Assembly (NCBI RefSeq): GCF_000787575.1
Contig: NW_012236531.1
Location: 1,077,396-1,141,395 of the forward strand
DNA from: Acytostelium subglobosum LB1
Taxonomy: Eukaryota > Evosea > Eumycetozoa > Acytosteliales > Acytosteliaceae
DNA: 64,000 bases
Direction of reading: 5' to 3'
Below, piece by piece: positions 1 through 64,000 of the stretch. Position 1 is the first letter of the stretch; each line of letters opens with the position of its first letter. Made by a program: the position numbers and the translations under genes. The notes under the pieces are model-generated. The model saw only the letters and a program-made list of their open reading frames with translations, searched no databases and was not told where the DNA came from.

Positions 1-777
1 CTTTGGTCGATGTGCACAGGAGAGTGAATTCTAGTTGTTCGCGAATGGACTGCGTGGCAATCTTGTCAATCTCCTTTGAGAGGAATCCGAATATCTGCTG
101 TTTGAATCGCTTGTCCACCTTGACAATGGCCTCGTAGACGTACTTTGATGAGCACGTCTCCTTGTCAAACTTCTTATATATCAACTCTAGAATCTCCAAC
201 AGACTGAAGACGACATGGAAGTAGTCCAAATCCTTGGCCATTGATATATTGAATATCTTTAGGAATTCGTATACTACAGTATTGCCAATCTTTGTAATCT
301 TTGATTTGATATGTTCATTCTCGCTCACTGTCGTGTAGACTGGTTGCTTCTTTGACAGCAACACCTTGACGCCCTGCATTGCCGAGCCCATCTCATAATG
401 ATAATCATACTCCTCCATCAACTGTACCAATGCTCTAACCAATGCAGGTCCTTTCTCTGTTGACAACAATGGTGCAAGACTCAATCCAAGACTGAACCAA
501 GGTAGCAACCTGATAATAAAAGGGATAATTAATCATTCAATCACATCACTTCATTGAATCATTGAACCTACCTCTTTTGTATTTCAACTGATCTCTCAAA
601 GTCTAGCCTTTGGATGGTTGCTACGTTCATCCAATGTAATGCACTTTGGTTGGGATAGTAAGCAGCTTCATGTATTCTTCTTATATAATCTATTGAAGTA
701 GTCCTCCTCTCTACTATATGTACAATTGACTTCTTCCTCTCCAACGTCTCCTCCATCTTTGTTACTACAGCGTCCAT
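1..777 (-). CDS. Unrecognised helical protein, 5' part (two exons, runs off left edge)
   Basis: The start codon is at 777. Exon 1 is 572-777 and exon 2 is 1-509, joined by a 62-nt GT-AG intron in matching phase (AG|G gives Arg). The visible part is about 238 residues. It begins MDAVVTKMEETLERKKS and is predicted by eye to be almost entirely alpha-helical, with many Leu/Ile/Lys/Glu and no obvious membrane segment or catalytic motif. It resembles the helical-bundle style of tethering or scaffold proteins, but I cannot assign a family. The 3' end lies outside the window. The first ATG was chosen because coding sense stops there and the upstream sequence is AT-rich non-coding. Confidence 0.75.
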
Positions 778-1395
778 GGTTTGCTTATCGTTTGATGTTC
801 TTGGTCCTCAACAACAATATATATAAATAATGCTACCAAGAATTTATTGATTGAACAAGTAGGTAAGAGGATGACTGAATGAGTGAGTGAGAGTGAATGA
901 GTGAGTGTTTGTGTTTGTTGTTATAACAAGAGAGATGCGTGTGAATGTGTGTGTTTCGTTTATTCAGATCATCATCTGCCAATTTGAGATCACTCTCTGC
1001 ATTGACCTTTCACAATTCAATGATTTATCTTCATCTACTCATTCAACATCATACATATATATAAATATAACATAGTTGTTGTAATGTAAGTCTAATACTT
1101 ACTTTAGTTATAAAGTGTGAAGTTTGCAGCACAGGTGCTAATCAAAGTCTGAAAACAAGTTGTTGTCAACAACCAATCATTCTAGAAAGTAGTAGCGATG
1201 GTTTGTGACCTCAACTGCCAATTTCCACACGATCGTCCATCTTTTATTACGATAATTCATTCAATCAATCATCATCTTTCAACTTGTTATTCTTGTTTAG
1301 TTTAGATTAGATTGATATATTAATATAACTTGTAAATCATATATATAAATAGTACTATTACATTATTTAGTTAGTTAAGTTTATAAAGAGAAGAC
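778..1395. promoter_or_regulatory. Divergent intergenic spacer with AT-rich promoter sequence
   Basis: This stretch of about 620 bases separates two divergently transcribed genes. It holds T-rich and A-rich runs, short tATAtATA tracts near 1060 and 1340, and GAGTGAATGAGTGAGTG-like simple repeats near 880-910. I see no reading frame with coding character. It probably carries the promoters of both neighbours, but no specific element can be defined. Confidence 0.5.
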
Positions 1396-2823
1396 ATGTA
1401 CAAGAAAATGGATGAGAAACAAGAAGATGATGGAGCATCATTGATACCAAAGACACCTTCTCCAACAAGTGCCAAAGCAAAGCCAAACAATGACTCGACT
1501 ACTGCTGCTGGTGGAGGTGGTACTGGATACCGCAAGACAAGTGATAACTTATCAAAGAACTCAAATTCATTCTTCTCTGACCTGAGGAGTACTGTTCAGA
1601 TATCAGACGCACCGGCACAGCAACAAACAGGTCCTGATGGTCAGATCATACCTGCCACGGCAGCAGCACCAGCCAATGAACCGGCCAAGCCAAAGACATT
1701 CATCGATGGCACACTGCGAGGCCTGGCATCCATTGGAACCGGCATCGTCTCTGGTGTCGCTGGCATTGTACAACAACCATATAAAGGTGCCAAGAAGGAT
1801 GGTGTCGCCGGCTTTGCCAAAGGTGTCGTCAAGGGTGTCGGCGGTGTCGTACTCCTGCCCGTTGTCGGTGTCATGGAGTTCGTCTCACTCACATCCCAGG
1901 GCATCATGAACACGCCACTCACTGTGATCGATGCAATGAAGAGTAAGTTGCCTTGCCGTGACTTCATTTGACTGTCATGGTACTAACATGGATGATCATC
2001 ATCAATCAAATAGATGCGCCAAAGGATGATACATTACAACAAGTTACAGCTATCGAAGACCCATTGTTCTTTGGAATCAACATCACAGAGTCAATCGAGC
2101 GTGCACAAGACAAAGGCGTACCTCACCTCATCAGGATAGGACTGGACTTCCTCACACCCAGTAAGTCAAACACATGTTTGATTGGTCATGGCCTGCTTAG
2201 GTACCACCATACTGATCCGACCAACTACCTCGACAACAACAGGAGTGAATCATGAAGGACTATTCAGATTGAGTGGATCAAAGCTTGAGATTGATAAGAT
2301 GCAGGTGTCATTTGATAAGGGCGAGATAACTGGAGTGGATAAGATTGATAAGTTCAAGGTCAATGAGATGGCTGGCGTATTCAAGGCTTACTTCAGATTC
2401 ATGCCAGACTCAATCTTCCCAGCAGAGTGCATCAGCAAGTTGGTGGAGATACAACAGCGATCAATGGACCCCTTGGAGAAAGTATTGGCAATCAAGACTG
2501 TCATCATCCAGATGGATGATCCACACTACAGTGTCATATATCTATGCGTTGAGTTGCTGACCAAGATATGTCAGAACTCCAAGGAGTCCCTAATGACTCC
2601 AAGTAATCTGGTATGGATGGATCAATCAATCAATCAATCACATGCTCATTCACTTACTCATTTAATCATTCATTCATTCATTCAAATCATCCAGTCAATC
2701 ATATTTGGACCAGCCTGGTTTAGACCAAGCCAGGACTTCCAGGAAGTTGCCAATTGTAATACTATTGTCTTTAACCTCATTTCATTCTTCCCTCAGATCT
2801 TTACAAGAGTAAGTGCAGTCTGA
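1396..2823 (+). CDS. RhoGAP protein with a VPS13-type C-terminal motif at its N-terminal side
   Basis: Exons are 1396-1942, 2014-2160, 2243-2610 and 2695-2823, all with GT-AG borders and continuous phase, giving about 396 residues. Residues 1-95 are low complexity. Residues about 100-180 contain the Gly-rich amphipathic repeat GVAGIVQQPYKGAKKDG followed by GFAKGVVKGVGGVV, which matches the C-terminal membrane-binding motif of VPS13/ATG2-type lipid-transfer proteins. A RhoGAP domain follows, with FGINITESIERAQDKGVP, the arginine finger in GLFRLSG, and the family motif MTPSNL...IIFGP formed across the last intron. The expected role is to stimulate GTP hydrolysis on Rac-type GTPases at a membrane. 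The last intron (84 nt) is in frame, so intron retention would still be translatable. The C-terminus stops soon after the RhoGAP domain. The domain calls are firm; the substrate GTPase is not known. Confidence 0.85.
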
Positions 2824-2941
2824 CTGACCCGTTTGTCAGACAACCTCTAACTCATGTATACTTTATTAACTCCATACTTCCATAACAATTATAATAGGCT
2901 CCAAGTACTGTTCTTTAACTAAACTTTACAATTTTATTGAA

Positions 2942-3120
2942 CTAATCATCCATCTCTTCCTCACTTGGTGTCAGTGTTGTCTTCAATCTCTTTCTTCTTC
3001 TTGTCAAAGGAACTAGTTCCTTAAGCCATTTGAGTTGTTGATGTTGTTCGTTACAGGTGGCTGTCCCGCTCTTGACACTCTTGACTTCCGGATCATCATC
3101 ATCAAAATTATAATTACCTT
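2942..3120 (-). pseudogene. Stranded 3' end of an unrecognised gene
   Basis: Read on the minus strand, this stretch encodes about 58 residues of good coding character: an acidic patch (NFDDDDPEVKS), a short helix (QLKWLKELVPL), a basic patch (TRRRKRLK) and an acidic end EEEMDD before a stop at 2942-2944. A possible 3' splice site (TAAG) lies just upstream of the first codon shown. Beyond it the sequence becomes very AT-rich and I find no upstream exon before the transposon-bearing stretch. It is either the last exon of a gene with a long, disturbed intron or a remnant left after rearrangement. Confidence 0.45.
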
Positions 3121-3581
3121 ACTAATCTGGTACCATATGAATTAAATTAATAAAAATATAAATAAAATACTGTACCTAATGGTGACCCCTTTAATATTTC
3201 TATTTTATTTGAATCTAATTATCTATAAATATTTAAATAATGTTCATTAATATTCTTATGTCTTTGTATTATTGTTTAAACAATATTGGATTCATATTTG
3301 ACTCAAAGAGTAAGATTACAAATACCATTACTCTTTTAATGATCAAATACTTAAAATATTATACTAATTGTTGACAAAGACCATCACATTAGAGGCCTTA
3401 TTCATGTCTGAACTTAAAGAGAAAATTAAGGACCTTGAACTATCAAATGATCAATTGAGATAAATTACCAATGCAATGCTTCGACTTGGTGAGAATTTTA
3501 TTATTATATTGAAATGGGATTATAAAGCTTTGGAGATGAGAGTNGAACTCTTCCGATCCTAACCTTTCATCAGTACCAGTA
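3121..3581. other. AT-rich disturbed stretch with an ambiguous base
   Basis: This part is much more AT-rich than the rest of the window and has no long reading frame. A 19-codon frame at about 3404 (MSELKEKIKDLELSNDQLR) has coiled-coil character but ends at once. There is an N at 3544, immediately followed by sequence resembling the end of an Illumina adapter. It may be a decayed insertion or a poorly assembled join. Confidence 0.4.
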
Positions 3582-3857
3582 ATGATTGACTACCTTTCAA
3601 AGATATATTCAATTGGTCCAAACCATGTTTATGATCAAACCAACTTCCATTTCGAATCCATTCCCGATTTGTTTGATCATAACAACCTTTTGAAAGATAT
3701 ACCATGGTGCGGCAAATACTCAAACGTACCCAAACTTGCCAGAGTCTTGTTCATTGAAAAGTCAGAGACTGACAAACCTCTGACTTGTGAGTATACTGAT
3801 CATCCATTCTACTGGACACATTTACCTTGTTCATTTAATCTTATAAATAATCAATAA
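3582..3857 (+). CDS. Possible gene fragment, 91 codons, unknown
   Basis: An open frame of 91 codons whose composition is plausible for coding sequence (HFESIPDLFDHNNLL, LLKDIPWCGKYSNVPKLA, HPFYWTHLPC) but matching no family I know. The preceding bases TACCAG could also be a 3' splice site, which would make this an internal or last exon. It sits between an ambiguous base and an assembly gap, so its integrity is doubtful. Confidence 0.3.
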   Translation: MIDYLSKIYSIGPNHVYDQTNFHFESIPDLFDHNNLLKDIPWCGKYSNVPKLARVLFIEKSETDKPLTCEYTDHPFYWTHLPCSFNLINNQ

Positions 3858-4209
3858 TTATTTGATGGAATTAGTTAGTGACCATAGAGAGATAGAGAGT
3901 TTTAATGGAATGATTCCAAAAACTTATAAATAGATTTGATTGATAAACAACTTGATCGATATTGTCCTCCTGATTCAAGTTCGTGACAAAGTTTTGAATT
4001 TTGAATTATGAAGTTTGAAAGTTCACTTTTGGATTGGTGGAATGGAATGAATTGATAATAAATTAATAAATAATATTTGAATAAATTCATATTGCCATGA
4101 ATCCACATTTAACTATTTATTTATCATTTTTCTTTTTATCGCCAGGGTGGAGACAGTGCCGGTAAATATTCCTGGTGTACTCCAATGTTATTTGCTGGAA
4201 CGCTTCAAT
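3858..4209. other. Non-coding spacer before an assembly gap
   Basis: AT-rich sequence with no supported gene. The GC content rises near 4145-4209, just before the run of N, suggesting the gap interrupts a different kind of sequence, perhaps the transposon. Confidence 0.4.
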
Positions 4210-4309
4210 NNNNNNNNNNNNNNNNNNNNNNNNNNNNNNNNNNNNNNNNNNNNNNNNNNNNNNNNNNNNNNNNNNNNNNNNNNNNNNNNNNNNNNNNNNN
4301 NNNNNNNNN
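4210..4309. other. Assembly gap (100 N)
   Basis: A run of 100 undetermined bases, the usual placeholder for a gap of unknown size. It lies directly beside a transposase fragment, as expected where repeated copies of an element prevent assembly. Confidence 0.99.
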
Positions 4310-4812
4310 CACTTAACTCAATGATACATACTTCTACTTTGGAATGATACTTCATCTGCAAACACCAGATCCTTGAAGTCAACCAATCTCATAAATGCCA
4401 AGAACTCGAGGTAGTAATGCATGTTGTCCTCCCTGTACTTGTGAATTTGTTTGACTTCTGGTCGTTTCCAAGACCAACGCCAACTTCTGAATATCCTCTC
4501 AATGTGATCATTGGTGATACCATCAAGAGCTGGATTCAGCTTCACAAGTTCACGTCGTATATCCGATATATTGTACTGAGGGTTCTCGACAATGATTGCC
4601 CATACTGTCAACTCGAGAAACAATTGTCCATCCTTTCCAAACTTGCTGTGTCTGTATCCTCCATGACCTAGAGGGTGGAAGGTCGGATCAGATAGTTTTG
4701 TTAAATAGTAATTCACATCAATACCTGTAAGTCGTCTGATCCTGTTCTTGGTGAAATCGCTTTCAAAATAGAGTTTGAGTGCACTTTCTATTCGTTTATC
4801 TTTATCTGTCAT
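4310..4812 (-). mobile_element. Tc1/mariner-IS630-like transposase, N-terminal half, truncated
   Basis: The frame starts at 4812 (MTDKDKRIESALKLYFES) and encodes 164 residues. A helix-turn-helix region with basic residues (KNRIRRLTGID) comes first, then a second helical DNA-binding segment (ISDIRRELVKLNPALDG), and then FADEVSFQSRS, which carries the first Asp of the DDE catalytic triad in the usual D-E-x-x-F context of DDE_3 transposases. The frame ends at a TGA eight codons after the motif, just before the assembly gap, so the remaining catalytic domain is missing. This is a relic of a cut-and-paste DNA transposon; I cannot see terminal inverted repeats. Confidence 0.75.
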
Positions 4813-4875
4813 ATCTTACACCTGTTAATGAATGAATGAATGATCGCCCAAAGTCTAACTGACTTCCCAAACAAA

Positions 4876-4995
4876 TAATAAAAAAGGTACCTTTTGGTTT
4901 GTGGGGGTACTTAGGCAAAAAGATTAGCTTGGCACCAACTGACTCCACTGTCTGATACAGCTCGTGGAGATATGCGCCACCATGAATTGATCAAA
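4876..4995 (-). mobile_element. Second transposase fragment (middle of the DDE domain)
   Basis: On the minus strand one frame reads IHGGAYLHELYQTVESVGAK then LIFLPKYPHKPKG. This fits the segment of Tc1/mariner-IS630 transposases between the second catalytic Asp and the LPxYSPxxNP motif, with the Ser-Pro changed to His-Lys. It lies 5' of the N-terminal fragment at 4310-4812, so the order is reversed relative to one intact gene. It must come from a second copy or from a rearrangement. Confidence 0.55.
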
Positions 4996-5105
4996 ACTAA
5001 CGACACCCTATTCATCATTCCTACCCGACAGTTTTACAAGGTCTATCACTACTAATATATTATATATAAATATTAAAGAGATAAATAAGATATTGGAACA
5101 ACAAG

Positions 5106-6740
5106 ATGATGAAAGGATTATCACTTATTGACAAACTACTACCAGTTTGGATACTTTTATTCATGGTGGCAGGTATCCTTATTGGATATTATGTGCCAGC
5201 GGTTGAGGAAGCATTCTCCAAGTCTACATTGGCAAGTGTATCCTTACCGATAGCAGTCGGACTGCTACTCATGATGTATCCAGTGTTCTGTCGTATCCAA
5301 TACGAGAAATTGATGCGACAGGTCTTGTTCAAGGATCGCAAGTTCATGTTGCATCAGGTGGGCGTGTCGCTCTTGGTCAACTGGTTGATCGCGCCCTTGA
5401 TAATGGTAGCCATCGCATGGGCTACCTTGCCCGATCTCATGCACTATCGTAGTGGTGTCATCCTCGTTGGAGTGGCGCGCTGCATTGCAATGGTGCTCAT
5501 CTGGAACCGTCTCGCACATGGCAACGAAGAGTTCTGTGCACTGATCGTGGCCGTCAACTCCATCCTTCAGATGCTACTCTACGGCCCACTCAGCTACTTC
5601 TATGTGATCATACTGGGTCGTGGTGACAACCTGGATATCAATATGTGGACGGTAGTTCGCAGCGTGCTCATTTACATGGGCATCCCCCTGGCAGCCGGCT
5701 TCCTCACACGTCTCGCCCTCAAGCGCTATTCATGGTACGAGAAGTACTACCTGCCAATCGTTGGTCGCATGTCCCTGTTGGCACTGCTCTACGTCATCAT
5801 TGTGATGTTCGCGTTCCAAGGCCGACAGATCATCGAGAACATTGGCGAGGTGGTCCGAACTTCCGTACCCCTACTCATCTACTTCATGGTCATGTTCACC
5901 TCGCTCTTTGTATACTGCTACAAGACTGGTGTGCCCTACGATATTGCGGTTCCACAGTCCTTCACCGCCGCATCCAACAACTTTGAGCTAGCCATCGCCG
6001 TCGCAGTCAGCACCTACGGCATCCAGTCCAAGGAGGCATTGGCTGCCACTATCGGACCTTTGATTGAGGTGCCAGTGCTCGTGGCCTTGGTCTACGTGTC
6101 ATTGTTCATTGGCAAGAGGTGGTTCAATCTCGAGTCCAAGTCATCGACCACAGACAATGGCAATCAAATGGAGGCTACCAATCAACTCAAGTCAGAGACC
6201 GAGGAAGTCGTCGAAGAGCAAGATGGTGCCAAGCAAAAGAACAAGTGTTGCGCTGATGGCCAAGATTGCTCTGTAATCACACCTCAGTGTCTCCCCAAGG
6301 AGCAACAAGAGACAGACCCACAAGAGTGTGCCAAGGAGACAAAGAAGAAGACAGTGATCTTTGCCTGCGTGCACAATGCAGGACGATCACAGATGGCCGC
6401 CACATTCTTCAACATCCACAATCGCCATTCCAGTATGGCTGGACTGTCAGCCGGTACTAATCCAGCGGATCACGTACATCCTGTGGTCATGTCCACCATG
6501 TCTGAACGTGGAATTGACCTCTCAACCAATGTGCCACAGAAGTTGACCAGAGAGCTTGCATCACAAGCCTGTATGATTGTCACAATGGGCTGTGGCGAGC
6601 AATGTCCCTATGTTCCAGGCGTCAAGATTGTCGATTGGGGCATTGAAGATCCAAAGAACAAGCCAGAGGATCAAGTCAGATTGATTCGCGATGACATCGA
6701 GCAACGCATCAAGGAGTTCGTCCAGAATGAGTGCTGTTGA
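5106..6740 (+). CDS. Arsenite efflux permease fused to arsenate reductase (Acr3-ArsC)
   Basis: A single intronless frame of 544 codons. Residues 1-340 form an Acr3-type arsenite permease with about ten membrane segments, including the conserved Cys126 in GVARCIAMVLIWN and Glu321 in ATIGPLIEVPVLV, the two residues known to matter in Acr3. A polar linker of about 75 residues follows, with a Cys cluster (KCCADGQDC, Cys395). Residues about 415-544 are a low-molecular-weight-phosphatase-fold ArsC with the catalytic loop CVHNAGRS (Cys421, CX5R) and further Cys at 496 and 500 in VTMGCGEQCPYVPG, a form I associate with actinobacterial ArsC. The protein ends in ECC. The expected action is reduction of arsenate to arsenite in the cytosol and direct export by the same polypeptide. 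The second ATG (MK) could also serve as start. Horizontal transfer from bacteria is plausible but unproven. Confidence 0.93.
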   Translation: MMKGLSLIDKLLPVWILLFMVAGILIGYYVPAVEEAFSKSTLASVSLPIAVGLLLMMYPVFCRIQYEKLMRQVLFKDRKFMLHQVGVSLLVNWLIAPLIMVAIAWATLPDLMHYRSGVILVGVARCIAMVLIWNRLAHGNEEFCALIVAVNSILQMLLYGPLSYFYVIILGRGDNLDINMWTVVRSVLIYMGIPLAAGFLTRLALKRYSWYEKYYLPIVGRMSLLALLYVIIVMFAFQGRQIIENIGEVVRTSVPLLIYFMVMFTSLFVYCYKTGVPYDIAVPQSFTAASNNFELAIAVAVSTYGIQSKEALAATIGPLIEVPVLVALVYVSLFIGKRWFNLESKSSTTDNGNQMEATNQLKSETEEVVEEQDGAKQKNKCCADGQDCSVITPQCLPKEQQETDPQECAKETKKKTVIFACVHNAGRSQMAATFFNIHNRHSSMAGLSAGTNPADHVHPVVMSTMSERGIDLSTNVPQKLTRELASQACMIVTMGCGEQCPYVPGVKIVDWGIEDPKNKPEDQVRLIRDDIEQRIKEFVQNECC

Positions 6741-6759
6741 ACTCACAATTAAACAACAT

Positions 6760-6808
6760 ATAACCATGCTGTGATGTGACAATCCATGACACAGTCGAGC
6801 ATGGTTAT
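6760..6808. terminator. Inverted repeat in the convergent 3' spacer
   Basis: ATAACCATGCT at 6760-6770 is an exact inverted repeat of AGCATGGTTAT at 6798-6808, and CTGTG/CACAG extends the stem across a small bulge. It lies 20 bases after the Acr3-ArsC stop and between convergent genes, so it could fold in either transcript. Its role as a 3'-end or stability element is inference. Confidence 0.5.
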
Positions 6809-7115
6809 ATCAACATCCTTCCCTTCCAACCCTTTAACCTCCAATGGAAGCCACTCCATTGACACTTGAACCTTGATCAATCACTATTATATATTAAGTA
6901 TCAATCCTTGAAGGTTTATATAGTATCCAGGCGGGTTGAGACCTGGTTCAATCAATCAGTCAATCGATCGTACGACACGCTACTGTGATGTTTGTCAGCT
7001 CGGTTATCCATATCTAATGTGAGAATGGATGGACGAGGTCGCAATTAGTCAACGTTCATGTTCCAATTAGTGATGGTTTGGAGAAAAGGAGAGAGAGAGA
7101 GAGGAGATATGGATA

Positions 7116-8873
7116 TTAGGGTCGATCGAATGACTTCTCCTCGAAATCGGGCGCCTGTATACCTAGGTTGACTTGCTCAATCTCGCCACGGACATAGCTA
7201 AAGGCAAAGGTCATTATTGCTATGATGAGGTAGCCAGCCGCCCATTGGTAGGGCAGTGTTGAGCCACTCTGCCACGGCACGTAAACCTCGCCATTGGGAT
7301 TGACACTGTGGATGATGCCAAAGAATGTGAGCACGGCCGTGATGCCCAGGAAGAGCGCAGCCTGCTTTAGCTTGTTATCAAGTACATAGGCCAGCGATGT
7401 GCCCCAGAACAGACTGGTGCAGATGAAGCCGTGCGCCAGCACCACGATCACACCGATCGTTTGAACTGATGCCTCGGATATGTTGAAGGTCTTCTCGACC
7501 AATACTGGGTCGGTGACGGCGAATGAAAGTACGGGCGATACTTGTGAGAGGATGATGTTTACAAACTGGAAGAGTGCTGGGAAGAAGGCAAAGATGATGG
7601 CTGGCGCATGATGTTGTTTGATGCCATTGGGAGTCGGTGGATGGAATGTGGCCGAACAGATCTCAAAGGCAATGAAGATGAAGATTGGGATGATGGCAGG
7701 CTTTGGCAGAATGTTGGTGAGGAATGAGATGTAGCCCAAGAAGCCGCCCAGGCCGATGAGCAGGCCGGTGATCATCGAGTAGCCAGACCTGGCCTTGAAC
7801 TTTTGTTGGAAGACCGAGTGTCCAATGTATGGTGTTGTCTGAGTGGTCGAGCCAAAGAAACTCGAGATGATAGTGCACACGGCGTCGAGGAACAGAACAA
7901 CGCGAGTGTTGTACTCGTTACCGACTGAGACAGCGGCGTCCGTCACTGTGAGGCCTCCAATGTTGACCAGAATGGCGTAGGGCAGCGCGATGGAGATGTT
8001 CTGTTTGATAGCCGTGACAAAGCTGGAGAAGATGTCGGCGGGATGTGGGTAACTCAATAGGTAGTTGGACAGCACGCCGGTGGGCATTGGCACCACCGAT
8101 ATCTTGGCGGCCGCCATGATGTAGTACACTGTCGAGCCGATCACAGCGCTGACCAGCACACCTGACAGATTGAATGGCAGGTTGATGTTGATGATCTGGT
8201 GCTCCTGGTTGACGCGCTGCAACAATATCAGGAATATGAGCCATAGAGAGATCCAGCCAGCCACAGGCTCGACGAGGATCGTTAGAAGCTCGTTAAGTCC
8301 AAGAAGCGATAGACCAATGCCAGCCAACGCGGCCGACTTGCCCACGGGATGGAAGTAGCGCTGAGCGAAACTGACAACGGTCAGCAGAAGCTTGAACATG
8401 CCAATCAGGAAGACTGTGGTGCAGCCGACGAGCCACGCGTCGATTGTGGCGTCGTAGTCTGAGCGGCCGGCCGCCTTGGACTTGACAAAGGCGGGACCGA
8501 CCACAAGCAGCTGCAGGCCGATCGTGGACGGCGCGTCCAGGCCCATTGGAATGGCTGTGTATAGTACGCGGTCCTCCACGTTCTTGTGATCCAGGTAGAT
8601 GGCATAGAGTGACAGTGAGATGCTGCCCAGCATGACGCCCAGTGCTGGGCCGGGTATGAAGAAGAGTGCCACAGTTTCCGATGGCATGCCAAAGTTGTAC
8701 ACGAGAATGGCGTACATTGACGCGATGTTTGCCAAGTTATCCAGCAGCACTGAGAACATTGCATTGATATCGCCAGATGTTGGCATCAGCTGGTTCTTGA
8801 GTGTGTCTGACCATGTCTTTGTTGGACGGTCGATCAAACCTATGTCCGAAGACTTCATTCGTTGATACATCAT
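7116..8873 (-). CDS. NCS2-type (xanthine/uracil/ascorbate family) permease
   Basis: A single intronless frame of 585 residues with at least ten hydrophobic segments. Family traits include LDNLANIASMYAILVYNFGM near the first segment, IPMGLDAPSTIGLQLLVVGP, and the polar re-entrant segment FFGSTTQTTPYIGHSVFQQK, followed by SGYSMITGLLIGLGGFLGYI. The cytosolic ends are short and polar (NLGIQAPDFEEKSFDRP at the C-terminus). It probably imports a purine, pyrimidine or related acid across the plasma or vacuolar membrane; the substrate cannot be read from sequence. MMYQRMKSS gives three possible starts and the most upstream ATG is used. It converges with the arsenic-resistance gene about 375 bases away. 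Confidence 0.85.
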   Translation of the reverse strand: MMYQRMKSSDIGLIDRPTKTWSDTLKNQLMPTSGDINAMFSVLLDNLANIASMYAILVYNFGMPSETVALFFIPGPALGVMLGSISLSLYAIYLDHKNVEDRVLYTAIPMGLDAPSTIGLQLLVVGPAFVKSKAAGRSDYDATIDAWLVGCTTVFLIGMFKLLLTVVSFAQRYFHPVGKSAALAGIGLSLLGLNELLTILVEPVAGWISLWLIFLILLQRVNQEHQIININLPFNLSGVLVSAVIGSTVYYIMAAAKISVVPMPTGVLSNYLLSYPHPADIFSSFVTAIKQNISIALPYAILVNIGGLTVTDAAVSVGNEYNTRVVLFLDAVCTIISSFFGSTTQTTPYIGHSVFQQKFKARSGYSMITGLLIGLGGFLGYISFLTNILPKPAIIPIFIFIAFEICSATFHPPTPNGIKQHHAPAIIFAFFPALFQFVNIILSQVSPVLSFAVTDPVLVEKTFNISEASVQTIGVIVVLAHGFICTSLFWGTSLAYVLDNKLKQAALFLGITAVLTFFGIIHSVNPNGEVYVPWQSGSTLPYQWAAGYLIIAIMTFAFSYVRGEIEQVNLGIQAPDFEEKSFDRP

Positions 8874-10092
8874 TGTTGATGTTTATGTTGGTGTTGTGTG
8901 ATGTCTGAGCTAAGTGAGTGATGTCCACTATGTGTAACTATCTTGAGGGTATGCTCTACACTTGTTTGCTTTGACCTACGTTTGGTATTGATGTTTGTTC
9001 AGGTTGTTCAATTGGTTCGAGGACGATCATATCATGTCGGTAAGGTAGAGATCTTTGTTAGAATATGAATATATGTATATATATATATATATGTATTATA
9101 ATGATGGTGATGTTAATGAATGCATACCTTTAAGAAGTAATGGGGGCAGAATGACCTCTCCTCTCTCTGACTTGCTGGTGATTGATCACTCTTGAAGTGT
9201 GTGTATGTGTGTGAATGAATGTGCGTCAGTTGGTGAGATTGAACGAAGAGGTTTGTGGGAGTGAGTTGAAAAGATAAGATTGAGGACCAACTCAATTAAA
9301 GAATGAATAATAATTTAATTAAACAATAAATAATAGTCAAGTCTTCTTTAATCGAGTAACTTCTTCTGTCCCTTCTATTTAGGATGTGTGTATCTGTTAA
9401 AGTCAAGACATACCAACAACAATCGTAATGTTTTGGGGATGGGCTGAGGTGTTGGGCAATAACAATCCAGCTTGACAAAATATCTGGGTCATTTTCGATT
9501 AATCAATGATCTTATGAATGACCTGGTGAGGTCTTTGACGACTAGTCTATGATTCAATCATTCGTTCGTCTTCCTTCCATTCAATTTCAACCAATAACAA
9601 TCAAATAGAAGAACTTATTATGTTCGGTTCGATATGCAAGTCAAAGACCAGGCCAACACAACCTTTCACACCTGGTAAACAATCTAATTGATTGATTCAT
9701 TGATTGATTGATTGACTGGACTGATGGAGTTGAGAGAGTGACAGAGAGATAACAAATCAATCACTACTTCACAAACATACACGCACAAACAACTATTATC
9801 TTTATCTTTGTTTGCTGTGTTGTGAGTGGGTGGACACAGACTTGTGCTTCATGTCATTGAGTGTGAGTGAGCGAATGAGTTGGTGGGTGGGTTGGTTTGG
9901 AGATGCCGAGAACAACAAGGCATTAACACAAACAACCCTGGTTTGCCTTTGTTTGGTCATCGCAAGTCGGTGTGAAGCTCACTCACTCACTCCTTATTAT
10001 CTCTATAATCTCATAAGCAATACATACATTATCATTTTAACAAGATATTTATTTATTATATATAGTTAGTTATTATTATATTTATAACAACG
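8874..10092. promoter_or_regulatory. Long divergent promoter region
   Basis: About 1.2 kb between two divergent genes. It contains an (AT)n tract at about 9066-9095, TTGATTGATTGATTGACTG-type repeats at about 9685-9718, and GTGAGTGAGCGAATGAG-like tracts near 9860. No frame in it looks coding. Direct A/T-rich stretches at 10040-10090 precede the kinase start. Confidence 0.5.
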
Positions 10093-11349
10093 ATGAACAA
10101 ACTAATATTCATTGGAAACTTTGTGAATGATACTATTGTCAATCATAAGGACTTGAGTATCAGTCGTGAACAATCATTCCACGATCTACTAAAGTCTTGT
10201 GAGACATCAAGAGAGTTGAATAATACAAATGTGGAGAGAAATACTGCACTTGGTGGAAGTGTAACATATGGTTCATTGGCTTCAGCAGCATTCGGTGGCA
10301 CAACAAGTTATATAGTGACCAATCTTGGCACAGACATTGACGATCAATACAACAGACTCATTTGTAATGACTCTCAACGTGGATGTATCTCAACTCAATA
10401 CGTGGCACCATCCGCCACGCCAAACACAGCCTATCAACTCAACTATTACAACAACAAAAAGAATAGAACACTGTTGTTGATGGAGAAGGGCAAGCGTATC
10501 GACTCGGCTCAGTGCATGCAATGTCTTCGCGAGCAACAGCCCGACGCAGTATTCTTTGTGCCCGTGGCCGATGAGATTGACACTGACCTGATCATGGACG
10601 TCCTCGATGGCATGAAGTCACTCAAGACCAAGCCAATCATCGCCTTTGACATTCAAGGCCTGCTGAGGACATTTGTCGGTACAAAGGTCACCACTCGACC
10701 AAAGGACGTCATGATCGAACGTCTCAAGCTCATTGGCAACAAGCTCAACGCAGATGGCTTCGTCTCAATTCTCAAGTCCGAGTATGGTGAGGCCGTGGCC
10801 ATCGTTGGAGATGGACACACCGACCCAGCTACATGCTCCAAGCTGATAAGGACCGAGTTTGGATTCACATTCTCCAGCGTGACCATGGGTGGCGACGGTG
10901 GATTCATCTCGTCCAGCACAACAGGCGAGGTGTACATCCCCACGTTCAAGCCAGAGGTCGTCAAGGATGAAACAGGCTGCGGCGATACATTCCTCACATG
11001 TACTATACTGGAACTGTTGACAACATTGTCAAACAAGAAGAAGATGACTGGAACTCAGAACAACGCAAGCGTAGCCAATGATTCAGCGCCACCAGTGTCA
11101 GCGGAAGATGATGTGTTGGGCGCACTAGGTCTGACACGCGACGAAATCATTCACTGCATTGAGGTTGGCAGCGCAGGTGCTTCATTCCTGGTCGAACAGA
11201 TTGGTCCCAATGGATTTGCCAACAGAGATAGGATAATCGATCGAGTCACCAATGGACAGCGACAGGCCAAGTCCACCTACCTCCAATTCAACAGTCCGGA
11301 TCAATCAGCGCGTCCATCCAAGCCACCCAAGTCAACAACGCACTACTGA
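10093..11349 (+). CDS. PfkB-family sugar/nucleoside kinase
   Basis: A single-exon gene of 418 residues. The N-terminus IFIGNFVNDTIV and the glycine-rich ALGGSVTYGSLASAAFGG form the substrate-binding start of the ribokinase fold. The second PfkB signature, DETGCGDTFLTCTILELL (about residues 296-313), carries the anion-hole Gly-x-Gly and the catalytic Asp. Between residues 315 and 345 there is a polar insertion. The protein resembles the plant myo-inositol-kinase-like branch of the family more than adenosine kinase, but the substrate is uncertain. The C-terminal tail is polar and Pro/Ser-rich. Confidence 0.88.
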   Translation: MNKLIFIGNFVNDTIVNHKDLSISREQSFHDLLKSCETSRELNNTNVERNTALGGSVTYGSLASAAFGGTTSYIVTNLGTDIDDQYNRLICNDSQRGCISTQYVAPSATPNTAYQLNYYNNKKNRTLLLMEKGKRIDSAQCMQCLREQQPDAVFFVPVADEIDTDLIMDVLDGMKSLKTKPIIAFDIQGLLRTFVGTKVTTRPKDVMIERLKLIGNKLNADGFVSILKSEYGEAVAIVGDGHTDPATCSKLIRTEFGFTFSSVTMGGDGGFISSSTTGEVYIPTFKPEVVKDETGCGDTFLTCTILELLTTLSNKKKMTGTQNNASVANDSAPPVSAEDDVLGALGLTRDEIIHCIEVGSAGASFLVEQIGPNGFANRDRIIDRVTNGQRQAKSTYLQFNSPDQSARPSKPPKSTTHY

Positions 11350-11432
11350 TGATCAGTGCCATCAACCTTATCCAGCCATTAAATAATGTGTACATTTACA
11401 TCAATCAGAGATACTTTAGTTGAACTGGATAT

Positions 11433-11450
11433 CAGGGTCAATGGACCCTG
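11433..11450. terminator. Short perfect hairpin in a convergent 3' spacer
   Basis: CAGGGTC (11433-11439) and GACCCTG (11444-11450) form a 7-bp stem with a 4-base loop. It lies between the 3' ends of the kinase gene and the P450 gene, which converge here with only about 180 bases between stops. Confidence 0.45.
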
Positions 11451-11526
11451 GACCTCCAATTATTATGTGTCGTTGTTTATTACAAATGAGTGTACAAAAG
11501 AGTGATCGATCACTTGTGGCAGTCGG

Positions 11527-13232
11527 CTATCTCTTCTCGACCTTCACTTGGAAGGGTGTAGGAACAAATGCCAGTCCAAACAACATGTCCTCATTCATCA
11601 TCTCCTCAGTAGTTCTAACAAACTTGAACTTCTTAAAGAGTATCGATGTCAACAGGAACAACTCTTGCTCGGCCAATGCTGCTCCCAGACAATTACGAGG
11701 ACCAACACCGAATATATATCTTACAATCTTGTTGTTTGGATTGTCCTCTCCCATGAATCGATTGGGATCGAACTCCTCTGGGTCTTGCCAAACGTTTGGC
11801 GACATGAAAGTACTGTAGATGTTCAAGAATATCTGAGTCTGAGGAGAGATAGAGTTGTGTTAGTGAGTGAGCGCGAGGGAGAGAGAGAGAGAGGGAGGGA
11901 TGGATGGGGACACACTTACTCCTTTCTTAATGTGATAACCTCTGAACTCACAGTCCTCGGTGGCGGCATGAGGTACGCCGAGTGGGGCAGTTGGGTATCT
12001 TCGGATGGTCTCCTTGATGATGGCGTTGGTCAATTGGGTACTGTTCTTGTGAGCGATGGTTGGCTCACCTGTGATGGTGGAAAGTTCACAATACATTAAC
12101 TCTTGATACTTTGGTCTGTTGGCCATTGCCTTGATCAATGCTGATACAGTGTTGGCTGAACTGTCTGTGCCGGCGGCGACCAGATCGGCAAAGGAGTAGA
12201 CAATGCCATCGAGTGGGATGGTGCCATTGAAGTACTCTTGAAGGTAGTGGTCGAGGATGTCCTTGGGCTCTTCATCGGGGTTGAATGTCTTGAGACGGAT
12301 GGTGATGATGGACTCGATGTACTTGCACACCTTGATGTTGGTGTCGATGTAGTCGTTCATCAGATCGGACCGGGATCTTCGGAATCGCTTCATCAGGGGG
12401 ATGAAGTCGTCGGGTATCTTGGCGCCGGCCAGATGGAAGCAGTGATTGATCAGGTGGACGATCTCACCGGCTTCGCCATTGAGGTCGTAAGAGAAGTGAT
12501 GGCTGAACAGGAAGCGGAAGATGATATTCAACGAACAGATCTTTACAAGATTGATCGGGTCGAATGCCTCACCAGACTTGGCAAATCTCTCGAACTGATC
12601 ACACAACAAGTTGATCTCTTCTGATATATCCTCCTCCATCTTCTTTATCTTTGTATTAGATATTCCCATCATTGCAATGGACTTTACATGTTTATGATAT
12701 GCACCATTAGCATTCACAATGTTCCTTCCATCTTTGTTTATGTTTGATTGGTCAGTGTGTTAGTGTGAGTGTGTGCGATTGATTGATTGGAATAATTCCA
12801 TCAATGATACATACAGTTCCAGAGCATCCTACTCTCCCTTTGGTATCGATCGACAAACATTGTGGGGTTGTCAACAAAGGCCTCGTGGAGTGTGGCGGGT
12901 TCAGTGAGGACGACGGTTTCGACAGCGCCCATTCTCAGTCTGAATACATTGCCATACTTTTGATACATCTTGTAGAGTGCCAAGTGTGGTTTGTTGCCAA
13001 GTGAATGTAGATTACCAATTAACGGCAATGGTAGTGGACCTGGTGGGTGACGTCTTGCAGGGTTCTTCATTGTTAATGTGTGAGTGAGTATGGGGTGATT
13101 GATCAATGTTAGTTTATCTGTGTGTTGATGTTCAATTCCATCATGATGGAATATCTAGATCAATCAAGTATTTACCTTCTCATTGAATATATAAAGGGCT
13201 ATTAATATTGCCCAAAGTATTAGTATGTACAT
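11527..13232 (-). CDS. Cytochrome P450
   Basis: Four exons: 13176-13232 (19 codons), 12815-13064, 11920-12731 and 11527-11838, all GT-AG and in phase, total 476 residues. Exon 1 encodes only the membrane anchor MYILILWAILIALYIFNEK. The proline hinge RRHPPGPLPLPLIGNLHSL follows. The I-helix motif is AAGTDSS, the K-helix ExxR is KETIRRYP, and the heme-binding loop is FGVGPRNCLG with the axial Cys. The start in exon 1 is preferred over a later ATG because it supplies the expected ER anchor and the hinge then sits at the right distance. It resembles dictyostelid CYP508/513-type enzymes; the substrate is unknown. Confidence 0.92.
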
Positions 13233-15165
13233 TGTTATAATATGATTAAATAAGTATAATAATAATAATAGTAGTAGTACAAATAAGTAATGTTATAATT
13301 TATATAAATAATAATAAATAAAGTAGTAGTGCTGTTGTTATATATAATATTGATGATTATGTTGTTTTAATTGGAAAGTGAAGTTGCAATGATGACCTTG
13401 AATGACTTTGGGCTTGATGTCCATGGACATCAATTAGGTGGAGGTGGAAGGAGGAAGGAGGGGGATGGACAGAGGGTCTGGATGGTTGGGAGATTGAACA
13501 GGTGTTGTGGTGGAAGGTTGATTGACTGAATGATGGATGGATGCGCGATAGTGGGGGAGTAAGGTGAACTTGTAAACTTACAACAAACCTGTTAACTAGC
13601 TATTATTTGTGATTTACTCGTAATAACAATGGATGATGGTGATGGATTGATAGATAGATAGATGGTGTACGCTGAGTCAGGTGCTGGTAGCGGGGAGAGT
13701 CGGCATTGGGGGAGCTGGTCTAGATGGTCTAGTATGGTATCGTTTGTGTCCTATGATCCGCTCACACAGACCATTCATTGTGTTTGATTGCTTGATTATG
13801 TTTGATTGATTGATTGATTGGTGATTGGTTTTGTTGCTTGATGAAGTAGGAAGTGGCGTGGAAAGAGGAAGTGGAGGTGTGAGCTCCTGGACCAATGCAG
13901 TTGACACCGGTGTCAATCTGGTTGCGATCAGATCGCCGCGAGCAATGAGTGCGTGAGGTGTAGGGGAGGTGTTCGCAACGGTACCTTATAAAATATCTAT
14001 ATTGTTGTTGTTGTGCGCCTCAACAAGGTTGGTGGCGTCGCATCGTTGTTTGTTGTTTGTTTGTTTGTTGAGGGGTTGACCAATTGAAGTGGACAACACT
14101 ACCACCATCATTGTGAGTGTGGATTGGTGATTGGATGAATGGAGTTGCGGGCAAGACAACTAACTACTAAAAGAGATTGACACGCGTGTGGTGATGAAGG
14201 TCAGCTGAATGAATGTGTGTTGACGTGTGTAAGTATGTCTTGGTAGCAAGGCCATTAACTGTGATGTATCGCGATGGTGATGCTGGGTTCAGTCCTTCTT
14301 TCATTCATTCTCGCTGGCGTATCAAACCAAGTACTTAACGGTTAATTAATAATAATGAGTGGGGGTGGAGGGAGACTGTCAAAGCAACTTCGCACATCTG
14401 TCATGAGGGTGGCGGGCCTTACCTTGAGCCCAATTGTAGGTTACCCTATCTGGAGTTGTTGAAGTGTTGGGGGGTAACATTTATGTGGCGATCTGTCGAC
14501 CAGCTGACATCTTGGGAACATGTTCTTATTGTTTTTTTGTTTGCAAAAAAAGCACTTCACATTCATTAATCCAATCAAAATCAAACAAATCGATTTGATG
14601 ATTGAATGATTGTACAACATACCTTATTCCATTTAGAATTCCATCATCACCAAAATGTTAAATCGGTGCTCTTAACTTGTTCATCGGAACTGTTTATTAT
14701 TCTTGATGTTCATTCATCAATGAAAATATCTATCTTATATTGTAGACATAACTATATTTACTTGGTTTCTCAGTCTCTGTTGTTTATCTTAGTCTGTGTC
14801 TTTACTTACTTTAATATAAAGATTGATGTTTTTAGTTATAAGTTATATCAATTTAACATTGAAAGAGAGATAGATTGATGGACGATTAAATAACCTGGTC
14901 CAAAGATAATTGGGAACTCTAAAAAGAGAGATATTATTATCTCTTTTGTTATTATTATCTCTTTGTTTTTTATGACAACAACTTGAAAAACCCCACACAC
15001 ATCGCAAAACAGATCTTTTGTCATTCTTGGAACCCTTCAGTTTTGAAACTAAACTTCCTGTCATTCAATTCAGTTTGGTGTCGATCAGGCAAAAAGAAAC
15101 AAACAAACATTATTCAAATACATACATACATACAATATATATATAAACGCGTCAAACAAACAGAA
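13233..15165. promoter_or_regulatory. Divergent intergenic region, 1.9 kb
   Basis: This spacer separates the P450 gene (leftward) from the PARP gene (rightward). It holds short (GATT)n and (TTTG)n tracts, a T-run and A-run at 14528-14552, and a strongly T-rich part at 14600-14980. I found no coding frame with convincing composition, no tRNA and no clear conserved RNA. Confidence 0.5.
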
Positions 15166-17567
15166 ATGCCACCAAAGAGAAAAGCATTGTTATTGGATGA
15201 GAGTGATTCTGCAAACGCTTCAGCATCACATACAGCAGACACAACTAGTACTACAACGACTACGACTTCAACTTCCACATCATCAATATCATCAACATCA
15301 TCAACATCATCGACAATAGCAAAGGCTGATTCTATTATATCATCATCAGCGGCAGACCTATGCACATGTACATTCTGGTCCTGGAAACAATCAGAGATTG
15401 ATTGGCCACTGTTCTCCGTGCCCGACTGTGAACTGATCGAGACCGCCTACGCCAAAGACCCAAAGAGTTCCACCGAACAGAAGTTATCCGATCAAATCTA
15501 TGTCAATTTCCTCGGTATGATTGATTGATTGAATGAATCAATGATCATTCATTGACTAACATTGGTACGCGCGCCATCAATCACTTAGACAACACATATC
15601 ACAAGGGTGATTCAGATAAGAAGACATTGAAGAGATGCGAGATGGGCTTGGTATGGTCTTGGGAGAAGTCAAGAGGAGAGTTCTACGCATTTGATAATAC
15701 TATTTCAAAGAAGATTGAGATTGCTCATAAGAAGGGACAGTCTAAAGTCAGCATCGACACTGATCGTTTCATCAACCTGTCCTCTTTTGAACAGGTTCGT
15801 TTTGATGATGAATCAAAGACACGTCGTGTCACCCGATCATATTGTGACATGACCAAACTCCAATCACCATCATGGTTTGCTGAAGACAATGGTGCATGGT
15901 CATTGATGGCGGACAGTGCAGATATCGAGACAAGTAAGTAGCTTACACGTTGATGGATTGGAATGGCATGGTATGGACGATAAACTAACAACGACGACAG
16001 AGTACCAATACTTCTTGAAACATGGAAAGAACGTGGCGCATGAGGTCGACTCTGGAAAGATAAGATTCAATTTGATGACAAAGGAGGAGAATGGCAAATC
16101 AGTCAGGGTCAAGCGTGATAATGGTCCAGCTTCAGCGTTGAAGAAGACTTATTCTCAGCTGTCAGAGGAGGAGAAGAAAGAGTTGATCACACAGATGTTG
16201 TCGGGAGGCGTGAGCGATGCCAACAAGACAGCCGCGTCCAACAAGAAGTTAAAGACAGACAGTGGCGCATCGAGCAAGAGTGGTGGCAGCAGCTCAGGTG
16301 GTCTATTCCTGCCCGGTGAGGAGGATATCATTGAAGGCGACAAGCCAATGAAGTATATACTGAAGCCCGCCAGACACTTTGACAACTCGATCGCCGACCT
16401 TCACTTTAGGACGGCCGAGTCGCAGTTCTACCGTCTGCTGGACTCGACCACCAGCTACAAGGTCAGCAAGGTGGAGTACATCGTCAACCCCAAGCTGCTC
16501 AAGAACTTTGACAAGAAGAAGGAGGAGTTTGTCAAGGCCAACTATCCCGACTGCCACCCCGTGTTTGGTTTCCACGGCACGGCCTCCAAGAACATCCTGT
16601 CGATCTGCAGCAACAACTTCTCTGTGCCAGGCAGCAACGGTGTCAAGCACGCCACAGACAGTGGATGGTATGGCAAAGGAATCTACTTTAGTGAGTTCCC
16701 CGAGTACAGTATTGGATACATCTCTGATTGCTCAAAGATCCTGCTATGCAAGGTGCTCCTGGGCAAGTCATACAAGTGTTCAGGTCTGATCACAGGACAG
16801 CCATGTCAAACTGGATATACATCACATGTAAGTTGATCACGCTCAATCATACTCAATCAATCAAACATACTAACTTGATCATTCATTCAAATAGTTGTCA
16901 CCTGATGAGAAGGAGTTGGTCATCTTCCATCCTGATCAGATCTTGCCAGCCTACATCGTACATTACACAAACGAGAATGCCACAACAAACGATGGCTCAT
17001 CTGAATATTGGAATGTCAACCTGTTAGGTTCGACTAACAGTATGTACACTACATCATGTGGACCAAGCTTGCTCACTCACTAACTCCTCAATCACTTTAG
17101 ACTTGCATGGAGTAAAGATATGCCTGTCTGGTAATCTTGCAGCCAATCATACAACTATGCATTCATTGATCTCAAAGCATGGTGGAAGTTATGCTAGTAG
17201 TGTAGTGGCAGGTGTCACCCATGTCGTCACAACACATACAGACTATGTTAATAGGACCGCAAAGGTATCATCGGCCGAAGGCAGTAACATTCCAGTGGTC
17301 AATCAGAAGTGGCTGTACGACTCTATTAAGGGCGGACTGCAATCAACGTCAGACTACTCATTCGCACTGAAGCAGGCCACAAAGAAGCAGGAGATCAAGG
17401 CTGTGCCACTGGAGATTGACGACCTTGCCGCAGCGGCATCACTGGCTTCCAATGGTGCCACTTTGGACGCTGCACCCGCCAAGCCCATGTGCAAGTATGG
17501 TGCCACATGCTACAGAAAGAACGCTCAACACTTCAAAGACTTCTCACATCCATTCATTCTGGACTGA
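15166..17567 (+). CDS. ADP-ribosyltransferase with WWE, PARP, BRCT and PBZ domains
   Basis: Exons are 15166-15514, 15589-15933, 16001-16827, 16895-17039 and 17101-17567; phases match and give 710 residues. A Ser/Thr-rich leader is followed by three WWE-like units (starting FWSWKQSEIDW, LVWSWEKSRGEF and PSWFAEDNGAW; about residues 66-285). A low-complexity linker leads to the PARP catalytic domain (about 340-545). There the triad is visible as His in FHGTASKNILSIC, Tyr in GWYGKGIYFSEFPEYS and Glu in EKELVIFHPDQILP, so polymer synthesis is possible. A BRCT domain (VKICLSGNLAANHTT to NQKWLYDSI) and a C-terminal PBZ zinc finger (CKYGATC, then two His) complete the protein. WWE and PBZ bind ADP-ribose polymers and BRCT suggests a nuclear DNA-damage role. 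Confidence 0.93.
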
Positions 17568-17843
17568 TCATTATCGTTCACTTCCAGTGTCATGTCATCA
17601 TTATATGATTGTAACTTATATATATCTTCATGTCCAATAAAGCAATCGTTTGATTGTTCGTATCCATTGACATGAGACCAATCTTCAATATGTGTGTAGC
17701 CAGCCATCAGTTGCGACTTCCAGGACCATGGTCCCAGGCAAAAGACTGAGATGATCAAAAAGCAAGTTCAACTTGAACTTTGTTATTACATCTTTTGAAT
17801 ATACTTATACATATACATATATTTACAAAAACAACATTGAGTA

Positions 17844-20800
17844 ATGATGCAGAGCTCAATGCAAGGTATACCAACGGGTGAGGATGTGTTGCCTGCTTCA
17901 TCAACATGGCGCAAACATGCACTCAACACAGGTCGCAGGTATCCCTCCAAGCAGATCAACTTTGTCACTCTAGACGATCGCTCAATCGAGAACATCTCAG
18001 TAGCAACAGCACACAATGTAAGAGGGAGGAGTCTGTTACTTCGACATGATGGCAACATCATCATCTCACTCATTCATTCGATCAATTAGAAATCAAGTCA
18101 AATGGTTATATGCGATACAACATCAAGAAAGGATTGTACAAGGATTGTGAAGTTGAACAAGGGCAATAAGCCAACGGATAAGACAACGTTGTCTGTTGTA
18201 CGTGACTTTATACAGGAGGGCCCAATACGCTCGGTTGATTGGCTCGACAGGGCACTGCTGCTGGGCAGCGCAAATGATGGACAGATATTCATGTACGACT
18301 GCTCAGAGAGCGATGTGTCTGATCCAGTGCTGCAAGAGACATACACAATCACGCGACTCAAGGGTGTCAAGGACATCACGTACCCCGTCGGTGCGATGGG
18401 CGTCGACACATCTATCAAAGCAGTCAGCGTCAACAAGCTGGCCTCGGAGCAGACATTTGGCTGTCTCGAGAACAACGCCTTTCACATTTGGGAGTTCAAG
18501 AACCCTGTGCAGCCCATCGTGTCATTCAGAGCATCAGAGATGCCCCTCAACACCCTGGCCTGGTCACCGCACTCACGTCACTATGCAGCGGTGGGCGGTG
18601 CTGGCGCCACCAGCCTAATGCTGCTCGATCAGCGACAGATGAGCATGTACGGGGCCAAGCGCAACCCTATCGTGTGGCAGCGCAGCACCAGCCCTGGCGA
18701 GCGCCACGGCACTTGCCAATCAATCAGTTGGCATCCATTCGTACCTTACTGGATGGCGACCGCCACCGATGGCGGACTGATCCAGTTGTGGGATCTGCGA
18801 TCGACGCCCACGCCCGTCGTCTCATTCGTCGGCCACAACGGACCCGTGTCCAACATTGAATGGTGTCCATCACACAGTGAACTGCTGGTCAGTGCCAGCT
18901 ATGACAACACTTACAAGCTGTGGAACATGGCCATGGAGCCACACTACCTACTCTTCGAGAAGGACGACAGTGCACCATATGTCCACTCTGGCTTCTTTGA
19001 AGACGACAGCTACAACAGCTTCAGTTGCAACCGACTTGGTCAAGTACTCTACTCACAGATATCGCCCAAGTACATGAACAAGAAGATACACTCAAAGTAT
19101 GTAATTGATCAACTATAGTTCAAGCCAGTACTCGACTGACCGACACCAACTCAATCAGGTTCGATGAGGACGACCTCGCAGAGAAGAGAGTGGAGAGTTT
19201 GATCTATAATAGAGACTTTACAAGTGGATTCGAGAAGGCGATTGTGTTGGCAAACAAGCATTCGCGACAAAACAACATTGACAAGGCGCACACATTACTC
19301 ATGTTGTGCTTCCAAATGAACATTGAAGACAGTCTGTCCAGTGTGATCAAGTCGACGGCGCCACGAGATGACATGAGGAAGGAGTTCAAGAAGAACATGG
19401 AGGCATTCTCATACTTCATCCCTCCATCATACTATGAGAGGTTTGGAACAAAGGTTGGTAAAGGATTGGAATGGATTGGATCATTAGACTGGACTGGAAT
19501 GACTAACATTCAATCAATCAATCAATCAAACATAGTTGTCAACCAATCTGATGACAAAGATCAAGGAGTTGAAGATAAACTTGGACATTCTGCGACATAT
19601 TAAGAACTGTAGTGGAGAGGAGATTGTGGAGATTGAGAGGGAGATTGTATCAACATTGAAGGCCGATCACCTGAGTATAAGGACAGAGACCATCGCTGAC
19701 TTGGTGACAGTGTTCCTCAATCACGACCCAACCAAGTGTTACAGCTTTGTCATTCAGTTGGTGGAGATCTTCAAGAACAAACTGCCATTGATCATGCCAA
19801 TTATCAGATTGCTCATATATCCAAATATATTTGAGAAGAATCCACTACATGTGTCTAGCACATCCAGTCCGGCACTGGGATCCGGCGGCGACAAGGATGG
19901 TTTGAACACTTCGGGCAGCACACTACAGATGCCGTCCAAGTCAGCTGGAGCATCACCAGCACCTACAACAAAGAATCAACAGCCTCCACCTGGCACACCA
20001 ACCTCATCAAGACTGAACAGATCGTCTGTGGCCCTACCCAAGGACGCAGCAGAGATTGAAGAGGCCAAGTTGAATGAATACCTTGGCACGCCAGAGGCAA
20101 TCATTCAACAATTGACCTTCATGAGGTATGTAGTTTATTGTACATGAAGTAGCCAACAGACTAATGGTCACTAACATCCTTCATCCATGATCACACACTG
20201 ACACAGGGGATACTCAAAGATCTTGGCATCACCTACACCTGTCGGTGATGGATCCAATCCAGACTTTGAGGACATCATTGACTTCTCATCAAAGAATAGA
20301 CCTGCCATCATCCTATCCTCATCCATCAACAGGATGTATCTCTCACTCCTCGCCGAGTCACTAATTTACGATCAGTTGTTCATTGTACTTCTAAATCTAC
20401 GAAGTGTAAGTATAGCCATGGCGGCCCAATAACCGCAGATCATTCACTCACCAATATCATGATTACAATAGGTTACCGAAGGCTTTGAGTTCAATGAACC
20501 ATTGACAGAGCTTTACGAAGCATTCACTCCAGACTTTTTGTCATTCATCAAGAACAGCCAACAGAGGGACAAGAGCAAGCTTTGGGACTCTGAACGATAT
20601 TCGATACCATTGTTGACGGCAATATCCATCCTGCACAATGTGCCAGTGACTGCCATCCCCAAGGACTTTTATGATACACTGACCGAATCGATACCAGTTT
20701 TTATCGAGGAGTTGGACAACTCGTTCCTGTCGATGTTGCAGCAGCCCGATCCATCTGTTCCTCTGCCTGGCAAGATTCAGGCGCAACAAAAGTCAAAGGG

Positions 20801-20960
20801 TCTATTCGAAGCGGTCAAGTCCATCACAGACAAACATACACAACAATCAAAGCGAGCCAAGACTGCATCAATCACCGTGTCGCCACAGACTGCCAAAGCC
20901 AACATGGATCTTCAGGGATACGTCCAAAGCTTGAACACTACATTAAACAAATACTTGTAA
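17844..20960 (+). CDS. Large WD40-repeat protein with helical C-terminal half, function unknown
   Basis: Exons are 17844-18017, 18090-19096, 19159-19453, 19536-20125, 20207-20405 and 20472-20960, in phase throughout, total 917 residues. The first 390 residues hold WD40 blades, the clearest being SISWHPFVPYWMATATDGGL with IQLWDLRST and VSNIEWCPSHSELLVSASYD with NTYKLWN. From about residue 400 the protein is mostly alpha-helical, with a disordered Ser/Pro/Gly-rich insertion around 575-650. This beta-propeller plus alpha-solenoid layout is typical of coat, nucleoporin and SEA/TFIIIC-type complexes, but I do not recognise a specific family. There is no zinc-binding end, which argues against MIOS. 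The ATG at 17844 was chosen over one three bases later. Confidence 0.8.
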
Positions 20961-21472
20961 TCATCATCATCCACATGACAAGCTCGGGATCACATGCTCT
21001 AACAGTCACCAATCCAGTTGCTCAAATCAGCCATTTGTCACATCAATGACGCATTCCAAGGTTATCTGTTGATTGGGTCGGCAGAGGCAGTCATCAGTTC
21101 AATCGAGCTACAACTTGTTCGTAGTGACATGTGGATATGCTGATGGTTTCGCCAAAGAGTGTAAGTTAGAGTCTGTGAGGTGGATGATGGACAGAGATAC
21201 AGAACATGTGCAATCATTCAATCAATCAATCATATATTCTTTGTAAAACAGCCAACCATCCAACATCTGCCAGCCATCTCCCCTTCCTGTTGTGTCCAAC
21301 CCTACCCAACCCAACGGCATTGAATAGATGGCATTACAACGAGGTATAGTAGTTGTGTTTGTATTAATTATCAATTAATGAGAGGAGGATGTTAATCAAA
21401 TATGATTGTCTCGAGGTAGATAGTTTGCATCCCCAATCAACACTGGCATGTGTGCTGACCGGGCAATTGAGT
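20961..21472. other. 3' spacer between converging genes
   Basis: About 510 bases with an ATCAATCAATCAATC tract near 21219 and no supported gene. It probably includes both 3' untranslated regions. Confidence 0.45.
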
Positions 21473-22458
21473 TTAACTGGCAACATCAATTTCCATAAGA
21501 TAATGATAGATATCGAATTCGCGCTCCAATGATTGGGTTTGTTCACATTGATTAGTGGCAACTCCATAGACTAACTGAAATATATTATAAACAATATATT
21601 CGACCATTGGTATTGTATCAAGTTATTGCCTATGTGGATGATGTCTCTAGGTGGTGTTAGTCAGTTGCCAAGGACAATGTTTAATGTTTGAGTCTTACTT
21701 GGTTTTGGGATACTCATATTCTCTATTTATGGCATTCGAAATTGCGTTGAATGTAAGGAGGAGGATCGATATCCACACAAGAATGTTGTTTAAACGTTTG
21801 GTTGAAAACTCATCTTGTGAACAAACTTCCCTAGGTGATGAGGAAATGTTGGTATTCAATTGGAATGAATATGGCTATCTTACTATTAGCACTAAGGACC
21901 ATTGAGCCAAAAAAACAAAGCGACTTACAGTGTTGATTAAAGTGTAGTCTCCTGGAGGATAAGGGGATCGTGCGATCATTCTATTCTCCTGGCCTTTCTT
22001 CTTCAGAGCACCACCACTAATTCTGAATGCAGATGCTACTGTAGGCCAATCGATATCACGACGACATATCATGGTTGGATGAGTGTCTGAGTCTTTGAGG
22101 AAAACTCTGACTGGATCATCTATGTCAAAGACAATTCCATTGATCAATAATTCTCCATTGATAAAGTTAAACTGAGTAGATATTTGCAGTGACTATCAGT
22201 ATACATACCTGTAGCTTGGGTTTCAGGATGAGCAAGTTTGAACAAGCGAGTGGCCCGACCAGGACTGATTTTAAAGGATATCAGTTGTTCAACTGTGGAG
22301 CGTCGTAATGTCAAACCATCTATGTGACCAGTTCTGATGGACATTGCATCCAAGTCATAGTCTGGAAGACCAAGGTACTCGACTAACTGATCTGGAGTTG
22401 TTTCATTGCTGAGAGTGAAAGGTTGTGATGAAGATGCCATTGAGTGAGGGTTGTTCAT
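21473..22458 (-). CDS. Small SAM-like-domain protein, function unknown
   Basis: Proposed exons are 22209-22458, 21929-22152 and 21473-21574, about 191 residues. Exon 1 has the pattern of a SAM domain: TTPDQLVEYLGLPDYDLDAM, HIDGLTLRRSTVEQLISF, and KISPGRATRLFKLAH. The rest (GIVFDIDDPVRVFLKD, RRDIDWPTVASAFRISGGA, and the end LEREFDIYHYLMEIDVAS) is unfamiliar. The 3' splice site of exon 2 is ambiguous: a better-looking CTACTCAG lies 19 bases upstream but gives an immediate stop in the exon 1 phase. The second intron (354 nt) is longer than its neighbours, so exon 3 is less certain. Confidence 0.6.
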
Positions 22459-22690
22459 CACAACCTGAAGATCTACATATAATTATTACATTGAAGATCT
22501 GATGTGAAGTTAAGTAAAGTAGTAAAGTAAAGTACAGTACTACTCCCCAAACGGGGGGGATATGATTGAATGGTGCAATTCCATTCTGTCATTGAAGGGG
22601 TGGATTGACCTATAAGATGGTTGATCAAAGAGATGTTTCCTGGGGGAGGGGGATGGGGAATCATTCCAAGACAAAAAATCAAAAAGAATC

Positions 22691-22761
22691 TGCGCAATCC
22701 GAGAATCGAACTCGGGTCTCCTGCTTGGAAGGCAAGAATTCTGCCACTAGACCAATTGCGC
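22691..22761 (-). tRNA. tRNA-Gly (anticodon TCC), intronless
   Basis: Read on the minus strand from 22761, the sequence folds as a cloverleaf. The acceptor stem is GCGCAAT/ATTGCGC, the A box region is TGGTCTAGTGGCAG, the anticodon loop is CTTCCAA (anticodon TCC, glycine), and the T arm with B box is CGAGTTCGATTCTCG. The discriminator base is A. A T-rich terminator (CTTTTTGATTTTTTG) follows within ten bases downstream. No intron is present. Confidence 0.95.
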
Positions 22762-23258
22762 TTTTTTTTTGTGAATTCCTGGATTATCTTTTGTATCTGA
22801 AAAATACAAAGCAAAATGCTCTTAAATAAAGGACCTGAATTCATCTGATTCAAAGGAAGATTAAAAATTAATACCGAAATCCAATTATTCTATCTATTTT
22901 CGATTAGAACAGTTTGCTGACCAATCAATTGAGGAAGGGGGGTGAAGTTTCCAACTACCTCTCGTTACACAAATCTTATTGTTTTAAGTGTGGGGGTTGA
23001 TTTTGGGCTGAAGCAAGTCAACAAAGTAAGGGGGTATCACCTGGATATTTTAGTTGTTTTGAACAATCGCACCCTTTATTCATCCTTTTCACTTTGCATT
23101 GTTCCCTCATCCACCAATACTTATAGAGATACATTCATTCATACTTATATCTATATATATATATATATCTACTTATTCTTATCATGTTTAATTGTTATTA
23201 GTAATTGATTGAAGACAACAATATAAACAACAATAATAATAACAACATATACAAAACC
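22762..23258. promoter_or_regulatory. Spacer upstream of the phosphotransferase gene
   Basis: About 500 bases containing a T-run directly 5' of the tRNA, an AT microsatellite at about 23150-23168 and an AAC/AAT-rich leader just before the start codon. No coding sequence is supported. Confidence 0.45.
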
Positions 23259-26200
23259 ATGACAAAGAATGACACAAGAAGTGTTTTAAAACTGGTTCAA
23301 TACCAGGTATACTCTATGATGTCAAGCAGATGGGGAGTTGCACTATGTATACTAGGTGCATTCATATCATTCAATACTGTATTCCAATTAGTATCATTCG
23401 GTATAATATGTATGTTATAGATTGTATCTTTCATTCAAACATTCAATCATACATGCATTCTAACTTAAGTTACCAACATAGCTCATAATGGACAACAACA
23501 ACTTGAACTTAAACAACAACAATTATTGTTGGAGGTACAATATAATACTCAATCAATGTTGTGTACTGAACCAATCGATGTGGTATATACATGGGTCAAT
23601 GGATCGGATGCCAACTTGATCAATGCAGTCAATGAGTTGAAACGAAGGACACGAGATCCTCTGTTGCCACCTTGCACCGAAAAACAAGACCCTTCAAAAC
23701 ACGAATGTTATCGCGACGAGAACCCATCCAGCCGATTCATCGACAACCAAGAGTTGAAGTACTCATTGAGATCGATTGAAAAGCACGCCCCATGGGTGCG
23801 CCACGTGTATATAGTCACCAACGGCCAGGTGCCCAGCTGGCTCAACCTGGACAACCCCAAGGTGTCCATCGTCACACACGAGGACATCTTTGTCAACAAG
23901 TCACATCTGCCCACGTTCAGCTCGCCGTCAATCGAGACGCATCTGCATCGCATCCCGGGCCTGTCCAAGAAGTTCCTGTATCTCAATGACGACGTCATGT
24001 TTGGCCGGCCGGTCTTCCCCGACGACTTTATGACGCGCGGCGGCGGCCAGCGCGTGTTCCTCAGCTGGCCCGTGCCCAACTGCAACGACGGCTGTCCCAA
24101 CAACTGGGTGGGCGACGGCTTCTGTGACCCGGCATGCAACACAACGATGTGCGACTTTGATGGCGGCGACTGCGACAACAGCACCGGACAGGTCAAGTCG
24201 AGGTATTGGCGAGGCGGCACGACCACCTCGACGACATCAAACACTGGCACAAGCAACCACAAGACATCTGGAAGCATATGCTCGCGAGGCTGTCCCGACT
24301 CATGGGTGGGCGACAAACACTGCGATAGAATGTGCAAGAATGTAGAGTGTGGCTTCGATGCCGGAGACTGTGGCACAGAAGTGATGGTCGCCAACATGGT
24401 CGGCTATGACATCACCAACAAGACGACGGTGATCAGTGTGGCCAATTCGACGACATCGGTGTACTTTAACCTGACTAATCTCGTGTTAGATGGCACTATA
24501 ACGGATGGCTCACATGACAATGCCGTCCTGGTGCGCACCGCCACCATCTCACAGAAGCACAAGATCATGACGCTTACCTTCCACCAAAAGATAGCGTTCC
24601 AAGTGGTCTCAATCTCAATCTCATACGATACTACTGGCACAACATTCACCAAGAGGTCCCTTGTCAAAGAGTTCACTGTCATTTACAATTCAAACAGTAC
24701 TGTTGAACCTGATACTACAGTGACTCCACTGGTCACCATTGGCAATGTTACCCAGTTGGATACGACTACAACAACAAATCAAACATCAGTCAACAACAAA
24801 GATACAATCAATCAAACAACTACATCTACAACAACTACAACAACAGATGATGAAGAGGAAGACGACGAAGATGAAGTTGATGATGAGGTTGTAGAGTTGA
24901 ATGTGGACAACAAAGACAAACAAGAACAAGAACAACAACAGAAACAACAAGATATATATAATAGTACATACAATAGGATCAAGAATCAGTTTGAAGAGAT
25001 GGAGCCAATAATGTTGGGCGATTATGAGAAGAAGATGGAAAAGGCTATTGCAGAGGCTGTTGATGATGATGACAACTCTATCAAATCAAACAAGACAGGA
25101 GGAAGAAGTCTAATGTCAATGCCAGAGACACCACTCAATGATGATGACCAAGAAGACCAACTCATTGAGGTCAAATTTGTCGCACGCCCAACACAAAACA
25201 ATCAAATGGCAATGATGACAGAGGAGAGAGCAAAGCAGAAGGCATTGGAACTGTTACAAAGTCAAACGATGGATGATCCTGAACTACAGGCAATCAAGAA
25301 GTACACGCTGAACAGAGAGACAGAGCGAAGGGTCAAAGAAGAGTGTGGAGAAGTGTATCCTTGGGAGGAGATACCCGACGAGCTGGACGGTCTACCACTG
25401 AATGGCAAGAGGAAGTTGATGGACATGTTTGGAGACTCACTCAAGTTTGTCAACAGACTACTCACAGTCGAGTTTGGTGTCTTTAGCAGGAAGGTGCCCG
25501 CTCACATGCCTCACATGATCGACAAGGACCTAATGGAGGAGATACAACAAAAGTATGTGATGTATTATAGTGGTATAGTGATTGATTGACTAACTCATTA
25601 TCTTTAGATGGCCAGCACAATGGGAGCGAACAAGTAGCCATAGTCTGAGGAACCCAAGAGACATGCAGTATGCATTCACATACTTTTACTATTTGATGCA
25701 CAAGAAGGTCAATTATGATGTGGATACATTGTGGAATGATGATCTGGACTTTGACAAGGATGGCATACTTAATGAGAATGAAATGAGATCGATGGCCGTA
25801 ACATTGTTTGGTGCTCCACTCAAAGGCAACACGTTCAAGGACTTCAAGGCCACACTCTACAAGGCTTGTCTGACATTGAGACAGCAGCGTCAATTAGATC
25901 GCAAGGAGATCTTGGTGATGTCACCCGTGGCCAACATCACTGAGGAGCTGTTCGATGCACAATTGGCCGAATGTCCAATCACTCTGGAAGTGCTCAAATC
26001 ATCCAATCAGACAATGCACGATATGCTCAAGGTGTATGCCAAGCGCACCAAGTACAGAACGTCGATCGAGGGCACTGATGAGGTGGCATTCTTCATGGTT
26101 GACGACAACCATACCACCACCCAAACCAGACTCGATGGCATCAGACAAAAGAGACACAAGTTCATCTGTCTCAACGATAACATCAATCATGACAAACCCA

Positions 26201-26553
26201 ACACTGAGCTGGTCATTGGTGTTGTGCACAACTTCTATCAATCACTATTCCCCTTCCCATCATCCTTTGAGTTGCCAGCCAACACTTCAAACTCATTCAT
26301 GTATTTGGATGAGTACAGAGCAAAGATGTATGTTATGGATGACCCGTACTCATTCAATCAATCAATCAATTACTAACTTATTCATTCAACCAATCACTTC
26401 AGCAAAATAACCAATGAGTTGGAGGTTATCAATCAGTCCAACAATCAATTGGTTATCATATTTGGAGTACTCATTGTGTTTGTTTTGATTCTGATCGTCA
26501 GGAAGATCAAACACACGTCATCAAAGGAGAAGAACCAGCATTACATTGTATGA
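23259..26553 (+). CDS. UDP-GlcNAc:lysosomal-enzyme GlcNAc-1-phosphotransferase (alpha/beta-like)
   Basis: Exons are 23259-23409, 23482-25552, 25608-26327 and 26403-26553, in phase, total 1030 residues. The protein has an N-terminal signal-anchor (WGVALCILGAFISFNTVFQ) and a second membrane segment near the C-terminus (LVIIFGVLIVFVLILIV) with a short tail. The Stealth catalytic start DVVYTWVNGSD is followed by SRFIDNQELKYSLRSIEKHA and FLYLNDDVMFG. Two Notch/LNR-type Cys modules follow (CNDGCPNNWVGDGFCDPAC and CSRGCPDSWVGDKHCDRMC). A long Thr/Asp/Glu-rich insertion separates these from the second catalytic part (VPAHMPHMIDKDLMEEIQQK, then WPAQWERT) and an EF-hand-like loop (DLDFDKDGILNENEM). It transfers GlcNAc-1-phosphate to mannose on lysosomal enzymes in the Golgi. 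Confidence 0.93.
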
Positions 26554-26810
26554 GCCCGGACCATTCAACCAACCAACCAATCAATCAACCATCTCAACTT
26601 TATCCCCAGAAGTCCTTTGGAGAAAACCATCACAACCCAGCCATGTCGGCTGGAACACGAATAAAAACTCGAAAAGGCACATGTCGGCAACTGCCTACGT
26701 CATGCATCACAACTTGGCACTGCCAAACATACAATCACACTTAAAATGATCTGATCAATCATGTCAAGATATTAAAGTGTGAATAGAGAGATAATAGTAA
26801 TAGTAAATAG

Positions 26811-28892
26811 ATGATATTGGATAACCTTCCATCATTGTTATACAAACAGATCATGGCATTGGTGGATGCTGATGATATAGTTTGTTTATCGTTGACATGC
26901 AAGAGAATGTATGAAAGGAGGAATAAGAAGTCATTCGACTCAACATCTCCATATGTTTACAGAGCATCGAGATCACCTTTGGACCCACAATTGGAACTAC
27001 CTCCAACCAACATTAGCTCACTACTCTATGATCACAATCATCAAGAACCACTCGAAGAAGGTCTACTACCATCAACTCTTACATATCTTAGATTTGGTGA
27101 TAACTATGATGGTGTGATTACAACCAATACTCTGCCATCTTCATTGTTGGAGTTGAGGTTTGGTGCATTGTACAATCAGGGTGAGGGTGTTGTGATCAAG
27201 AGAGGACAAGAGGAGGAACATGACAAGAGAAAGTACAAGGCATGGTTTGGAAGTATCATTGACAAGATATTGACACCAAAGGATGAACCACCCCCCAAGA
27301 CGACACCATTGGTCTTACCGCCATCACTCACCAAGTTAACATTTGGAAAGTCCTTTGATCAACATTTGGATCCTGGTGTGCTTCCAATCTCTTTGACAGA
27401 GCTAACCTTTGGTACGTCATTCAATCAATCTTTGGATGATGGTACACTTCCACGAATGTTGAATACACTTATCTTTGGCGCCAACTATAATCAACCATTC
27501 TTCAATGATGACATATTGCCACCAACTCTTACAAAGCTTCATTTTGGTTCAAACTTTGATCAACATATCCCTATACTACCAGTGTCACTGTTGGAACTTG
27601 TCTTTGGATTCAGATTCAATCATCCAATCATGAAGAAACCACTCCCCGGCTCAATCACAAGGTTGGTCTTTGGATACTACTTTGATCAACCAATGAACAA
27701 TTACACACTACCTACCTCGCTCACTGAGCTATCATTTGCATATGATGAGACTGCCCCTGTCAACAGATCTACACTTTCACCAGAGTTGATGGACACCTTA
27801 CTACCTGGCGAACTACCCAATCCATTGGCAGTGACAGCGTTTGCTGGCAAGTTCCAACACATCATTCAAAAAGATGTACTCCCCAAGAACTTGAAGGTAC
27901 TTCACCTTGGACGAGAGTTTGATCAAGAGATGAAGGTAAAGACATCAATATTCCCACCGACTCTGGTTGAGATAAAGTTTGGAAGAGAGTTCAATCAGTG
28001 TCTAGACATTGGAATTTTTCCAAGGACACTAAAGAGACTCACATTTGGATACATGTACAACAAGATAATCGTACCAGGGGTGCTACCTGAAGCCCTGGAG
28101 CATCTGGAGCTTGGACACTCATTCAATGAAACATTAAGAGTAGGTGCATTCCCTCAAGATTTGGTATCATTAACATATGGACATGATTTCAATCATCAAA
28201 TCAAGATCGGTGTCCTACCAACGAATCTTCAGTACCTCACATTTGGACGCAACTTCAATCAATTGATAAACCAACAAGTTATTCCCAGAGGTTTGTTGAA
28301 GCTTACATTTGGCCATATGTTCAATCAAGAATTGAAACCAGAGTGTCTTCCACCGACCCTGCTTGAACTCAAGTTTGGCGCCAACTATACAACAAATCTC
28401 CATCCTAACTCCTTGCCATCATCACTCAAGACTCTAATGGTGGCTTCCAAACATGCACTGGACGCATTGCCCTATCCACCAAACTTAAAGACAGTGATCT
28501 TTGGCGATTATTCCAAACATACATGGCATGAATATTATGATCTACCAGGCACTGTTAATGAGTTGATCATTCACAAACTTGAATTAACGAATCCAAATGA
28601 AGTTGTCATCCTACCCCAGTCAATCAGTAGGTTGACGTTGGTCTACGATATAGTCCGACATGGTATGGCGGCACTGGTCGAGAGCATACTCATGAACAAT
28701 CCATCAGTAAACTACCTCAGGATGCGACTGGCGACCAAGTTGTACCATGTCAGACTACTGGATCGCAATCACCACTCTGTGCTACTTTGGGAGAACAGCA
28801 TGTTGAGTGAACCTGCCAAATTCACCTCGCTGTCCACAGTGCTCTCTCGTCTGTGTCACACCAATCCATATAAGCAAACAGGGATATATTAA
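26811..28892 (+). CDS. FNIP-repeat protein with F-box-like N-terminus
   Basis: A single exon of 693 residues. The first 45 residues (LPSLLYKQIMALVDADDIV, CLSLTCKRMYERR) have F-box character. From about residue 85 to 570 the protein is built from about twenty FNIP-type repeats of roughly 22 residues with the core LPxSLxxLxFGxxFNQ, in variants such as LTFGKSFDQHLDPGVLP and LTFGTSFNQSLDDGTLP. Several repeats have the final Gln changed to His, Lys or Glu. Such proteins form large families almost confined to dictyostelids and are thought to be substrate adaptors, but no member of this type has a firm function known to me. Confidence 0.9.
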   Translation: MILDNLPSLLYKQIMALVDADDIVCLSLTCKRMYERRNKKSFDSTSPYVYRASRSPLDPQLELPPTNISSLLYDHNHQEPLEEGLLPSTLTYLRFGDNYDGVITTNTLPSSLLELRFGALYNQGEGVVIKRGQEEEHDKRKYKAWFGSIIDKILTPKDEPPPKTTPLVLPPSLTKLTFGKSFDQHLDPGVLPISLTELTFGTSFNQSLDDGTLPRMLNTLIFGANYNQPFFNDDILPPTLTKLHFGSNFDQHIPILPVSLLELVFGFRFNHPIMKKPLPGSITRLVFGYYFDQPMNNYTLPTSLTELSFAYDETAPVNRSTLSPELMDTLLPGELPNPLAVTAFAGKFQHIIQKDVLPKNLKVLHLGREFDQEMKVKTSIFPPTLVEIKFGREFNQCLDIGIFPRTLKRLTFGYMYNKIIVPGVLPEALEHLELGHSFNETLRVGAFPQDLVSLTYGHDFNHQIKIGVLPTNLQYLTFGRNFNQLINQQVIPRGLLKLTFGHMFNQELKPECLPPTLLELKFGANYTTNLHPNSLPSSLKTLMVASKHALDALPYPPNLKTVIFGDYSKHTWHEYYDLPGTVNELIIHKLELTNPNEVVILPQSISRLTLVYDIVRHGMAALVESILMNNPSVNYLRMRLATKLYHVRLLDRNHHSVLLWENSMLSEPAKFTSLSTVLSRLCHTNPYKQTGIY

Positions 28893-28930
28893 AGTCTGTT
28901 GTCATCATTGTACATTCCTATCTATCCATC

Positions 28931-31838
28931 TCACTTCTGTATTGTCTTCTTGATTGCCAGTCCTCTGGGTATCATTAGTGATGGCTTCCTTGTGGTGACG
29001 ATTGGTGCTTGATCGGTCTTCGATTCATCATCCATTGAGGGCGCAGTTGTTGATGGTGTGGCAACAGGCTCCAACTTCTTTGGTCCACCTGGTGGCTTGG
29101 ACCTTGCCACATTCATCGTCTTGGACATGAAGTACTTTTGGTTCATCTTTAACGCCTTCTCGACTTCAGGCTGGTTGGGTAGATCAACATAGGCAAATGG
29201 TCGTCCACCAACCTTGGAGATCAATCTGACATCAATCCACTTGACATCATGCTTTGTCAAGAATTCACCCAGTCTCTCTTTGGTCACTGCTGGCGACAGA
29301 TTGTTGATAAACACTGTCCTACCCTCTGAGTTGTCATAGTTGATAACAGGTGTCGTTGCATCGGTTGTTGTAGTTGTTGATGATGAGGACATTGGTGCAT
29401 CACCATCTCCATTACTCTTGATGTTGTCTTTCTTGTCATCTTGTTCGCTCTTCTCGTGTTGCTGCTGTTGATCACCAAACTTTGACTTCTTCTCTTTGGA
29501 GTAGTCAACCTTGATTTTGAATCCATCAATGAGTGTACCATTGGCTGCGACGACAGCCTTGTCAGCATCGGTTGATTGTTTGAACTCGACAAATGCAATA
29601 CCCTTTGACCTGCCATTACGATCGTTGACCAATCTCGCTGACTGTACCTCTCCATGATTGGCAAATATAGTCTTTAGTTGCTCCTCAGTAGTTGAGAATG
29701 ATATGTTTGAAACAAACAACTTTGTCCTCTCTGATCTCGCTCGCTTCTTCTCTCTGCCACCTTGCTGATCCTGTCCCTCTCCCTGTCCCTTCTCTGGTCC
29801 CTCCTTCCTTGTCTTTCGCTTCTTGTCCTTGTTCAACATCTCTGTCTGTCTCTCCTTCTCCCTCTTCTCCATTCTCTCCTTTTCGCGTGCGGCAGCCTTC
29901 TCAATCTGCTTCTCCTGCTTGATCCACCAGCGTTGGTAGCGTCCAATAGCCTCTTGTAGTGTGGCCAGATCACCATTCAGTCGTTCAAAGTCTAGCCAAT
30001 CCTGCCATATCTGTGCGCCAACAGCATCAGTGTTGTCGGAAGCCTTCTTGAACAATTCTCTACATTGTTGGGTGTTGCCGGCCAGTCTCTCCACTGATAT
30101 ATACTCGTTCCAAATGTAATGTTGTTGGTTGAATGACAACAATGTATCAAACACCTTCCTTGACTCCTCAACAGAGTGAAGCTGATAATATTCAAACTTG
30201 GCCCAGAACAACATTGTCTCGCTAAGTACTTGTACACACTCTGGTGTGTTATCTGTTGGTGATTGATTGATTGGTCAGTTGGTTGCCGGTCGTGATTGAT
30301 GTGTGGATGCATAACATACATTGTGAGAAGTAGTTGTATATCCTTTGGAAGCCATTCCTGAACCGGATGGCCACTGCCAGTCGCGCCTCTGGGGAGAAGG
30401 CGGAGGTATGTTGGATTTTGGCTCGGTTGCTCCTCCATTGATAGTCAAAGTTGGCATTGAACACTTGTTTGTAATCTTGTGCGCTTGATAGTCCAGAGAC
30501 GAGTGCTCGTTCAAACACTGTATTGAGCTCGTCCACAGTGTGTCCATTCTTCTCGAGCGATTGAAGGTAGTGCACCCACATGTCGCCGCTCCAGTAGACG
30601 CTCCTCGTGGCGCGATCAAACAGGGTGTGCAGCTGTGCCTGCTCAATCACCTTGTTCAAGTCCAGTTCGCAACAGTTGATGTAGGACTGCCATAGCTCCC
30701 AGGCATCGGGATGCGACTTGATGGCGCGCTCATACACTGTGATTATCCTGCCGGGTTTCTTTGTGCCCTTCTCCAACTGCACGTACTCCATCCACTTGGC
30801 TGACACGTCGGAATCGAGCAGGGCCTTCTCAATGCTCTCACGCTCCTCTGTCATCTTGAGTGCGCTCTTGTAGCGCGATTGCAAGGCCTGGTTGTTAGCC
30901 GGCTTCTCGCCATTCATCGAATCCTCCCACTCCTCATAGTCGCTCCACACTTCGTTCAGTGCGATCTGGGGACATGACAACTCGCGATGATACAGTGATC
31001 TGATGCGGCCAACCTGTGCCTGCTTCTCTTGAGCGGGGCAAACCTCTGACAACATGGACAACACGATCGTTTCGAATGTCCTGTAGGCACTCCACAGCTT
31101 CTTGCCCTCTGTTAAGTGATCGGCACACTTTACAACGGCCTGTTCATACATATCCCTTGTTCTCTTGAGGTCATCATTCACGGCAGACTCAATCCTCTTG
31201 CTACCAAATCCCTTTGTTGCGAACCTCTCCACCCAGTTACAATATGATGCCCAGATGTTGACAGCTAAACGATGAATACAATGTTAGTCAATCAATCAAT
31301 CAGTAGCATTGTGCTCTGATGTACATACATAAGAAGTCTTTGAGAGCTAGTTCAAACAACTCTTTCATCTGGTCGTCGGACAGGTCTGAATGAGAGGATT
31401 CATCGGCTAGCCATGGCAACCAGACAGAGTCTGGAAGTGGGAATAGTTGTTGACATGCCTTTCTGGCAGACCTCAATCTCTCTCTATCCACTGTATGTGC
31501 ATTCCTCAATGCATTTATATACTCCAAGTGTCTTTCGAATGAGTATGGACTCTCGCGAAGCTAAAGTATAGATGATTGATTTAGTGAGTGAGTGAGTTGA
31601 GCCAGGCAATCGAGTCATTCATTCATTCATTTACCTTTATCTCCAAGTGCTCTATTGTCTCATTGGATACAAATTGTCTTCCATCTTGATAATCATCATC
31701 ACTGTCATCACTGCTGTCATCATCACTACTGTCATCATCCATCAAGTCATCTTCATTTTCACCACCATTGTTGCTATCTACATTCTCTTCTTTAAGATCA
31801 TCATCATCTTCATTATCTTGATACTGTCTACTAAACAT
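28931..31838 (-). CDS. SART3/Prp24-like U4/U6 snRNP recycling factor
   Basis: Exons are 31635-31838, 31329-31560, 30320-31264 and 28931-30252, in phase, total 900 residues. A very acidic start (DDDSSDDDSSDDSDDD) precedes an array of HAT helical repeats, for example VNIWASYCNWVERF and DAWELWQSYINCCELD. A Lys/Glu-rich charged region follows, then two RRMs: KLFVSNISFSTTEEQLKTIF with GIAFVEFKQ, and TVFINNLSPAVTKERLGEFL with PFAYVDL. The extreme C-terminus RKPSLMIPRGLAIKK matches the conserved Lsm-interacting motif of SART3/Prp24. The expected role is reannealing of U4 and U6 snRNAs after splicing. Confidence 0.92.
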
Positions 31839-32397
31839 TGTATAATATATATGTATCTAATTAATATAAGTTGGAACAATGAATGAAGCTCACCTCACAC
31901 AAGTGTTTATCTGGAGTTGACTCAACTTCGCTTGTCAAACTTCAATCAATCAAAGTAAAGGAAACTCAAAGACTATCAATCATAATGTTGATTGATTCCA
32001 ACATACATATATAAGTATTAGTAGTCATAGTAGTACTACTAGTCCACTAATGGTCTACCAAGGTGCTACTACCTCCAAGTGGACTGTTGTTGTGGTCAAG
32101 GTTACAAGGACATGGACTTCATGAAGTTCAAAGTGTAAGTCAAAATGAAGTGTTGTTGTGTGAGCCATGGTGTTGTTGGTGTTTGACGCTGTGTTGTGTT
32201 TGGTTGGTGAGAGTGGTGGGGAGGACGGTGAAAGGATCGACTCTGTATCGTATGATCACTTATCAGTTCTGTTCTGTTCTGTTCAGTTCATTCATTTGTG
32301 TTGTTCTGTTGTTCTGTTCATTCATTCGTGTATAATACTTTACTTTATAACATAGTCATAGTCATAGTCGTAGTCAGAGTAGAGAGATAGAGATAGA
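31839..32397. promoter_or_regulatory. Divergent promoter region
   Basis: About 560 bases between the SART3 and eIF4E genes. It has a run of TCTGTTC repeats near 32268-32320 and a TCATAGTCATAGTCGTAG repeat at about 32352-32380, directly before the eIF4E start. No gene is supported. Confidence 0.5.
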
Positions 32398-33380
32398 ATG
32401 ATGAACACTTTATTGAGCGATAATCATGGAGGTGATATTAACAACAACAATAACAATATAATCAATAATAACAATAATAATAATAATAATAATAATATTG
32501 GTATAGATATGCATCCACCTGTATTCAACAGTAATGATGCATTGTCAGAACAAGGACTACATCAACTGGACTGCAGTTGGACAATATGGGTGATTGATCC
32601 TACTACCCAATCACCAATGAAGCCACTCACCTCATCAACATCATCTTCACACGACGACTATCTATCATCAATGGATAAGATTGGTACCTTTGACACTGTA
32701 TGTACCTCTGAACATCACTCTTTATCTCTTTTGAATCAAACAGTTATCTCTAACATTCATTCATTCAATCAATCAATCAAGGTCGAGGAATTCTGGACGT
32801 AACTATCACTTTGATATGCCAATGATTGGACTCATTCAATCACTCACTCACGCTCATTCATTCAATCAATCAAATTATAACAGATGCTTCCGCAAACTAA
32901 AGCCACCCTCAAAGATGCCTATTGGTGCAACTTATCATCTGTTCAAGACTGGTATCGTACCAATATGGGAGGATGAACATAACAAGGAGGGCGGTAAATG
33001 GGTGATGCAGTTCCAAGGTTACAATAGGAGTCTTTACAACACCGACTTGATATGGGAGAACATTGTACTGGGTATTGTTGGTGAGACAATAGACACCGAA
33101 AGAGATATATGTGGAGTCGTGTTGACGAAGCGCGACAAGCTGGAAAGGATACAGATATGGAACCGTGATGCTCACAACAAAGCTGGTGTGGACTCACTAA
33201 GGTATGATACCATCATCACATTACAACAACAAACCAGGGGCACCTTACTAACTTACACTCAACAGATCCAACATCCTTAATACACTCTATGGTCTAAATG
33301 TACAAAAGTTGATGCTGAGGTATCAAGTCCATTCAATGAACAACTCTCAGAAGGGAGTAGACAATAGCGAAGCATCATAG
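32398..33380 (+). CDS. eIF4E-family cap-binding protein
   Basis: Exons are 32398-32697, 32782-32798 (17 nt), 32884-33201 and 33266-33380; phases agree only if the 17-nt exon is included, giving 249 residues. An Asn-rich, poorly ordered leader of about 55 residues precedes the fold. Recognisable parts are HQLDCSWTIWVID, FDTVEEFWTCFRKLKPPSKM made across the tiny exon, GATYHLFKTGIVPIWEDEHN, KEGGKWVMQFQGYN, WENIVLGIVGETID, and ICGVVLTKRDKLERIQIWNR. The cap-stacking Trp in PIWEDE is present. The pattern is nearer to class II (4EHP-like) than to canonical eIF4E, so it may be a repressor rather than an initiation factor; this is uncertain. Confidence 0.9.
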
Positions 33381-33484
33381 ACATCAACAAACATCAACAA
33401 CATCTACAACATCAACAATATCAACATGATCATTAATCATCAAGAGTCACTGCTACACACAGACAAACATACACAACAAACACA

Positions 33485-33600
33485 CAGACAGATGCCTGTC
33501 TGATATAATGTGGCAGGACCGCCTCCGACGCGGTTGGAGGCCATTGCACTCCATCCAGCAGGGAACTCTATACTGCACTGCGCTCCCATTGCTGGACCAA
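33485..33600. ncRNA. Candidate structured RNA: three closely spaced hairpins
   Basis: Within about 115 bases there are CAGACAG/CTGTCTG (33485-33491 with 33496-33502, 4-base loop), GCCTCC/GGAGGC (33521-33526 with 33536-33541, with an alternative ACCGC/GCGGT pairing inside), and TCCAGCA/TGCTGGA (33554-33560 with 33590-33596) extended by GGGA/TCCC across a two-base bulge. The block is richer in G and C than its surroundings. It is either a structured 3' UTR of the eIF4E gene or an independent small RNA. I do not recognise a known RNA family. Confidence 0.35.
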
Positions 33601-33842
33601 AGAAATAACATAACGAATCATTCCATCAATCAATCAATCAATCAGTATGACATTGTGGTCCACATCATTCGCAGATGATGGATGGGTGTTATTTTGATCG
33701 GGGACCACTGTACCAGCCATCTTTGTGTAAATCTCATTCATTAATCATTCAACTTACATCACACCCCACTTTGTATATCTATATCTGTTCTGTTCTTTAT
33801 CTCTCTTTAGTTATTTATATTTATATTTATATATAAATCATC

Positions 33843-34861
33843 ATGGCCAAAGTAATCTACAGTGAGGACTTGAGGAAGCTACTTGAAGGTAATGAATGAA
33901 TGAATGAATGAATGCATTGATTGAGTCAGGTTGAAGTTGTTGCTTACTCTAGAGTGCGACACACATGTTATGTAGAGTTCACAAGACAGGATAGCAAGGT
34001 CATCACACCCGAGTTGATGAGTATCATTGAGAACATATCAAAGACAGGCGTTACATGGTATGTTTGGTGATGGTTGTAATAATGAATGGATGAATGGATG
34101 AAGTTGCTTACCAATCACAATCATATAGCTACCCATGGGTTCATCTGAGGGAGCTGATATATCTGAGACTATCACAGGTAAGCAAGGTCATCACCATGAT
34201 ATGACTTCATATGGATGATTGACTTACATGACTGACACATGACATAATAGATATTCGAATTGTTTGAGAGCAACTTGACTGATGATGCCTCTGGCAACAG
34301 CCCATCAAGCCCAAACAATGCAGCGACAACAAAGGATGATGAGATGCTCAAGATCAAGAACCAACTCAATCAGTCAGGTCTCATCCGAATGAAGAATCAA
34401 CTGCAGAGCCATCTCAAAGAGTTCAAAGAGTATGAGTCATCATAGATGGATGGATAGCAATGGCGCATACGCCAATGAGAACTAACCTAACATATCATCA
34501 TTGATCGATTAGACCACCATTCACTATTCAACGACTATGCGAACTTATCATCGACTTCAAGATGTACACTTCATACAGCAAGTACTTGTGTGCAGTAGAG
34601 AAGATGGGCACTGTCACCTCGACACTACCCCCATTGACTCCATCAGAGGTGAACGAATACAACAACAACAACAACAACAACGCCACATCTGGAAACAGTA
34701 ACATCGAGACATCATCATCATCATACTCGCCACCCATTATTGATGTCAACAAGCACTTTGAGACACAGTCCACATTCTTTACTGTTGCCTCTGCCGCTAC
34801 AACCTCGACATCATCCACGACCAATGAAGACAAGGATCAAATCATGAAGGAGGCTGACTAA
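33843..34861 (+). CDS. Protein phosphatase 4 regulatory subunit 2 homologue
   Basis: Exons are 33843-33888, 33976-34057, 34129-34177, 34251-34429 and 34513-34861, giving 234 residues with matching phases. The PPP4R2 core is visible: TCYPWVHLRELIYLRLSQIF in the middle, and EPPFTIQRLCELIIDFKMYT formed at the last junction, followed by KYLCAVEKMGTVTS. The C-terminal third is low complexity with Asn and Ser/Thr runs. The family member binds the PP4 catalytic subunit and directs it to targets such as DNA-damage and spliceosomal proteins. Very short exons (46, 82, 49 nt) are typical of this window. Confidence 0.87.
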
Positions 34862-35137
34862 CAACAAATGGACGCTCATTCAACACTCAATCACTGGATT
34901 GATTCCAATCATTACTTGTACAATATCATTTGGCCAGTCAGTCCCGTGCGTGGACTGATCATCCATCCCATCCATCCAGCTCATCCATCCATCAATCAAT
35001 CATTCATTCAATCACCAGTTCCATTCATCAATAAAGGGATGAACTTGTCGCCAACCTTGACTCCATGATCAGACCTTCCATCTATGAATGCATGCCTTGT
35101 TGATTTGATTGTTGTACTACTTCTTACTTGCAGCTGT

Positions 35138-36088
35138 TTATTTCCTGCGAGCAAAGTCGACGCTGAGGATTCTAAAGTCGTATCTGTGACCATTGAGATG
35201 TTTGATTGCTGTCTCGGCGTCGCGGAGACTCTGATAGGTGACATAGGCAAAACCTCTTGGGTTGCCGTCGTTGTCCTTTGGCACGTTGACCTTGGCGACG
35301 TAGCCAAACTTGCCAAAGAGCTCTCTGAGATCCTTGTCGGTGGCATTCTCTGACACGTTGGAAACAATGAGTGATGGTACCTCGTCTGGGTATGCGCTGC
35401 CTGAGCCTCCACCTCTCTGTGATGGTGGTACGTAAACATTTGACACCTCTTGTTTCTTGTCGTCCTTCTCTTTGAATGTCTTTGTAGCTATAGATATTTG
35501 ATTGATTGATGTCAGTGTCTTTGTGATCCATTGATTGAGTATAATGATGATGTTGTGCAACACCTACTAAGGTCGAGAGCTTCTTTGTATGGACACTTGG
35601 AGGTGAAATGGTTCTTCTTGCAGTTTCTGCACACGATAGTCTCCTTCTTCTCGTCATCCTGTTGTTGTTATGGTCGCGAGTGTAAGTCATGTGTCATCTC
35701 CATCGATTGCTTATCCTCCTGCTGTTGCTGTTGCCTGTCACACATGACGAAGGTATGCCATGCCCATGCCCTTGAGTTGGGCAAGACAGACACCACCAGC
35801 TTGATGAATGAATGAACTTACAGTAACATTGTTTCTTGAAAGCGTCAGGAAGACCTCCTCACCAAGATTGGTGTTGGCCAGTCCGTCACCGACATTCTCG
35901 CCAAACTTGGTCCATTGTCTTCTCTCGTCGACCTTCTTATTTCTTACAACTGGTACTTGATATTCGCGGAAAGTCTTAATAACCTTTATATCCTCTCCCT
36001 TATCATTCTTTACCAAGTACTCAATAGTCTTCTCCTCTGGTACCTCTGCCCAATTTTGTGTCTTTGGGATTGCTACTGTTGCTGCCAT
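35138..36088 (-). CDS. Translation initiation factor eIF3 subunit G
   Basis: Exons are 35822-36088, 35568-35658 and 35138-35487, total 235 residues. The N-terminal part (NWAEVPEEKTIEYLVKNDKG, REYQVPVVRNKKVDERRQWT, KFGENVGDG) is the eIF3g N-domain. Exon 2 gives the CCHC zinc knuckle (TIVCRNCKKNHFTSKCPYKE). Exon 3 gives a C-terminal RRM (PSLIVSNVSENATDKDLREL, then GFAYVTYQS). The protein joins eIF3a/b in the 43S complex. The first intron (163 nt) contains a Gln-codon-rich stretch that might suggest an extra exon, but it lacks a usable donor and frame. Confidence 0.93.
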
Positions 36089-36554
36089 CCTATATTCTAT
36101 TCTATGTTTAATATAATATATAAAAAGAGGTATGATTATAATGTGAAGAAGAAGTGATGTTTAGTTGTTGACCTTCATCAAGTCGAGCGAAATGAGGAAG
36201 ACCTTAATAAAATTAAAAAAAAATGAGGTCTTTTCAAACTTTCGCTAATCCTTCCCTACTCAATATCCATGAACTTCCATTTCAATGATCGATCATTGTG
36301 CTCACTGGATCAGGAATGATTCCAAATTGAATATAGTGATTGTTATAAATGATAACAACCGTTTATTATAATAACAATCAATCGATAATCGATCAAACAG
36401 TAATGATTGGGGAGGACATACACAACTACTTTATTGAGGTGCAGAAGAAGACTACTTGATAGAGTTGTTGGTTATTAGGTACATATATGTGTTGTGTTGA
36501 TGATGTTATTAAGTAAGTAGTATACCATGGTAAAAAATATGATGTGTTGGTGGT
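36089..36554. other. Spacer upstream of eIF3g and downstream of calmodulin
   Basis: About 465 bases, AT-rich. It includes the eIF3g promoter side near 36100 and the calmodulin 3' untranslated side near 36500. No gene is supported. Confidence 0.45.
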
Positions 36555-37162
36555 TTACTTGGAGAGCATCATCTTGACAAACTCCTCATAGTTGACCTGT
36601 CCATCACCATCGAGATCGGCCTCCTTGATCATCTCCTCGACCTCCTCGTCGGTGAGCTTCTCGCCAAGGTTGACCATGACGTGACGCAGCTCGGCGGCTG
36701 AAATGAATCCATTGCCGTCCTTATCAAACACCTTGAAAGCCTCTCTGATCTCCTCCTCTGTGTCGTTCTCAACCATCTTACTATAAATATTTATGTTTAA
36801 ATTAAAACAAAGGTTAGTTAACTTGATTGATTGATTGATTGACAATATGATCACGTACCGAGCCATCATAGACAGGAACTCTGGGAAATCGATGGTTCCG
36901 TTGCCATCAGAATCGACCTCGTTGATCATATCCTGGAGCTCAGCCTCTGTTGGGTTCTGACCGAGTGATCTCATGACGGTTCCGAGCTCCTTGGTGGTGA
37001 TGCTTCCATCGCCATCCTTGTCAAACAGGGAGAAGGCCTCCTTGAACTCAGCGATTTGTTCCTCAGACAGTGCTTCAGTCTATAAGTTTGTTGTTGTCAG
37101 TCATTACTGTGTATATTCATTTCGTCGTAAACAATATTCAATCAATCGTTCAATCATACCAT
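36555..37162 (-). CDS. calA: Calmodulin
   Basis: Exons are 37160-37162 (only the ATG), 36859-37079 and 36555-36780, total 149 residues. The four EF-hand loops are [36 protein letters not shown] and [12 protein letters not shown], all with full calcium ligands. The central linker reads [16 protein letters not shown]. The start is in its own exon because the second exon begins with ACTGAAGCACTG ([16 protein letters not shown]) and the only in-phase upstream ATG is the one followed directly by GTATGA. An intron just after the start codon is an old feature of calmodulin genes in many eukaryotes. The symbol follows D. discoideum usage. Confidence 0.95.
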
Positions 37163-38665
37163 TTCTTGATGATTTATATGTGTATATATGTATGTGTACA
37201 AAGTAATTAAATTGAATATGAATATGAGCTTGTTGAGTTGATATGGTGTGATGGGCGTGAGAGAGCTTCAAAAGACAGGGGTTGGCTTTGTGAGTGTGAT
37301 TTGAAATGAATGAATGAAGATAGTTTATCAAATTTTGATTTATTTTTTCACCAACAAACAAAACAAAACAAAACAAAAAAGGAGGGCACTTTGGATGTTG
37401 ATCGATCCAAACATCTTTGTTGACAGTCTCCCTCGCACACGATAAGGAAGGACATGTGTCCATGCACAGAAACATGTCAAGCTACTATTACCTACCAAGG
37501 ACTCCTATCCTAGGTAAGTTTTAGACACCAGGATGATATATATAAATAAGGATTGGGTGGTACACCATGGTGACAGGTAGACATAACATGTCAAAAGTGT
37601 CACTCTCGGTATTGCCCAGGCATTGGTATCATTGCATTACATGCATGTCACTGCGCGAATGCAAATGATGGACAATACAACATACTTATCCAAAAGGATA
37701 TATCCGTCCTGAATCGTTGATTGATTGATATCGATTGTGATTGGTTGGATGTCTGGAAGTAACTAACTTGTAATAACAAAGGACCAAAGTTGGCGCAAGT
37801 GTCAACTAAAAATAACTGTTGTTGGGTGTGTGATGAAGGTGATGATGATCTTTCGCCCTTTGACCAAAGGAGTCACTTCATTGAAGAGCTTATTCTCGTT
37901 AACCTCGATCCTTGCAGTTTATCATCACATAAATATATATATACATGGGTGTTACGATATGTGGCTATGTCGTGTGTGATGTAGGTGTTGCCCACTTCCC
38001 CCAACTCACTCATTGACTTGGTGTGAATGAATGAATGTACATGTATGTGTGGAGTGGGGAAAGAGTATGATGAGCATCGTTGTATGTATGAATGAAGGGA
38101 TGTATAACATTACATCCATTATCACTATCATGTCACCCCTACAACAGACTAATATACTTGTACTCAAACATACACACAGATAGCAACGACAAATAATCAT
38201 AATAATAATCGTCAATTATTATTACATAGTGATACAACATCCGGATGAGTAGACTGAACATTTGATGTTGTAGATTATGTACAAGTGACCATTTACAACA
38301 AATAATCCTGTCGACCTACCCTCTGAAGTAGTCCGTACATCCATACACTTACTACGACTTCCACTGCCTCCATTGCCACTCCCTCAATCAATCATTCAGT
38401 CCAATCCAATTCAATCCAGTCCTGTCCAATCCAATCCAATTTGACATTCGTCTTTGTCAAGTGAAAATTGATATCCTTCTTCTTCAAACAATCAAGTTGC
38501 CAATTCTTCCTCAACATCAATCAAACTTCCAACAACAGCAAGTTTCCGAACTTTATACATCCTCCCTCCCACCCTCCATGTATGTACCCTACTTCCATGA
38601 TCGAATCAAATCGATCTCTTATCAATCATCGTACTTACTAACTTGGTACCATCGAATCAATTATA
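37163..38665. promoter_or_regulatory. Divergent intergenic region, 1.5 kb
   Basis: This spacer separates calmodulin (leftward) from an F-box/WD40 gene (rightward). It contains AACAAAAC repeats near 37355-37378, TC-rich stretches near 38480-38580 and scattered CAAT repeats. The 67-codon frame near 37790 has no family resemblance and is not called. Near the F-box gene there is a long C/T-rich leader. Confidence 0.5.
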
Positions 38666-40426
38666 ATGGCAGAGTTTTGTGGAGCACCTAATATTATTAA
38701 TATACTTCGAAACAAAGTGATGTTGATTGAATCATTCTCATTGCCAGGTATCCTTAAATGGACTACCAGTAAGGCGTTGGGTACATTAGTATCATCTCCA
38801 AACAGTAGTAACAGCAGTAGCAGTAACAAAGTTAGAGATGAAGATGATGATGACAGCATGCTGGACGATGAATCAAACGACCATTCAATCACAACATATA
38901 CACCAAGAGAGAGGACACTTGTAAAGAGGTCAACACCAAGACAATTCAATAACTTTGATAGAGTCACATATAATCGATGTTTGATCGACCCTCCAACCTC
39001 ATCATCTTCGTCATCATCTACATTGGAAGAGGATATTTCCGAGCCATTCATTTGCTCTCCAGGTATTGGACGACAGATTGAAGACTTGCCTTTGGAAGTG
39101 TTGGTGCATGTCTTGGGCTACCTGGAATATACCGATATATGTCTGGCAGTGGCAAGGATCAACAGACACTTTAGGAATATGAGCAATATATTCATCATCT
39201 GGAAAGGACTATACAAGAAACACTGGACCAATGGCGCACCAAAAATAATACCAATCAATCATCTGGAATTATTCCAATCACAAACCACCATCACTACCCC
39301 ATCAACATCAACTACCTACCATCCAACGACATTATCACCCGAGATATCAAGCCGAACAAACTTTAAGGAATTATTCCAACATAGACATATTACACGCAAA
39401 CATTGGAGACGAGGAATGTGCTCGGTACAGACATTGTATGGACATGAGCATGGAGTATGGGGCGTGCAGTTCCAAGGCGATACATTGGTCAGTGGCTCAG
39501 AGGAGGGCGTGATGAAGGTGTGGGACATCAATGAAGGCCAATGTACACATACACTGGAGGGTCACAGCAATGTGATCAATTCATTCCATTTCGAGAACGA
39601 TCATATTGTGAGTGGCAGCGATGATTCCACTCTCAAGATGTGGAATGCTCGTACTGGACAGTGCACCAACACCTTCCGTGGACATGATGGCTCGATCTGG
39701 ATGCTAGAGTTTAAGAACAACTTCCTGGTTAGTGGTGGCGACGACCGCACGATCCGACTGTGGGACATGAACACTGGCGACCAGCTGTCAGTACTACAGG
39801 GCCACATGGGCAGGATCTACTACCTACAAATCGGCACCGACTTCATTGTGAGTGGCTCACAGGACAAGACATGCAAGCTGTGGGACATTAGATCTGGACA
39901 GGTTGTCCAGTCGATGAGCTCGGACTCGGCAGTCCATTGTCTACAGATGGGCGACGAGTCGTCGGCAGGATGGTCGGTGGCCAGTGGACATAACAATGGC
40001 AACATTAACCTTTGGAACATTAGGACCGGCACACTGCAGGCAGCCTTGTCTAACCCGCTAAGCTGTCCTGTATGGCATATACAATATCGCAAGAACTATT
40101 TATACACATCAAACTTCAACAATCTACATTCATGGGACTTGAACACAGCCGAGTTGCAAGCGCCATCCTCCACGCCATTGGTACACTCAAGAGTGTTCAA
40201 AGGACATACCAAGACAGTTAAGCACTTCCAGGTCGGTGACAATAGATTGGTCAGTGGTGGAATGGACAACATGATCAAAGTATGGGACTTGGAGAGTCCA
40301 GGCGGATCATACCTCTACACCCTCGCCGGACACACTGGCAGCGTCGACTGGCTCGAGTTCAAAAATGACAAACTGGTCAGTTGCTCATCAGACAATACCA
40401 TCCGAGTATGGGATTACGATGTATAA
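38666..40426 (+). CDS. F-box/WD40 protein (FBXW7/Cdc4-type)
   Basis: An intronless gene of 586 residues. A low-complexity N-terminal half contains Ser/Asn runs. The F-box is at about residues 137-182 (IEDLPLEVLVHVLGYLEYTD, ICLAVARINRHFRNMS). Seven WD40 blades follow from about residue 255, each with VSGSxDxTxKxWD-like ends such as LVSGSEEGVMKVWDIN, IVSGSDDSTLKMWNART, FIVSGSQDKTCKLWDIRSGQ and LVSGGMDNMIKVWDLE. Such proteins are substrate receptors of SCF ubiquitin ligases that read phosphorylated degrons. The last two blades closing on VSCSSDNTIRVWDYDV make the propeller look complete. Confidence 0.93.
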   Translation: MAEFCGAPNIINILRNKVMLIESFSLPGILKWTTSKALGTLVSSPNSSNSSSSNKVRDEDDDDSMLDDESNDHSITTYTPRERTLVKRSTPRQFNNFDRVTYNRCLIDPPTSSSSSSSTLEEDISEPFICSPGIGRQIEDLPLEVLVHVLGYLEYTDICLAVARINRHFRNMSNIFIIWKGLYKKHWTNGAPKIIPINHLELFQSQTTITTPSTSTTYHPTTLSPEISSRTNFKELFQHRHITRKHWRRGMCSVQTLYGHEHGVWGVQFQGDTLVSGSEEGVMKVWDINEGQCTHTLEGHSNVINSFHFENDHIVSGSDDSTLKMWNARTGQCTNTFRGHDGSIWMLEFKNNFLVSGGDDRTIRLWDMNTGDQLSVLQGHMGRIYYLQIGTDFIVSGSQDKTCKLWDIRSGQVVQSMSSDSAVHCLQMGDESSAGWSVASGHNNGNINLWNIRTGTLQAALSNPLSCPVWHIQYRKNYLYTSNFNNLHSWDLNTAELQAPSSTPLVHSRVFKGHTKTVKHFQVGDNRLVSGGMDNMIKVWDLESPGGSYLYTLAGHTGSVDWLEFKNDKLVSCSSDNTIRVWDYDV

Positions 40427-40469
40427 TAACGTTTGATCAATCGATTGATAGGAATAAACATTGATGTGA

Positions 40470-40485
40470 CGAACATCATTATGTT
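40470..40485. terminator. Short hairpin between converging genes
   Basis: GAACAT (40470-40475) and ATGTTC (40480-40485) form a 6-bp stem with a 4-base loop in the 89-base gap between the F-box gene stop and the fucosidase stop. Confidence 0.35.
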
Positions 40486-40515
40486 CATTCATTCATTTAT
40501 TACTTATGCTTGTGA

Positions 40516-42471
40516 TCATGTTACATTGAGTAGTTTGAAGGTGTAGACACCATGTGGAGGGAAGCTGTTTGGTCCAAGGGTTGGTAGTTTGATCTCGATA
40601 CCTTTGTCAGTGGCTGCGGACTTGAAGGCGAGAGCGCCATTATAGCCAAGTAGTGCAATGGTTGTATTTTGTGTGAGAGCAGGCTGTGTGAGGACTAGGT
40701 TATAGCTATCAGGCCAGACGAATGACATGGCGTAGACAGCTCCAGTTGCAGCATTTGTAGTATACCATAAATTCTTATCCTCTGTATCATTCTGAGCACG
40801 CCACCAAGTTGTATTATAAATAGCCTCTCCATTAACATTCAACCATTGTCCAATACCAACCAATCTCTCCTGCATCAACATTGGTATTACACCTTCAGCA
40901 TTCTATTCCATGATTGATTATGTAATTGATTGAGTGAGTGAGCGAGTGAATTTGATTGATTGAGTGATCGGATGCATACTGGTCCAACATTGAGTAACAA
41001 GTTACCTCCACAGCTGACTGTGGATACTAGGGTTCTGATCAAACTGTTTGTACTCTTGAAGTTTCTGACATCCTCATTCAAGTTGTATCCCCTTTATAAT
41101 GGTACCATGACATCGTCATTGTTAGTAGTGTTCGTGGGCCAGTCACATTAGTACATTACATACCATGATGATCCAATTGTATAACAGTTCTCCCACTTGT
41201 GAGAGAGTAGTTTGCCTGGATGGTAGCCATCGTATGGTGTCCAGTATCCACCATTCTTACCACGACAATCTGATCCCCATCGATCGTTTGTGACAACTCT
41301 ATCCTTGACAGTGGTGTTGGTATAGAGCCATTGCAAGAACTCAGTTGCACGCCAATATGTTGATGTTTCCTCCCAATCACCATCCACCCATACTACATCT
41401 GGCTCATAAGTGTTGACCATCTCCTTCATCATAGGATGCAATACAGTCGAGATGTAATGATCCCTGGTCGGTGTACGTCCTGATGCCCAATCATCTGCGT
41501 AGATTTGTGCGAACCATTGATAGAGAGAGTGATAGAGTCCCATGTGTAGACCTGCGTTTCGGACTGACTTGGAGAGTGTGCCGACAATATCAAGGTGAGG
41601 GCCCTGGTCCACAGAGTTCCAGCCATCACTATACTTTGATTGCCAATTGCAAAAGCCATCATGATGCTTGGTAGTGAGCACCACATACTTGGCACCTGAT
41701 TTAGCAAACAACTCTGCCCATCTATCTGGATTATAATGATGTGCTTTGAACAATGGTGCAAACTCCTTATAAGAGAAGTTAGGTCCATATGACTTGTTGT
41801 GGAAGGCTTGTGTTTCTCCCCCATCTGATTCAGTCCTTTTCATTCATCGATTGATTAATATTAGATCACTGATTGATTGAATGATGACATACTTAAGATT
41901 GAGCCAGTACCATTCTCCAAGTGTTACTCCCTAGATGAAATAATGGTTGGAGGATGGGTTAATATTGAAAGAGTATAAGGAGGGATGTAACATACTGGTA
42001 CAGCGAAAGCTGGGACACTGTATATTCCCCAATGTACAAATATACCAAACTTGGATTGATCATACTATTGATTGATTGGTAGTATGAATGTAATGTTAGA
42101 AAGTACTACCTAAGTATCAAACTAATCCTTTATAACTTACCCATGATGGCAATGGTCTAGAGTTGATGGACTATAAATGATGATGGAATGTTAATACAAT
42201 TTATTAATAAGACCAAGTTATAAAGGTACTTACCGCTGTAAATAGTGATTGATTGATTGATTGATTGATTAATGAATTAATAAATTAATATTTAATTGAA
42301 GGAAAATACTTTTATAATATACTTACTCCAGTTTGCTTCATAAGTTACCTGTACTGGTGGTCCCTGTTCTTGAGGTCCCTGTTCTTGTGGTGGTGATGAA
42401 GAAGATGATCCTACTACCACATGAGTAGTGATCACCAACAACAATACTATAAGTCTAAGATATATCTTCAT
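40516..42471 (-). CDS. Alpha-L-fucosidase (GH29), secreted or lysosomal
   Basis: Proposed exons are 42327-42471, 42234-42235 (2 nt), 42141-42170, 41996-42064, 41893-41930, 41164-41835, 40980-41091 and 40516-40902; the sum is 1455 nt, 484 residues. A signal peptide ([21 protein letters not shown]) leads. Family blocks in order are [63 protein letters not shown], the nucleophile block [10 protein letters not shown] (about residue 245) and [11 protein letters not shown]. The block [13 protein letters not shown] can be made only if the 2-nt exon CG, flanked by ACAG and GTAAGT, supplies the end of a Thr codon. The enzyme removes terminal alpha-fucose from glycans. Confidence 0.92.
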
Positions 42472-42873
42472 CAATGATCTTTCATTTGCAACCTGTTGTT
42501 TCAAGAAATGGATAATTTCGGCTACTCATCTGATCACTTATTGCTTACAATCATACATCTAAGTACTTGTTGTAGTGGTACATGTGTATGGTTTGTTGTA
42601 ATGTAGGTAGGTATGTAGGTAGGTAGTGGCCTAGTGGGCTCCAACATTCATATTCATATTCATATTATCACATGATCATTCATTCTCTCGCTCCGCTCAC
42701 TCACTTATTGATAGTGGTGAAACAGGATGGAAGTGTATGATCAAACATAGGATGGTGAGTGGGTTGTGTGTGTGCCACACAAGTTCAATCACTTGATCAT
42801 CATGAACATTCAGTGTGGATTGGAGTGGAAGTGGAATGGAGTGGATCGTATAATTATTATTATTTTAATTTAT
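42472..42873. promoter_or_regulatory. Spacer upstream of the fucosidase gene
   Basis: About 400 bases with GTAGGTAGGTATGTAGGTAG repeats at about 42603-42628 and ATTCATATTCATATTCATAT at about 42646-42666. No gene is supported. Confidence 0.45.
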
Positions 42874-44904
42874 TTAGTCATCCTCTTCATTGTTCTTCAT
42901 CAATCTGAGGAAACCATCTTGGGACAGCTCGACACAGCCCATCTGCTTCATTCTCTTCTTGCCTTCCTTTTGTTTGCTGAGCAGTTTCATTCGTCGTGTG
43001 ATATCACCACCGTAGCACTTGGCCGTGACATCCTTGCGCATCGCCGATATATTCTCGCGGGCCAACACATCGTTGCCGACGGCCGCCTGTATCGCCACGG
43101 CAAACATCTGGCGATCGATCACTTTCTTGAGGCGCTTGACCAGCGAGCGCGAGTGTGGCGTGGCACGTGATTTATGTACAATGGCCGACAACGAGTCGAC
43201 CTCCTCTCCATTGAGCATGACCTTGACCTTGACCACGTCGGCCACGGCGTAACCGTCGTCCTCATAGTCGAGCGACGCGTAGCCACTCGAGATACGCTTC
43301 AGATTGTCAAAGAAGTCTGTGATGATCTCTGAGAGCGGGAAGGAGAATGTCAGTCGCATGCGACCGCCTTCCATCATCTCGTGGTCCAATTGCGAGCCAC
43401 GATGTTCCATGCATAGCTTGAGAAGTGGGCCCAAATGTTCGTTGGGAGCCACAATGCGACCGATGATCATCGGCTCCAATGTCTCGCTGATGTTCTCCTG
43501 TGCGGGGTAGTCGGCCGGGTTGGAGATCATCTTCTCGGTGCCATCGCGCATCTTTACGCGGTAGGGCACGGTGGGTGGCGTGGCGATCACAACCTGGCCA
43601 TACTCCTGCTCGAGTCTCTGAAGGATCACGTCCATGTGGAGGAGGCCAAGGAAGCCGCAACGGAAGCCCATACCCAGGGCGACCGAGCTCTCCTTGGACA
43701 TCGACACCGAGGCATCTGTGAGTGTGAGCTTCTCAAACGACTCCTTCAGCGACACGTAGTCGAGGTTGTCGATGGGGTAGACACCCGCGAATACCATCTG
43801 CTTGGCGGGCTTGAAACCCGGCAGCGCGGGCACTGGATGCTCCTTGTGGTAGAACGTGTCGCCGACACGTGCCTCTTGCGTGGTCTTCATGCCCGGCACG
43901 ATGAAGCCGACTTGGCCCGTGCGCAGCTCGCCTGTCAGCTCCTGCTCAGGGTGCATGACACCCACATCAAACAGCTCGTATGTCTGGCCGCTGGCGGCCG
44001 CCTGGATGACGTCGCCCTTCTTCACTGAGCCGTCCACGACCTTGATCATACAGATAACGCCCTTGAATCGATCGAACCAGCTGTCAAAGAGCAGTGCCTT
44101 GAATGGCGCGCCCTCGGTGCTGGGTGGTGGCGGCACGCGGTCAATCACCGCGGGCAGGATCTCGGTGATGCCCACGCCACTCTTGGCGCTCACACACAGG
44201 ACGTCCTGCGGATGGAAGCCAAAGGTGCTCTGAAGTTGCTCGAGAACCATGTCCACGTTGGCCGTGGGCAGGTCGATCTTGTTGATTACGGGCACCACCT
44301 CGAGGCCCGAGTCCAGCGCCAGGTAGTAGTTGGCCATCGTCTGCGCCTGCACGCCCTGACACGCGTCCACCACGAGCAGCGCACCCTGGCAGGCCATCAG
44401 CGAGCGCGACACCTCGTAGTTGAAGTCGACGTGGCCGGGGGTGTCGATCAGATTGAGCAGGTACTTGTGGCCGTCAACCTTGTTGTGGTAGACCATCGAG
44501 CAGCTCTGCGCCTTGACCGTGATGCCGCGCTCCTTCTCCACCTGCAGCTTGTCGAGGTATTGCTCGCGGCGGTTGTCGCTCTTGATCTGCTTGCTGAGGT
44601 CGAGACTGTCCTCGCCACTGCCATAGATGTTCTTGGGCAGAGTGCCCGTCAGCGACAGCAGCTTGGTGCTGAGTGTTGTCTTGCCATGATCGATGTGAGC
44701 AATAATGCTAAAGTTCCTGACGCGTGATGGTGGGTATTGTGTCACGTCCACCTTCTCCTTCTCCACTGTTTTGTTGCTGTTGCTGTTGCTGCAATATGTT
44801 CGTCGCCATAATGATGTGAGTGCTGTTGATGTTGCCAATAGATGGGCCTGACCAATGTTGTTGGCATTGGATGCAACCCGACAACAACGAAGTATGTTTA
44901 ACAT
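42874..44904 (-). CDS. guf1: Mitochondrial translation factor GUF1 (LepA/EF4)
   Basis: An intronless gene of 676 residues. The first 50 residues are rich in Ser, Arg, Asn and Leu with few acidic residues, as expected of a mitochondrial presequence. GTPase motifs follow: G1 AHIDHGKTTLS, switch II DTPGHVDF, NKIDLP and the SAKSG block. The LepA-specific C-terminal domain is represented by YASLDYEDDGY and the block AKCYGGDITRRMKLLSKQKEGKKRMK. The factor binds the mitochondrial ribosome and promotes back-translocation or fidelity under stress. Codon use is more GC-biased than its neighbours, which is usual for well-expressed genes here. The final residues NNEEDD extend slightly past the usual bacterial end. 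Confidence 0.96.
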   Translation of the reverse strand: MLNILRCCRVASNANNIGQAHLLATSTALTSLWRRTYCSNSNSNKTVEKEKVDVTQYPPSRVRNFSIIAHIDHGKTTLSTKLLSLTGTLPKNIYGSGEDSLDLSKQIKSDNRREQYLDKLQVEKERGITVKAQSCSMVYHNKVDGHKYLLNLIDTPGHVDFNYEVSRSLMACQGALLVVDACQGVQAQTMANYYLALDSGLEVVPVINKIDLPTANVDMVLEQLQSTFGFHPQDVLCVSAKSGVGITEILPAVIDRVPPPPSTEGAPFKALLFDSWFDRFKGVICMIKVVDGSVKKGDVIQAAASGQTYELFDVGVMHPEQELTGELRTGQVGFIVPGMKTTQEARVGDTFYHKEHPVPALPGFKPAKQMVFAGVYPIDNLDYVSLKESFEKLTLTDASVSMSKESSVALGMGFRCGFLGLLHMDVILQRLEQEYGQVVIATPPTVPYRVKMRDGTEKMISNPADYPAQENISETLEPMIIGRIVAPNEHLGPLLKLCMEHRGSQLDHEMMEGGRMRLTFSFPLSEIITDFFDNLKRISSGYASLDYEDDGYAVADVVKVKVMLNGEEVDSLSAIVHKSRATPHSRSLVKRLKKVIDRQMFAVAIQAAVGNDVLARENISAMRKDVTAKCYGGDITRRMKLLSKQKEGKKRMKQMGCVELSQDGFLRLMKNNEEDD

Positions 44905-45450
44905 TGCTATCTATCTTACACAAACATACAACAAGTAGTCGTCTTCTCGACTTTGTCTGACAAATTGTCGTTTTTGATGGAGTGCAAAGTGATCAGACGA
45001 TCATTCATTCATCTCATTGATTGATTGATTGAGTTGATTGATATAACAAAGGAGGATGGTTTATTATCGCAATCTACATGTTATCCATTTCATTGATTGA
45101 TTGATTTGATTGATTAGTTGGGTTGATTGATTGACTGATTGGATGGTTGTAAGGTTGGTTGTGGCAATGGACAGGAAGGGGAGAGGGACAGAGAGACTCA
45201 TCCATTCACATTGATATCACATGTGATTGTAAAGTGATGATATTCAAAAAAGGATTGGTTTGATTGATGTTGATGATGATGATGTTGTTGAATGGTTGAT
45301 TGAACGAATGATGGATGTTGGTAGATTTGGGCTGCATGCAATCTGATTGTTGGGTCGGACTGTGGAGGGAGGGAGGTGAGAACGTTGTTGATGGAGTGGA
45401 TGGGAGGCGGAGAGGGTTGTTGTTGAGTGAGTGGAGGATGGGATAGTACG
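44905..45450. other. Spacer with GATT tetranucleotide repeats
   Basis: About 545 bases including the GUF1 upstream side and the 3' side of the Rab gene. GATTGATTGATTGAGTTGATTG tracts lie near 45016-45038 and 45090-45140, and GATGATGATGATG near 45268-45280. Frames across it are repeat-driven and not called. Confidence 0.45.
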
Positions 45451-46391
45451 CTAGCACTTTGATTGTTTTTGTGGCTTCGTAGCGTTGGAATTGATCTGAA
45501 CACCTTGTTTGGCACCACCGCCAATGAGTCCCTTGTTTATCTCGTTGGCTATCGTCGAAAATATCTGGTCTACGTTGAATCCTGTCTTGGCGCTCGCCTC
45601 CAAGAATGGAATGCCAAGAGAGTCGGCGTATTCCTAATGTTGTTGTTGTTGTCGTTAGAATGAGTGATGATACGCTGTTAACAATGTGCACGAGAACATA
45701 CTTTAGCAGAGGTCGTAGAGACGATCTTCCTATCATCGAGATCAAACTTGTTTCCGATCAGCATCTTGCTGACACCGACGACACCGTATCTTTGAATCTC
45801 TTGCATCCACAACTTGACGTTGTTGAATGTGGACTGATCGGTCATGTCGTACACGACAAGGATACCATGAGCACCTCTGTAGAATGATGAAGTGATCGTT
45901 CTGAATCTTTCCTGTCCTGCTGTGTCCCACTATATATGTTGATTGATTGATTGATTGTGTAAGTAATCACATTCATCGATCATCGATCATCAATATCATT
46001 CATCATTGTCTCGCTTACGATTTGAAGAGCAATAGTCTTGCCGTCTATCGTTATATTCTTTGTTTTCTGTTGTTGTGATGTGATGTGATTGATGTGACGT
46101 TAGTACTATGTTTAGTGAATGCCCTTCATCGTTCATTCGTTCATTCGTTCATTCAATCAAACATACATTATCGACACTAGTCATGTTAACTGATGTTTCT
46201 TGGAATGTGCCATCCTGTTCATTATTAATGATAACATAAGTTCAGTTTGTTAGTCTCGTCATTCATTCAATCACAGTCACAAATACACTTACAGAGAATC
46301 TTAATAATAGGGATGTCTTTCCAACAGATGAATCACCTATCATCAAAAGCTTATACATCTCGCTGTTGTTGTTGTTGTTGTTGTTGGTCAT
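45451..46391 (-). CDS. Rab GTPase with altered switch I
   Basis: Exons are 46293-46391, 46167-46214, 46019-46066, 45702-45929 and 45451-45633, all phase 0, total 201 residues. After an Asn run the P-loop [14 protein letters not shown] is intact, as are [16 protein letters not shown] and EASAKTG. By alignment with Rab1 and Rab8 the switch I stretch, normally STIGVDF, here reads NMTSVDN, so the near-invariant Mg-binding Thr is Met and the following Gly is Ser. The tail ends in SKC with one Cys instead of the usual two. It is Rab1/Rab8-like overall. Nucleotide cycling and effector binding may be abnormal. Confidence 0.92.
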
Positions 46392-47160
46392 GTAGAGAAT
46401 GGTGTGTCTTATGTTAGATGCTGTCCTGTCTGTAATCGTCTGTACACATGATTGATCGATCGATCGAGATGACACCTACGGTTCGGCCATTTGTACAACT
46501 GTATATTATCTTTATCTATTTATCTTTTTAATCTAGACTGTTTTATATATAACTTCTTGTTATTCTTCTGTTGCTGCAATCTCTTTTAACTATCTCTATC
46601 TATCTTCTATCTATCTGTGTCTGTGTGTGGTGTGTGTGTTTGTTGTAATAATAATAATGTTTATTTGTTTGTTGAAGGGTGTGAGTGATAAATGAATGAA
46701 TGAATGTTGGGAGTTGTGTGAAGTGTTATAGAGAGTGAGTTTTGATTGATTGATTGACTGATAAGATGACGTCAGTAAAGTATCCTTATGCTTATAATTG
46801 ATTGATTGATTGGTTGATTGGTTGTTTGGTGACTGATTGTTTGATTTATTGATGTGTATGTGTCACTCAAACAAGTGATGTTTTTTTTTTGTTATTATGT
46901 ATGATGATGATGTAGGTGAAGTTTTTGCCCATCTCCTCCAACACACTCAAAAAAATTTAGATCTATTTTCGATTTGTGTGTTTTTGTGTTATTGTTTTGG
47001 AGTTGTGTTTTGTTGAAGTATGTTTGTTTGGAATGGTGGCCCGAATTGTCGCAGGTGTGTGTGAGTGTCGAATCATTGCAATTAAAGAGATATTATTAAG
47101 TTACACATACTTATAAATATACAAATATATACTTCATATACATATATAAATATAAACAAT
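46392..47160. promoter_or_regulatory. Divergent promoter region
   Basis: About 770 bases between the Rab gene and the transporter gene. It contains several GATT tracts (46743-46757, 46800-46815), GTGTGTGTTTG repeats, a T-run at 46880-46889 and ATAAATATAAACAATATG at the transporter start. No gene is supported. Confidence 0.5.
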
Positions 47161-48769
47161 ATGGACTACTTAACATTGTTTATATTGTTCTGCATTATAT
47201 GTGCAGTGTTACAATATGTAAACTATAATTCAAACAAAGATGATCAAGCTTCAAAGTATACAGGACTGTCATCGACCAACACATTCTCAGTGACCAGTCA
47301 AATGTCATTCAAAGCATTCCAGAATCAATACCTATTCATCTATCTACTTGCAATGGGTATGTTGTTAACATGATTGATGTGATTGAATGATTGAATGAAT
47401 GAATGTACTCTAACTTCAACTTTGATAGGTGCCGATTGGATGCAGGGACCATATGTATACGCACTTTATAAGTCATATGGCTTTGCCATGTCAGATATTG
47501 CTATATTATTCGTCAGTGGATTCCTTTCAAGCATGGTCTTTGGTGTCATAGTTGGTCCAATAGCTGATAAATAGTGAGTTACAACCTTGAATGATTGAAT
47601 GAATGGTCGATCAATCACTAACAATCAATCAATCAATCAATCAATCATATAGTGGAAGAAAGTTAATGACAATTATATTTGGAATACTATACTCTGCGAG
47701 TTGTGTAACAAAGTTAATGCCAGACTACAACATATTGATGGTTGGCAGGATATTATCCGGAGTATCAACATCATTATTATTCTCTGTATTTGAATCATGG
47801 ATGATCTCTGAACATAATGCTGTATGTTATGTTACCTTGGTTCACATGATTGATGGCTGATCACTGACACACTCTCCCACTCACACTCAATCAATCAATA
47901 ACTCAATCAATCACATGATCAACTCAACTTAGAGAGGCTTCCCAGAGGAATTGTTATCATCAACATTTTACAAGGCAACGTTTATGAATGGTGTCGTGGC
48001 TATTATGGCGGGACTGTGGGCTTCGTTCTCGGCGGAGCATTGGGGCTTCGTATCGCCATTCATGTGGTCGCTCGGATTGTTAATCATTTGCACATTGCTG
48101 GTCATTGCCAACTGGAATGAGAACTATGGAAATGCCACGGTATCATTAGAGTCAACCTTTAAGAACTCGTTCCAATACCTGTTGAACGATCGCACCATTA
48201 TCAAGCTGGGCTTCATCCAATCTCTATTCGAAGCGTCAATGTACACCTTTGTCTTTATGTGGACGCCCACACTGCAGCAGTCTGGCGTGGCCGCCAGCGA
48301 CTCGGTCTCTGGCACGGCTGCCGAGAACGATCTGCCCTTTGGCCTGATCTTTGCCACGTTCATGGTGTGCATCATGATCGGATCGTCCATCTATAACATG
48401 CTGCCCAAGGTGCCGCCCGAGACACTGGCGCGCTGGATCTTTGCCGTGTCGATCGGCAGTCTGAGCGTGCCCTTCCTCATGCCCAATCACACGCTGTTGC
48501 TCTACCTGTCGTTCCTGCTGTTTGAAGTGTGCTGCGGCCTGTACTTCCCATGCATGGGCACACTGCGCAGCAAGTACATCCCAGAGAGTGCGCGAGCATC
48601 CATCATGAACTACTTTAGAGTGCCACTCAACTTCATGGTGGTGGTCATCCTGTCCAACACCTCCACCATCTCCACCACCAACATCTTCATGGTGTGCACC
48701 ATGTGGCTTGCGATCGCCCTCACCCTCCAATCAACCATTCGTCCATCCTCCCAATCAATCCCACATTGA
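47161..48769 (+). CDS. MFSD5-like major facilitator (molybdate-anion transporter family)
   Basis: Exons are 47161-47356, 47429-47573, 47653-47821 and 47933-48769, in phase, total 448 residues. The N-terminal anchor MDYLTLFILFCIICAVLQYV is followed by the block FQNQYLFIYLLAMGADWMQG then PYVYALYKSYGF, then the MFS loop GPIADKYGRK. Further family blocks are ILSGVSTSLLFSVFESWMIS, EHN and FKNSFQYLLNDRTIIKLGFI with QSLFEASMYTFVFMWTPTL. These match MFSD5, for which molybdate transport has been reported in algae and animals. The C-terminus is short and Ser/Pro-rich. Eleven or twelve membrane segments are visible. Confidence 0.92.
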
Positions 48770-48839
48770 CAGACTTCATTGTCCTGTCACGTTCAACGCG
48801 ATCCGATCGACTAATCAATCAATCAATATACAAACTCAT

Positions 48840-50081
48840 TTATTTAATGAGAGATGATGCGATTGTATCAATATCAATGAATCCAGCATGGACTATTGTG
48901 CTGGTTGTGCGGAAGAACAATCGGTTGGACAATCGACGTAGGCGGAATGGCCGACATCCAAGCTCCAGGTCAGTGATGGATGCTGGAAGATGTTGGAGTA
49001 GTTCCATAATCTGATTATCTTGACAGGTGCTCCAATGTAGTGACTTGAGTGATGCTGGCAGTACAGACGACACCGTGGACATTGATTCGAATGGATCGTT
49101 GGCACAGCGCATTGATAGTCTTGTCAATGATGCGGGTAAATGTCCTGGATGCAGGCGATGTTGATATCCATGGAGAGTGAGTGTTTGGATTGATGATGGC
49201 GATGATGGATGATGCTGTGGCCATATCATTTCGGACAAGTTAAAGTTATTCTCAGATCGATCGATCTTGATATATAGGTCTTCAATTCCCTGTGAGATCG
49301 ATACAATCTGACGAATGGGGATTATTCGCAAAGACCTCAATGATGGCGGCAATGTGGATAGGTCCAACTTTTGTTCGGAGAGACCCGCTGTGGATGTTGC
49401 ACGCATACGAATCAGATATTGAAGCACTGGGAATGAGGTTGATGTTATGGCCTCAAGTACAACATCATCAATACCAAACAGATGGAGTTCTTTGAGATTG
49501 GCGTTGATTGTCTTGGTCAGACCCATTGCCAACGTGTTCGAATAGGCCGTGAGATACTCCAAAGGCGGATGATTGATGATGTGTGGGTACGATTCGGAGT
49601 TCACGTGTAGGCGAGTGATGTTGGGCTGCAGCAGTCCAATGAGAGGCAGATTGAATGAGTGTGATAGTTCCAGCTGAGTCAATGACGGAGGCAGATGAGC
49701 ACGGAGGTTCAAGGGCTGCCCATCATGAGTGGGCGGGATAAAGAGTGTTCGAAGTGATTGAAGTCCAGACCAGTCAATGCTGGCTGGAATAGTTTGGCAA
49801 AAGTATTGAAGATTGGTCAATGTTGGAGGGAGTTTTGATGGATGTAGCCATACGTGATCAGGTTCATTATACTCTATAATGAGTTCGGTCAGGGGTATGT
49901 GGCGCAGGGTGCACTCGAATCTGTTACGGATCAAATTGAGATGAGCACCAACATTTGGTCTTTGATTGAGCACTTCCACCAATTTGTTCCAGAAGCCATA
50001 AATAAAATCAGAATCATTTAAATTGATACCTTCAATGTTTGGTATATCCAATACTTGCTTCTTCCATCCATCACCTGACTC

Positions 50082-50118
<37 letters not shown>

Positions 50119-50459
50119 AATAGAGTGATTGAGTGAGTGATTGAGTGGACATACTTACCATTGTTGATGACGAAGGATTGGTCGTAGAATGACTTCCAAT
50201 TGTCATTGCGGTAGGATTGGAGGTAGATTTGTTGTGGCTTATTGATGATGTTGTCATTGATGATATGTCTGTAAGAGTTCAATGTATTGCGATTTGATCG
50301 ATACTTGTGAAATAAAGGTAGACGAGCAGTGTTGAATGATAGATATACAGCACGATGATCAAACCATCTCTTACACACCATTGAAAACATCAACCTATCA
50401 ACATTATTCTCCAAGAATGATACTATCAACTTTAACACTATTAATGATATCGATTCCAT
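48840..50459 (-). CDS. F-box-like / leucine-rich dictyostelid protein
   Basis: Two exons, 50159-50459 and 48840-50080, total 513 residues. The N-terminus (ISLIVLKLIVSFLENNVDRL, MFSMVCKRWFDHR) is F-box-like. The rest carries irregular leucine-rich units such as LPPTLTNLQYFCQTIP, LPPSLTQLELSHSFNLP, LPPSLRSLRIIPI and LPASLTRLSMRC. These have the LPxSLxxL half of the FNIP repeat without the FG..FNQ half, so it is probably a diverged member of the same family as the FNIP gene at 26.8 kb. The single intron holds a long GATT/CAAT repeat. The stop lies only 70 bases from the stop of the converging transporter gene. Confidence 0.85.
50082..50118. repeat. (GATT)n microsatellite inside an intron
   Basis: About nine uninterrupted GATT units lie within the intron 50081-50158; in the sense of the gene they read as CAAT units just before the 3' splice site. 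Confidence 0.9.
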
Positions 50460-50652
50460 CCTTTATCTCTTTCTTGATTTGTTGTCTTAAAACAAAATGA
50501 TCATTTTGATCAATCTCACGCACCCACACAAAGAGATAGATCTTAAATCTAAGATATTCAATCAGTTTGGTGATCGTCCTTGAAAGACTCAATCACTCGT
50601 TCACTCAATCAATCAAATACACACAATCAATCATTTACAATCAATCAAGGAC

Positions 50653-52472
50653 ATGTTGGACGAATACTTTAAGAATGGATTCAAGGAGTATATTGAGAGA
50701 GATAGGTTCTCAGATCTAAAGTTAAGTTGTGGCGGTACACTTTACTCGACACATAGGATCATATTGGCATATAGTTCAGAGTTCTTTGCTACATTGCTAT
50801 CATCAGAGTTTAGAGAGTCCACTCAGGCATTGATCGAGCTCAAGTTGCCAGACCCCCACAACGTCTTCAAAGAGGTTCTGTCATTCATGTACGATGGTCG
50901 TGTACTGCTGTCACCTGACAATGTAATACCATTGCTGTCAATGGCCAAGTACTACATCATCAAGCCACTTGTAACACTGTGTATGCAGTACATTGAACAT
51001 AATCTACATCGAGAGAATGTCTTGACCATACTCAAGGCATCGATATCATTCCACTTTGATGACATTGTCGATCGATGTCTATACATCGTCGCCAAGAACT
51101 TCCCCAACATCTGTGAGACAATGAACATACTACACTCTGGTACTGGTCCTGGCACTGGCTCTGGCGACAACAACAACAACAACAACAATGACAATCAATA
51201 CTTCAAGTTCCTGCCGCCACACATCTTCCTCAATCTCTTGCGACAACCATATCTCGTAGTTAAGAATGAGTACAGTCTATATCTTATCGTTTCAAACTTT
51301 ATCAAGTATCATAATGACTTGGCTGTCGCGGCCAATGCAGCAGCTCATTCATCATCATCGACCTCATTATCAACATCGACATCGACAACATCAATTGGCT
51401 TTGTGGGCAGCCGAGCAAGCTTGGACAGCAACAGCACGGGAAGCAGCAGTCAGCTGTGTAGTAGTGGAGGTGATATAAGATTCGAACCGAATGAGATTGT
51501 AGAGTTGATGAGTCAGATAAGATACATTTGGATGACCTATGAGCAGTTGCTAGAGGTATCAAACAATCCATTGGTACCAAAGCATATTCTAATCGAAACA
51601 TTCATGGAGCGACTCAAGAAGTATGAGCCACATGACGCTTCAATCGAGCCAACTGTATCACACTCAAGGTATGTATTAGTAGTCGCTGCGCTGGGCACTC
51701 TCAGTTCAGGGGCGATCTCACTCACTCGATTAATCAACATCGCTCACGGATGATTATCTGGAATCTTTCCAATCACTCCCTCACACTCTATCAATCAATC
51801 AATCTTGGATTCATTCCACTCACTCACTCCATCAATAATTCAATCCAGGTTCCTACCTCGCCCGCCACAGTCTATCCTGTTCGAGTATAACTACGACTTT
51901 GATAACAAGGGAATCATATATTGGATCGCAACCATGGGTCTCAAGGAGAAGTGGTCCAATCCTCATCAAAGTGGAAGGATCAAGGTATGTTGATCATCCT
52001 GGACTTGGACCAAGTCCCATCCCAGGGCCCTAACCTAATCCCCAACCAAACTACATGCGCATAGATCACATCATCAAGTGTAGACAAAGGCTTCCATCAT
52101 GATATTGTAGAGTTGTCGCCATCTGCTTTCTGGACAAAGGACGTGCCAGCATCTTGGGTGACGATAGACCTGGGCCCAAACCGCTCTGTAATACCAATGT
52201 ACTATACAATTCGACACGGCTTCTTCAAGTCGGACAGTCTGCGAACATGGGACTTCCAGGGCTCGGTGCACGGCGAGCACTGGACCGTGTTGAAGCGTCA
52301 CACGAACGACGCATCACTCAATCTCAAGTACGCCACGCACACCTGGCAGATACCAGGAGTGACAACGGCCTATCGATACTTCCGCATCCTACAAACTGGC
52401 AAGAACTCCAACAATCGTAACTTCCTGCTACTTGGTGGCTTTGAGATATATGGCGAGTTGCTACAACGCTAG
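50653..52472 (+). CDS. BTB-BACK protein with discoidin-like C-terminal domain
   Basis: Exons are 50653-51668, 51849-51984 and 52065-52472, in phase, total 519 residues. A BTB/POZ domain (DRFSDLKLSCGGTLYSTHRI, EFFATLLSSEFRES) is followed by a BACK-type helical region (ILKASISFHFDDIVDRCLYI) that is interrupted by Asn and Ser/Thr runs. The C-terminal 160 residues (FWTKDVPASWVTIDLGPNRS, YYTIRHGF, WDFQGSVHGEHWTVLKRHTN, YRYFRILQTGKNS) have the pattern of a galactose-binding, F5/8-type or HECTD1/BTBD9-type jelly roll. Such proteins act as cullin-3 adaptors. The target is unknown. Confidence 0.9.
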
Positions 52473-52561
52473 TGATCAGCATGCTGGCGCTGACCAGATC
52501 CGTCTGTCTATGTTTATATAAAGCTCGCTTGTACTTGGATCGATTCCAATCATTCAATCAA

Positions 52562-53818
52562 TCATTCCAATTTGGTATCCTTGAGTTTTATCAGCATGTC
52601 ATCGATTGCTGGAGTGCCAGACATGCTGGCCAGATCGAGTGGCAGTCGGCTCTGCATGGATAGGTTGGGTTTGATTCCTTCGTGTGTCTCTACTATTCTG
52701 AATTCAAATCTTTCCAATTGTTTCACTGTCTCTTCCTCCTCTTCAGATGTTGTTGATGATGCCAATACCAAGTCCTCCTTTGGATACAGCTCATACCAAT
52801 CAAACAACAATGAATCTGTTGTTGGATGTATTGGATTGAAGTCGACCAGCCATACTCTATTCTCTTTGGTAATATATACATCGAAGCAATCTGATGAATG
52901 GCAGTTCGTGTGAGTGATTGCGAGGGAAGATACGTCTGGATCACGACAACAACATACATGACTCGTCGTCGAATTGACGACATATGTTCTCGATAAAGAA
53001 TTCTTGGATGGCTTGTTCGATGGCCATCTTCTTGGCGGGTAGGAAGTTGTAAAATGTTGATGTGTCACGCTGACTGATTCCAACCAGTTTGTTGCCTCGA
53101 ACAAAGCATCTGAACTCCATCGATAAGTATAGGTTATGGTACTTCCGCAGTACTAATGTATAGGGTGTTATATGCTGGTCCTTCAACTCCTTGGACAACT
53201 CGCTATCAAACACATGGACGATGAGTTAGATTGATTGATTGAGGGAGAGGTGAGCAAGACTTACAATTGTGCCAAGTCATTGTTGATAAAGTCTGAACTC
53301 TTGAGTAGGAGTATGACATCGGATGGAGTGGTGCACTTTAGACTACCATAGGAGTTCATCCATGTGGCATCTTTGGGCGCGGACCAGTTGAGCTTGGGAA
53401 TGACCTCACCTCCCAGCAGTTCAATAGAGTCGTTGATTCGCTTTGTGATGTCAGCCAGTGCAGCAGGGTCTATAACACGTTCATTGCAATCCTCATCCGA
53501 CTCATCTTGGCTATCAGTATCATTGACCTCATATGATTGATAGTACTTTGGATTGAACTGTGATGATTGTTGACTCCTGCCTGGCTCTGTTGACCACTCC
53601 TCATCATCGTCATCATCTTGCACTGCTTCATCCTCATCATTATCAGCAGTTCTATATATTGGGAATTGTGTAGTCTCTGCAGCAAAGTGATCCGAGTTGA
53701 GATAATCGATGAATAGTCTTGGCAAAGGAATGACGCAACTACTAAAGGTCACTGAATTGAAGCGAGGATACCAACTCGCAAACATACATCTCTTCTTTCT
53801 CTGTTGTAATATATCCAT
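52562..53818 (-). CDS. CDC123 (eIF2 assembly chaperone)
   Basis: Exons are 53265-53818, 52958-53202 and 52562-52890, total 375 residues with matching phases. The D123 start CMFASWYPRFNSVTFSSCVI with PLPRLFIDYL is clear. An acidic insertion (DEDEAVQDDDDDEE and similar, about residues 58-110) follows. Then come PKLNWSAPKDATWMNSYGSL, LSMEFRCFVRGNKLVGISQR, and DVYITKENRVWLVDFNPIHP, with the ATP-grasp Asp and Asn residues expected. The protein joins eIF2 gamma with alpha during assembly. The upstream spacer (about 300 bases) contains an AT microsatellite and no gene. Confidence 0.93.
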
Positions 53819-54116
53819 ATTATATGTTATAAGTAAGTAAGAATATAGGTATGTATCTGTATGTATTTGTATATATATATGTATTCGATGTAATACAAGT
53901 GAGAAGGATTGACGAACGAATGAAGAGATGGTCAACAATTGGAAGAGGGGGTAGTCCCATAAATTAAGAATATGGGGGTTGGTGGGGGTTTCGCGCGCAT
54001 TTACCTTAATCTCGAGAAGTTGAACTCATTCATTCAAAGCCAAAGTCAAGACAAAGGAATTGAGAGAGATAGACTAGACGTGTATAAATGTATATATATA
54101 TAATATAATAATATAA

Positions 54117-55883
54117 ATGGATAAATTAATAATACCAAATACAACAACAATGGATCATATATCAATCGCACAAAATATAAAGATAATATCAGAAGGATTA
54201 CAACTTATCAATCAAGCCGCAGACATCCATGCCAAAGAGTTGAATATACACAGTCAGAAACAACAACAACAACAACGTCAGGATGGAGAGATAGATAATA
54301 TACCAATTGATACGACATCGACATCGACATCGGCATCGACCACGACAAAGACGAATGGAACGTCAGAGAATGAAGTTTATGAACCATATATCAAGAGTTT
54401 GAAGGAGGAGATCGACAGGCTCACACAGGACAAGATGAGGATGGTGGAGAGTGAGGAGTTGCTGAGGAGAGAGAATGAAAGGCTCAACAAGGAGGTGCAG
54501 ACACGCAAAGACTTTGCTGCAACAAGTATCGCCGAGAAGGAGGTTGCTCAGCGTCAGCTCGAGAGTCTGGAACACAAGCTGGCAGATATCGAACAGACTC
54601 ACGAGAAGTTGCTCATCGACCAAGAGATCGAGATAGACACTCTGCGACAGGCCAATGAGAAGATGTCCAAAGACCTCCAAGAACAACATAGTGAAATGGA
54701 ACGCAAGAGATTGGAGCACGAGCAAGCACAACAGCCACAACAAGTGAATGAAGTGATGGTAGTGGACACAAACGAACAACTGCTTCACAAACAGATAGAA
54801 GAGTTGAAGGAGGAGAATAGCAGATTGAGTGATGAGAGTAGTGCATTGAAGGAGAGAATGAAGGAGCAGATGGATGAGTATCAAAGGACGCAGGACGAGG
54901 AGAGAATGAAGCAGGATCAACTCCTTCAAAACAAGATGAAGGAGTATCAAGAGAACAATGAGCAGTTGATGAACAATGTCACGACAAAGCACGAAGAGAC
55001 GAACCAGCTGCTTCAGAACAAGATACAAGAGTTGGACAATGAGACACAGAAGCTGAAACAACAGATTCAATCAAACATCGATGAGATTGCCAAGTTGGAG
55101 TCAGCGAGGGATGCACAACAACAAGAGTTGAAGAAGGTCATTGATGAATCAGTGGCCATGGCGATGAAGAACGCCAATCAGCGAGTCACCGAGTTGGAGG
55201 CGCATTTGGCTCAGGCAGACCACGACCTGAAGAGTACTCAGGCTCAACAAACAATGGATAGGAAACAACTGGAAGAGGCACAACAGCAACGACAAGAGTA
55301 CAAGGACAAAGTCATGTTCCAGGATACAATGTACAGGCCCATAATGGAGGACCTCAAGAGAGAGAATGAGAACCTGAAGCAACAGATATCAGATATCAAT
55401 GAGAGACAACAACTGCAACAAGATAACAACAAGGACAAAGACAAGGACAAGGATACGGACAATGAGGACACAGACAATGAGGATAATAATGGAAAGATTG
55501 CAAAGAAACAAGTAGGTCAAGGTCAAGTTCAATATGAAGATGATGAGGAGGACTGGGACGCAGGAAGGCAGTTGGATCTGTTTATTCGCGTCCAGGAACA
55601 CGTGGCCAAGTTTGGCGACAAATACACTGGCTATCAGAATATATATCCAATTAGGAACAATCGATACAAGATCAACAAGCACGAAGCCATCATCACCGAG
55701 GACAACCATGGCAAGCTGATTGCCAGGAGAAATGCAAAGTCTGTACCAGTCGCACTGGAATCACTGTACATATCAAAGCCAACAACATGGGTCGTGTGGA
55801 TGACTGGATTATGCGTCCTGTTTATGTTGGCACTGGCTGGCGAGCAATTGAAATGGTACAGGGACAACAGATACTTCCAATAA
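54117..55883 (+). CDS. Long coiled-coil protein with C-terminal membrane anchor
   Basis: A single exon of 588 residues. Residues about 85-445 are a nearly continuous heptad-rich coiled coil (for example QIEELKEENSRLSDESSALK). An acidic stretch (DTDNEDTDNEDNNG) follows, then a globular part of about 90 residues (YEDDEEDWDAGRQLDLFIRV, HVAKFGDKYTGYQN). A hydrophobic segment (TTWVVWMTGLCVLFMLALAG) near the end is followed by a 13-residue luminal tail. This is the layout of a tail-anchored golgin or ER tether. I do not recognise the specific family. Confidence 0.85.
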   Translation: MDKLIIPNTTTMDHISIAQNIKIISEGLQLINQAADIHAKELNIHSQKQQQQQRQDGEIDNIPIDTTSTSTSASTTTKTNGTSENEVYEPYIKSLKEEIDRLTQDKMRMVESEELLRRENERLNKEVQTRKDFAATSIAEKEVAQRQLESLEHKLADIEQTHEKLLIDQEIEIDTLRQANEKMSKDLQEQHSEMERKRLEHEQAQQPQQVNEVMVVDTNEQLLHKQIEELKEENSRLSDESSALKERMKEQMDEYQRTQDEERMKQDQLLQNKMKEYQENNEQLMNNVTTKHEETNQLLQNKIQELDNETQKLKQQIQSNIDEIAKLESARDAQQQELKKVIDESVAMAMKNANQRVTELEAHLAQADHDLKSTQAQQTMDRKQLEEAQQQRQEYKDKVMFQDTMYRPIMEDLKRENENLKQQISDINERQQLQQDNNKDKDKDKDTDNEDTDNEDNNGKIAKKQVGQGQVQYEDDEEDWDAGRQLDLFIRVQEHVAKFGDKYTGYQNIYPIRNNRYKINKHEAIITEDNHGKLIARRNAKSVPVALESLYISKPTTWVVWMTGLCVLFMLALAGEQLKWYRDNRYFQ

Positions 55884-55965
55884 TAATACATCATTCATTT
55901 CCATTGCTCTCTATATATATATATCTCTTTGTTATCTTCTACAATCAATGATTTAATGGTGTTTA

Positions 55966-56685
55966 CTAATTTACAATGGATGAAGCCTCTGGCAGTCCGT
56001 ACTCATCGGAGCTGGGGATGGCTGTGGACGCGGATGGCAACGAAAGGTAGGATGGCGTGTCCTCCAGCTCCAGCTCCTCATCCATCGACATGAGCTCCGC
56101 CTCCAACTCGGACTCGTCTAGGGACTCGGGTGTCTCGTAGGCGCGACTGAGCGAAGACTGGATCTCGTTGTTGAAGTCCAGGAGATCCTGCATCTCGTCC
56201 TGCAGACTGTCGATGTCATCGACGTCGATCTGCTTGAACTGCTTCTTCATCTCCTTGGCGCCCTGCTTCATGGCCGACACCGTGATGATCGTGTCCTGCA
56301 TGGATTGCGTGGTGAACTTTGTCTGCTCCATATTGAAGCTCTGCTGTGACAATTGATTCCTCTGTGCTTCATACATCTTCTTCTGTTTCATCACACGTAA
56401 TGCCTTTGTCTTTATATTATTCTGTGCTGGTCCTGGTCTAGTAGTCTTTAATTGTTTCCTATATACAGCTAATTCCTGGTCCAACTTATTGATCTTTTCA
56501 TCCAAGCCTCCTATATTCATGTCCAACTATATATAATTAACATCATTAGTCATTCATTCATTCAATCAATCATCCTTCATTCATTCAATCAATCATCCTT
56601 CATTCATTCAATCACTCACCCTTTTAGTTGCCTCGTCCAATGTTGGAGCGGGCGCTGCTTTAGATGCACCAAAGAATCTCTTCAT
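55966..56685 (-). CDS. ESCRT-III subunit CHMP5/VPS60
   Basis: Exons are 56620-56685 and 55966-56526, total 208 residues. It starts MKRFFGASKAAPAPTLDEAT, as CHMP5 proteins do, and continues with the basic Snf7 helix (LDQELAVYRKQLKTTRPGPA, KTKALRVMKQKKMYEAQRNQ). The acidic second half (IDVDDIDSLQDEMQDLLDF, ELEAELMSMDEELELE) holds the autoinhibitory and MIM-like helices. It acts with LIP5/VTA1 and VPS4 in endosomal sorting. Confidence 0.95.
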
Positions 56686-57056
56686 TCTGTGTCTGTATTA
56701 TTATATGTTGGTATATATTTGTATGTTATAATATGTGATAAAAGTAAATGAATGACTATTCAACTGACATCTCAACCTTCATGTTTGAGTCTGCTTCTGC
56801 CCTCACAAATTGAAATTAGATTCAAGGTATCTCAATTATGCGAGACGTGGTTGCCCTTGCAACTCAAGACGAAGACCAACCCCCCAAAACATACCCTCGC
56901 GCACTTACCCTCACAGACATACCCTCGCATGATTGTTACATGTAATACTAACTACAACTATAAGGTGTATTACTTTATTTAAGTAACACATAACTAACGA
57001 AACTAAACTAAACTCGGAAGAAGTATTGTAAAGTAATATTACATCACTTCTAATAA
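56686..57056. other. Spacer between CHMP5 and the dehydratase gene
   Basis: About 370 bases. ACATACCCTCGC occurs twice near 56888 and 56919 as an imperfect direct repeat in an otherwise AT-rich spacer. No gene is supported. Confidence 0.45.
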
Positions 57057-58559
57057 TTAGGCTGATGTCTGAATAGTCAGCGGAGTTGAAGTCAGTGAGG
57101 AAATGTCGTCTGGAGTGTTGTTGTTGGTTGTAGTGGATGGGATGGAGGAAGTGGTAGAAATAATATCGACTGCGAATGGCGTTGTTGTTGTTGTCGTTGT
57201 CGTCGTTGTTGTTGTAAGGGCAGCTGGCAAAGTTGGTGTCAGTGCTGAAAGTGCTCTCTGGTTGTCCATGAGTGACTTGATGCTGGTGGTGTTGCCTCCA
57301 CAGACAATCGCTATAATATTCTTGGCGTTGAGCTTGACCAATTCCTCATGCTTCTGATAGATGACGGCCAATGATGCGCCACATGCTGGCTCCACGAGCA
57401 CTCGCTCGTCGTCGACAAACTTGAGACAGGCCTCCACGGCCTCCAGATCAGAGACCTGAGCGGGGATAACTGGATGCGACTTGGCGCACTCCCAAGCCTC
57501 CTTGCACACGGCTCTCGTGGCCAATGTTTTGCAAATGCTGGTCACCTGTGATGCGTCCAATCGGACGTGCTTCTGTGCGTCAAAGCAGGCGGCCAGACTT
57601 CTGGCGCCATGTGTCTCGACGGCGATGATTGTCACGTCGTCCCAGCCAACGCGTCTCAATCCCTGGATGATGCCAATCATAAGGCCACCACCACCCACTG
57701 AGCAGAGGATGGCATCGGGCTTGGGAACCATGCCCGCTGTATATTCAGCGTAGATCTCATCGATGATTGTTGAGTGGCCCTCCCAGAGGTTGGGGTGGTC
57801 GAAAGGGTGAATATATCCATCAGCTCCCTCGCGCTCGGCAATCTCGCGTGCCAATATATCCGCCTCGTCCCAGATCGTTCCGTTGACCAGCACGTTGGCA
57901 CCCTCTGCCTGAATCTTCTCTCTTGTCTCCAATGGGATTGTGCTTGGAAGTACAATAGTAGTCTTCACTCCCAGACGTCTGCCAGCGTATGCCACAGACT
58001 TTCCAGCATTGCCACCTGATGAACAAACTGTTTGGTTGATTGAGTGATTGATTGATTGAGTGAGGTCAGACCATCAAGCATGCGTGTTTGTGTATAAAGG
58101 AGTGAGACACATACTCAAATGCTTGACACCCTTCTCCTTGACTACGCGGGAGCAGTGAAGGCCAACACCACGGATCTTGAATGATCCGGATGGCTGGAGT
58201 GCATCCAACTTGGCCCATACTCTGACACCATTGTTTCCCTCAGTACTCAATATCTTGTTCAAAGCCAATGACTCAATCAATGGTGTATTGACATGTAGTG
58301 GGCTACAAGTAAAGGGTATGTTGGAGGGTTCGTTAGAGAGTGCGTGTGGGTGATTGGGCGAGGGAGGGATTCATTCCAGGGAATGTTTCGTCTTTCGTCT
58401 CGAGTGTTCGGTTTTTTGCAAACAACAATGTGTTGGCCGTGGAGAGTGGCGTGCGGCATACCTTTGTAGTTGTTGTTGTTGGTTTACCAACGATGAAGAA
58501 GTCAGAGCGACGACACTTGGAGAGGGCGATCCGGCAGCAGTAGATGAAGATGATGACAT
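57057..58559 (-). CDS. PLP-dependent L-serine/L-threonine dehydratase
   Basis: Exons are 58462-58559, 58115-58302 and 57057-58027, in phase, total 418 residues. After a Ser/Gln-rich leader of about 32 residues the conserved fold II start appears (PLHVNTPLIES), with the PLP lysine in QPSGSFKIRG, the substrate loop CSSGGNAGKSVAYAGRRLGV and the phosphate-binding GGGGLMIGIIQGL. It corresponds to the SDS type of mammals (about 330 residues) plus a C-terminal extension of about 75 residues with a Thr run (encoded by ACA/ACG repeats at about 57183-57215). It deaminates serine or threonine to the keto acid and ammonia. Confidence 0.93.
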
Positions 58560-59280
58560 TTCTATGTTTAGTTTATATATATTCAATAATGTAATGTATG
58601 TATGTTTAATTAATCAATCAATAATAACTTGTATGTTCTAACTATCTATCTAACTTAATAACTATCTGTTTGGTATTGTTGTTGGTTAAATTGATTGGAT
58701 GAAATGTTGACAGGTCAACTTGTGAATAAATATTCGAAGATTGATTGATTGTGTTGTGTATGTCTGAGTGTGTGTGTTTGATTGAATGAATGGATAGAGA
58801 GTGAGAAGTGAATATGTGAGTTGTTGTTGTTGTTGTAACACCCAGGCTTTTGACTGACTTTAGAGATGGTCAGATATACACACTCTCTCACTCTCACCTC
58901 ACATAAAGAGTCACAATGTAAATGTACTTTGTCTAACGACGAATGGAATAATGAAATAAATCGTTTTAAATGATTTTGGGAAAGCAAGGGATGCATGTAT
59001 CAAAGAGTGAGTGAGGTAAAGGGGTGTTCCCGAATTGAAATTTCACATGGTGTGTCTTTGCAACCTGTTCTTTCAAACCCACAACAATATGTTACCCCCA
59101 CCCCATGATGTCCAATCAAGTTGTCAAATCATTGGCTCACCAATCCAGTTTGGAAATCACTGCACCATACTTTCTGTAAAGCGTACACTTTTGTAAACTT
59201 AAAGATCTAACATTGTAAACAAATCAATATTACGAGTTTAAGAGATTCCATATTTGGAATGGAGTCTTCAAACTATCTTT
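58560..59280. other. Spacer between the dehydratase gene and the tandem pair
   Basis: About 720 bases with AT-rich leader sequence near 58570-58680, GTGTGTGTTTGATTGAATG repeats near 58770-58795 and a more unique part near 59030-59130. No gene is supported. Confidence 0.5.
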
Positions 59281-59283
59281 TAT

Positions 59284-60735
59284 TTATTTAATGTGATTAT
59301 TGGCTTTGTTGTTAAAGACGTGATGACTGAGTGATGGAAGAGTAGTAAGTGAAGAGAGAATGGTATGACTAAGTGATATGATGTTGTTGTGTTTGATGTA
59401 GTTGTTGACGATGATCAATGAGAATGAAGTCAGTGTGCCAAAGAGTGACGATTGATCAAGATAGGCTACCAATGATTGGATATCCTTGACCAACGATCCA
59501 TTCACTTGACCATGGATCAAAACTGGTATATCTTCCAATACAATTGTCATGCACTTGCAACATACCTTTATAGATCATGATAGATGAAAGTTGGAAATTG
59601 GTGGACTGAGTATACGTATCACACCGCCAAAGACAGCCTTGAGCTCCGATGAGTATTTGTTGATGACCATGTCGTTCAGAGTCTATGTTTGATCATCTTG
59701 GGCTGTATGAAATAGAAGGTATATCAAGCCTTGATACAAGTGGTTGATGTTGTTTGTGATCTCGTATGCAGTTATTAGACCTCTGGCAATCAAGTCATAT
59801 CCCTCCCCATCGAATGGAAAATAGATCTTGTCCAAGTCGATTGTAAAGAAGATATTTCTGTTATTGATCAATTGATATGGGAGTGGTTTACCTGCCTCCT
59901 TGTAACAACTTGTGATCCCATCGAGCAGGATCATTGACCTCAATTTCTGAAAGTCAAAGTTGAACATGGAATATTTGATTGATTGATTGAGTTAGTGAGT
60001 GGAATGGTTCCAACGATAAAGGGGGACAATAACATACATTGAGGAATGATGGACCCATCAGTTTGATCAAAGTGTTGGCATATTGATCTGGCAATGAATA
60101 GATGTACTTGTTAAAGTATGGTTCGATTGGTTTGATGTGGCACATCAATATTTGGAAGCGAGGTTGAATCTGTATTCTTCTCCAGGCATTCTATAACTCG
60201 TTGTTGTTGAACATCATCTGAGTTGGTCATTACAATTTCCAAAACATCGCTTATTAAGTTGGAATTAGGTATGTAACTAGAGCTCCAATATGTAATGCTA
60301 CTGATGATTGTGATGATGAAGTCAAACACCACTTGTTTGTGATCATTGTTGTTGAGTAGCTTGGAATGAGAGTGCGGGTAATGCGTTGATGACATCAACT
60401 GTGGAGTTGAGTTGAGTGAATATGAGATGATGATGTTGTTGTTGATGACCATCTGATTGATGTTTGATCTGATCTGTCGACTCGTTTAACTTGGACTCCT
60501 CAGCAGCGCACTGATTGAGATTATTCATTGACTCCATCACTCTATTATGTTGTGATCCACTTGTGGAGTAACTGTCATCATCACCATGTTCATCATTATC
60601 ATCATCAACCTCTCGTTCCGATGAAAACAGTATATCAAATGATGATTCATCACTCATAGTATGTTGAGCACTACTATCAATGACCACCTCATCGTCATCA
60701 TAATAATACTCATCACTATTTATATATTGATCCAT
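59284..60735 (-). pseudogene. Internally deleted copy of the adjacent tandem gene
   Basis: From 60735 the first exon reads MDQYINSDEYYYDDDEVVID and continues, acidic and Ser/Gln/His-rich, to STVDVINALPALS. It then joins directly to sequence matching KLLNNNEHKQVVFDFIITI of the neighbour, skipping about 220 codons, and the frame is lost. Sequence matching exon 2 of the neighbour resumes (KLRSMILLDGITSCYKEAGK, 59683-59948), ends after about 95 codons, and jumps to the neighbour's C-terminus (SLVKDIQSLVAYLDQ, 59284-59550), losing over 400 codons. The intron near 59950-60050 is nearly identical to that of the neighbour. Several frame breaks make a full product impossible; a short acidic protein from the 5' exon could still be made. 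Confidence 0.8.
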
Positions 60736-60834
60736 ATTGTTGTTATATTTACTAGTATAATCAATCAGTGTGATAGATAATTGATCAAAAAGGTTAGGAT
60801 CATATCAGTGTGTTTTGGAATGATTCCATATCAT

Positions 60835-63800
60835 TTATTGGCTATTTTTGATGAAGACGTGGTGGCTGAGTGATGGAAGCGTCGTCAGGGCAGAGAGAAT
60901 GGTATGACTAAGTGATATGATGTTGTTGTGTTTGTTGTGGTTGTTGACGATGATCAATGAGAATGATGTCAATGTGCCAAAGAGTGATACTTGATCAAGA
61001 TAGGCTACCAATGATTGGATATCCTTGACCAACGATCCATTCACTTGATCATGGATCAAAGTGGGTATATCTTCCAATACAATTGTCAGTGAATTGATTG
61101 ACGTTGGACATTGAGGTAGCCATTTACTTGGCAACTTGTAGTTGTTGGTGTTAAAGTTGGACAAGTGAGGAAGATGTAAGGTGACGTTTAGTGTCTTGTT
61201 TGATTGATTATTGATGTATAGTTGAGGGAGAAGTTTTCTTCTGCTGTACTTAATGAGTTAATAATGAGATTGTCCACAATGCAAGTTAGCATTGGTGGTG
61301 GTTTGCCGTGTCCAGTGTATCTCATGCTTAATGATGTCAGTCTCTTTGGATCTTGGCCATTCCCAATGTCAGGGTCATCGAAGCCAAGCATACGAAAGTG
61401 TCGCCTAACATCGATGTCGTTGTTGTTGTGGATTGATAATGGTAATGGATCGATTATTGAGTATGTGTGGTATTCGATCACTTTGAGATTGGGTGATTGA
61501 TCGACATATGACTTGTAAATTGATTGAGTTATATTGTGTTCATGTTTAAATCCTCTCATCTTGTAATATTGTCTACGTTCTTTGCACTCGTTGTTCCTTA
61601 TCTCCTCGACCATCATATTAAACTCTGACCCCAGGTCACCGAACTCAGTCTCCTCAACTATGATGTGTTGGAGATGTGACGCGTGCACCATGATGAACGC
61701 TGGTGGACGCTCATGTTCGTTGTCATAATACCAATCCTCTCTGGTGAATATCACTGTTAGATGGATGAGACGCTCCATCCAATGGCCAAGTCTGTCAGTT
61801 GGGATATGAACCAGGTCCAATGAATGGAGTCGAGTGGGTGTGTCTTGGAAGAGACAATATCGTGATCCAATATGATTGGTTGATGTTCCAAGTCTGATTG
61901 GAAGTGGATGATGTGTCAGTGTCATCGCACATGCCTTGTGGAAGTGACTGTTGACCGTTGACAATGACACCAGCCATGTTTGATCAAGCTCGTCTCCACA
62001 TCCAAGAATACAATCTTGGACAATCTTGTTGACAACGATCAATGGAAGTGTGAACAATGATTGTGATGGTGATCGTGATCGTGATCTTGATGATGGTGTG
62101 ATCAACAATTGATTCCTCTTGAACTCTTTGAAGAGTTGTCGTTGATCATTGATGAGTTGTTCGTCTGCGCGGTGGTCAAGTGTGCTCAAGAGTAACAGTT
62201 TGCATCGCTTGAAGTTGAAGCCGAGAGTCTGCATGAGGTAGGCATACTTGAGGAAGTGGAACACAGGGCGTGTGAGATGTCCAACATGGATGAGTTGATC
62301 CTGTAACTTGGTGCCATTGATGGTAACATGTGGCCGTGGTGGATATGTTTGACGTCCATCCATCATTATATCAATGTATTGGATCCATGTCTCGATTGGA
62401 TCTGAGCAGGAATTGATGAATGATACCAAAGTCTTTGTGTCAGTAGATCGTTCAAAGTTTATAAGAATGGAATGCACTTTCTTATCATCGATCAATGATT
62501 GCTGTTGACATTTGGTGAGTAGATCAAAGTTGGACAATGATCTGTGTGTATATATACCGCCAATGACGGCCTTGAGCTCCGATGAGTATTTGTTGATGAC
62601 TATGTCGTTCAGAGTCAGTGTTTGATCATCTTGGGCTGTGCGATATAGAAGGAAAACCAAACCTTGATACAAGTGGTTGATGTTGTTTGTGATCTCGTAT
62701 GCAGTTATTAGACCTCTGGCTATCAAATGATCTTGTTCCTGTTTCTCAACATAAGGAATGTAGATCTTGTCCAAGTCGATTGTAAAGAAGATATTTCTGT
62801 TATTGATCAATTGATATGGGAGTGGTTTACCTGCCTCCTTGTAACAACTTGTGATCCCATCGAGCAGGATCATTGACCTCAATTTCTGAAAGTCAAAGTT
62901 GAACTTGGAATATTTGATTGATTGATTGAGTTAGTGAGTGGAATGGTTCCAACGATCAAGGGGGACAATAACATACATTGAGGAATGATGGACCCATCAG
63001 CTTGATCAATGTGTTGGCATATTGATCTGGCAATGAATTAATGTACTTGTTAAAGTATGGCTCGATTGGCTTGATGTGGCACATCAATATTTGGAAGAGA
63101 GTAAATGGATGTGTATCCTTCTCCAGGCATTCTATAACTCGTTGTTGTTGTTGTTGATCATCTTCCAGGCCCCTCATCACAATATCCAACACATCACTTA
63201 TCATGTTGGAAGGAGGGAGGTAACCGGTCCAGCTCACACTGTTGCTATTGATAGTGATGATGAAGTCAAACACCACTTGTTTGTGTTCGTTGTTGTTGAG
63301 TAACTTGGAATGAGGCTTGTCTTGTATCATTGTCAAATAGATCAACTTGGCATATTTGGTATGGTTGCGATTTCCACCATCAACGAGGAACCATTTGTTC
63401 ATCCTGTCCTCCAGTCTGGCATTTCCAAGCGATGATGATATATGTTGGTACTTACTCAACATCTCTGGATATCGCTCGTTGAGTTGATTGTGGTACGGCA
63501 GCTGATTGATTGATCCAATCATCAAAGCGGCATAGTGATCGATCACTTTGGTCATGTTACAATCATTGTCATCATCTACATCATCCACGATCATGCCAGC
63601 GATGTGATTGAGTAGGTCCTGATCGTAAAGAATGGGAATGATGCAAGTGCCAGGCTGTATCACGGGTCGAGTTTTACACTTGTTTGTGGCAATGATGAGC
63701 AATGCCAACAACAGGTCTGTCAAGGTGATCTTCACGCCAGGCAATGTCGACAACTGAACAATATTGATGATCTTGCCTCCATCATTATGTGGACATCTCG

Positions 63801-64000
63801 TTACAAATGTGATGGCGTCCAACATGCTCATGATCAATGGTCGAATGATATGTGAATCCTTGTGAAGCTGGTTGATGTGATCAAAGGGTGGTGAGTATGG
63901 AATGATTCGAGTGTCCATCATTCAATCAATCAATCAATCAATCAATCGATCTACTACATACATTTGAGAGTTGGGGCAATGCATTGATGATATCAACTGT
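60835..64000 (-). CDS. Large dictyostelid-type protein, family unknown (5' end off the window)
   Basis: Visible parts are the end of a 5' exon (63962-64000, TVDIINALPQLSN), a second exon from about 63871 (after ATCAACCAG) or from the ATG at 63921 down to 62977, and a third exon from 62885. It encodes about 950 residues of mostly helical then leucine-rich sequence. An F-box-like stretch (LPLIVVNKIVQDCILGCG) lies mid-way. The frame breaks near 61188-61265, where the sense sequence moves by two bases from the frame ending NYTSIINQTRH to that reading KLLPQLYINNQSNKTLNV, which then continues to the stop at 60835. No intron fits there, so this is a frameshift, either real or an assembly error. The deleted neighbour at 59.3-60.7 kb shows the missing N-terminus. 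Confidence 0.7.
63922..63948. repeat. (CAAT)n tract
   Basis: About six CAAT units lie directly before the candidate ATG at 63921 (minus strand), inside the likely first intron of the right-edge gene. Confidence 0.85.

Follow-up and report, generated by a model that had tools for sequence, protein, structure and literature searches.

The window, by which we mean the whole 64,000-nt stretch of DNA analysed, contains a gene coding for a 544-aa protein in which an Acr3-type arsenite permease is followed by a hydrophilic linker and an ArsC-type arsenate reductase domain (Table 1). The frame runs from ATG to TGA with zero internal stops, and the domains TIGR00832 and PF01451 were both found within it, which confirms the observation of the original prediction that Acr3 and ArsC share a single ORF; Cys126, Glu321, the CVHNAGRS loop with Cys421, Cys496, Cys500, the linker motif KCCADGQDC and the terminal ECC all lie where that prediction had placed them. 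Eight functional residues are conserved in an alignment (A4) with 30 bacterial Acr3 rows, including a planctomycete fusion, and 29 ArsC rows. The AlphaFold model of the whole chain has a mean pLDDT of 86.8, with both domains mostly above 90. Overall, the gene looks real and functional. Just 3′ of the stop codon, at 6758-6810, there is an inverted repeat with 24-nt arms, a 5-nt spacer and 79% complementarity.

Table 1 Features of the acr3-arsC fusion gene (positions in the window; aa numbering of the encoded protein)
Feature	Position	Strand	Basis
Whole gene, Acr3-linker-ArsC	5106..6740	+	uninterrupted 544-codon frame
Acr3 arsenite permease domain, ten predicted membrane helices, bile-acid-symporter fold	5118..6122 (aa 5-339)	+	TIGR00832, AlphaFold, Foldseek
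Cys126, As(III)-binding Cys of Acr3 (by equivalence)	5481..5483	+	C in 30/30 bacterial rows
Glu294, equivalent of CgAcr3 Glu305 (proposed proton coupling)	5985..5987	+	E in 30/30 rows; spacing to Cys
Glu321	6066..6068	+	E in 30/30 rows; by spacing not the Glu305 equivalent
Hydrophilic linker, 5 Cys, largely disordered in model	6123..6341 (aa 340-412)	+	pLDDT <50 segments confined to aa 365-411
CCADGQDC cluster, possible As(III) site	6246..6269 (aa 381-388)	+	absent from bacterial Acr3 tails
ArsC domain, low-molecular-weight phosphatase type	6342..6728 (aa 413-541)	+	PF01451; best PDB match 3t38
Catalytic loop CVHNAGRS, nucleophile Cys421, Arg427	6366..6389	+	C and R in 29/29 ArsC rows
GCGEQC, resolving Cys496 and Cys500	6588..6605	+	both C in 29/29 ArsC rows
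C-terminal ECC	6729..6737	+	CC in 0/124 bacterial ArsC C-tails

Genomic context

Runs of N occur in the window only at 3544 and 4210-4309, leaving 4310-64000 N-free. The same N-free stretch carries genes for a four-EF-hand calmodulin-like protein, a Stealth/Notch-repeat protein, LepA and a PLP enzyme, as well as a split P450 gene, the first exon of which covers profile positions 89-367, with positions 361-435 continuing beyond an intron. Within this intron (GTAAGT...CAG) the frame is closed by a TAA at 11862; it reopens at 11838, and the haem motif is located at 11712. The window also codes for an F-box protein with ten FNIP repeats (333 bits), repeats which we take to mark dictyostelids, so the dictyostelid host that the original prediction had assumed is now supported. 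F-box proteins with FNIP repeats are encoded at 26811-28889 and 48843-50462 and are useful for naming the host group.

The synonymous codon score of the gene is 0.165, compared with 0.051-0.216 for the 16 other ORFs of the window on which the scoring was trained, each left out in turn. By part, the Acr3 half scores 0.13, the linker 0.198 and the ArsC half 0.236, that is, in or just above the same range, and the mean for 163 bacterial acr3 genes is 0.005, with 14 of them reaching the value of the Acr3 half. Taken together, the FNIP/F-box protein and the intron-split P450 gene on a gap-free stretch and the host-like codon use indicate that the gene belongs to a dictyostelid-like eukaryote. Contamination or an assembly chimera, for which one could point to the N gap about 800 bases upstream of the gene, is very improbable, given that the gene and intron-bearing eukaryotic genes share a stretch free of N and that its codon use is host-like.

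The convergent neighbour at 7116-8873 (minus strand) codes for 585 aa, has a GC content of 54% and matches no Pfam family at 1e-3; weak tblastn matches (25-28%) to it are present in 5 plasmid records, some of them annotated as xanthine/uracil-type permeases. Next to the assembly gap, some 300 bases 5′ of the gene, a 164-aa ORF (4318-4812, minus strand) resembles, by eye, a piece of a DDE-type transposase; Pfam gave no match to it at a threshold as permissive as E 1. A search of the window against Rfam returned one tRNA and nothing else. Neither GC content nor arsenic is mentioned in PMC4334915.

Acr3 half

The Acr3 family model TIGR00832 covers aa 5-331 of the N-terminal half (371.1 bits; the cut-off is 282.8), and PF01758 matches this half with 146.8 bits. 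Its predicted structure has the ten-helix bile-acid-symporter fold, and in Foldseek it matched bacterial bile-acid symporters, including 4n7w_A with a TMt of 0.85. With ten helices and a cytosolic N-terminus, 17 Lys and Arg residues of the loops fall inside and 5 outside, which would put both chain ends inside and the ArsC domain in the cytosol.

In Acr3 of Corynebacterium glutamicum, according to the part of PMC3317726 available to us, Glu305 was shown to matter and Cys129 is conserved, the two being 176 residues apart. Cys126 is taken as the equivalent of Cys129. The distance from the column of Cys126 to that of Glu294 is 176 in 21 of the 30 bacterial rows, 177-178 in nine and 168 in this protein, and the Glu321 column lies 203-205 residues past the Cys in the bacterial rows. 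Since the Cys-Glu spacing matches, it is Glu294 (in NNFELAIAVA), not Glu321, that corresponds to the coupling Glu305; thus, the presence and conservation of Glu321, pointed out in the original prediction, were borne out, but as the coupling residue Glu294 fits instead. The conserved Cys of TM4 and the coupling Glu that characterise Acr3 are accordingly both represented, C126 and E294 being invariant in the alignment.

ArsC half

PF01451 matches aa 417-538 with 63.8 bits against a cut-off of 23.2. The best PDB match by sequence is 3t38 (E 1.6e-28), titled thioredoxin-dependent Cg_ArsC1', in which TMGCGDVCP aligns with GCGEQC. The CX5R loop and the two resolving cysteines of thioredoxin-type ArsC are all present (C421, R427, C496, C500), and Asp515 is likewise invariant in the 29 ArsC rows. 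The predicted fold is also of this type, with a TMt of 0.92 to S. aureus ArsC 2cd7 and 37% identity to 3t38 in Foldseek. The scores with the NCBIfam ArsC models PRK13530, TIGR02689 and TIGR02691 (64.3, 56.3 and 48.6 bits) are far below the respective cut-offs (215, 157.6 and 174.3), and judged by these profiles the domain is not a member of the three subfamilies. The mycothiol-dependent 3rh0 is without the GCGxxCP pair in the alignment; as mycothiol is an actinobacterial thiol, it is the thioredoxin type of ArsC that could function in an amoeba.

The block VTMGCGE.CP, considered actinobacterial in the original prediction, proved not to be specific to that phylum, as the planctomycete locus L167 carries VTMGCGEECPFVPG. 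The ArsC of this locus (L167:6532-7221), which pairs with the one described here in a tree, has in the same frame an N-terminal ThiS (sulfur-carrier, ubiquitin-like) domain (PF02597, 49.9 bits) and is therefore a ThiS-ArsC fusion.

Linker and additional cysteines

The linker of about 70 residues contains cysteines at positions 381, 382, 388, 395 and 408, and the chain ends with Cys543-Cys544. None of the 159 bacterial Acr3 tails examined has the pattern CC-x(4-6)-C in its first 60 residues or CC at any position, and 8 of them contain a Cys at all. The Cys density alone is not strong evidence because at least five Cys per 70 residues were counted in 24 of 982 windows of the other ORFs of the 64-kb window. 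Outside the linker, further cysteines are found at 62, 271 and 489, positions occupied most often in bacteria by Ala, Ser and Asp, respectively, so the gain of cysteines may be general drift.

By analogy, the linker cysteines and the terminal pair could keep arsenite near the pump, and the handover of arsenite by linker thiols, suggested in the original prediction, is likewise something that we infer. The arsenic chaperone ArsD holds arsenite with three cysteines. One could go further and suggest that a bacterial gene pair was fused by a eukaryote unable to translate an operon and that an added Cys tether (CC-x5-C and the terminal CC) captures the arsenite released by ArsC and passes it to Cys126; enzyme and transporter would then be channelled, with the tether acting in cis as ArsD does in trans. 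We regard this as quite unlikely.

An unspliced intron within the linker was also considered and appears unlikely. GT..AG pairs are present, but the frame is open and the codon bias is host-like; the AT content of 50%, with 61-64% in the flanks, is unlike that of an unspliced intron.

Bacterial homologues and gene pairs

The phylum label of each search is that of the titled locus used as the search centre. In the Myxococcota search, 153 of 195 genomes had some match to the whole query, and the ArsC identity was 47-59% among the matches listed. With the ArsC query at E 1e-34, identity reached 57% in Planctomycetota (7 of 149 genomes), 56% in Chloroflexota (12 of 201) and at most 52% in Actinomycetota (29 matches in 27 of 346 genomes), with no match in 198 Bacteroidota genomes. 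Acr3 identity is flatter across phyla: up to 52% in Myxococcota (among the matches listed), 51% in Mycobacterium, up to 52% in Chloroflexota (8 of 151 genomes, E 1e-85) and 49% in Planctomycetota (22 of 199, E 1e-80). For Acr3, the two highest scores (332 and 329 bits) come from myxobacteria, as do those ranked second to tenth for ArsC. Scanning genome and viral contigs for close relatives with the bare protein gave no lead; a further genome-contig scan is a sample (best 80 of 590 candidates).

Genes were considered a pair when located on the same strand less than 600 nt apart. The acr3 gene precedes arsC, as in the fusion, in 88 of 94 pairs and in all 24 listed myxobacterial rows (two duplicates aside). 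Among the Myxococcota loci L100-L124 (25 in all), such a pair with arsC following acr3 is present in 22, the exceptions being L101, L105 and L108; L018 and L022 have one too, the latter being one place with L107. No fused frame was found in the 23 distinct myxobacterial pairs.

Both domains in one open frame were found in none of the first 99 loci and, within the full set of 192, in one of the 163 loci with a long Acr3 match, namely the planctomycete L183. This intact fusion outside mycobacteria (L183:1462-2910) has an ArsC only 36% identical to the one described here. Fusions in mycobacteria, which the original prediction had named, do exist: four of 40 further mycobacterial loci, picked mainly for long frames, contain intact fused ORFs (L212, L226, L229 and L231), and excerpts of PMC6205960 and PMC6514093 describe them as well, the former reporting a 498-residue fusion in M. 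tuberculosis and the latter a fused cluster to which, of 357 actinobacterial ArsC proteins, only proteins of Mycobacterium and Mycolicibacterium belong. The four mycobacterial fusions form no single clade, with three label changes on the tree, and in some relatives (L012 and L023, given for contrast) acr3 and arsC share a frame with one stop between them, so fusion may recur by loss of a single stop. The span from EVPV of Acr3 to the catalytic Cys of ArsC is 26-34 residues in three of these four, 29 in L183 and 96 in the protein described here.

Phylogenetic analysis

All trees contain bacterial rows and this protein, and rows above identity thresholds were removed (131 to 92 for ArsC, 159 to 54 for the first Acr3 tree and 92 to 25 for the joint tree). 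In the ArsC-only tree (92 rows and 129 columns, flagged as few) the protein and the planctomycete L153 are sisters (99/92), and both belong to a clade of 14 myxobacterial and planctomycete rows (100/99). A thinned set, from which eleven long or distant rows and 24 of the 59 remaining actinobacterial rows were dropped, agrees (96/88 for the pair and 100/98 for the clade). The Acr3-only tree (55 rows, with the unrelated long row L169 and six virus rows left out and eight rows added) gave no supported placement: the protein forms a long branch (2.2-2.4) near the base of a bacterial group, and its path lengths to Chloroflexota and to myxobacteria are alike. In AU tests of the single halves, union of Acr3 with ten actinobacteria had p 0.0089 and with the myxobacterial group p 0.255, and union of ArsC with the main actinobacteria had p 0.042; the groups for all AU tests were picked when the tables and earlier trees were already known.

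The very long Acr3 branch near the base of the bacterial group would suit an old eukaryotic Acr3 to which an ArsC domain, alone of bacterial origin, was joined later, and each half could have eukaryotic relatives of its own, the trees covering bacterial rows. We consider such an origin doubtful in view of the myxobacterial top scores obtained with both halves (Chloroflexota Acr3 also reaching 52%), the myxobacterial genes adjoining in the order of the fusion, and the joint tree.

In the joint tree of 25 rows the protein, myxobacteria and actinobacteria fall in an 11-row clade, the branching order of which is not settled. When the fusions were included (32 rows, with the distant L160, L162, L166 and L072 dropped and eleven rows added), the protein grouped with six myxobacterial pairs (98/93). 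Joint AU tests rejected its union with the four mycobacterial fusions (p 2.6e-7, in a test which also forces together those four, not themselves a clade), with fewer of them at a time (L212 and L231, p 2.7e-4; L226, p 7.0e-5; L229, p 1.0e-4) and with the planctomycete fusion L183 (p 1.1e-5), while sisterhood to all 15 actinobacterial rows was not rejected (p 0.071).

It had been proposed in the original prediction that the gene descends ready-fused from actinobacteria, for example mycobacteria. The existence of mycobacterial fusions, the joint p value of 0.071 and a case for gene exchange between mycobacteria and amoebae, argued for another gene in an excerpt of PMC3325273, would fit with this, but such an origin is improbable: the joint tests with the fusions and the tests of both single halves speak against it, as does the short span between EVPV and the catalytic Cys in the mycobacterial fusions measured. 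Searches and trees of each half against bacteria, part of the check suggested there, revealed no nesting in actinobacterial fusions (with the weaker joint value just given), and the ArsC half lies in the Myxococcota/Planctomycetota clade. So of that interpretation the fusion in a eukaryotic genome stands and the descent from mycobacterial fusions does not.

Acquisition ready-fused from an unsampled bacterium, be it myxobacterial, planctomycete or other, has in its favour that fusions arise repeatedly (L183 and the three label changes for the four mycobacterial ones) and that only part of bacterial diversity was sampled. Given the 23 distinct myxobacterial pairs without a fused frame and the rejected grouping with L183, it appears rather unlikely.

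Proposed origin and function of the fusion

With a probability of roughly 0.7, we suggest that the gene is a nuclear one from a dictyostelid-like amoeba, that its product is a single-chain reductase-exporter and that a bacterial acr3-arsC pair, the nearest known relatives of which are myxobacterial, was acquired horizontally and then fused. Judging by the sequence comparisons, the fusion looks independently made relative to the mycobacterial ones, from genes most like the myxobacterial. The points against this explanation are the long branch, the weak Acr3-only placement, the flat 25-row joint tree, the actinobacterial p value of 0.071, the low scores with the three NCBIfam ArsC models, the arsBHC-type gene neighbourhoods of green algae and the possibility that each half has eukaryotic kin; a myxobacterial source of ArsC is further countered by the pairing of ArsC alone with a planctomycete copy, not a myxobacterial one.

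The domains and conserved residues agree with one polypeptide that could, in principle, both reduce arsenate and expel arsenite, as the original prediction had it. If the gene is expressed, the Acr3 half would be placed in the membrane with its C-terminus in the cytosol, where the flexible tail would hold the ArsC domain. Arsenate enters cells by phosphate carriers and would then meet the tethered ArsC; Cys421 would attack it, Cys496 and Cys500 would resolve the intermediate steps, and the thioredoxin of the amoeba would re-reduce the enzyme. Cys126 would bind the resulting As(OH)3, which would leave through an As(OH)3/H+ antiport involving Glu294. This chemistry is established for the Acr3 and thioredoxin-type ArsC families. 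As for the history of the gene, the bacterial pair would have been taken up by horizontal transfer and its two frames joined into one, and such a fusion in a eukaryote would provide both activities in equal amounts from one promoter.

Comparison with known systems

The Mycobacterium fusions (498 aa in M. tuberculosis; cluster C3 in an excerpt of PMC6514093) have the same domains in the same order and an ArsC of the thioredoxin-type clade. They are bacterial, have a far shorter linker and are nested in actinobacteria, whereas the gene described here is eukaryotic, has the long Cys-containing linker and is not so nested; what is shared is the Acr3-then-ArsC frame, and neither common descent nor a very short linker was found. 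The myxobacterial acr3-arsC pairs (for example L102, L111 and L022) are nearest in the joint tree and have the same gene order, but consist of two separate genes; identity to such pairs is 47-50% for Acr3 and 54-60% for ArsC when the more distant L100 and L172 are left out. In Cg_ArsC1' the Cys loop and the GCGxxCP pair align with those of the ArsC half, and the match spans residues 83-204 of the 213-residue chain, with no transporter attached.

In green-algal arsBHC-type neighbourhoods, as described in an excerpt of PMC7826186, a bacterial-type reductase and an Acr3-type pump adjoin as separate genes, together with arsH, and the pump has homologues in fungi, streptophytes and mainly Actinobacteria. 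Yeast Acr2 and Acr3 show the same division into reduction and export, but are two proteins, and Acr2, like the other eukaryotic arsenate reductases named in the available part of PMC3317726 (Leishmania, plant and human), belongs to the rhodanese/Cdc25 superfamily. ArsC homologues have been reported in eukaryotes, namely in green algae and fungi (excerpts of PMC7826186 and PMC11370035, respectively). In AqpS-ArsC of Salinispora (excerpt of PMC6205960) the reductase is also tethered to an exit for arsenite, but to an aquaglyceroporin-like channel and not to an Acr3 antiporter.

No description of a eukaryotic Acr3-ArsC fusion was found in the open-licence literature, judging by titles and abstract openings among the matches listed. 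The main texts of PMC11370035 and PMC8618186 do not mention a fusion, amoebae or dictyostelids, nor does PMC3317726, in the part available, mention a fusion, amoebae or slime moulds; a literature search for transfer from myxobacteria to amoebae gave no lead. Both halves and the fusing of them are already known; what appears new, within the literature searched, is the eukaryotic host, and the probable origin differs from the one first proposed.

With a low-molecular-weight ArsC joined to an exporter, the gene would illustrate cleanly how two paired bacterial genes become one eukaryotic gene, and it is of interest for both gene transfer and enzyme-transporter coupling. It allows a direct test of whether tethering the reductase to the exporter lowers free arsenite in the cell.
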